A DNA stretch of 35,966 bases from Actinomycetota bacterium (lineage in GTDB: Bacteria > Actinomycetota > Aquicultoria > Aquicultorales > Aquicultoraceae), in contig JACUUO010000013.1 of assembly GCA_014859275.1 (NCBI GenBank), forward strand, positions 1 to 35,966, written 5' to 3'. Both the position numbers and the translations under genes were made by a program. The stretch's first letter is position 1, and the number at the start of each line of letters is the position of its first letter. Positions 1 to 35,966 of the stretch are shown here, in pieces. The notes beneath the pieces were generated by a model. That model saw only the letters and a list, made by a program, of their open reading frames with translations. It ran no database searches and was not told where the DNA came from.

Positions 1-32
1 ACAGGGTCGCCCCTACATATATGTTTGATCAC
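1..32. repeat. Dispersed palindromic repeat, truncated by window edge
   Basis: Read on the minus strand, this stretch matches 26973-27013 on the plus strand almost base for base (TGATCAAACATATATGTAGG followed by GGGCG and ACCCTGT). The later copy carries 7 extra bases (ATGTAGG) and one extra G. The copy here runs off the window edge, so its second half is not visible. It abuts the 3' end of the cbiM gene and belongs to the small-hairpin repeat family described at 26955-27176. Confidence 0.7.
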
Positions 33-940
33 TAGCCTCCAGCCGAGCGTCGTCTAGTAATGATAGCAACACCGTAGCCGATCAAAACAGTCACTGATAT
101 CCCGATCAGGCTGGCGATACCCGTCGCAAGCCATCCGCTTTTTACTCCCGGCATCGCATAATCAGGGATAAGCGCGGTAAAAAGGCTGGTTCCTTTCTTG
201 ATAATGCCGAGGTCATATGCGGCTCTCTCCAACCCATCTGGAAGCGATGATGCAAGGGGAGAGAGAAATAGGGCGAGAAATGACACGACTCCAGCCAGCA
301 CTATAAGGCTTCGCCAATCAAGACCAGCGATATCGTTAACTAGATCCGATCTCACCCGGGTAACGTAGCCGATCGTTACCGCGGTGATTATACCCTCGCC
401 TATGCCTATGAGCAGGTGCCACCCGACCATGATGGGCATAGAGAGAGTAAGTGGTATGGTTCCTGAGGCCGACAGCTCAACTGCTACGGCAAGTGCTGCT
501 ATAACAGTCGAAACAAGGCCCGCGATAAAAGCCCCCGCAGGCATACTGAGGCGCCTTAAAAGGCCGTAAGCCCAATGTGCAGCCAGCGGTGCAATTATGG
601 CCAAATTTAGAATATTTGCTCCGAGTGCGGTTATGCCGCCATCGCCGAACAAAAGCGCTTGTACGCTTACAACCGAGAGCATAACCAGCATCGCCTTCCA
701 GGGACCGAGCAGTATCGCGGCGAGCGCACTACCAATGAAATGCCCGGATGTTCCGCCGGCCACCGGGAAATTAAGCATCTGGGCTGCAAAAATAAATGCG
801 GCTAAAACACCCATGAGGGGCGGGTCTTTTTCCTCTAGCTCACTGTTCGCTCTTCTTACGGCATAAGTGATTGCTATGCCTGAGGCTGCTGCGGCCGTAA
901 CCCATGTTTTAGTGTCTAAGAAACCATCTGGAATATGCAT
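32..940 (-). CDS. cbiM: CbiM/NikM-type metal ECF transporter component with C-terminal PDGLE domain
   Basis: Membrane-embedded substrate-binding component of an energy-coupling factor transporter for cobalt or nickel (302 aa). The N-terminus MHIPDGFLD is the family hallmark; the amino group and His2 form the metal site in characterised CbiM/NikM proteins. Seven or so hydrophobic segments follow, including the conserved SGHFIGSALAAILLGPW stretch. From about residue 232 comes a PDGLE-type extension (PDGLERAAYDLG) with a last membrane helix, the CbiN/NikN-like part, so M and N functions appear fused. A good AGGAGG site lies 9 bases before the ATG. The transmembrane CbiQ and ATPase CbiO partners would be expected downstream, outside the window. 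Nickel is more likely than cobalt because CooT is encoded just upstream; that is inference. Confidence 0.93.
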   Translation of the reverse strand: MHIPDGFLDTKTWVTAAAASGIAITYAVRRANSELEEKDPPLMGVLAAFIFAAQMLNFPVAGGTSGHFIGSALAAILLGPWKAMLVMLSVVSVQALLFGDGGITALGANILNLAIIAPLAAHWAYGLLRRLSMPAGAFIAGLVSTVIAALAVAVELSASGTIPLTLSMPIMVGWHLLIGIGEGIITAVTIGYVTRVRSDLVNDIAGLDWRSLIVLAGVVSFLALFLSPLASSLPDGLERAAYDLGIIKKGTSLFTALIPDYAMPGVKSGWLATGIASLIGISVTVLIGYGVAIITRRRSAGG

Positions 941-1033
941 TACTTATTCCTCCTGCTATCCGAATCCTTAGACAATTCGGTGTCTGGTTAGAGGTGGAGC
1001 GCAAATTGGTTGAAAGCTAGCTTCGATAAGCTG

Positions 1034-1276
1034 CTAGGCATCTGATATGTGAACGTGGCTGTGGTAGCGCAATTCCTCCATCGCCGATTCAAAGAGAGCG
1101 GTTACCTCGGCAGCTTTTGCCCCAGCCTCCTGTAATTTATTTGATAAATCATGCTCGTGCGCCGATTCGGCAAGTCTTGCCCACTGGTCGGCGTTACTCT
1201 TTAACAACCTGGAATACTCCGCTAGCTGGTGGACGGCCAATTTATAATCGGCGATATTTAATCCTGTCTGGCACAT
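1034..1276 (-). CDS. Small Met-Cys / His-rich hypothetical protein
   Basis: An 80-aa soluble protein I do not recognise. The start is well supported: GGAGGTGA sits 6 bases before the ATG. It begins Met-Cys-Gln-Thr, is largely helical and amphipathic (a likely short coiled coil around residues 10-70), has HEH near residue 40 and ends with HSHVH. It lies 93 bases upstream of cbiM on the same strand, so it is probably co-transcribed with the metal transporter. The N-terminal Cys2 resembles that of CooT, encoded nearby (MCQT versus MCET), and the histidines would suit Ni or Co binding. This role is an inference from context and composition only. Confidence 0.7.
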   Translation of the reverse strand: MCQTGLNIADYKLAVHQLAEYSRLLKSNADQWARLAESAHEHDLSNKLQEAGAKAAEVTALFESAMEELRYHSHVHISDA

Positions 1277-1293
1277 CTGATCTCACCTCCACA

Positions 1294-1318
1294 ACGGCCC
1301 GATAGATCGGGCAATTAC
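1294..1318 (-). repeat. 16-base palindrome, member of the hairpin repeat family
   Basis: GCCCGAT-AG-ATCGGGC (1297-1312) is a perfect 7-bp dyad. Read on the minus strand with its flank, CGTAATTGCCCGATCTATC matches 27111-27136 (CGTAGTTGCCCGATTTATC) with only two differences, so it is probably a dispersed repeat unit. It sits directly before the ribosome site of the 80-aa gene and could also act as an operator; the repeat explanation is better supported. Confidence 0.6.
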
Positions 1319-1351
1319 GTTTAAATTAGTGGCCAATGAACTGGCCAACTA

Positions 1352-1404
1352 CAAAAAAAGAAAGCCACGAACCTGCGGGGTTCGTCCCGCCGGACCTTCG
1401 TGGC
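1352..1404 (-). terminator. Rho-independent terminator after the CooT operon
   Basis: A long hairpin: GCCACGAA (1364-1371) pairs with TTCGTGGC (1397-1404), with an inner GCGGG/CCCGC stem. Read on the minus strand it is followed by TTTCTTTTTTTG. It ends transcripts coming from the trx-cooT operon and separates them from the 80-aa gene and cbiM. The plus side also has TAATTTTT after the stem, so it may work both ways. Confidence 0.8.
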
Positions 1405-1501
1405 CTAATTTTTAAATATTCGCTTTGCAGGCAATTATAACAGATTTAGTCCTTGGCGTATATAGACAGTCCATTATACAGAAGCTGAATAGATCGATTA
1501 A

Positions 1502-1693
1502 CTACTCCTTAGGAGTAAGGATTACCATGTGGTCGAGGAGTTTTAACTCCTTAAATTCGGCTTTAACCTGCTTCTGCTCACCAAAAAGATCAACAAGCAG
1601 TAATTTATCGCCCATCGGTGTAATCGATATGACATCTCTCATGAAAACTTGCTGCTCGCCGTCTTTATCTATGATTACGCTAGTTTCGCACAC
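1502..1693 (-). CDS. cooT: CooT family nickel-binding protein
   Basis: A 63-aa protein with the CooT (PF10133) pattern: MCE at the N-terminus, a D-G-E turn, M-x-D-V-x-x-I-x-P-x-G-D-K-L-L-L, then DLFGE. CooT is a small beta-barrel protein linked to nickel insertion into carbon monoxide dehydrogenase, and Cys2 is implicated in Ni binding in the characterised homologue. The start is GTG with GGGGAGG about 9 bases upstream. The gene overlaps the end of the DUF3842 gene by 14 bases, which suggests translational coupling. No CO dehydrogenase gene lies in the window, so the client enzyme is unknown here. Confidence 0.88.
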   Translation of the reverse strand: MCETSVIIDKDGEQQVFMRDVISITPMGDKLLLVDLFGEQKQVKAEFKELKLLDHMVILTPKE

Positions 1694-2138
1694 TCTCTCT
1701 TACCTCCCCAGCTTGACCAATTTTATTTTCGGAAAGCTCGGCTTTTACCAGCCTGATGGTCTCATCCATCAGATGTGGCAAGGGAAGGTTATTTGTTCCT
1801 ACCAGATCGATATGAGGCTGGCTCATGGGCAGGAGTATCTTCTTGGCCTTCGATAGTGACAGGTACTCCGCCATGACGAGGGTGAGCTCACCCATGAAAG
1901 AGTTAGGGACCATGATTGATACAGGTCCAATAATAATGTCCGCCTCCGGTACGGTTACCCTAAACGCATTTTCGCCGCTTGCACCACGGTTGGCCCCGGC
2001 TCTCATCATGTTGCTCACAGCTATTGCATTTGTCCCGAGCACCAGTATCTCTACTTTTTCAGATAGGTTTTTCCGTAGCCGGGCGACAATCTGTTGCCCA
2101 ATACTTCCGCCTGCCCCATCTACCACTAAAATTTTCAC
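1680..2138 (-). CDS. DUF3842 family protein
   Basis: A 152-aa protein with a Rossmann-like nucleotide-binding start (ILVVDGAGGSIGQQIV, residues 3-18), then LGTNAIAVSNMMRAGANRGA and DIIIGPVSIMVPNSFMGELT, both typical of DUF3842 (PF12953). The biochemical role of the family is not established. It starts at GTG, one base after the trxA stop codon, and overlaps cooT at its end, so trxB-trxA-DUF3842-cooT reads as one operon. DUF3842 next to CooT is, from memory, a recurring arrangement in anaerobic Firmicutes, which hints at a joint role in metal or cofactor handling. Confidence 0.88.
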   Translation of the reverse strand: MKILVVDGAGGSIGQQIVARLRKNLSEKVEILVLGTNAIAVSNMMRAGANRGASGENAFRVTVPEADIIIGPVSIMVPNSFMGELTLVMAEYLSLSKAKKILLPMSQPHIDLVGTNNLPLPHLMDETIRLVKAELSENKIGQAGEVRESVRN

Positions 2139-2139
2139 G

Positions 2140-2472
2140 TTATTTTCCGAGCCATTCCGATAGCTCCATTACAAACCTCTCCCTAGGCATTGCGCCCACG
2201 AACATCTTTTTTACATTGCCTTTTTCAAATACAGCGAAGGTCGGAATGCTCATTACCCGGTACTCTCCCGCGATGCGCGGGTTGTCATCGACGTTTATTT
2301 TAATAAACTTTACCTTATCGGAATGCTCACTGGCAAGCTCATCGACGATGGGGGCGGCAACCCTACATGGTCCACACCAGGGGGCCCAGAAATCGACTAA
2401 AACGGGCTTATCTGAATTGATAACCTCTGCATCCCAAGACTGCTCGTTCACCTCAAGAACATTTGTGCCCAT
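2140..2472 (-). CDS. trxA: Thioredoxin
   Basis: A 110-aa thioredoxin with the redox motif WCGPC at residues 32-36 (cysteines 33 and 36) and the cis-proline loop SIPTF. It reduces disulfides of cytosolic client proteins and is itself reduced by TrxB. The reading frame is open further upstream into trxB (131 codons), but the ATG at 2472 has GGGAGA 4-9 bases upstream and gives the usual family length, so I chose it. The gene follows trxB by 13 bases and is followed by the DUF3842 gene after one base. Confidence 0.95.
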   Translation of the reverse strand: MGTNVLEVNEQSWDAEVINSDKPVLVDFWAPWCGPCRVAAPIVDELASEHSDKVKFIKINVDDNPRIAGEYRVMSIPTFAVFEKGNVKKMFVGAMPRERFVMELSEWLGK

Positions 2473-2485
2473 ACCATCTCCCTTT

Positions 2486-3409
2486 CTAATGCTGACTTTC
2501 AATATATGTTTCTGCAGAAATAGCGGCAAGCGCACCCTCTGCGGCTGCCCATACCACCTGCTTTAATCTATTTCTCCTGACATCTCCGGCGGCAAAAACT
2601 CCGGGAACCGATGCCATAAGCGCGTCATCGGTGATAATGTAGCCCTGATCATCAAGATCTATCTTTCTATCAAATAGTTCGGTATTGGGAAGGTTGCCAA
2701 CAAAGACAAATATGCCATCGACAGGGACTTCCTTCTCCTCACTAGTCTTAACATTCCTGATTGTCACCTTAGATACGACCGCATCTCCGGATATAGACGC
2801 GAGGATTGTATCAAGCAGAAAATCGATTTTCTCATTTTTAAAGGCTCTTTCCTGGACGATCTTTTCCGCTCGCAGCTTGTCCCTTCTGTGGACTATGGTT
2901 ACTGAGCTCGCAAATTTTGTCAAATATACTGCCTCTTCAATGGCCGAGTTCCCTCCACCAACGACCATCACTCTTTTATCCCTGAAGAAGGGGCCATCGC
3001 ATGTTGCACAGTAAGATATACCACGGCCCGTGAACTTGGCTGCACCGGGCACATCTAGCTTGCTCGGGCGCACACCGCTCGCGATGATCACGGCCTTGGC
3101 GCTATACTCACCGTCTGAGGTAACGACATTCTTCTCTGCCCCTTCAAAATCAACTGAGGTAACTTCGGTCGTATCAATCTCGAGCCCGAACCTCTGGGCT
3201 TGTTCACGCATCTTATCGGTAAGCTCAAACCCAGAGATTCCATCCGGGAAGCCGGGATAGTTTTCGATCAAATCAGTAATAGATGCCTGCCCACCGACAA
3301 GCTCTTTTTCAAAAAGTTTTACCTTAAGCCTGGAGCGGGCAGCATAAAGACCGGCGGATAATCCAGCTGGACCACCTCCGATAATCAATACATCGTATTC
3401 TTTGCCCAA
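2486..3409 (-). CDS. trxB: Thioredoxin-disulfide reductase
   Basis: A 307-aa flavoprotein that passes electrons from NADPH through FAD to thioredoxin. Visible motifs: FAD site GGGPAGLSAG near residue 11, redox pair CATC at residues 134-137, NADPH site GGGNSAIEEA near 151, HRRD near 175, and the second FAD motif GVFAAGDVR near the C-terminus. It starts at TTG (3407-3409) with AGGTAG/AGGG upstream; no nearer ATG fits the N-terminal FAD motif. It leads the trxB-trxA-DUF3842-cooT operon. The PIN-TM-TPR gene ends 58 bases upstream on the same strand and may be co-transcribed. Confidence 0.95.
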   Translation of the reverse strand: MGKEYDVLIIGGGPAGLSAGLYAARSRLKVKLFEKELVGGQASITDLIENYPGFPDGISGFELTDKMREQAQRFGLEIDTTEVTSVDFEGAEKNVVTSDGEYSAKAVIIASGVRPSKLDVPGAAKFTGRGISYCATCDGPFFRDKRVMVVGGGNSAIEEAVYLTKFASSVTIVHRRDKLRAEKIVQERAFKNEKIDFLLDTILASISGDAVVSKVTIRNVKTSEEKEVPVDGIFVFVGNLPNTELFDRKIDLDDQGYIITDDALMASVPGVFAAGDVRRNRLKQVVWAAAEGALAAISAETYIESQH

Positions 3410-3467
3410 CCCTACTACCTGCCTTTCATGCGAGCTTTGTTCTTGTATGCTTTACTACGTTTGCGCT

Positions 3468-4643
3468 TTATTGTGCTTGTGGTTTATCTCCATGTGCCTC
3501 AAGCTGAGCGTCTATCTGGCTTATATAATCCCTGGCCTGCAGCGCAAGCCTACTTCCAGCAGGTTTTGCCTCTGTTAGCTCGACCACCTTATTGAAGTAT
3601 TCCTTAGCCTTTGTTAGATTCTTGAAGTATTCCTTAGTATTTGATGGATCATTCATTTTTATAACGCCCAGGTTATAATAGGCCTGATAGTAATCTTTAT
3701 CGTCTTTTATCACCCTTTCAAGCTCGCTTACGGCTAGATCGTTCATCCCCAGATAGTAATACTCCATCGCCAAATCATTCCTCACGCTCGAATTGTTCGG
3801 TTCAATTTCAAGTGCTCTCTTATAATACTTTAATGCTTCCTTATGATATTCTGGCTTCGTGGTTACTTTGCCCAGGTTGTAGTAGGCATTGCCGATGCCT
3901 ACAAGCGAGCCCATGTCTTTTGGACGCTTCTTGAGAATGGTCTCATAGGTATCTATCTGCGCTTTGAGCGCATTAACGTCGCTCTGGTATCTCTCCCACT
4001 GTTTAACTAAACTGGGCGGTCCTTCTTCAGGTATGATAGGTGATTGCCGTAGCCCTAAATGGTTGGCTATCTGCGGGAAGAATGCTATAAGGGCGATAAC
4101 GGCAGCGACACCGGCGGCTGTCCAGACCGCTCTCTTTTGGGCTTTCAACTTGAAGAGCGCTCTTTTAATCCCGCTATAGGCAAATTCCTCGCCCGGGTGC
4201 TCCACCTTAATGCCAAGGGTCTGTGCCTTTAGGAGCATGTTTAAATCGTTTGTTACTATAGTAACCGGACGCCCACTGTCTTCTTGCTTAATATAATAGA
4301 CGATCGAGAGTATCCGGTCGTCGGAGTTCTTGCTTCCGGATAATACTGGCGCTCCTTTAGCCGGATCAAAATTCATAACCCGAACGATTGAATTTTTGCC
4401 GAACGATACACCATCGGTAAGCCTGCCGTTTTCGGAGAGCTCGAAGAGTATCCTCGATATTTCACGACTGCGGTATCTGAGCTCACGGTCAGCTCGCGAC
4501 GTCTTGACCTTATCAAGTTCGCCGAGCACAATATCGGGGATAATAACGTCCGCGTCCGGAAATGCATAAATAGCCCTTGGGTTGTAGAGCAGCACGTTTG
4601 TATCTAACACATATACCGGTCGCCTCTTTTTTATTTTCGACAT
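3468..4643 (-). CDS. Membrane-anchored PIN-domain protein with TPR repeats
   Basis: A 391-aa protein with three parts. Residues 8-150 form a PIN-like nuclease domain of the PhoH-associated type: VLDTNVLLYNP (Asp14), GELD (Glu42), NSDDRIL (Asp108/109) and VTNDLNML (Asp133) supply the expected acidic metal ligands. A basic stretch (KLKAQKR) leads into one membrane helix at about 173-190. Residues 205-375 carry roughly three TPR units (for example YYNLG...ALKYYKRALEIEPNN). If the positive-inside rule holds, the PIN domain is cytosolic and the TPRs lie outside. I know no characterised protein with this order; the domain calls are firm, the role is unknown. A TATAAT lies 9 bases before the ATG and no ribosome site is seen. 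Confidence 0.82.
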   Translation of the reverse strand: MSKIKKRRPVYVLDTNVLLYNPRAIYAFPDADVIIPDIVLGELDKVKTSRADRELRYRSREISRILFELSENGRLTDGVSFGKNSIVRVMNFDPAKGAPVLSGSKNSDDRILSIVYYIKQEDSGRPVTIVTNDLNMLLKAQTLGIKVEHPGEEFAYSGIKRALFKLKAQKRAVWTAAGVAAVIALIAFFPQIANHLGLRQSPIIPEEGPPSLVKQWERYQSDVNALKAQIDTYETILKKRPKDMGSLVGIGNAYYNLGKVTTKPEYHKEALKYYKRALEIEPNNSSVRNDLAMEYYYLGMNDLAVSELERVIKDDKDYYQAYYNLGVIKMNDPSNTKEYFKNLTKAKEYFNKVVELTEAKPAGSRLALQARDYISQIDAQLEAHGDKPQAQ

Positions 4644-4652
4644 AGTATCTGT

Positions 4653-4658
4653 ATTATA
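4653..4658 (-). promoter_or_regulatory. Possible -10 box for a leaderless mRNA of the PIN-TPR gene
   Basis: TATAAT on the minus strand ends 9 bases before the ATG at 4643, so a transcript from it would begin almost at the start codon. No Shine-Dalgarno sequence is present between them. The -35 region (TACCAG with a 17-base spacer) is poor, so this is a weak call. Confidence 0.35.
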
Positions 4659-4736
4659 AACTTTCTGGCATTCGACTGGTAGTGATTTAGTGAAAACGGC
4701 TGACTACAAGCAAAAATCAGTTCCGTCATCAAGCGC

Positions 4737-5120
4737 TTAATTAAGGCTACTTTTTGCGGTGGCTTTACCGGACAGATAGGGTTTAAAGAATTCTATGTGT
4801 TGAGCGATCAATGTCTTCTTGGGGCTGGTTTCAATTTCTATTACAACAACCCCCTTATCAATTCTAAAATCAGTTAGGTTGCACTGCCTCTCCTGGCAAA
4901 GCTTTTCAGCAATCGCTCGAGGGGTGTTTTTATTTCTATCTGATGACCTGAAATCAGCAGCGATATCGCCTGCAATTGATTGAGCGAGTTTATCTGCCCG
5001 CCAATAATTTATAGCGACAACGGCGATATCATTGACTATCAGACCGAGGATAACGAAGAGCAATATGACTATTACGAGGGTCCTAGAATGTTCCCTCACT
5101 CTTACCACACCTTTAAACAC
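4737..5120 (-). CDS. Single-pass membrane protein, hypothetical
   Basis: A 127-aa protein I do not recognise. A short basic N-terminus (KGVVRVREHSR) is followed by a strongly hydrophobic helix at about residues 14-37, then a soluble domain of about 85 aa with two cysteines (CQERQC, about residues 74-79) and a beta-rich end (VVVIEIETSP). The layout recalls TadE-like or other pseudopilin-type proteins, but no motif supports that firmly. The start is GTG with only a weak upstream GGGCTAG. It is divergent from lon and lies 93 bases upstream of the PIN-TPR gene on the same strand. Confidence 0.6.
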   Translation of the reverse strand: MFKGVVRVREHSRTLVIVILLFVILGLIVNDIAVVAINYWRADKLAQSIAGDIAADFRSSDRNKNTPRAIAEKLCQERQCNLTDFRIDKGVVVIEIETSPKKTLIAQHIEFFKPYLSGKATAKSSLN

Positions 5121-5348
5121 CGGCGACTAGCCCAAATTGACCAAACCTGGTACATTTATTATCGTCAGCAACAATCAGGTTCTTTAGTTGTCATGCAAAT
5201 TTAATGGGCAGCCGGTACCGAGTCAAGGCAGGTTGCACGTTATCCGATAATTCTTAAAGCGATTAAGCTTAGGTAACGAGTTGTTCGAGATTAATCTGGA
5301 GCAAGACCGATATAGGTAGCTACGGAAACAATATCAAAGGAGCTGCAA

Positions 5349-7724
5349 ATGTACGAGATGGATAAAGACGAAATCATCGTACCCGAAGAATTACCGCTTA
5401 TCCCTTTAAGGGATATGATCATCTTCCCAAATCTTGTGGTTCCTCTCTTTGTTGGAAGGGAGAGGTCGATTAATGCTCTGGAAGCTGCTATGAAGGAGGA
5501 GCACATAGTTGCTCTGGTAACCCAGAAGGCTGCAGAGTTACAGGAGCCCGAAATTGATGATCTTTACCGGCTTGGGACTGCGGCGACCATCATGCAGGAG
5601 TTAAAAATTCCCGACGGGACGGCAAAAGCACTTGTCGAAGGCCTATCCCGCATTGAGATTATTGAGTTTACCCAGACAACACCATATTTCCGGGCCAGGA
5701 TTAGAGTGCTTCCCGAGCAAGAGGAGAAGGATATAGAAGTTGAGGCTCTCATGCGTAATCTGGTTGCGCAATTCGAGCGCGCTGCAAGTCTTGGAAAGCC
5801 TATCCCGCAGGAAGTTCTTCTTGCGACGGCGAATATAGATGAGCCAAGCAGACTTGCAGATTTCATAGCGTTTCACCTTAACCTTAAAATCGATGAAAAA
5901 CAGCAAATAATTGAAGCAGTTAACGCCCGCGACAGGCTTGAGAGGGTAAGCTTGTTTTTAAGCCGGGAGCTAGAGATACTAGAGATTGGAAGTAAAATAC
6001 AATCAAGGGTTAAGGAACAGCTTACCAAAACGCAGAAGGAATACTTCCTAAGAGAACAACTCAAGGCGATTCAGCAGGAGCTGGGCGCAAGCGATGAGCA
6101 GGCATCCGAAATTGAGGAATTAAGAAGGAAAATTAAGTCAGCGAAAATGCCGAGGCAGGTAAATGAGAAGGCGCTCAAGGAACTTGAGAGATTGGCGAAG
6201 ATACCATCAGCCGCCGCCGAATCGGCGGTTATCAGGACCTACCTGGATTGGCTAATTGGGGTTCCATGGCAGAAAAAGAGTAAACAGAAGCTCGATCTCA
6301 AAGAGGCCGCGAACATACTTGATGAGGACCATTACGGTCTTGATCAAGTTAAGAAAAGGGTGCTCGAGTATCTAGCCGTCCATCAGCTCACCGAGAAGAT
6401 GAAGGGCCCAATTTTGTGCTTCGTTGGCCCTCCAGGAACAGGAAAGACATCGATTGGGAAATCAATAGCCCGCTCCCTGGGAAGAAAGTTCGTGAGGATA
6501 TCCCTGGGCGGGGTTCATGACGAAGCTGAGATTCGCGGGCACAGGCGCACCTATGTTGGGGCACTTCCGGGCCGCATTATCCAGGCGATACATCAGGCGG
6601 GCACGAAAAACCCCGTCTTTATGCTTGATGAGATCGATAAAGTCGGTACCGATTTTAGGGGCGATCCGACCGCAGCACTTCTTGAAGTGCTTGATCCAGA
6701 GCAGAATTTTGCGTTCAGCGATCACTACCTTGAGGTCCCCTTTGACCTATCGGATGTCATTTTCATTACGACGGCAAACCTGCTTGAGACTACACCTCCT
6801 GCACTAAGGGACCGTATGGAGGTTATTCCATATGTTGGCTACACAGAAGAGGAGAAGGTTCAAATCGCGACCAAGCACCTCATCCCGAAGCAGATTGAAT
6901 CGCATGGGTTAAATGGTAAACACCTATTAATTGAAGAAGGGGCGCTAAGAAAGATCATCCGCGAGTATACGAGGGAAGCTGGCGTCCGTGATCTTGAAAG
7001 AAAAATTGCCAGCATCTGCAGGCAAGTCGCACGAAAGGTCGTCGAGGGTGAGAAAAAGCGCCTTAAGATAACGAGCGAGAATATTCACAATTATCTCGGC
7101 CCCAGGCAGTTCCGTTATGGATTAGCTGAAGAGGCTGATGAGATAGGCGTTGCCACTGGGCTTGCTTGGACCGAGGCTGGCGGCGATGTGCTCTCCGTGG
7201 AGACGACAATACTTGCTGGAAAGGGAGAGCTAACGCTAACCGGTCACCTGGGTGAGGTCATGCGTGAATCCGCCCAGGCTGCCGTAAGCTACATCAGATC
7301 GCGCGCCGAGATGCTTAAAATAGATAAGCACTTCTATAGCGAATACGATATCCATATCCATGTGCCCAGTGGAGCGATCCCCAAAGATGGGCCATCGGCG
7401 GGTATAACGATAGCGACATCGCTAGCATCCACACTTACTAAGCGCCCGGTAAAGAGGGAAATGGCTATGACCGGGGAGATTACCCTCAGAGGCCGCGTGC
7501 TTCCAGTAGGGGGTATAAAGGAGAAAATCCTTGCAGCTCACCGTGCGGGCATTAAAGGAATCATCGTGCCGATGGAGAACGAGAAGGATATCGAGCTTGT
7601 TCCCAAGGAAGTAAAAGAAGAGCTCAAGTTCTTCTTTGTCGATCATATGGATGAGGTTCTGGAGCTTGCGCTTACGCCCGAAAAACCTGTGAAACGTGCG
7701 CGGGAATTGACGGTAAAAGCTTAG
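5349..7724 (+). CDS. lon: ATP-dependent Lon protease
   Basis: A 791-aa LonA-type protease that unfolds and degrades damaged and regulatory proteins in the cytosol. In order: N-terminal substrate domain ([20 protein letters not shown] near residue 13), a coiled-coil region, and an AAA+ module with Walker [10 protein letters not shown] (about 360-368) and Walker [10 protein letters not shown] (about 423). The C-terminal serine protease domain has the Ser-Lys dyad at Ser683 (GPSAG) and Lys726 (GGIKEK). Length and all catalytic motifs are normal. AAAGGAG stands 6 bases before the ATG. The gene stands alone and is followed by a small RNA unit rather than another gene. Confidence 0.97.
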
Positions 7725-7743
7725 TAAAGCTAGTAATAATTAT

Positions 7744-7772
7744 TTGATAAGTAACCGCTCATGTTGTATGAT
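7744..7772 (+). promoter_or_regulatory. Strong sigma-70-type promoter of the small RNA
   Basis: TTGATA (7744-7749), a 17-base spacer, then TATGAT (7767-7772). Both boxes match the consensus at five of six positions and the spacing is ideal. The expected start site is about 7779-7781. It lies 20 bases after the lon stop codon with no protein gene directly downstream. Confidence 0.7.
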
Positions 7773-7778
7773 TAGGCC

Positions 7779-7921
7779 ATAGAGCATGATTTAAGGCTCA
7801 GGATTGGCTGCCACGTCATGGGTAGATATCTAACTTTACTAGGGAGTATCCTGATTAAGCAGGAGGATCCATAAAGATCCCCTTGTGGGGATAAACATTA
7901 CCCATAATCCTGAGCCTTTTT
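7779..7921 (+). ncRNA. Structured small RNA, unassigned, with its own promoter and terminator
   Basis: About 140 bases. A perfect 13-bp closing helix pairs AAGGCTCAGGATT (7793-7805) with AATCCTGAGCCTT (7906-7918) and ends in TTTTT. Stacked inside it, ATGGGTA (7818-7824) pairs with TACCCAT (7899-7905), leaving a 12-base bulge on the 5' side only. The inner part offers GGATC/GATCC and CCCC/GGGG hairpins. The strong promoter just upstream and the U-tract at the end make an independent RNA gene likely. It lacks the SRP RNA tetraloop motif and is shorter than usual 6S RNA, so I give no family. Confidence 0.6.
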
Positions 7922-8180
7922 CTATTATTAGTTACCGGTTGTTAATGCTCGGTAAATTCACTAATGGCTGATCGCTGATAGGCCAATTAATCCAACATCA
8001 ACTCATAGGGGTGTTAGCGCTATCCTAAAACCTACGACAACCTGCAGCACCAGCATACGCGTGTGTTCCAAATATCTCCAGTTTAAAAATTTGCTCCAAC
8101 CGTTTATAGTATAATGTGTGGCAAATCTCTATTAACTACTGCTTGCAGCTAGCTTTTAGCCGTCTTTGAGCGAGGTAATA

Positions 8181-9218
8181 ATGCAATTCTTTGCTAAAGG
8201 TAATCGGGGCAACGAAGTCGTTGATATACAGATTAAGCTGTCTAGGCTCGGCTATAACCTCGGGCCGAACGGTGCCGATGGCTGTTTCGGTGATGCGACC
8301 GAAATAGCGGTTAAAGAATTTCAACGCGACCGGGACCTCATTGTTAACGGCAGAGTTGATGAAAAGACCTGGAAGGTCTTGGTCGAGGCTACTTACAGGC
8401 TTGGAGATCGCCTACTTTATCTGAGATCGCCCTTTTACAAGGGGGATGACGTACGGGAGCTTCAAAACTATCTGAATACGCTAGGCTTTAATACAGGCCA
8501 GGTCGATGGCATATATGGCGAAACAACCGAACGGGCGGTCCGCGAGTTCCAGCGGAATGTTGGCCTTCAAAGCGATGGGATTTTCGGACAATCAACGCTT
8601 GCTGCAATACAGAACCTTAGACACCTGCTGACCGATGAAGTCAGCTGCATATTCCCGGATCCACACCGGGACCAGCCCTCTGCATTATCAATCTTCCAGA
8701 ATAAGAAAATAGCGATCGATCTTAACCTGCAAGATCGATTGGAAGGGGTATGGTGTGCGGTAGGCGAGATAGAGATCAGCCGAGACCTTGGCGCTCGGCT
8801 TGGTAATCTACTTGAGCTACTTGGTGCGCGCGTCTTCTACCTCGGAGAAAGAGAAGCGAGTCTCCTTGATGGGACTATCGAGATGTATATAGGATTTGGG
8901 CTAAGCTCTGCGAGCGATAGTAAGCTATGTGGAAGCACTGTCATCTACGCTAATTCACCTGGCGAGGTTGGGGTGAGGAGCCAAATACTTGCAATATCAG
9001 TGCAAGAGGAAATTACGAGATCGCTAGGATCTAAAGATTTAGGGATTAGGCCATCTAGCCTTAAGCTCAAGGCGAATAGTGAAATACCTGTAGCCATCGT
9101 AAAACCGCTATTCGCTACAAACCCAAGGGAATGTCTGCTTCTTTGCGAAGAGATATTTAGGCAAAAAATTGCTGTAGCGGTTTTTGACGGCATAAAGAAC
9201 TACCTGCAATTTCTTTGA
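8181..9218 (+). CDS. CwlM-like protein: two peptidoglycan-binding domains and a degenerate amidase_3 domain
   Basis: A 345-aa protein without signal peptide. Two PG_binding_1 units come first (DGCFGDATEIAVKEFQRD around residue 35; DGIYGETTERAVREFQRN around 112), then a C-terminal region with the fold pattern of N-acetylmuramoyl-L-alanine amidases. There the zinc and catalytic residues are gone: the usual DPGHGG reads DLNLQD, the second His motif (SIHxN) reads IGFGLSS, and the final LxExGF Glu reads VKPLF. The same order, also without a signal peptide, is known from mycobacterial CwlM, a cytosolic regulator of MurA rather than a hydrolase. I infer a regulatory pseudoenzyme. ATG 8181 is chosen because GAGGT lies 7 bases upstream; the frame is open to a TTG at 8166. 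A TATAAT lies near 8113. Confidence 0.82.
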   Translation: MQFFAKGNRGNEVVDIQIKLSRLGYNLGPNGADGCFGDATEIAVKEFQRDRDLIVNGRVDEKTWKVLVEATYRLGDRLLYLRSPFYKGDDVRELQNYLNTLGFNTGQVDGIYGETTERAVREFQRNVGLQSDGIFGQSTLAAIQNLRHLLTDEVSCIFPDPHRDQPSALSIFQNKKIAIDLNLQDRLEGVWCAVGEIEISRDLGARLGNLLELLGARVFYLGEREASLLDGTIEMYIGFGLSSASDSKLCGSTVIYANSPGEVGVRSQILAISVQEEITRSLGSKDLGIRPSSLKLKANSEIPVAIVKPLFATNPRECLLLCEEIFRQKIAVAVFDGIKNYLQFL

Positions 9219-9362
9219 TTTGCAGTTGCCAGCCTGGTTTGCCCTCGATAGTAGATTTATGGTAAACTTGCTCAGCACCACTTTTCAGTAGATTTCTTAG
9301 CTGGGTTTAAAGTATTATTTGTCGAAGTAAGTGATAGCGCTGGAATTAGGAGGAGATGTAGC

Positions 9363-10406
9363 ATTTTACGTAGCAAAGCGAGGTTAGTTTCAGTTGTGTC
9401 CATAATGGCCGTAATGTTAGGGGTTGCTATACCACCTGTATCCGCCGTACCGGTAAGTAACGACAGGCAAGCTGAATTCAATAGAATTCAGACTCAAATT
9501 GACCAAATTGACCAGCAACTCGATGTGATCGTTGAGGAGTATAACGCCGCAGCCCTTGCTTTGAGTAAAACCCAGAGTGAACTCAGATCTTGTAGCGCAG
9601 AGTTAAAGGCTGCTGAAGAAAAGTTGGCCAGGACGCAAGCAGTTCTAAATAGCAGAATCGCAAGTGCCTATCGGGAAGGCGGTCTCTCCTATCTGGAAAT
9701 ACTCATAAATGCCAAGGATATCAATCAGTTCTTTTATTGCTTGGGGTTGCTTGAGCGATTAACAAACCAAGATGTACAGATAATTGCTGAGCTTAGAGAA
9801 AGTGAGAAAGAAACCACGGCACAAAGAGCAATACTTCTAGAAAAAGAGAAGAAGCAGAGAGCGATTGTCACGGAGATTAAGGGAAAGAAGGATAGAATCG
9901 CCTCAAGCTTAAGAGAAAGAAACAATCTGCTTGCTAATATTTCAAATGAGCTTTCTCAGCAAAGGAGGGCTGAGGCTAGAGATCAGGCTAAGCTCAGAAA
10001 AAAACTTAAGCTAAGCTACGGGCCGCGCTCCGGAGTTTCGGTCTCTCGCGGAGGAGGCAGGGCGAGGGTTGTTGACCTCGCTATGGAGGAACTTGGTAAG
10101 CCCTATAGTTGGGGGGCATCCGGCCCTAACTCTTTTGATTGCTCTGGTCTTACACAGTATGTCTATGGAAAGATAGGCATCTCACTACCGCATTCAAGCA
10201 GGGCGCAATATGGAAGCGGTCAGCACGTAAGCCGAGGCGAGCTTCAACCTGGCGATCTGGTGTTTTTTGCTCGCGGCAGTACTATATCGCACGTTGGAAT
10301 ATACGTCGGCGGGGATAACTTTATTCATGCACCGAGGACTGGCGATGTGGTGAAGATAGACAGCATTAGTTCGCGCGGGGGCTATGTGGGAGCAGTAAGG
10401 CCCTAA
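9363..10406 (+). CDS. Secreted NlpC/P60 peptidoglycan endopeptidase with coiled coil; ATT start proposed
   Basis: A RipA/CwlO-like cell-wall hydrolase. A signal peptide is followed by a long coiled coil (about residues 35-215) and a C-terminal NlpC/P60 domain with Cys260 (FDCSGL), His310 (ISHVG) and His322 (FIHAP). It would cut D-Glu-diaminopimelate links in stem peptides. Start: the first GTG/ATG in frame (9396) has no ribosome site and would give a signal peptide with no basic residues. ATT at 9363 lies 9 bases after AGGAGG (9348-9353) and yields an N-region LRSKAR before the hydrophobic core and the VSA cleavage motif. I therefore place the start at ATT (347 aa); a sequencing error is the alternative. 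A terminator follows the gene. Confidence 0.85.
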   Translation: MLRSKARLVSVVSIMAVMLGVAIPPVSAVPVSNDRQAEFNRIQTQIDQIDQQLDVIVEEYNAAALALSKTQSELRSCSAELKAAEEKLARTQAVLNSRIASAYREGGLSYLEILINAKDINQFFYCLGLLERLTNQDVQIIAELRESEKETTAQRAILLEKEKKQRAIVTEIKGKKDRIASSLRERNNLLANISNELSQQRRAEARDQAKLRKKLKLSYGPRSGVSVSRGGGRARVVDLAMEELGKPYSWGASGPNSFDCSGLTQYVYGKIGISLPHSSRAQYGSGQHVSRGELQPGDLVFFARGSTISHVGIYVGGDNFIHAPRTGDVVKIDSISSRGGYVGAVRP

Positions 10407-10421
10407 GCATAAAAACGAAAT

Positions 10422-10447
10422 GGCCGGTTTAAAGCTGGCCTTTTTTG
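10422..10447 (+). terminator. Rho-independent terminator after the NlpC/P60 gene
   Basis: GGCCGG pairs with CTGGCC (one G-U pair) around a 7-base loop and is followed by TTTTTT (10441-10446). It lies 16 bases after the stop codon of the NlpC/P60 gene. Confidence 0.85.
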
Positions 10448-10501
10448 TGTAGGAAATAAATACATAAAAGAGCCTTCAATAATTCACTGATGGAGGTATC
10501 C

Positions 10502-10897
10502 ATGAGTTTTCGAGTTTCGACATCAGAGCGCATCCAGCTGAAGGATATCACGACAGAGGTGGCCTCGGAAGTCAAAAAAAGTGGGGTAATAGACGGAGTC
10601 GCGCTGGTATACGTGCCCCATGCAACAGCAGCCCTCCTGATTAACGAAAACGAGCGGGGACTGGTATCCGATCTTACATGGACGATTAAACAGATAGTGC
10701 CTTGGGATAGATCCTACGAACACAATAGAATAGATGATAATGCTGCCGCTCATTTAACCAGTGCGGTTCTCGGGTGTAATCTAACCATTCCCATTACCGA
10801 TGGAAAACTTGAGCGGGGTACATGGCAGAACATTTTCCTGGTCGAGCTCGATGGTCCGAGGCAGCGCAGGGTAATAGTCAAGGCCATAGGAAAGTAA
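10502..10897 (+). CDS. yjbQ: YjbQ/UPF0047 family protein
   Basis: A 131-aa protein of the YjbQ family (TIGR00149, often labelled secondary thiamine-phosphate synthase). Family motifs: VYVPHATAALLINENE near residue 37 with the conserved His and Glu, then AHLTSAVLG and the C-terminal GxWQxIFLxExDGPR. Members form trimers with a metal-type site and show weak thiamine phosphate synthase activity; the true role is uncertain. The start is ATG 10502, with GGAGG 5 bases upstream; the in-frame ATG at 10490 overlaps that ribosome site and is less likely. It ends back to back with the zinc-ribbon gene on the other strand, with no bases between the stop codons. Confidence 0.9.
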   Translation: MSFRVSTSERIQLKDITTEVASEVKKSGVIDGVALVYVPHATAALLINENERGLVSDLTWTIKQIVPWDRSYEHNRIDDNAAAHLTSAVLGCNLTIPITDGKLERGTWQNIFLVELDGPRQRRVIVKAIGK

Positions 10898-11308
10898 TTA
10901 CTGATCCTGCTTTGTTTTTGATCCGTTACCATGCCTCTTCTTAAAGGGAATAACATTTGCAGCTTTTCTACTGCTCTTGCCTCTGGGACTGTAGGCGCTA
11001 TTATTGCCAGAGCGATTCTGTTGAGGGTAATAGACCTTCCGCCCTCTCCCTCTTAACCAAAATACGAGTGCCATGATGAGGAGGCCTACGATAAAGATCC
11101 AGTAGATAGTCGTAAGAACCGTAGCTACCCGTGTAGCCATGATGATAATGGCCAGGAAAAGAAGGATAAGTAGATTTTTATACCCCTTAAATCTTACCCA
11201 GAACGGCGGTCTTCTGTTGGACGATTCATACGCTAGAAGCGATCCGCAATTTGGGCACTTGAACTTGCCAGTTTCGTATCTGCTACCACATTTAGGACAA
11301 TACAACAT
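10898..11308 (-). CDS. Zinc-ribbon membrane protein, hypothetical
   Basis: A 136-aa protein. A short N-terminal zinc ribbon has CPKC at about residues 4-7 and CPNC at about 18-21. Two hydrophobic helices follow at about 46-62 and 67-85, then a very basic tail (RGRGRK ... KSSRKAANVIPFKKRHG). Function unknown; similar small zinc-ribbon membrane proteins are common and rarely characterised. I chose the ATG at 11308, which starts directly before the first CxxC; a GTG two codons earlier is possible. No clear ribosome site precedes either. Confidence 0.65.
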   Translation of the reverse strand: MLYCPKCGSRYETGKFKCPNCGSLLAYESSNRRPPFWVRFKGYKNLLILLFLAIIIMATRVATVLTTIYWIFIVGLLIMALVFWLRGRGRKVYYPQQNRSGNNSAYSPRGKSSRKAANVIPFKKRHGNGSKTKQDQ

Positions 11309-11370
11309 GATCACTTATTATAAGCCCAAATAAATGCATTTTAAAGATAGAAGCACATGGAAGTTTTTCA

Positions 11371-11400
11371 TTGACAAATTGCTGGCTCGCATGCTAACTT
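11371..11400 (+). promoter_or_regulatory. Promoter of the riboswitch transcript
   Basis: Consensus -35 TTGACA (11371-11376), then an 18-base spacer and TAACTT (11395-11400) as -10. It places the transcript start right at the 5' edge of the yybP-ykoY aptamer. Confidence 0.55.
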
Positions 11401-11401
11401 T

Positions 11402-11540
11402 TACTGAAGTAAAGGGGAGTAGCTAGATTCAGTAGAGTCGTCAGTACGGCAATAGCCCGGTTCTACTGGTTAGTTAATATCTAACTAACAAGCAAGACCT
11501 TTACCGCGATACAGTTATCGGGGTAAAGGTTTTTTATTTT
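11402..11540 (+). promoter_or_regulatory. yybP-ykoY (manganese) riboswitch
   Basis: The two conserved aptamer segments are present: GTAAAGGGGAGTAGC (11409-11423) and GTCGTCAGTACGG (11437-11449), followed by GCCCGGTT and AGACCTTTAC (11496-11504), whose CTTTAC closes P1 with the 5' GTAAAG. The family senses Mn2+ and usually turns on manganese or cation exporters, often P-type ATPases. The 3' P1 strand is shared with a terminator stem, so metal binding should prevent termination. The next gene is purC; the remains of a P-type ATPase lie behind it. Confidence 0.88.
11497..11540 (+). terminator. Regulated terminator of the Mn2+ riboswitch
   Basis: ACCTTTACC (11497-11505) pairs with GGTAAAGGT (11522-11530); an inner CGAT/ATCG stem extends it, and TTTTTATTTT follows. 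The left arm overlaps the aptamer P1 strand, so the two structures exclude each other. Confidence 0.85.
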
Positions 11541-11628
11541 ATAAAAGAGATCGCTAGAATTTTTCGGTGCAAAGCCGGGACTTTGCTTCTAAAATCGATA
11601 ATAACACCTCAATTTTCTGGGAGGCTCT

Positions 11629-12516
11629 ATGGAAAAGGTTAAAAAGGTTGTCATAAGCACAGAAATGCCTGATATTGGAATGCCTAAACGCGGAAAGGTA
11701 AGAGATATCTACGATTTAGGGGATCGCTTGCTGATTATTGCCACTGATCGGATTTCAGCTTTTGATGTGGTTCTTCCAAATGGTATTCCGGGCAAAGGCA
11801 AAGTTCTAACTCAAATATCCATTTATTGGTTTAACCAAATGAGGGACATAGTTGATAATCATATCATCAGCACCACTGTAACGGATTATCCCGAGCCCCT
11901 TCGCAAATACGGAGATATTCTTGAAGGAAGGAGCATGCTCGTTAAGAAAGCAGAACCGCTTCCTGTCGAGTGCGTCGTAAGGGGGTACCTCTCCGGCTCC
12001 GGATGGAAGGAGTATGAAGAAAGAGGAACCGTTTGCGGCATAAGGTTACCGGAGGGCCTTGTTGAATCCGCCAAACTTGACGAGCCGATTTTTACACCCA
12101 GCACAAAGGCTGAGGAAGGCCACGATATAAATATCTCTTTTGGTGAAATGGTGGATATCGTTGGGGAGGGTCTGGCTGAAAAGCTAAAGGGTACAAGCGT
12201 AAGAATATACGCAAAGGCAAGGGATATCGCTGAAAAAAAAGGCATAATTATAGCAGATACCAAGTTTGAATTCGGCATTTATAACGGCGAACTCATATTA
12301 ATAGACGAGCTACTTACACCCGACTCATCCCGGTTCTGGCCCTTAAAGGATTACGCCCCCGGCAGGGGTCAGGACAGTTATGATAAGCAAATCGCTAGGA
12401 ACTACCTGCTGACGCTTGATTGGGATCAAACTTATCCAGGACCGGTTCTTCCAGATGATGTTGTTGAGAAGGTTGCCAGGGTATATGGCGAGATTTTAAA
12501 TGTCCTGACAGGATAA
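11629..12516 (+). CDS. purC: Phosphoribosylaminoimidazole-succinocarboxamide (SAICAR) synthase
   Basis: A 295-aa PurC. It joins aspartate to CAIR with ATP to make SAICAR in purine synthesis. Motifs: [20 protein letters not shown] (residues 22-41), the signature [17 protein letters not shown] (about 112-128), [13 protein letters not shown], and DTKFEFG followed by [13 protein letters not shown]. Length fits the longer, yeast-like type. GGGAGG stands 6 bases before the ATG. No other pur genes are near. It sits where the gene controlled by the Mn2+ riboswitch would be expected, and ATPase homology begins within a few bases of its stop codon, so purC may have been inserted there. A GCAAAG/CTTTGC hairpin lies in the leader (11572-11589). 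Confidence 0.96.
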
Positions 12517-12517
12517 A

Positions 12518-13824
<1,307 letters not shown>

Positions 13825-13834
13825 GAAATGTCCG

Positions 13835-13863
13835 TTGCTACGAGCTGTTTTGCCTGATACAAT
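13835..13863 (+). promoter_or_regulatory. Promoter of lysC-asd
   Basis: TTGCTA (13835-13840), a 17-base spacer and TACAAT (13858-13863), about 30 bases before the lysC start. No amino-acid riboswitch fits in the short leader, so feedback probably acts on the enzyme. Confidence 0.55.
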
Positions 13864-13893
13864 AGGAAGTTGTAAACGATTGGGGATAGGTTT

Positions 13894-15132
13894 GTGGGAA
13901 TAGTTGTTCAAAAATTCGGCGGAAGCTCGGTGGCCGACGTCGAGAAGATAAAGAATGTAGCGAGACGCGTGGTTGCGACCAAGTTAGAGGGTAAATCGGT
14001 TGTAGTCGTAGTCTCGGCACTCGGCGACACCACGGATAAGCTTGTTGAATTGGCGAGGCAGATCTCCGCAAGCCCACCGGAGCGCGAGATGGATATGCTG
14101 CTAGCAACTGGCGAACAACAATCTGTTGCCCTCCTTGCCATGGCAATCTATGAACTCGGTCGTGAAGCTATATCGTTTACCGGTTACCAGGTTGGTATAG
14201 TGACCGATAACAGCCATACGAAGGCAAGAATAGTTGATGTCAAATCCGAGCGAATACTGCAGGAACTTGAAGACGGGAAAATCGTTATCGTCGCAGGATT
14301 TCAGGGGGTTACTGTCGATAACGATATAACCACGCTGGGTCGTGGCGGCTCCGATACCACAGCAGTTGCGCTTGCTGCGGGCCTGAAAGCTGAAAAATGC
14401 GAGATTTACACCGATGTCGAGGGGGTTTTTACGGCCGATCCAAGGATTGTGCCGGATGCCTTGCTTGTCTCCGAAATAACGTATGAAGAAATGCTTGAGA
14501 TGGCTGCAACCGGTGCAAAAGTCCTACAACTTCGCTCGGTCGAATACGCCAGGAATAGCGGCGTAATCATACATGTAAGATCTAGTTTTACCGATGGTGT
14601 CGGAACGGTCGTCAAGGAGGAGGATGAGGGGATGGAAAGACCCATCATAAGCGGGGTAACCCACGATACCAGCGAAGGAAAGATAACGATCTATGGAGTA
14701 CCGGATAGACCCGGCATAGCGGCTAAGGTTTTCAGGCCATTAGCGGCAGCAAATGTCAACGTTGATATGATAGTTCAGAATGTAAGCTACGAGGGCTTTA
14801 CTGATATCTCCTTCACTCTTAACCTAGATGACCTTCCGAGGGCTGTATCTATAATTGAGAATATCGCAAAGGAACTTGGCGCCAGGGGACACGATTGCGA
14901 AAAAGGTATAGCTAAGGTCGCTATCATCGGGGCCGGGATGAAGAGTCATCCTGGAGTTGCTGCTGAGATGTTCGATGTTTTAGCGAATAATGGGATAAAT
15001 ATCCAGATGATAAGCACTTCCCCAATTAAGATCGCCTGCGTTATCGATGCTAAAAATGTCGAAATCGCGGTACGCTCACTGCACGAGCATTTCCAGCTGA
15101 GCGAGGAGGCGGTTACCAGTGAAGTTCTGTAA
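13894..15132 (+). CDS. lysC: Aspartate kinase
   Basis: A 412-aa aspartokinase, first step of lysine, threonine, methionine and diaminopimelate synthesis. The catalytic domain has KFGGSSV (residues 7-13), [13 protein letters not shown] (about 150) and [13 protein letters not shown] (about 172). Two ACT domains follow ([11 protein letters not shown], about 264; [14 protein letters not shown], about 344) and should bind the feedback inhibitor. It starts at GTG with GGGGATAGG upstream. A strong ribosome site and an ATG at codon 247 would let the ACT part be made alone, as in the alpha/beta aspartokinases of Bacillus and Corynebacterium. asd overlaps its end by 14 bases. Confidence 0.96.
14614..14634 (+). 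promoter_or_regulatory. Internal ribosome site and start for the aspartokinase beta subunit
   Basis: AAGGAGGAGG (14614-14623) precedes an in-frame ATG (14632) by 8 bases. The ATG is codon 247 of lysC and would yield a 166-aa regulatory subunit ending at 15132. Known beta subunits start at about codon 246-250, so the position fits closely. Confidence 0.75.
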
Positions 15133-16135
15133 CGTGGCGATAGTTGGGGCAACGGGCGCCGTTGGCGAGGAGATGCGCGCCGTTCTCGAGCAACGCGATT
15201 TCCCTATCGGTGATCTTAAGCTTCTCGCATCCGCTCGCTCTGTCGGCAAGAAGTTTTCCTTTAAGGGAGAAGAGGTCCAGGTAGAAGAGCTTAAGAAAGG
15301 CTCCTTTAAAGGTGTAGATATAGCGCTCTTTTCAGCCGGAGCTTCGATAAGCAAAGAGTTCACATCGGCCGCCGTTGATGCGGCCGCCGTCGTCATCGAC
15401 AACTCAAGCGCATATCGCATGGATGATGCCGTGCCGCTTATAGTGCCTGAGGTAAATCCCGGCGATATAAAGAAGCATAGCGGTATAATCGCTAACCCAA
15501 ACTGTACCACCATCATAATGGTGGTCGCATTAAAACCGCTCTACGATTACAGTCGCATAAAGAGGGTTATTGTCTCAACATACCAGTCGGCCTCGGGCGC
15601 CGGGGCGAAGGGTATGGACGAGCTTTTGCGCCAGGCGAATGCGTTCGTCAGCGGCGATGACATAAAAGTGGAGCATTTCGCCTACCAGCTTCTCTTTAAT
15701 CTCATACCGCACATCGATGTCTTCCAGGATAACGCCTATACCAAGGAAGAGATGAAGATGGTGAATGAGACCCGCAAGATAATGGGCGATCCCGATATCC
15801 TGGTTAGCCCGACTTGCGTGCGCGTTCCCGCTATTCGGGCGCACTCCGAGTCGATAAACGTCGAGACGGAGACAAAGATAACACCCGAAAAGGCCCGGGA
15901 ACTATTTGCAGGGGCACCCGGGCTGCAAGTCGTTGATGATCCGGCGGATAAACAATACCCAATGCCGCTTTTCGTATCCGGTGAGGATGATTGCTTTGTC
16001 GGTCGCATACGGGAGGATCTGTCTCTGGATAACGGCTTAAATTTCTGGGTGGTAGGAGATCAGATACGAAAAGGCGCTGCCCTTAATGCGGTACAGATCG
16101 CCGAAGAGCTGGTGAAAGGATGGTCTAGAAACTAG
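15119..16135 (+). CDS. asd: Aspartate-semialdehyde dehydrogenase
   Basis: A 338-aa enzyme that reduces aspartyl phosphate to aspartate semialdehyde with NADPH, directly after aspartokinase. Motifs: NADP site [11 protein letters not shown] (residues 9-19), the active Cys129 in ANPNCTT, the GAGAKG loop region near 160, and the acid-base His242 (RAHSES). It starts at GTG within the last codons of lysC; AGGAGG (15103-15110 region) lies a normal distance upstream. The overlap suggests coupled translation. dapA, thrA/hom and other followers are not in the window; an FmdE gene comes next after 121 bases. Confidence 0.96.
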
Positions 16136-16219
16136 AGACTAGAAGTAGGGGCCGAATTTGTCTGGGCTCTTTTCAAAGCGAAGATAAAATTGCCGCTACA
16201 TAGAAAGACTAAAACCCTG

Positions 16220-16242
16220 CACTACGAAAAACCTACTATAGC
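16220..16242. repeat. Left copy of a short direct repeat flanking the FmdE gene
   Basis: ACTACGAAAAAC at 16221-16232, followed by CTACTATAG, recurs as ACTACGAAAAAC then GTATATAAC at 16879-16900 just after the gene. Both are A-rich and could be related promoter or operator sites, or a duplicated target. Confidence 0.4.
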
Positions 16243-16256
16243 AAAGGTGAACGATA

Positions 16257-16814
16257 TTGAGCAAGAAAATCCCACCGATTGAAGAAATAAGTAAATTCCA
16301 CGGCCACATTTGCCCGGGCTTAACGCTTGGCTACCGTGCCGCCCTCCTCGCCCTAGCATGGCTTGAACACCATCGTTCTGAGGATGAAGAAGTAGTCGCC
16401 ATCGTTGAGAACCGCGCCTGCGGGATCGACGCCATCCAATACATACTTGGCACCACCGCGGGTAAGGGAAACTTCTTCATCGAGGATTATGGAAAGCACG
16501 TCTACACCATCGCTAACAGAAACACCGGTAAGGCTCTGCGGATCGTGGTAAAGCCAAAGGGCCGCTGGGCCAAGGAGGGCGAAACCAGAGAAGAAACGAT
16601 ACAGCGCCTCCTATCCATGCCCGCAGAGGACCTTTTCGATACCCGTGAAGAGGCGATCGATCTTCCCCCAAAGGCACAGGTATTGCAATCGGTGGTCTGT
16701 GAGTCTTGCGGCGAAGCCGCGATGGAGACGAAGATCAGACTTTACCAGGGCAGGAAGCTCTGCATCCCCTGCTTTGAGCATGAGAGTGGGAATAGTACTT
16801 GTTTGCTGAGATAG
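16257..16814 (+). CDS. FmdE family protein with C-terminal zinc ribbon
   Basis: A 185-aa protein of the FmdE family (PF02663), named after a subunit found with molybdenum/tungsten formylmethanofuran dehydrogenases. The N-terminal motif HGHICPG (His15, His17, Cys19) and NRACGIDAIQYILG, GKGNF give the core domain. The C-terminal part has CESCGE and CIPC, a treble-clef-type zinc site. In bacteria these proteins stand alone and are thought to act in molybdopterin enzyme maturation or metal delivery; the exact role is unsettled. It starts at TTG (16257) with AAAGGTGA 6 bases upstream. No molybdenum enzyme is encoded nearby. Confidence 0.88.
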   Translation: MSKKIPPIEEISKFHGHICPGLTLGYRAALLALAWLEHHRSEDEEVVAIVENRACGIDAIQYILGTTAGKGNFFIEDYGKHVYTIANRNTGKALRIVVKPKGRWAKEGETREETIQRLLSMPAEDLFDTREEAIDLPPKAQVLQSVVCESCGEAAMETKIRLYQGRKLCIPCFEHESGNSTCLLR

Positions 16815-17001
16815 CAGTTGCTTACTATTGCTCAGTTCCCCATTTACTGCAAGCCCTCATTATGAGCTAGTGTTTGCTACTACGAAAAACGTATATAACT
16901 TTGCCTTAACTGTTCCTAATGGAGAACCGATGTATGTGATATCGGCAGCTTCATGATATGCCTAGAGCATTGTTGACTAATTTATTGTTAGCGATAAAGT
17001 A

Positions 17002-17106
17002 TGTAGCCTCAAGCATATTAATGTGGCAGCTGCTCTAACTAAATTAGCAATCACTTATCAAAATCAAGGAAAACATACTGAAGCTGAACCTCTTTTAAAG
17101 CGATAG
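17002..17106 (+). pseudogene. Fragment of a TPR-repeat protein
   Basis: The frame reads INVAAALTKLAITYQNQG, then KHTEAEPLLKR and a stop (TAG 17104-17106). This is one unit of the kinesin-light-chain-like TPR family (pattern HPxVAxxLxNLAxLYxxQGxxxEAEPLxxRAL). No start codon, ribosome site or neighbouring unit is present, so it is a leftover piece. Confidence 0.7.
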
Positions 17107-17468
17107 CGGCAAAGAAACTTTTGGTTAAGGAAGCTAAAAACCGTGGAATTAAGGTTACTGATTCAGAGGTTAAAGACTTTATAAAAAAGATGCGAGCAAG
17201 TATGGCCCAGATGCCCGATGAAGAAAAACAATTCTTTAATGATTATCTGCAGGGATTGGGCATGTCAGAGGATGAGTTCTGGTCAAGCAAAGAAGTCTTT
17301 AATGGGTATAAAAAAGGGCTGTATATTGGAAGGCTCAGGGAGCAGTTCATGAAAGATGCGAACACATCTGAAGAGATTAGGAAAGCAAACTCAGAGTTTG
17401 AGAAGTTTGAGAATAACCTGGTTGAGGGCACTAAAATCGAGATTGTCGATCCTGATATCTTTAAGTAA
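17088..17468 (+). pseudogene. Fragment of a SurA_N/foldase-type protein
   Basis: The open frame reads KAIAAKKLLVKEAKNRGIKV, then TDSEV...KMR...GLGMSEDEFW and KGLYIGRLREQF. This is the pattern of SurA N-terminal domains in secreted foldases and peptidyl-prolyl isomerase relatives (I-x-x-K-L-L-x-x-E-A-x-x-R-G-I-x-V-x-D-x-E-V). The usual signal peptide and first helix are missing, and the frame starts directly out of the TPR fragment, overlapping it. The ends look joined by a deletion. A TTG at 17121 exists, but no ribosome site, so I treat it as a remnant. Confidence 0.65.
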
Positions 17469-17638
17469 ATATGGGTAAATGAGTCGGTTGAAAAGAGAGA
17501 GGCAATACAACTGGAGATACTGAAAGAGACAAAAGGCCTCTCTTACGCAGACCGTAAGGCAATCGCTATAAAGCACTTGTAGAGCGCAGGGAACTTAGCA
17601 GGGAAGAGGTAGAAGAGATTATACAGGCAAATATTTAA
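17469..17638 (+). pseudogene. Frameshifted remnant of unknown gene
   Basis: Right after the stop of the SurA-like fragment, the same frame continues with NESVEKREAIQLEILKET and GLSYADRKAIAIKHL to a stop at 17580. One base of shift near 17563 opens KALVERRELSREEVEEII and QANI to a stop at 17638, directly before a terminator. It looks like one small helical protein with a frameshift. I do not recognise it. Confidence 0.45.
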
Positions 17639-17645
17639 ATTACCT

Positions 17646-17678
17646 GCCCGGTGTAACAGCCGGGCCTTCTCTCTTTTT
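17646..17678 (+). terminator. Terminator after the remnant region
   Basis: GCCCGG/CCGGGC stem with an 8-base loop, followed by CTTCTCTCTTTTT. It lies 7 bases after the stop of the frameshifted remnant, and so marks the original end of that gene. Confidence 0.7.
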
Positions 17679-17880
17679 AGCCGTGATTGCCGTTGTACTA
17701 ATAGAACCGGTAAGAATATTTCAACCACACTCTCCCTGCCACTTTGCTTACCGTTCTTACCGCTATTAGCGGTTTTTAGGGGAGGTAAAGTACCAATTTT
17801 TTTCTCTTACGGGGCTCATGAGGCAGAAGAAAAAGATTTTGTGGCCAAATTGTGGCCAAAAAACCAATTTTAAACAAAAA

Positions 17881-17912
17881 AGAAGTGGGTATCTTGCCAA
17901 ATACCCTCTTCT
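17881..17912 (-). terminator. Terminator behind the duplicated tRNA-Gly 3' end
   Basis: On the minus strand, AGAAG-A-GGGTAT pairs with ATACCC-A-CTTCT (one internal mismatch) and is followed by TTTTTTGTTT. It lies 12 bases past the distal copy of the tRNA-Gly 3' end and is plausibly the terminator the tRNA gene had before it was split from its flank. Confidence 0.7.
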
Positions 17913-17924
17913 ACCCGCTATTTC

Positions 17925-17949
17925 TTTGAGCGGGCAACGAGACTCGAAC
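17925..17949 (-). repeat. Distal copy of the tRNA-Gly 3' end (attachment-site-like direct repeat)
   Basis: 25 bases identical to 18138-18162 (TTTGAGCGGGCAACGAGACT then CGAAC). They cover the last 21 bases of tRNA-Gly(CCC) plus 4 downstream bases. The copies are 213 bp apart. A second tRNA 3' end as a direct repeat is the mark left by site-specific integration at a tRNA gene. No integrase gene remains. Confidence 0.75.
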
Positions 17950-17954
17950 GTCAC

Positions 17955-18056
17955 GACGTCGGCCCATCACGGCCTCCCTGGTCGGGGAAACTCACGTTTC
18001 CCCGCCAGTACCACCCCTTTTATGGATGACCATGGGGGAGTCTCTCCCCCATGGAT
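17955..18056. repeat. Small-hairpin repeat mosaic, copy 1
   Basis: Perfect short palindromes in a row: GGCCCATCACGGCC, CGGGGAAACtcaCGTTTCCCCG and CCATGGGGGAG-TCT-CTCCCCCATGG. Read on the minus strand, GGAAACGTGAGTTTCC and, some bases on, GGCCGTGATGGGCCGACGT recur in the same order at 27059-27105. It lies between the two tRNA-Gly 3' ends. Confidence 0.75.
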
Positions 18057-18107
18057 AAGACCCCCTCGGTCGCGCGTTCTTCGCCTCATCAATAATCCAG
18101 ATAAGCA

Positions 18108-18136
18108 AAAAAGGGCCTCGAAATGAGGCCCTTTTT
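18108..18136 (-). terminator. Terminator of tRNA-Gly
   Basis: A strong 7-bp-plus hairpin (GGGCCTC gaaat GAGGCCC) with A and T runs on both sides, so it works in either direction. It lies directly after the tRNA-Gly 3' end on the minus strand. Confidence 0.85.
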
Positions 18137-18141
18137 GTTTG

Positions 18142-18214
18142 AGCGGGCAACGAGACTCGAACTCGCGACCCTCAGCTTGGGAAGCTGATGCTCTACCAAC
18201 TGAGCTATGCCCGC
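18142..18214 (-). tRNA. tRNA-Gly(CCC)
   Basis: 73 bases with a full cloverleaf: acceptor GCGGGCA/TGCCCGC, D-arm GCTC...GAGC, anticodon stem TCAGC/GCTGA around loop TTCCCAA (anticodon CCC), T-arm GCGAG-TTCGAGT-CTCGT. The discriminator base is U, as usual for glycine. CCA is not encoded (CAA follows). Its 3' end is duplicated 213 bp downstream. Confidence 0.96.
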
Positions 18215-18323
18215 AGAACCAGTAGTCGGAAACAGAGGGCCTTTGGCCCTCCAGAAACCAGATTCTTAATTCCTTACTCTGGCCCTTCGATTCTAGTCTC
18301 TGATTTCCGGTTTCTGGTCTCCG

Positions 18324-18352
18324 ATTATACCTGATTTACACATCCCTGTTAA
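18324..18352 (-). promoter_or_regulatory. Promoter for tRNA-Gly
   Basis: On the minus strand: TTAACA (18352-18347), a 17-base spacer and a perfect TATAAT (18329-18324). It overlaps the stop codon of the OB-fold-like gene and points at the tRNA, whose 5' end is about 103 bases beyond the expected start. The leader (18215-18317) is rich in related words such as GGTTTCTGG and contains a GAGGGCC/GGCCCTC hairpin. Confidence 0.65.
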
Positions 18353-18843
18353 GAAGCAGCGGTAAAATGCTTCTTCTGGTAGCGGTTTGCTAGAAGCAGA
18401 GTGATGGCCATCGACAAGAGGATCGCTGCGGCAATCGCTTTTCTCCTATCTATTGGATGCTCCACCTGACTTCCGGCCACAACAACGGTTATGCTTTCGG
18501 CATGTATATCGAGCTCCCCGGCATGCTCGCTGCATGCCTGATTGAAAATGCCTTCAACCAGAACCGTGTCTCCGATGTGGTTATAGTCACCGGCAAATTT
18601 TATTTTACGAAGTTCCGCTACTGGAGCCCACACGCCAATGGCATCGCCCCCATCATGGACATTTACCCAGCCGTACTCGCCTCGCTCCATAATGTCGCCT
18701 ATAGCTTCTCCTTGAAAGGAAATCCTCTTGCCATCATATTTTTTGGAGTCCTCAATCAGCTCGGTGCTTGATACCAACGCGTAAGCGGGTGACGCCAGGA
18801 AAGATATAATTATGACTATTAGCAAGACAGTGGCTTTACGCAT
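18349..18843 (-). CDS. Exported OB-fold-like protein with C-terminal membrane anchor
   Basis: A 164-aa protein. It has a signal peptide (basic start, hydrophobic core, cleavage after AYA near residue 22), a beta-rich domain at about 25-125 that reads like an OB fold (YDGKRISFQGEAIGDIM, GWVNVHDGGDAIGVW, HIGDTVLVEGIF), and one C-terminal membrane helix (about 135-154) with a basic tail. The role is unknown; the domain pattern is seen in small exported proteins. Its ATG overlaps the trkH stop (TAATG), so it is the last gene of the Trk operon and is translationally coupled to trkH. A link to potassium uptake is only a context inference. Confidence 0.7.
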   Translation of the reverse strand: MRKATVLLIVIIISFLASPAYALVSSTELIEDSKKYDGKRISFQGEAIGDIMERGEYGWVNVHDGGDAIGVWAPVAELRKIKFAGDYNHIGDTVLVEGIFNQACSEHAGELDIHAESITVVVAGSQVEHPIDRRKAIAAAILLSMAITLLLANRYQKKHFTAAS

Positions 18844-20345
18844 TACTTACCCCTCACCGAAGATATTATAAAGCCAATAAGGGCTACTATTGATATAAAC
18901 TCAAGGCGCGCAGCCCACATCTGGATCATGTAGACTATTTTAAGCGCACTTGGAGCATCTACAAGCGGAATTCTTGAGGATATGCCGTTATTTGCTCCGG
19001 CGGAAATCGATTGAAATAGAGAATCGATAAATGAATACCCGTAGAAAGTACCGGCAATAGCAGCGATAATATAGGAGGCGACATAGGCAAATCCTATTAT
19101 AAATGCGTTCAGCAATAACTTTTCGGTAATGACGTTTTTCTTCAAGTGATGATACTTTTCAACGATCACCGATGACGGGGGTAAAAGCATCCTTTTTATC
19201 TCTAAACTGAAAGCCTTAAATATTATCATCAAGCGATGCATCTTTATTCCACCAGCCGTTGAGCCGATGCTGGCACCAAGGCCCATGGCAACCATCATGC
19301 CAAATAAGCCAAGCGGCCCCCAGAGGTCGGGAATCTGTGAACTATAAACGGTCGTAAAACCGGTGCTGGTGAGCGCCGATATCTGCTGGTAAAAACCCCG
19401 TCTGAAAACAGAAAACGTCTCGTTGTATATGCCAATCTGCGATAGGGCAACAGCGGCAATAGCAAAAGTTGTGCATATGGCCGCAGACATGGTCAATAAC
19501 TCGGCATTCTTGTATATCTCACGCCTATTGCCCGAAAAAAGCGCATAGTAAACCGCAAAGTTAATAGCGCCGGCAATCATAAAAGGCATCATGGCAAATT
19601 CATAGGTGGCGCTATGGTAGTAGATAACGCTTTGAGATTGGGGCGAGAAGCCACCGGTGTTAAAACCAGATACAAAAATAGTTATGGCATGAAATAAGGA
19701 TCTGAGGGGAGGTATTCCTATCTGCCAACCCACCAACCACAGCGTGGTCACTCCCAGACCAAGATATATGAGAGTTACCGATACTATAAAGCGCGTGGTC
19801 TGAAATAAATTCGGCAGAATCTTTTCCTCGCGCGCCTCGCCAACATACATTCCATAGATGCCCGATGCCCCACCAGTCATAAGGGTAAGCATAACGACGA
19901 CAATTCCTTGCCCACCTATGAACATGGTTAGGTGCCGCCAGAAATTGTGCCCGTAAGAGAGATGATCGAGATCCTGGATAAGGGTAAGACCGGTTGCCGT
20001 AAAACCGCTCATGGCGTCGAACATCGCGTCAAGAAATGAAAGGAAGTGCCCACTTAAATAAAGCGGTATTGCACCGAAGAGCATTGCAGCCAGCCATGCA
20101 ACTGGCACCACTAAAATACCGTGCATCCAGCTCATCTCTTTCTTGTTTGAACAAGTAATTGATAAAAGATAGCCCGCAGAAAAAGCGATGCTTGAACCGA
20201 TGACAAAATCAATCACCGGTCCCCACTCACGATTGAAAAGAGATATTGCTAGCGGCAGGAGCATGGCAAATCCGATGCCGAGGATGAGTTTCCCTGTATA
20301 AAAGCCGATTATTTTAAGATCTATAAGCCTTGGCCTGAGGAACAC
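18843..20345 (-). CDS. trkH: TrkH potassium uptake channel subunit
   Basis: A 500-aa TrkH/KtrB-type integral membrane protein with about ten to twelve hydrophobic segments. The four half-conserved selectivity loops can be seen (MSGFTATGLT near 111, VSGFNTGGFS near 229, LTSTGFTTVYS near 328, and a diverged SAGANNGISS near 446); each has the filter glycine. It forms the pore for K+ entry and is gated by TrkA. It starts at GTG (20345) right after the stop of a 43-aa gene; GAGGTGG lies 8 bases upstream inside that gene. The operon runs trkA-trkA-small ORF-trkH-OB protein. Confidence 0.95.
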   Translation of the reverse strand: MFLRPRLIDLKIIGFYTGKLILGIGFAMLLPLAISLFNREWGPVIDFVIGSSIAFSAGYLLSITCSNKKEMSWMHGILVVPVAWLAAMLFGAIPLYLSGHFLSFLDAMFDAMSGFTATGLTLIQDLDHLSYGHNFWRHLTMFIGGQGIVVVMLTLMTGGASGIYGMYVGEAREEKILPNLFQTTRFIVSVTLIYLGLGVTTLWLVGWQIGIPPLRSLFHAITIFVSGFNTGGFSPQSQSVIYYHSATYEFAMMPFMIAGAINFAVYYALFSGNRREIYKNAELLTMSAAICTTFAIAAVALSQIGIYNETFSVFRRGFYQQISALTSTGFTTVYSSQIPDLWGPLGLFGMMVAMGLGASIGSTAGGIKMHRLMIIFKAFSLEIKRMLLPPSSVIVEKYHHLKKNVITEKLLLNAFIIGFAYVASYIIAAIAGTFYGYSFIDSLFQSISAGANNGISSRIPLVDAPSALKIVYMIQMWAARLEFISIVALIGFIISSVRGK

Positions 20346-20477
20346 CTAAAACCACCTCAAAGCCAAAACACTGATCATGAAGGCTATAACAATAAGAACA
20401 ATGGCATATAGCAATGCGGTTCCTACGCCGGTAGCATGCCGTAGAACCTGCTTACCTATATCCCTTTTACTAGGCAT
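20346..20477 (-). CDS. 43-aa single-pass membrane protein between trkA and trkH
   Basis: A short gene: ATG 20477 to TAG 20346. AGAGGTAGAG stands just upstream, partly inside the end of trkA. The start lies 5 bases after the trkA stop codon, and trkH begins at the base after its own stop, so it is tightly packed in the operon. The protein has a basic N-terminal 15 residues (PSKRDIGKQVLRH), one hydrophobic helix at about 18-40 (ALLYAIVLIVIAFMISVL) and a short ALRWF end. Size and form recall small subunits such as KdpF. I know of no described Trk small subunit; the role is inference from position. Confidence 0.7.
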   Translation of the reverse strand: MPSKRDIGKQVLRHATGVGTALLYAIVLIVIAFMISVLALRWF

Positions 20478-20482
20478 CAGCT

Positions 20483-21145
20483 CTACCTCTCTCCAGCCAA
20501 TATATCTCTAAGAGCCTGCTCTTTATCGGGGGTAGTAACGGCGATCACCGCATCGCCTGCCTGGATGATGGTATTTCCTCTTGGGATTATTACTTCTTCA
20601 CCCCGGATAATGGAGACCAGGACGATCTCTCTCGGAAGCTTAAGATCGGCGAGCTTTTCCCCATCTATTGGCACATCGCTGGGGAGATCCATCTCCACTA
20701 AAACCAGATTCCCCTTCTTTAACGCCTGGAGAGTAATGATATCGCCGATTGTCGCTTCTTCCTCGATGAGCCTGGTAATGATAGTCGTGCTTGACAGGGC
20801 ATTTATGCCGAGCGCATGGAAAATGCGCTCATTTCTGGGATCATTTACCCTGGCAACAGCCTTTGGGATATTAAATCCTTCCGTTGCAAGTTGACACATG
20901 ACCAGGTTATCGTCATCGTCGCCTGTAACTGCAGCAAGGACATCGGCGCGCTCTGCTCCTGCCTCCTCCATATACCTTACATCACAAGCATCGCCGTTGA
21001 TAACAAGTACATCCTCGCTATCTTCAGCTATCCTTGCACATTTATCGGGATTCTTTTCAAGAATGACGACGGTGTGGCTCCTTTTTGTCAGTTTTCTCGC
21101 AAGTGACGCACCGACCTTGCCGCCACCGCCAATTATGATGTACAT
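20483..21145 (-). CDS. trkA: TrkA family potassium regulator (first copy, next to trkH)
   Basis: A 220-aa RCK protein: TrkA_N with the NAD-binding motif GGGGKVGASLARKL (residues 6-19), the acidic residue at the end of beta 2 (ILEKN), and VLAAVTGDDDDNL. TrkA_C follows (about 135-215; ALKKGNLVLVEMDLP ... GDAVIAVTTPD). It binds the cytosolic face of TrkH and gates it. ATG with GGAGAAA upstream. It follows the second trkA by 13 bases. Confidence 0.93.
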   Translation of the reverse strand: MYIIIGGGGKVGASLARKLTKRSHTVVILEKNPDKCARIAEDSEDVLVINGDACDVRYMEEAGAERADVLAAVTGDDDDNLVMCQLATEGFNIPKAVARVNDPRNERIFHALGINALSSTTIITRLIEEEATIGDIITLQALKKGNLVLVEMDLPSDVPIDGEKLADLKLPREIVLVSIIRGEEVIIPRGNTIIQAGDAVIAVTTPDKEQALRDILAGER

Positions 21146-21158
21146 GAGATTTTCTCCG

Positions 21159-21851
21159 TTAACTTCCGATTGGGGAGGAAAGTCCGTTTCTCGCCTTCAT
21201 ATCGATTTCCACATCGAAGAGCCTAGCTACCTTTTCCATAGCATCGACGCTTACCGCCGCAATTATCGTATCGCCCACAGCAATCCTGGTATCCGCCGAA
21301 ACGATCACGCTTTTTTCGCCTCTGGTTATCACCGCTGGTCTAAATTGATTTGGGATTTCGATATCAGCTACCTTTTTACCGGCAAGCTTCGGCGTCGCTT
21401 TAATCTCAACAATCTGCGAATTACAGTCTAGGTTTATCTCGGATACAAACTCTCGCCCCAGCACCCAATCGCGTATTTTGTGCGCAACCAAGGTTGTACC
21501 GCAGACCGTATCCAACCCTAATTTATGATATGTCCTTTCACGATCGGGATAGTATACTCTTGATACTACCTTGGGCACATCATATAATTTCTTGGCTACC
21601 TGACCGGCCATAATGTTTGCGTTATCTAGGTTGGTCACCGCCACGAACACGTCGGCTTCTGTAATGCCCGCTTTCTCAAGAACCCGCTCGTCAAAGCCGT
21701 TTCCTACGATAGTTAGGCCATTGAAGCTTGTCCCCAACCGGCGGAATGAACTACTACTGGCATCAATGACAACCACATTATGCCCATCGTTTGAGAGCAT
21801 CGTTGCAAGCTGGGCGCCTACACGTCCGCATCCGCCTATAATAATGTACAC
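21159..21851 (-). CDS. TrkA family potassium regulator (second copy)
   Basis: A 230-aa RCK protein with GGCGRVGAQLATML (residues 6-19), VVVIDAS and VFVAVTNLDNANIM in TrkA_N, and TrkA_C at about 140-220. It differs clearly from its neighbour, so the pair is probably a heteromeric gating ring made by old duplication rather than a recent copy; E. coli has both halves in one chain. The start is GTG with GGAGGCGAG upstream. It is the first gene of the Trk operon. The 136 bases before it hold no riboswitch I can recognise. Confidence 0.92.
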   Translation of the reverse strand: MYIIIGGCGRVGAQLATMLSNDGHNVVVIDASSSSFRRLGTSFNGLTIVGNGFDERVLEKAGITEADVFVAVTNLDNANIMAGQVAKKLYDVPKVVSRVYYPDRERTYHKLGLDTVCGTTLVAHKIRDWVLGREFVSEINLDCNSQIVEIKATPKLAGKKVADIEIPNQFRPAVITRGEKSVIVSADTRIAVGDTIIAAVSVDAMEKVARLFDVEIDMKARNGLSSPIGS

Positions 21852-21987
21852 GCTCTCGCCTCCATGAAGTAAATCCAGCGATGGCTATTTTGATCAAAGG
21901 CAACCATCAAAGACTAGCTTGTGCTTAAAAGAAAAAGATATAGAAGAATGATAATCCTGCCACTAGACCTAGTCAACGTAATTTAAG

Positions 21988-22743
21988 TTACTCGTTCCTT
22001 TCGAAGTACCAGACACCGATCGCGAGCACGATTGCCCCGAAACATACGACAACCAAGATATCTAGCCAGATGGGATAGATCGGATTACCTATCAATGTTT
22101 GCCTGAGGGCGTCGACACCGTAGCTTAGTGGATCTATACTGACTAAAACATGCATCCATACAGGGAGGCCCTTCTGAGTCGGGAACATCGCGCCAGAGAG
22201 AAAAAACATGGGAAGAAGGATGAAGTTAACGACCACCTGAAAACCCTCATGGGTATGCATGCGCACAGCAATCAGTATCCCGAAGGAGGTCATGGAAAAG
22301 GCGATCATAAACATTAACAAGAACGCCAACAATAGCTGGGCCGCAGTAAAGCTCAACCCAACGACCGGCGCGAAGAGAAGCACTATCGTTCCCTGCATAA
22401 CCGCCACCGTGCTTCCGCCAAGTGCTCTACCTATCGCAACCGACCAGCGCGGTATCGGAGCCGCCAAAACCTCCTTTAAGAATCCGAACTCCCTATCCCA
22501 AATAATCGAGACGGCGGAGAATATCGATGTAAACAGGACCGACATCGCTATTATCCCCGGGTAGATAAAGCGGAGATAATCAGAGCCGCCGCCCCGCACA
22601 AAGGCAGTGGACAGGCCAAGCCCAAGAACAAACAGCCAGAGAAGTGGCTGCACGGATGAGCTAATTATCCTGGGTTTATCGCGTATAAACCTGGTAACAT
22701 CTCTTAACCAGAGGGTGTAGATTCCCACTAAGGCCGATTTCAA
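21988..22743 (-). CDS. ABC-2 type exporter permease
   Basis: A 251-aa permease of the DrrB/NodJ-like ABC-2 family. Six hydrophobic segments, the family loop IIWDREFGFLKEVLAAPIPR (about residues 80-99) and MFFLSGAMFP (about 179-188). It forms the channel for the ATPase encoded just upstream; the start TTG overlaps the ATPase stop (TTGA). The substrate cannot be told; relatives export drugs, glycans or lipids. Confidence 0.9.
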   Translation of the reverse strand: MKSALVGIYTLWLRDVTRFIRDKPRIISSSVQPLLWLFVLGLGLSTAFVRGGGSDYLRFIYPGIIAMSVLFTSIFSAVSIIWDREFGFLKEVLAAPIPRWSVAIGRALGGSTVAVMQGTIVLLFAPVVGLSFTAAQLLLAFLLMFMIAFSMTSFGILIAVRMHTHEGFQVVVNFILLPMFFLSGAMFPTQKGLPVWMHVLVSIDPLSYGVDALRQTLIGNPIYPIWLDILVVVCFGAIVLAIGVWYFERNE

Positions 22744-23735
22744 CGCGCGCGCCTCCTCTGTGAGCGCACGCGGGATCTGAGCTGGTCCCAGCCCTCAACT
22801 TTCTCATCCCTTATCTTTCTGCCGGTAAGATTTAAGAAAACATCTTCCAGGGTGGGTCTTCGGAGGGAAATCGAGGTTACCCTGGTCTCAAGCGCCTTGA
22901 TGAGTTTTGGCATAAAGTGATCGCCACTTTTAACCTGTAAAGATAGCTCTCCATTAAGCTCCTTAACCTCTACGTTGAATTTCTCAACAATCTCCCTGGC
23001 AGCCCGCTTGTTATCCTCGGTTGAAAGCACAATGACATCCCCGCCAACCTCTTCCTTTAGCCTTTGCGGAGTGTCGATGGCGATGAGTTCGCCGTGATCT
23101 ATTATCGCGATGCGTACGCAGTGCTCGGCCTCATCCATGTAGTGGGTCGTTAAGAAGATGGTTATGCCCTCGTCTGACCTGAGTTGGTTGATGTATTCCC
23201 ATATGTGATGCCTCGTCTGCGGGTCGAGCCCGAGAGTCGGCTCATCTAAAAACAGCACCTTCGGTCGGTGAAGAAGCCCTCTTGCGATTTCAAGACGCCT
23301 CTTCATACCACCAGAAAAGGTTCGCACCAGATCTTCTTGCCTTCCCGAAAGCTCGACGAGATCTAAAACCTCTTTTATGCGTTGCCCTCTCTCTAGCCTC
23401 GGAACGCCATATATCATGCCATGAAATCGGAGGTTCTCTACTGCTGTGAGGCGCTCATCAAGGCTTGGGTCCTGAAAAACCAGGCCTATTGATTTTCTTA
23501 CCGCTAACCTGTTTTTTGCAACATCAAAGCCGTTGACGCTAGCCCTTCCACCAGTTGGCCTAAGGAGAGTACAGAGCATGTTTATTGTCGTTGTCTTCCC
23601 GGCACCATTTGGCCCCAGGAAGCCGAATATCTCGCCATGGCCTACCTCAAACGAGACTCCCTTAACTGCGGCGAGGCCATTATAATCTTTTGCCAACTTT
23701 TCTACTTCGATAATCGTTTTAAGCTCCCGCCTCAA
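22740..23735 (-). CDS. ABC exporter ATP-binding protein (DrrA-like)
   Basis: A 331-aa ATPase. Walker A GPNGAGKTT (about 41-49), Q-loop VFQDPSLD, signature FSGGMKRR, Walker B VLFLDEPTLGLDP and switch His in TTHYMDEAEH, then a C-terminal DrrA-type extension ending LRRPTLEDVFLNLTGR. It powers the neighbouring permease. The start is not certain: TTG at 23735 lacks a ribosome site, while GGCGGGAG lies 9 bases before an ATT at 23714 that would give the usual family N-terminus (IEVEKLAKDY). The subtilase gene ends 41 bases upstream. Confidence 0.92.
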   Translation of the reverse strand: MRRELKTIIEVEKLAKDYNGLAAVKGVSFEVGHGEIFGFLGPNGAGKTTTINMLCTLLRPTGGRASVNGFDVAKNRLAVRKSIGLVFQDPSLDERLTAVENLRFHGMIYGVPRLERGQRIKEVLDLVELSGRQEDLVRTFSGGMKRRLEIARGLLHRPKVLFLDEPTLGLDPQTRHHIWEYINQLRSDEGITIFLTTHYMDEAEHCVRIAIIDHGELIAIDTPQRLKEEVGGDVIVLSTEDNKRAAREIVEKFNVEVKELNGELSLQVKSGDHFMPKLIKALETRVTSISLRRPTLEDVFLNLTGRKIRDEKVEGWDQLRSRVRSQRRRAR

Positions 23736-23776
23736 AGGATTTAATCATGTCATTCATGCTCAACCGGCATCTCCAT

Positions 23777-25072
23777 TTATTCCTCGATATCGTCGAGAGT
23801 TGGTGGAATATATGCTCTCCTTCTTTCCCCTTTTTTCTGCTCCCTCTTCGTGAAGGCCTCGTATACATCAGCGATTAGACTAAGGCATGCTGAACGTGGC
23901 GGAGATTGGTCTATTGGTTCTGGTGGGTTTTCGTGGGTCTGGATGTAGCGCAACGCCGCATCGGCCATCACCATACCAGCGCCCTGCACGCAATCACCAA
24001 GTTCAAGATCATTTGCTGTATGAAGAAGCGCTTCTCTTACTAACTGCGGTGAGGCATCTCTATCTGCCTCAAGCAGAAGGGCGATGATGCCGCTTACGTG
24101 AGAGGTCGCCATGCTCGTACCAGTGGCAGAAGTGTAGTAATTGTCTAATGCCTTGCCAGCACGCGTATTTTTTGCCCGCGCCGATACGATATCAACCCCA
24201 GGTGCCACAATCTCGGGCTTTAATCTCTCATCTATCGTCGGGCCCCTGGATGAGAATTCTGCGACGAGTCCGCTTGCCGTGGCTGCGCCGACCGTTATTA
24301 CACGGCGCGCCGCGCCGGGACTCCCTATCGTCCTCCTGCCAGGGCCACTGTTTCCGGCTGCCACGCAGACAACCACACCAGCTTCTACCGCGGCGTCGCA
24401 TATCTCGCATAAAGCATCGTTCCCGTCTGAGGAGCCGCTTGCGCCGATCGAAAGGTTAACGATATCTGCAGACAGGTCAACCGCCCACTCGATGGCCGCC
24501 ATAACATCACTCATTCGGCCGCTACCATTAGATTTTAAAGCCTTACCAGATATAATTAGCGCATCTGGGGCTATGCCTATAAACCTACCTCCGGAATAGG
24601 CACCGCTTCCGGCTGCTATACCGGCTACATGGCTCCCATGGCCATTACCATCTTTAAATCCCTCAAGCGTAAAATCCCTAATGGCTACAACACGGTCGGC
24701 AAAATCAGGATGGGTTCCATCGATTCCAGTATCAATAATCGCAAGCTTCACGCCCTTCCCTGTAAAGCCGGTTTCATGAACAGCCTGAACATCTGCAAGC
24801 GCCACAGATCCATCGATAACCACATAGACTTTCTCGTCCTCTTCAATCTTCTCAACCCACGGCTCACGTGCAAGCGCCTCAACCTGGCCTGCGGGGATGG
24901 CAAGGGAGACAGCCTTTGCCATCTTAATTATATGGCGGATACTGAGCATAGGGCGTCGCATAAGCTCCTCTATGATATCTTTCTCCAGCAGCCGCGATTT
25001 TACTATAACATGCACCTTCTTATCTGGTGCTTTTTTCGAGATCACATCAGCCAGTTTGGCCGCTATTCGCAT
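23777..25072 (-). CDS. Intracellular S8 family serine protease (AprX-like subtilase)
   Basis: A 431-aa subtilisin-type protease. An N-terminal inhibitor/prodomain-like part (about 15-88) precedes the catalytic domain with the triad Asp114 (IIDTGID), His145 (GHGSHVAG) and Ser320 (GTSMATSH); the oxyanion Asn241 is in AAGNSGP. There is no signal peptide, so it is probably cytosolic like B. subtilis AprX. Odd point: the Pro after the active Ser (GTSMAxPH in most members) is Ser here. AAGGAGG stands 6 bases before the ATG. The ABC exporter genes follow 41 bases downstream and may share its transcript. Confidence 0.93.
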   Translation of the reverse strand: MRIAAKLADVISKKAPDKKVHVIVKSRLLEKDIIEELMRRPMLSIRHIIKMAKAVSLAIPAGQVEALAREPWVEKIEEDEKVYVVIDGSVALADVQAVHETGFTGKGVKLAIIDTGIDGTHPDFADRVVAIRDFTLEGFKDGNGHGSHVAGIAAGSGAYSGGRFIGIAPDALIISGKALKSNGSGRMSDVMAAIEWAVDLSADIVNLSIGASGSSDGNDALCEICDAAVEAGVVVCVAAGNSGPGRRTIGSPGAARRVITVGAATASGLVAEFSSRGPTIDERLKPEIVAPGVDIVSARAKNTRAGKALDNYYTSATGTSMATSHVSGIIALLLEADRDASPQLVREALLHTANDLELGDCVQGAGMVMADAALRYIQTHENPPEPIDQSPPRSACLSLIADVYEAFTKREQKKGERRRAYIPPTLDDIEE

Positions 25073-25161
25073 CTAAACCTCCTTACCGTAATATTATAAT
25101 TGTTCAATTGCCTTGACACATAACGTTTTGTTCGACATAAGGGTTTATCTCTGTACCAGCC

Positions 25162-26070
25162 TCACTTCGCACCTACGTAACCGAATAAGGCGCCTATTGC
25201 TGAAGCAACCAGCCAGCAAACAGTTATAAAAACAAGCGCTACTCGATAACCAAGCCAGCGACTTACCATAGAAAGAACGGGGAAGTTTACCACCGGGGCC
25301 GCGAGCATAAATGCAATAACGCCTCCCAGGCTCATACCCTTCTTTAATAATACGAGAAGGAGCGGCACGTCGGTACCGATAACAAAGTAGAAGGGGAAAC
25401 CGATCAGAGCCGCACTCGGAGCCGATAGTGGGCCGCTAAAAAATGATTCGATCACCTTCCCCGGAACCATAGCCTGGATAAGTATCGCCAAAATCATACT
25501 CAATAACAACCAGGGCAATACCACTTTTCCCAGTCGCAAAAAACCCTGCCAGATGCCGATAAGCCCATCCTCAGTACCGTTCACATCGCTATCCGATCCC
25601 GAAGCTTCGCAATAATCCTTGTTGAAAAGCGACTCTACTTCACCAATCGCCACAGGCGCGAGTCTTGGCTCCAACACCCTGAAGATTAGCGATAAAATGA
25701 ACGCGAAAAGAAGGGCGACTATCAACCTAAGAACCGCGAACTGCCAACCGATCAGCGATGTAACGATAATCGTCGATATGCTGGCGGCAGCGCCAGTCCC
25801 GATAAAAGTGAGAACCAGCATCCATGGTGCTCCACCTTTCCTTGCGATTGCTGCCATTGGGATACGATAACCAGATGTCACGGGAAGAAGCACTCCAAAG
25901 AACGCCGATACTAAAACAGCGCGGGCACCATTACGCTGGATCAACTCATCCAGCGAGCGGGGCGGGAAGCACTGCGCTGAGACGGCGGAGATCGCAAGTG
26001 CTATAATAAACAGCGGGAGCACGTCGAGAGCAAAATCGCGAAACATATGCAAAATCCCAAGAAATGCCAC
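25162..26070 (-). CDS. Permease of the PF03773 (DUF318, YraQ/ArsP-like) family
   Basis: A 302-aa integral membrane protein with eight or so hydrophobic segments in two halves and an acidic linker (about 155-170). Family features are GVLLPVTSGYRIPMAAIARKG (about 60-80; the C-P-V of metal-type members is L-P-V here, without the cysteine) and a similar half-motif GTDVPLLLVLLKKG (about 232-245). Members export arsenicals or move unknown substrates. GTG start with GGGAGAGG upstream. No ArsR-type regulator or thioredoxin-like partner is adjacent. Confidence 0.8.
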   Translation of the reverse strand: MAFLGILHMFRDFALDVLPLFIIALAISAVSAQCFPPRSLDELIQRNGARAVLVSAFFGVLLPVTSGYRIPMAAIARKGGAPWMLVLTFIGTGAAASISTIIVTSLIGWQFAVLRLIVALLFAFILSLIFRVLEPRLAPVAIGEVESLFNKDYCEASGSDSDVNGTEDGLIGIWQGFLRLGKVVLPWLLLSMILAILIQAMVPGKVIESFFSGPLSAPSAALIGFPFYFVIGTDVPLLLVLLKKGMSLGGVIAFMLAAPVVNFPVLSMVSRWLGYRVALVFITVCWLVASAIGALFGYVGAK

Positions 26071-26320
26071 GATAACCTCTCCCGCATAAGTGTTTTATTA
26101 AGTTTAACTGCTTTTCGACAAGGCTTTCAACTCAAACCCAGATATTGCAATAGAGGTTTTGATCGAATTGCCGATAGTTACAGGCCTGTGGCCTGGAGAT
26201 TAAGTTTCAGATCGTAGGATACAGAAGCTGGTAGCCATTAGCCGGTGGAATTACCAACTGCCTTCCTGTTGTTTTTATAACAACCGTTAGCTGGCAGATG
26301 TGATGAGGGGATAAGTAAAT

Positions 26321-26917
26321 ATGTCTCTAAAAATCGCTTTGCGGCAGGTCGTCAAGAGAAGACGAGATGCGCTCAGCCGCAATGAGCGAGAGCGTAAAGC
26401 TATAGCTATCAAAGAGAGGCTCTTTGTCCTGCCGGAGTTTAGAAATGCTGAGTCGGTACTCTTTTACGCTGCATTTGGGAGCGAGGTACCGACGCTTAAG
26501 ATGATGAGTGAGAGCCTTGGGCTGGGCAAAAAAATTATTCTTCCTATTACAGACACCAAGACAAAGAACCTAGCGCTACGAAGAGTGCATGATTTAAAAA
26601 ATCTCCAACTAAATCAATATGGGATTCCGGAACCAGTCCCTGAGAGTACCGTTCACCACGACTATAACGAGGTCGACCTCGTTATAGTGCCAGGAGTAGT
26701 GTTCGACCGATACGGCCAGCGTATCGGCTATGGCGGTGGCTATTACGATCGCTTCTTAAACAGAATCGATCCTTCAGTTCCGAGGGTGTCGATCGCCTTT
26801 GAGGAACAGATCGTGCCCGAGATACCTGCAGAAAGCCACGACCTGCCAGTTGATAAAATTATAACCGAGGAGCGAGTTATCGATGCCTGTAAGGCAAGGC
26901 TAATTCCTCCTCCTTGA
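26321..26917 (+). CDS. 5-formyltetrahydrofolate cyclo-ligase
   Basis: A 198-aa enzyme that converts 5-formyl-THF to 5,10-methenyl-THF with ATP, returning folate to the one-carbon pool. Motifs: basic N-terminus KIALRQVVKRRRDAL, substrate region ESVLFYAAFGSEVPT, and the ATP/Mg signature VDLVIVPGVVFDRYGQRIGYGGGYYDRFL (shown in two parts: VDLVIVPGVVFDRYGQR and IGYGGGYYDRFL, about 138-166). GAGGGGAT precedes the ATG. The 250 bases upstream hold no other gene. It stands alone, followed by the repeat mosaic. Confidence 0.94.
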   Translation: MSLKIALRQVVKRRRDALSRNERERKAIAIKERLFVLPEFRNAESVLFYAAFGSEVPTLKMMSESLGLGKKIILPITDTKTKNLALRRVHDLKNLQLNQYGIPEPVPESTVHHDYNEVDLVIVPGVVFDRYGQRIGYGGGYYDRFLNRIDPSVPRVSIAFEEQIVPEIPAESHDLPVDKIITEERVIDACKARLIPPP

Positions 26918-26954
26918 CGGGAGAAGGGGCGTTAGCCTGCAAGAGGGATTATTC

Positions 26955-27176
26955 CTGGGGAAGGATTTCCCCATGATCAAACATATATGTAGGATGTAGG
27001 GGCGGACCCTGTGTCCGCCCTAGGAAGGGTCGAGACAAGCTCGACCACTACTCTATGGAAACGTGAGTTTCCTTAGGCCATGGAAGGCCCGTGATGGGCC
27101 GACGTGTCCGCCCGTAGTTGCCCGATTTATCGGGCGTATTTATCTCCCTCTGGGAGAGGGTGTAGGGTGAGGGTAA
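26955..27176. repeat. Small-hairpin repeat mosaic, copy 2 (longest)
   Basis: A row of at least seven short perfect or near-perfect palindromes: TGGGGAAggatTTCCCCA, GGGCGGACcctgtGTCCGCCC, GGTCGAgacaagcTCGACC, GGAAACgtgaGTTTCC, GGCCCgtgatGGGCC, GCCCGATttATCGGGC and CCCTCtgggaGAGGG. Units recur elsewhere in the window: the first part at 1-32, the GGAAAC/GGCC pair at 17955-18002 and the GCCCGAT unit at 1294-1318. From 27177 to 27292 I see nothing further. Confidence 0.75.
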
Positions 27177-27292
27177 ATACCCTCATTTCATACCCGCATG
27201 CTGACAGCTTCTCATCACGCATGCATGATGGTTGCTACTACTCTGTCAGGCTTGCAATGACAATTCATAGTATGTTTGGCGGTGTACCAGAT

Positions 27293-27880
27293 TCACAGCA
27301 GGCTGAAATGCGCAAAAACCATCAAAACGATGGTAGCGGCAAGCAGGGTGCCTGCTGCCAGCTGGGTAGGAGTATGCTTTCTCAGGGTAAACCTAGCCCA
27401 TATTACAAGAGGCACTAGAATAACAATCGGAGCTGCAATCTTACCGTAGAGGAAGACCAGGGCCAGGACGATCGATGTTATACCCGCAGCATGCAGGCTT
27501 ATCTTCCAGAAGATGGTGATTATAGTGATTACTATACCAGTCAGCACAACCACCCAGGAGATAGCTTTTATGGCCTCCGGGGCGCTTGCCAAATAAACAG
27601 CAATAAGCCCCAGGACAGCGCAGCTAAGTGAAAAAATAAAGGGTTTAATTCTATCCTCGCGCGTGCTTATGTGGGCATCTTTTACCAATCCCAATCTTAT
27701 CCTGCGCTTTATATCCCACAACGGAAGCGCGCTAAAGAAAAGGGTAAGGATCAACCAGTAGATAATAGCAGCCCCAATGCTCTTTGACGAGCCGATGGCT
27801 ACAAGAAGGAAGAATGGCGAAGAAGAATAGTAAGGATTGAGCAGATCAGATATTCTATTTGCTAGCTTTTCTCGGCTCAA
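27293..27880 (-). CDS. PAP2-like integral membrane protein
   Basis: A 195-aa protein with five or six hydrophobic segments. STREDRIKPF (about residues 72-81) resembles the K-x6-R-x-P first motif of PAP2 phosphatases; WKISLHAAG (about 125-133) resembles the SxxxH middle motif, and ARFTLRKHTPTQLAAG (about 161-176) the R-x5-H-x3-Q-type last motif. It may act on a lipid phosphate. The start is TTG inside the end of the YihY gene (26-base overlap), so translation is probably coupled. Family call moderate; substrate unknown. Confidence 0.65.
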   Translation of the reverse strand: MSREKLANRISDLLNPYYSSSPFFLLVAIGSSKSIGAAIIYWLILTLFFSALPLWDIKRRIRLGLVKDAHISTREDRIKPFIFSLSCAVLGLIAVYLASAPEAIKAISWVVVLTGIVITIITIFWKISLHAAGITSIVLALVFLYGKIAAPIVILVPLVIWARFTLRKHTPTQLAAGTLLAATIVLMVFAHFSLL

Positions 27881-28736
27881 AACTCTTCACACCACCCATC
27901 GCCCGGCGTCCGTATACTACATTTATATCTGCCCCCAATAATAGAAGTACCGCTGAGATGTATAGCCAGAACATTAGAAGTACTATGCTCGCGAGGCCTC
28001 CATAAACCAGCCCATACCCCTCACGGGCAAAGGCATTAAGGTAGAAGGCGAAGCCGTATTTGGCAATCTCCCAGGTAAGCCCAGCCACGAGGGTACCAGG
28101 CAGGATGCTCTTAAAGCTCAGCTTAACATTAGGCACCAGCTTATAGATGATTAAAAAAAGTAGCAGCGATGAGATGATGCCGAGGACAGTATTGAAAAGC
28201 GTCCAGACAGCCACAATCACCCTGCCGGTGAATAGAAGCCTTAAAATCTCATCCCTAAATACTGTTGCGAGCGCAGTGGCGCTAAAGGAGAAAAAAATAA
28301 GGGCGGCGATGATCAAGTATACCCCGATCGCGACGAACTTTTGCACGAGAATATTTCGTGTCTCTGCTGTCTCATATACTGCATTTAGGCCGATGGCTAT
28401 CCCACCGAAAAGATTAGTCCCAGCCCACAAGAAACCAAGAAGTGCGATGATGCCGGCGATCGACCGGAAATCGATAAGGGGTATGATGATGCTATCCCTG
28501 ATAAAACCGGCAAGCGCTGGGAAATTGGCCAACACGAAGTCCATAACCTGATTTTGCACAGCCGGGTCCTCCAATACAAACCCAAGAACAATGCCTGAAA
28601 AAAGGAGGAGCGGGAAGAGCGAGAAAAATATAAAAAACGCGATACCGCCGGCGAGCAGCGAGCCGCTATGTTTGTTGAATTTAAAATAGACCTCTTTTAG
28701 AAACTCAAAGGTATTCCGGAGGAAGTGCAACCCCAT
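27855..28736 (-). CDS. YihY/BrkB family inner membrane protein
   Basis: A 293-aa protein of the YihY/virulence factor BrkB family (PF03631): SLLAGGIAFFIFFSLFPLLL near residue 26, FLWAGTNLFGGIAIGLNAVY near 104, and GLVYGGLASIVLLMFWLYIS near 244, in six membrane helices. Transport role unknown. ATG 28736 is used; a GTG one codon earlier and a TTG three codons later have similar claims, since AGGAG lies very near the ATG. It lies 5 bases after the metallophosphoesterase gene and overlaps the PAP2-like gene. Confidence 0.9.
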   Translation of the reverse strand: MGLHFLRNTFEFLKEVYFKFNKHSGSLLAGGIAFFIFFSLFPLLLFSGIVLGFVLEDPAVQNQVMDFVLANFPALAGFIRDSIIIPLIDFRSIAGIIALLGFLWAGTNLFGGIAIGLNAVYETAETRNILVQKFVAIGVYLIIAALIFFSFSATALATVFRDEILRLLFTGRVIVAVWTLFNTVLGIISSLLLFLIIYKLVPNVKLSFKSILPGTLVAGLTWEIAKYGFAFYLNAFAREGYGLVYGGLASIVLLMFWLYISAVLLLLGADINVVYGRRAMGGVKSFEPRKASK

Positions 28737-28741
28737 CACTC

Positions 28742-30166
28742 CTATTTAGCGCTTAGCCCTTCTAATTCGCGATCGGTGCTCTCGGCTCCTTCAACTAAAT
28801 TCCGCTCGAGGCGAAACTCCCGCTCGGCGCCCTTCACAGTCAGGCTGTCCACGGCAACCAGCTTTGCTGGCGACTGCTGTATATGGAGAATATTTAGAGT
28901 ATATGGTACACCCTGTTCAACCCGGAAGGTCCTGATTCCCGCTGCACCAGTCGTCCCGGCATTACTAAGGATATACCCTCTCCGCTCCTTCAAATTGGCC
29001 TTGTGGGTATGGCCAACGAGAACGATCGGCATTCTACCGAAGAATTTCTCGGCCACCCTGGGGCTATGCACCGCAAGAATTAACGGTTTTTTGGGTGACG
29101 CCTTAAGCTCATCTTCCAATCTGGCCCTCAATATGCTTGCTGATGTCTCGTCTACGGGCCTAACATCGTGCGTAAGGGAAGCTGGATCGGGTACACCCAG
29201 TATCGTTATTCCATTAATGGTAACCGGCTTCCCTTCAAGGATGATTACATTTTTAACGTCTTTTAAGAACGCTATCGTATCCGAAGAGTCGTGGTTTCCC
29301 GCGACAAAGGCGTAGGGCACCGGGAGGTTTGCTATGCCCTCGATAAGCCCGGTCTCAACCGGCGTGCCGAGATCTGTAATATCGCCTGTATCAATGATCA
29401 TATCAACGTTGAAATCGATGACGACCTGCCTTATAAGATCTACCGCCGCCGGATTATTATGGATGTCAGAGACATGGAGTACCTTTAACGTATCTCCATC
29501 AATTGGCTGCCATGAGTCGACTTTGGAATAGAAAAAACCAACGTTTCGCGCAATGCTTCTTACCTCCTGCCGGAAGGCCTTAATGTCGCCGAGCTTCTTG
29601 GCTATCGCCTCGGTAGCCCAGGGAGCAGCAGATAAAGCACCACTATACCTAGGCTGCTTAAATGCGTAAACATTAAAGGAATAGTAGGTTCCAACAAGAA
29701 GGGCTCCGACAAGGGCAGCCCCAATTAATGCGCCTGCAGTCGCCTTTAGGAAGCGTTTCCGTGGCGAAACAGCGGCCCCTATTGCTCCACCAAGGGCTGC
29801 AAGGATGATTAACCTGAAAATAAACTTCTGGAAAGCGTCTTTTCCTTCCGCCTCGAGTCTTTGTATCAGCTCATCATGATCATTTAACCCGTCGGCAACC
29901 TCGCCTATCTCATGCAGATATATTCGCTCAAAAACAACCTTCAGCCTAAGTGGGGTCTTATGGGTAAAGGCGGCAATCTCGCCGAAGGGCGGGATTGCAA
30001 GCTCTGTTTCGCCGCGATACGATGGTGTCACACCAATGCCTATCCTGAAGCCATCTATATCGTATGATGAGTAGCCGAATAGAACTGCAGATAGGATGCT
30101 AGCCACAATCGCAAGGGCTAGCGCGATCCACCAGGCGGAGAGGCCTTTTTTAAAGACTTCAGTCAT
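28742..30166 (-). CDS. Membrane metallophosphoesterase
   Basis: A 474-aa protein. Membrane helices at about 11-30, 116-134 and 143-163 precede a calcineurin-type phosphoesterase domain from about 227 on. Its dinuclear metal motifs are complete: SDIHNN (Asp234, His236), GDITD (261-265), GNHD (290-293), AVHSP and GHTH. The first extracytoplasmic loop (about 31-115) is beta-rich. Related proteins hydrolyse lipid- or nucleotide-type phosphoesters. With the YihY and PAP2-like genes it forms an envelope operon. AAGGTGAT stands just before the ATG, which overlaps the stop of a short upstream frame (ATGA). Confidence 0.9.
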   Translation of the reverse strand: MTEVFKKGLSAWWIALALAIVASILSAVLFGYSSYDIDGFRIGIGVTPSYRGETELAIPPFGEIAAFTHKTPLRLKVVFERIYLHEIGEVADGLNDHDELIQRLEAEGKDAFQKFIFRLIILAALGGAIGAAVSPRKRFLKATAGALIGAALVGALLVGTYYSFNVYAFKQPRYSGALSAAPWATEAIAKKLGDIKAFRQEVRSIARNVGFFYSKVDSWQPIDGDTLKVLHVSDIHNNPAAVDLIRQVVIDFNVDMIIDTGDITDLGTPVETGLIEGIANLPVPYAFVAGNHDSSDTIAFLKDVKNVIILEGKPVTINGITILGVPDPASLTHDVRPVDETSASILRARLEDELKASPKKPLILAVHSPRVAEKFFGRMPIVLVGHTHKANLKERRGYILSNAGTTGAAGIRTFRVEQGVPYTLNILHIQQSPAKLVAVDSLTVKGAEREFRLERNLVEGAESTDRELEGLSAK

Positions 30167-30342
30167 TCTATCACCTTAAAAGTGGCACTATATGGCTGGC
30201 AAGCCGGTGTGCCGGCGCGGCCCCTGACCGGGATTCTCAATCCGTCGAGGGTAAATTGGATATTTATCTGCCAACCATAAGCGCCTTCAAGTCTAATCTT
30301 AACAGCGGAAATTGCGGGTCGTCCCTTATAAATGATTTTAGG
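30163..30342 (-). pseudogene. Short open frame coupled to the metallophosphoesterase gene (possible gene remnant)
   Basis: A 59-codon open stretch that reads like real protein (GRPAISAVKIRLEGAYGWQI, then NIQFTLDGLRIPVRG and SATFKVIE, a beta-rich pattern). Its TGA overlaps the ATG of the metallophosphoesterase (ATGA), a typical operon junction. No ATG, GTG or TTG begins it; an in-frame TAG precedes it. It may be the end of a frameshifted gene or a short gene with an unusual start. From 30343 to 30401 I see nothing else. Confidence 0.4.
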
Positions 30343-30401
30343 CTATCTTTGCCCGACTGCAAGCTCCGGCGCATGTCATAGCACCAAGCTCTCCTTATGG
30401 A

Positions 30402-30436
30402 ATAGAAAAACATAAGGGGCTGCTTCTTGCAGCCCC
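30402..30436 (-). terminator. Terminator after the YtxH gene
   Basis: GGGGCTGC (30416-30423) pairs with GCAGCCCC (30429-30436) around TTCTT; read on the minus strand TTATGTTTTTC follows. It lies about 85 bases after the stop codon of the YtxH gene. Confidence 0.75.
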
Positions 30437-30521
30437 GCATGAAAATTCCCCTAACTTACTGTGGCCATTATAAGCTTACCGTTAGCTAGTGCATATCTTA
30501 GCAGCCAGCAATTAGAGCCAA

Positions 30522-30902
30522 CTACTCCTCCTCTTCCAGCTCTTCCTTCGCCCTTTCCTCTCCAACCTCGACTGCCTCTTCGGCTTTTTCCGCTCCTCGT
30601 CCTATTCTTTCCTTAACAGCCCCCGCTGCGGTTTCAACTCCGGTGACCAAGCGTTCTCTGGCATCTTCAATCCGTCCTCTTAGCTCTTGGCCTCGCTCTG
30701 CGGCCACCTCGCGCAACCTTTCGCGCTGTTCCTCGTATTTCTCGCGGCTTTCTTCCTTCATCTCCTCGATCCTGGCCTTTAACTGCTCCCTGGTTTCCTT
30801 GCCGGAGCGCGGGGCCAGAAGCAGCCCTCCAATTGCACCCAGGATGCCTCCGATAATAAGAGCCGCTAATCTACCGGCTCCGCCTTTCCCTCTGTTAGCC
30901 AT
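30522..30902 (-). CDS. YtxH domain protein
   Basis: A 126-aa protein with a glycine-rich membrane helix (about 10-29, ALIIGGILGAIGGLLLAPRS) directly followed by GKETREQL, the YtxH (PF12732) signature, and then a long, highly charged helix to the end. Such proteins are linked to general stress in Bacillus; the precise role is unknown. AGGAGG stands 9 bases before the ATG. It is a single gene with its own terminator. Confidence 0.88.
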   Translation of the reverse strand: MANRGKGGAGRLAALIIGGILGAIGGLLLAPRSGKETREQLKARIEEMKEESREKYEEQRERLREVAAERGQELRGRIEDARERLVTGVETAAGAVKERIGRGAEKAEEAVEVGEERAKEELEEEE

Positions 30903-30980
30903 GTCGTAAGCCTCCTATCTTAATAGATTAAGATTTCTATTTGCTTAATGAGCTACCCAATCTCGTTTTTCTTAAACAAA

Positions 30981-31922
30981 TCACCTGCGCTTCAGGGCAA
31001 AACCAACCAACATGTCGACGAGTTCGCTAAATTCGATGCCCCTGGCTGCGGCTGCCATGGGAAGAAGGCTGGTCTCGGTCATGCCCGGGCTGGTATTTAG
31101 CTCGAGTACATACGGCATCCCATCCTCGCCGACTATTATATCGATTCTCGAGACGTCACGGCAATCCAACACAGAGTGCACGCGTATTGCTGTCTCCTGA
31201 ACCTTCTCTATCAGCTTATCAGGGAGTCTTGCAGGTATAAAGTACTCGGCCTTACCCATAGTATACATCGACTCAAAATCAAAAAACTCGCTCTGCGTGC
31301 TAACCTCTATTACCGGTAGTGCCTCTAGCTCTTCGCTGCCAATGACGCTTACACTGACCTCGGTGCCCTTTATGTACTTTTCAAGAACAACCTTATCATC
31401 ATAGCTCAGTGCGCCGATAAGGGCTCCGGGCAACTCTTCCTTACTGTGAGCTATCTTTATTCCCAGAGCAGATCCCTGACCAGCTGGCTTAACAACTATC
31501 GGCAAGCCCAGTTTGCCTACTACATCATCGAGAGCCCCAGCGGCGCCCATCTCGCGAAAACTGCCCGCACTCAGGGTGAAAAAATCTGGAGTCGGGACAT
31601 TTTTTCTCCTAAAGATCTCCTTGGCGAGAGCTTTATCGAAACCGACCGTACTTGCATACACGCCTGGCCCAGTATATGGAATCCCCATTATTTCAAGAAG
31701 TTCTTGAACAGTCCCGTCTTCACCATATTTTCCATGTAGCGCAATATACACTAGGTCGATTAGGTTTTGCTTAAGGTTGATTATGAGGTTTTCGTCGACG
31801 TCAAGCTTACTGACCTCATAACCCTTCTCTCGTAACGCCTCATAGACCCGATGACCGCTCTTTAGAGATACATCACGCTCAAGTGAGCGGCCCCCCATGA
31901 GAACCGCTACATTCTCTTTCAC
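30981..31922 (-). CDS. ddl: D-alanine--D-alanine ligase
   Basis: A 313-aa ATP-grasp enzyme that joins two D-Ala for peptidoglycan. Motifs: MGGRSLERDVSLKSG (residues 9-23), HGKYGEDGTVQ (about 63-73), VVKPAGQGSALGI (about 142-154), the omega-loop region FDFESMYTMG, and LELNTSPGMTETSLLP (about 273-288). The GTG start has GGGGGATAAGG upstream. A TATAAT at 32050-32055 on the minus strand may be its -10. The nearby alanine-type T-box aminotransferase would feed the same pathway. Confidence 0.95.
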   Translation of the reverse strand: MKENVAVLMGGRSLERDVSLKSGHRVYEALREKGYEVSKLDVDENLIINLKQNLIDLVYIALHGKYGEDGTVQELLEIMGIPYTGPGVYASTVGFDKALAKEIFRRKNVPTPDFFTLSAGSFREMGAAGALDDVVGKLGLPIVVKPAGQGSALGIKIAHSKEELPGALIGALSYDDKVVLEKYIKGTEVSVSVIGSEELEALPVIEVSTQSEFFDFESMYTMGKAEYFIPARLPDKLIEKVQETAIRVHSVLDCRDVSRIDIIVGEDGMPYVLELNTSPGMTETSLLPMAAAARGIEFSELVDMLVGFALKRR

Positions 31923-31994
31923 CGCCTTATCCCCCGTTTCTATGGTATGTAGGCCATCTTAAGAAGATGGTTCTCTGTCATTGCAATCTTCTCA

Positions 31995-32055
31995 GTTTTA
32001 CTGAGAAAGGATTTTTGTAAGTCGATTAGGTGATTGTTCACTGTTACTCATTATA
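31995..32055 (-). promoter_or_regulatory. Probable ddl promoter region with hairpin
   Basis: TATAAT (32050-32055) on the minus strand in an AT-rich stretch; no convincing -35. Between it and ddl lies TTCTCAGT-ttt-ACTGAGAA (about 31994-32012), a perfect hairpin in the leader, and CCATCTTcttAAGATGG (about 31951-31970). I cannot say whether these regulate ddl. Confidence 0.35.
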
Positions 32056-32164
32056 TACCAATACTTATAATTATAATTGCTGTTTAGTGTTAACGGATAA
32101 CGAACGCCTATTTTTACCTTAATGTCTGATGCTAAGCGTCGGCCCTTAGGTGCTTACTGCTAGC

Positions 32165-33424
32165 CTATTTCGAACCTGGTGAGTACCCTCGTAGAAGCGA
32201 TCTATAAAGGGCAAGATGGTGCTTGGTCACAGCACCTAGCCGCTTTATGCCCTCATAGATAACCTCCGGCGGGCAGTAGGAGAAATTTAGCCTCATGCTG
32301 CTGTTTTTTTCAACGCCCACATAGAAAGCCCGGCCCGGCACATAGGCCACCTTGGCCTCACGGATTGCTTCCGCGAGCATCTCCCCCGAATCTAAGCCAT
32401 CGGGTAGGGTCGCCCAAATAAAAAGGCCACCATTGGGATGCGTCCAGGTCGCTTCTTCCGGGAAGAACTCCTCCAGTGCTGAGAGCATGGCATCCCGCCG
32501 CTCCGTATAAAGATCGATCAACACTTCGACATTTTTTCTCCAATCGAAGGCGCTCAAATATTCTTCCGTAACCCGCTGCGAGAAGGAGCTTGAGCACAGG
32601 TTTGCCGCCTGCTTGGCAAATATCAACTTCTCGAGGATAGCCCTTGGGGCAGCCACCCAGCCCAGGCGCATACCGGGTGCGAATATCTTGGAAAACGTTC
32701 CAAGATAAACGACGTTTTCGTCCATTGAACGAAGCGATGGTTCCTCTTCACCATCGAAACGAATCCTTCCGTAAGGATCATCCTCGATAATTACAAAGCC
32801 GTACTTTCCCGAAAGCTCGATCAATTCCCGGCGCCGTTCTTCTACTAGGGTAACCCCAACCGGGTTATGGAAGTTTGGGACCACATAGACAAACTTCGGC
32901 TGCCTGCCTTTCTTGATTAGCTCCTCGAGTTTCTCCGCCAGGAGATCGGTTCTTAAGCCCATGTCATCGAGCGGTACGGAGACGACGTCCGGCTCGTAGC
33001 TGGTAAAGGCCTGGAGGGCGCCGACATAGCTCGGCGCCTCGACGATGATTGTATCGCCCCTGCCGATGAATATCTTACCTAAAAGCTCAAGGGCCTGCTG
33101 TGCGCCATCGGTTATGATAATATCATCGACCCCGACCTCGACATCGATCTCTGCCATCATCTCAACGATGTGGCGCCTTAGTGCCTCGTGGCCCTCCGAT
33201 GAGCCGTATTGAAGTGCCTCGTGCCCTTCCCGTAACATCACCCGCTGGGTTGATTCCACGATTTGGTTGACCGGAAAAACGCGGGTATCCGGCAGGCCTC
33301 CAGCAAAGGATATGACATCCGGGCGTGTGGCGACAGCTAGCATCTCCCGAATCTCCGATGATCGCATCTGACTAACCCGCGTAGCGTACAGGTCTAGCCA
33401 CTGATCAAATCTAAACTCCGTCAT
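32165..33424 (-). CDS. PLP-dependent aminotransferase, probably alanine-forming
   Basis: A 419-aa class I/II aminotransferase of the LysN/2-aminoadipate and MocR-catalytic type. Motifs: SFAGGLPD (39-46), GAQQALELLGK, PNFHNPVG (183-190), EDDPYG (Asp215) and the PLP lysine Lys246 in GTFSKIFAPGMRLGW. Sequence alone does not fix its substrates. The T-box in front reads GCC (alanine) with a bulge suited to tRNA-Ala, so I infer that it makes alanine from pyruvate. ATG 33424 has AAGGAAAGG upstream; the frame stays open to 33517, but that would cross the T-box terminator, so the longer form is wrong. Confidence 0.92.
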   Translation of the reverse strand: MTEFRFDQWLDLYATRVSQMRSSEIREMLAVATRPDVISFAGGLPDTRVFPVNQIVESTQRVMLREGHEALQYGSSEGHEALRRHIVEMMAEIDVEVGVDDIIITDGAQQALELLGKIFIGRGDTIIVEAPSYVGALQAFTSYEPDVVSVPLDDMGLRTDLLAEKLEELIKKGRQPKFVYVVPNFHNPVGVTLVEERRRELIELSGKYGFVIIEDDPYGRIRFDGEEEPSLRSMDENVVYLGTFSKIFAPGMRLGWVAAPRAILEKLIFAKQAANLCSSSFSQRVTEEYLSAFDWRKNVEVLIDLYTERRDAMLSALEEFFPEEATWTHPNGGLFIWATLPDGLDSGEMLAEAIREAKVAYVPGRAFYVGVEKNSSMRLNFSYCPPEVIYEGIKRLGAVTKHHLALYRSLLRGYSPGSK

Positions 33425-33461
33425 AGCCTTTCCTTCATTCGGCGAACAAGCCTTACAGTAT

Positions 33462-33493
33462 AAAAAACCCTCTCGTCCCAACGGGACGAGAGG
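33462..33493 (-). terminator. T-box terminator
   Basis: CCTCTCGTCCC pairs with GGGACGAGAGG around a short loop and is followed on the minus strand by TTTTTT. It is the alternative to the antiterminator formed by the T-box sequence. Confidence 0.93.
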
Positions 33494-33712
33494 CATAAAT
33501 TCCGCTCGTGGTACCACCCACCTTTACCGAGGCCTCACGGCCACCGGCCTTACGGGGTCGCATGACCCCGGCGATAACGGTGCCACCGGTTGGGCCTACT
33601 TGCTTCAGCTCAACTGCTCAGGGATGGCCTTCCAATTAAACCAGGTACCGGCTCCCAGCAACCCGGCTCTCTTCAACCTTAGTTCAATCGTACTCTTCCC
33701 ATCTGCGCAGGG
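33462..33712 (-). promoter_or_regulatory. T-box riboswitch, specifier GCC (alanine)
   Basis: The T-box sequence GGGTGGTACCACG is at 33508-33520 (minus strand). Stem I has a loop-E specifier region: AGTAC on the 5' side and GAA-G-GCC-A on the 3' side (GCC at 33628-33626), bounded by GGGA/TCCC below and an 8-bp stem above. Set beside the B. subtilis glyQS leader (GAA-A-GGC-A), the codon position gives GCC, alanine. The antiterminator bulge reads UGGU, which pairs with an A73-CCA end (tRNA-Ala), not with the U73 of tRNA-Gly. Uncharged tRNA-Ala should switch on the aminotransferase. Confidence 0.9.
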
Positions 33713-33735
33713 CATATATTATGTGTTAGAGCAAT

Positions 33736-33764
33736 ATGATAGAGGAGCGAGATAGCAAAGTCAA
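33736..33764 (-). promoter_or_regulatory. Promoter of the T-box transcript
   Basis: On the minus strand: TTGACT, 17-base spacer, TATCAT. Spacing is ideal. It lies about 25 bases before the 5' edge of T-box Stem I. Confidence 0.7.
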
Positions 33765-34003
33765 ACTCCCATCCAATATTCCCAGGCCAGGCCAATCGAT
33801 CATCGCTCCACGCTGGCTTGACGCGCTACAGTGCAAGCTTTTATACTTAATTCGATGAGTGACCCATCTGGCGCTGCACATATAAGAATCTTGCATATAA
33901 AGCCTATGGGTGGGCCTGGTATTGGTGCAAGGAGCCTGGGAATGGAGAGGTTCAGATAACGATATTCCAGGGTGGCATCTTGTAATTAATAACGCTACTC
34001 ATC
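33765..34003. other. Intergenic stretch without recognised gene
   Basis: Between the T-box promoter and the promoter of the 78-aa gene I find no gene or structure I can support. A 34-codon frame at 33855-33959 has no ribosome site. Confidence 0.6.
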
Positions 34004-34033
34004 TTGAATATAGTATAGCTATCGTCTTAATAT
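34004..34033 (+). promoter_or_regulatory. Probable promoter of the 78-aa gene
   Basis: TTGAAT (34004-34009), an 18-base spacer, then TAATAT (34028-34033), 39 bases before the ATG. Confidence 0.5.
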
Positions 34034-34071
34034 ATAAGGTCATACGAAACTAGGGAAAGGAGTGTAATAGC

Positions 34072-34308
34072 ATGAGTTTCCGCTACAGACGCATTAAGAA
34101 GCTAATAGAGCTCAGAAAAGCGCTAAATTATCGCTTAGGCTACCTAAAGAGCGCGACCGACATCTCGGATTCACAGGCACGCATAGAAGAGCTCGAATAC
34201 GTGCAGCGACTAGTAGAATCAATCAACCACATAAGTAACGTGCAGAAGCGCCATTTCCACTCCCATTCCGGGGGTGGGAACGTAAGTAATAATGATCAGC
34301 ATGAGTAG
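34072..34308 (+). CDS. Small basic hypothetical protein with His-rich tail
   Basis: A 78-aa protein I do not recognise. The N-terminal 25 residues are strongly basic (RYRRIKKLIELRKAL), the middle is a predicted amphipathic helix, and the C-terminal part reads KRHFHSHSGGGN. AAAGGAG lies 9 bases before the ATG and a plausible promoter is present, so it is probably expressed. The basic helix might bind nucleic acid and the His cluster a metal, but neither is shown. The next gene, tRNA-Arg, is 490 bases away. Confidence 0.6.
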   Translation: MSFRYRRIKKLIELRKALNYRLGYLKSATDISDSQARIEELEYVQRLVESINHISNVQKRHFHSHSGGGNVSNNDQHE

Positions 34309-34800
34309 AGTAGTAGTGGTCTGAAAATCTTAAAAGTTGTAGAGAGAGGTTAAAGCGAGCGCTTTACTTTATGATTTTATAAAATACCCTGCTACCCCCT
34401 CCAACTGCTACGCACGAACACCTGTCCCTTAAGTCAGCGACATGACTACCGATTAATGTACACGTTCGCACACTGCTGCCAGCGATCTCAAGGCGTGACA
34501 GAAAAAGCTAGATATGCATAGTAGAACCTAGAGCACATAGGGTACATACGGCGGTAATAATAATTCTGTCTGGCCGCCTTAGTTATCTGTTCTGGTGGCG
34601 TTAGTATTCGCGCTAGTGCGGCTTAGTTGTCGTGTGAGGCGAAAAGATGAAAATAGTAGCATTATAACAGGGATGTTACATTATTCTGTCTGATATAGAG
34701 CCAGGTGAGATCGTAGCTTGAATGCGTAAAACCTGATATGTTACAGTAGTGGGAGACATCAACGTGGAGATACAACACATGGTCAATAGGCTTAAAAACT
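34309..34800. other. Intergenic stretch, 490 bases, no gene seen
   Basis: No convincing coding frame. It holds one near-perfect palindrome, TAAAGCGagCGCTTTA (34353-34368), suited to a dimeric DNA-binding protein or a weak hairpin after the 78-aa gene, and a 10-base word ATTCTGTCTG at about 34563 and 34684. A tRNA promoter should lie near its right end, but I see no clear -10/-35 pair. Confidence 0.5.
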
Positions 34801-34873
34801 GCCCTCGTAGCTCAGGGGATAGAGCACAGGTTTCCTAAACCTGGTGTCGCATGTTCGAATCATGCCGGGGGCA
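34801..34873 (+). tRNA. tRNA-Arg(CCT)
   Basis: 73 bases: acceptor GCCCTCG/CGGGGGC, D-arm GCTC...GAGC, anticodon stem CAGGT/ACCTG around TTCCTAA (anticodon CCT), T-arm with GTTCGAAT, discriminator A. CCA is not encoded (CAA follows). tRNA-Arg(CCT) genes are frequent integration sites, and a rolling-circle Rep remnant lies 270 bases downstream. Confidence 0.96.
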
Positions 34874-34898
34874 CAACAGGCGAGCGGCCGAAACGACA

Positions 34899-34938
34899 AC
34901 CCACCGGGAGTAAATCTCGGTGGGTTCTGGCCTTTTTC
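34899..34938 (+). terminator. Terminator of tRNA-Arg
   Basis: AACCCACCG (34899-34907) pairs with CGGTGGGTT (34918-34926) and is followed by CTGGCCTTTTTC; a second TTTTT follows soon after. Confidence 0.8.
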
Positions 34939-35041
34939 TAACATTTTTCTAACAGCCTAAAACTCTCCTACCTCGTAAGAACCTATAGAAGAGCTATAGA
35001 AGAGAAACTGCGTTTACAAATTCCCACCGCTCTCCCTCAGA

Positions 35042-35077
35042 ACCGGTAAGACTGGTAAGACTGGTAAGACTGGTAAG
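35042..35077. repeat. Tandem 9-base repeat (iteron-like)
   Basis: Four adjoining units: ACCGGTAAG once, then ACTGGTAAG three times. A further ACTGGTAAG stands at 35134-35142, immediately before the Rep remnant. Related ACCGGTAAG words occur in the remnant region near 17704. Short direct repeats beside a Rep gene recall plasmid iterons; simple slippage is also possible. Confidence 0.75.
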
Positions 35078-35142
35078 ACATCACCCTCTAACTGTGCGTG
35101 CTTACACTGAGAACTCATTACCGGTGGGGTTGAGACTGGTAA

Positions 35143-35340
35143 GGGGTGTGGTTGGGCACCGAAAAACATCGCTGGCGCGATGATGTTCACCTTCATACGC
35201 TACTAAAAGTTGGCGATATAAAGCAGGAATGGCTATGGGCTATGTGGACTCATGGTAGGTCGAGAGCCCTCCCTCTCAATGATAGGGGCGCTAGCTATTG
35301 CGCAAAATACCTTCAGAAACAAAATCGGATGTGCCAATAG
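35143..35340 (+). pseudogene. Remnant of a rolling-circle (HUH) replication protein
   Basis: The open frame reads TEKHRWRDDVHLHTLL, then QEWLWAMWTHGRSRALPL and GASYCAKYLQKQ. HLH fits the metal-binding HUH motif, and YCAKYLQK fits the catalytic YxxKYxxK motif of Rep proteins from rolling-circle plasmids and small ssDNA phages; W..MW.HG between them is also typical. A stop (TAA 35140-35142) precedes the piece, no ribosome site is present, and the spacing between motifs is short, so it is an eroded fragment. From 35341 to 35534 I see nothing else. Confidence 0.6.
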
Positions 35341-35534
35341 ATTTTAAGCTATGGGCTAATTAAACTCTCTACCGAAAGATAGTTTGTAATACCCTGATGT
35401 ATCTTCTACCTGCCTTTGGCTCAACTGCTACAAAGTGGTTAACTGTCCCATGCCGCTTATATTCATAATCAATCCTCTAGAAAAACCGATCCTCAAACAT
35501 TCCTCGCTATACTGAGAACTGTAGCGGTGCTAGA

Positions 35535-35966
35535 ATGAAAGACATGAGCAAACGACTAGCGATACTCATTGTTATAACGATACTATTGCACCTCATGGTG
35601 CCACCATGTGCCTTTGCAAGACTTTCCCTACATTCACCGCGGAACATGATTGAGCGCTCTACGCTAATAGTAGATGCAACCGTTGTAGAATCTACAATCG
35701 AGAAAACCACTTATGGGAGTGAACAGCCGGTCGGAAAGTTTAAGGTTAATGCTGTATTGAAAGGTGACTCGATAGGTCAAAGTTTTACCGTAGCATCAGA
35801 GCAAGGAGGTAAGCCTTTTGCTTTCTTACAGAAAATACCTAGCCCTGGCACACGGGTAATGGTGCTTCTTTCAAAAGGCCCAACAGAATTTTCAAGGAAT
35901 GCGAGTGTTCGCTTCATCGCAGATGATAACAACATCGCCATAATTAAGGATGGCAAGGTCGTTGAC
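35535..35966 (+). CDS. Secreted hypothetical protein, 3' end beyond window
   Basis: An open frame of 144 codons that runs off the window. It starts with a clear signal peptide (KDMSKR, hydrophobic core, cleavage after CAFA near residue 28), then a beta-rich region: STLIVDATVVESTIEKTT, GKFKVNAVLKGDSIG, TRVMVLLSKG. The pattern 'I-x-A-x-V ... F-x-V-x-x-V-L-K-G' is common in uncharacterised secreted proteins of bacteria and carries no known activity. A second ATG (35544) is possible; neither start has a strong ribosome site. Confidence 0.7.
   Translation, partial: MKDMSKRLAILIVITILLHLMVPPCAFARLSLHSPRNMIERSTLIVDATVVESTIEKTTYGSEQPVGKFKVNAVLKGDSIGQSFTVASEQGGKPFAFLQKIPSPGTRVMVLLSKGPTEFSRNASVRFIADDNNIAIIKDGKVVD

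Follow-up and report, generated by a model that had tools for sequence, protein, structure and literature searches.

Trk is one of the textbook systems for bacterial K+ uptake, and descriptions of it comprise only TrkH and TrkA. Kdp, in the same superfamily, has a tiny single-helix subunit, KdpF, about 29 aa long compared with 43 aa for the protein studied here. KdpF spans the membrane once, and its gene lies immediately ahead of that for a K+ channel-like subunit (KdpA, related to TrkH); it has been suggested to act as a stabiliser or structural chaperone of its complex (PMC12629597). The only solved TrkH structure related to the TrkH studied here (E about 1e-27) is that of Vibrio parahaemolyticus TrkH-TrkA (PDB 4J9U, 6V4J-L), a system with one two-domain TrkA and no reported small subunit. 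When the Vibrio complex gates, its intramembrane loop and dimer interface shift under the control of the TrkA ring (PMC6987127). A further related system is Thermotoga maritima TM1088A/TM1088B-TM1089 (PDB 3L4B), in which two separate single-RCK TrkA genes accompany a TrkH, a type characterised by a hetero-octameric A4B4 gating ring. Homologues have been noted in Actinobacteria, and the paper that notes them cites complementation assays in which both TM1088 and TM1089 were required for survival in low potassium, with no mention of a third small protein (PMC4380455).

The 35,966-nt stretch of DNA analysed here (the window) carries on its minus strand an operon in the order trkA1, trkA2, ORF43, trkH, orf164. 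The two TrkA genes, trkA1 (21159..21851) and trkA2 (20483..21145), each encode a single-RCK protein with one TrkA_N and one TrkA_C domain (PF02254 and PF02080). As a gating-ring subunit, TrkA2 resembles TM1088B (E 2.8e-31) more closely than TM1088A (E 2.1e-16), and TrkA1 has the TrkA_C domain that TM1088A lacks. The K+ channel/transporter subunit is encoded by trkH (18843..20345; PF02386, E 3.9e-44), and orf164 follows at 18349..18843. A tRNA gene (18142-18214, minus strand; Rfam RF00005, 71.8 bits) lies just downstream of the operon and was the only RNA element in the Rfam scan of the locus. Elsewhere in the window, on the plus strand, a 191-aa frame at 12954-13529 contains the DKTGT and TGD motifs of P-type ATPases; it is far shorter than a full pump and looks like a gene remnant.

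ORF43 (20346..20477, minus strand), a candidate gene for a small single-span membrane subunit of TrkH, starts with an ATG at 20477 and comprises 43 codons followed by a TAG at 20348-20346; its product is MPSKRDIGKQVLRHATGVGTALLYAIVLIVIAFMISVLALRWF. The trkA2 stop codon (20485-20483) is located 5 nt upstream of the ATG, and a Shine-Dalgarno sequence, AGAGAGG, is present 8 nt ahead of it within the last codons of trkA2 (about 20486-20492). The GTG of trkH, at 20345, directly abuts the ORF43 TAG, and the Shine-Dalgarno sequence of trkH, GAGGTGG (20352..20358), lies within the final ORF43 codons (L-R-W). A preliminary description had reported, without naming the strand, a complete short gene with its own ribosome site, 5 bases after the trkA stop and touching the trkH start; its coordinates, both junctions and its remaining details were right.

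Coding character and anatomy of ORF43

The preliminary description had called for a conserved short frame between trkA and trkH in relatives and for substitutions that respect codon position. Such a frame is present: seven family genomes have an ungapped ORF43 homologue at this position, and its end is 0 or 3 nt from trkH. Coding tests were performed on these seven members (the window genome and six relatives) over 40 aligned codons. Synonymous divergence exceeded nonsynonymous divergence in 21 of 21 pairs, which are not independent, with pS of 0.56-0.88 against pN of 0.23-0.42; the closely related G008 and G010 alone fall outside these ranges (pS 0.17, pN 0.06). Summed substitutions at codon positions 1, 2 and 3 numbered 297, 271 and 484, so that changes do respect codon position. 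The true frame had a BLOSUM score of 1943 and no stops, compared with a mean of 684 (sd 175, maximum 1220; z = 7.2) over 2000 column shuffles, none of which was stop-free. The other five frames scored between 208 and 1298 and each contained stops (3 to 26). The excess of pS over pN in all pairs, together with the frame scores and stops, shows that ORF43 is a real gene, with purifying selection acting on the protein and synonymous sites close to saturation.

Members of the family are mostly 40-55 aa long and share a common layout, with a basic N-terminal stretch, a Gly near the helix start, one predicted helix and a very short tail. The net charge on the N-side is +1 or more in 91% of members. 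A basic N-terminus and a single membrane helix had already been read from ORF43 itself. By the positive-inside rule the predicted topology is N-in, the basic N-terminus being cytoplasmic and the chain crossing the membrane once to end just outside. The Gly is near-invariant across the family and invariant in A1; it is Gly17 in the window copy. In 50 of 82 members the Gly opens a GxxxE motif whose Glu lies at the cytoplasmic helix end; the other 32 lack this Glu, among them the window copy, which has Ala (GVGTA). The Gly and the Glu probably mark a contact face. In the window's family the C-terminal RW[FY] overlaps the trkH Shine-Dalgarno sequence, and its conservation is therefore not purely protein-level. 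AlphaFold modelling of a read-through ORF43-TrkH chain, in which the TAG was read as Gln as a modelling device only, yielded a helix at residues 4-39 with pLDDT of 41-52 and no confident placement on TrkH.

Distribution of the small ORF among TrkH copies

A profile built from 26 members was searched against 296 whole genomes with a cut-off of E < 1e-4. At all 38 significant places, many of them profile members by construction and one situated at a contig end (G167:C78), a trkH follows directly; no significant off-target place was found in the 296 genomes. Five weak matches (E 0.003-0.007) fell inside long frames of 232-1191 aa and are attributed to chance. In Pfam and NCBIfam, ORF43 and 25 homologues had scattered single matches only (best E 0.0048), none common to the members, and among PDB sequences the profile retrieved nothing but rhodopsin helices at E 0.5 and a single weaker match. 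A paper describing a small Trk protein was likewise not found in the open-access literature, so this absence is weak evidence.

A TrkH match was found in 27 of the 36 genomes of the class, and the ORF precedes the main trkH at every locus of the class with a readable trkH start and upstream DNA. The survey was extended to the phylum by fetching 60 further stretches, and a tree of 135 TrkH proteins was computed with FastTree; its branches are long and its inner details unsure, and the Vibrio sequence itself lies outside it. The tree consists of two clades split by a fully supported branch. Within the window's clade, which spans the phylum and one Treponema-labelled genome, a one-helix ORF of about 37-75 aa directly precedes trkH in 82 of 97 distinct copies, a tally made after removal of duplicates and correction by hand (L094_4248 and L102_4219 became absent, the end of orf164 having been mistaken for the small ORF; L127, L128, L131, L029 and L030 became present). 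In the other clade, which comes from the phylum of the Treponema-labelled genome and from loci of the window's phylum and whose usual neighbour is a two-domain TrkA, none of the 33 scored copies has one. The presence label changes 10 times on the tree, compared with a mean of 41 after shuffling. Members, ORF43 among them, are single-span, roughly 37-75 aa long and end within about 85 nt of the trkH start. The profile detects only about half of them at significant E-values, and the most divergent ones are taken as ORF43 homologues from their position, length and hydropathy and from the Gly.

The small ORF is absent from 15 of the 97 copies: eight are additional trkH genes in genomes whose main trkH has the ORF, six belong to family f27, and one is L061. 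As the last seven are not extras, TrkH can work without the small protein. Several loci bear traces of rearrangement. In G025 and G014 (L029 and L030) the small ORF is separated from the intact trkH by a 5' fragment of trkH, a remnant of tandem duplication. In G012 (L037/L051) the second trkH carries its own diverged small ORF upstream; a probable frameshift has divided this trkH into two frames that overlap (G012:C4, 5015-6091 and 6082-6513). The Treponema-labelled genome (L022; DPXI01000088.1) has the entire trkA-trkA-small ORF-trkH-orf164 operon; sampled members of its labelled phylum have only the other kind of TrkH, and this locus may represent a transfer or a mislabelled bin.

In the tree the window's own TrkH groups as sister with the second TrkH of G003, which has no small ORF. 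It deviates at near-invariant positions of the clade: Ala117 replaces Thr and Arg458 replaces Gly, both in or near the filter loops, and Tyr266 replaces His. Its closest relative, the second TrkH of G003, shares Arg458 and Tyr266, so that some of the deviant positions mark the paralogue. A tandem pair of trkH genes may plausibly have lost its first member, which left the small gene before the second. A TrkH change compensating the window's Glu-to-Ala substitution was sought among otherwise conserved TrkH positions; several differ, none convincingly.

Junctions between the small ORF and trkH are tight: the spacing is between -3 and +4 nt in 50 of 79, and in 25 the two genes overlap by exactly 4 nt. 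We considered that the ORF might be a misannotated N-terminal extension of TrkH; this was ruled out because the frame relation between the two differs among loci. On the upstream side, trkA directly precedes the small ORF in 57 of the 79 loci, and the remaining 22 have no adjacent upstream trkA. That the ORF precedes trkH in these 22 loci as well, and that the second G012 trkH has its own copy, gives good support to TrkH rather than TrkA as the partner. The preliminary suggestion of a small stabilising or gating subunit of TrkH is thus borne out in its association with TrkH; the subunit part is carried forward here as a likely reading. Taken together, sequence, position and distribution show that the ORF43 family consists of undescribed short single-span proteins dedicated to a single TrkH clade as its partners.

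Proposed role and alternative explanations

ORF43 most likely works like KdpF, by analogy of size, topology and gene position and with no homology detectable at the sensitivity tested. Pfam gave no match to PF09604 (KdpF) for any of 26 family members at E 0.1, and at E 0.001 this profile was without a match in the genome of the window, although it matches E. coli and three other control genomes. The settings also differ: KdpFABC is a P-type ATPase complex, whereas the neighbours of ORF43 are trkA2 and trkH, not kdpA, kdpB or kdpC. We regard it as likely that ORF43 encodes a dedicated partner of its TrkH clade that acts as a small accessory subunit packing against TrkH. By this account the small N-in helix would pack against TrkH in the membrane, as KdpF does on KdpFABC, and would aid assembly, cohesion or gating of the TrkH dimer together with the two-gene TrkA ring. 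Tight stop/start coupling would give roughly equal synthesis with TrkH, and a helix whose conserved residues lie at the cytoplasmic end would be in a position to act on the intramembrane loop or the dimer interface.

The same tight junctions could mean that the ORF is a leader that carries ribosomes from trkA2 onto trkH or to the membrane, its product having no function of its own. Stop/start overlaps are indeed frequent, and since the trkH Shine-Dalgarno sequence is located in the last ORF codons, the C-terminal RW may partly reflect that constraint. However, amino acids are conserved over the whole frame while synonymous sites are saturated, the Gly and the Glu are far from the Shine-Dalgarno sequence, and the ORF is kept both where trkA is not adjacent and where 35-80 nt separate it from trkH (L053, L055, L113, L114 and L116); we therefore consider a pure coupling role unlikely. 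Assignment to TrkA or to the product of orf164 would fit the frequent trkA neighbour upstream and the presence of orf164 after trkH in most loci, but it is very hard to reconcile with the loci that have no adjacent upstream trkA, where trkH always follows, and with the retention of orf164 in the ORF-less loci L063, L070, L072, L073 and L085.

Some other bacterial small membrane proteins assist the folding of their targets or tune their turnover. A protein that is single-span, dedicated to TrkH and made just before it could likewise be a membrane insertion or quality-control helper, aiding TrkH folding or tuning its turnover, and not a stoichiometric subunit. These features are the very data on which the accessory-subunit reading rests, and they fit both readings; we hold the helper role to be improbable.

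orf164 and the composition of Trk

In the window's TrkH clade, orf164 follows trkH in most loci. Its AlphaFold model (mean pLDDT 96) comprises an N-terminal signal helix, a five-stranded OB fold and a C-terminal membrane helix; Foldseek matches were to the OB domains of class II tRNA synthetases, and no Pfam or NCBIfam family was found. The product is a possible outward-facing component of Trk. With this second uncharacterised gene after trkH, the trk operons may encode a five-part system. We propose, tentatively, that one major branch of bacterial Trk could have five components, TrkA1-TrkA2-small subunit-TrkH-OB protein, in which the helix and the outward-facing OB domain would be regular TrkH subunits. 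Such a system would have been overlooked because routine annotation passes over genes as short as the small one and because orf164 has no family model.

If the small protein, whose gene sits beside trkH across most of a phylum, is indeed a subunit, studies of one large branch of Trk would so far have missed a component. The protein would then also offer, beside KdpF in the same superfamily, a compact case for how a one-helix protein tunes a channel.
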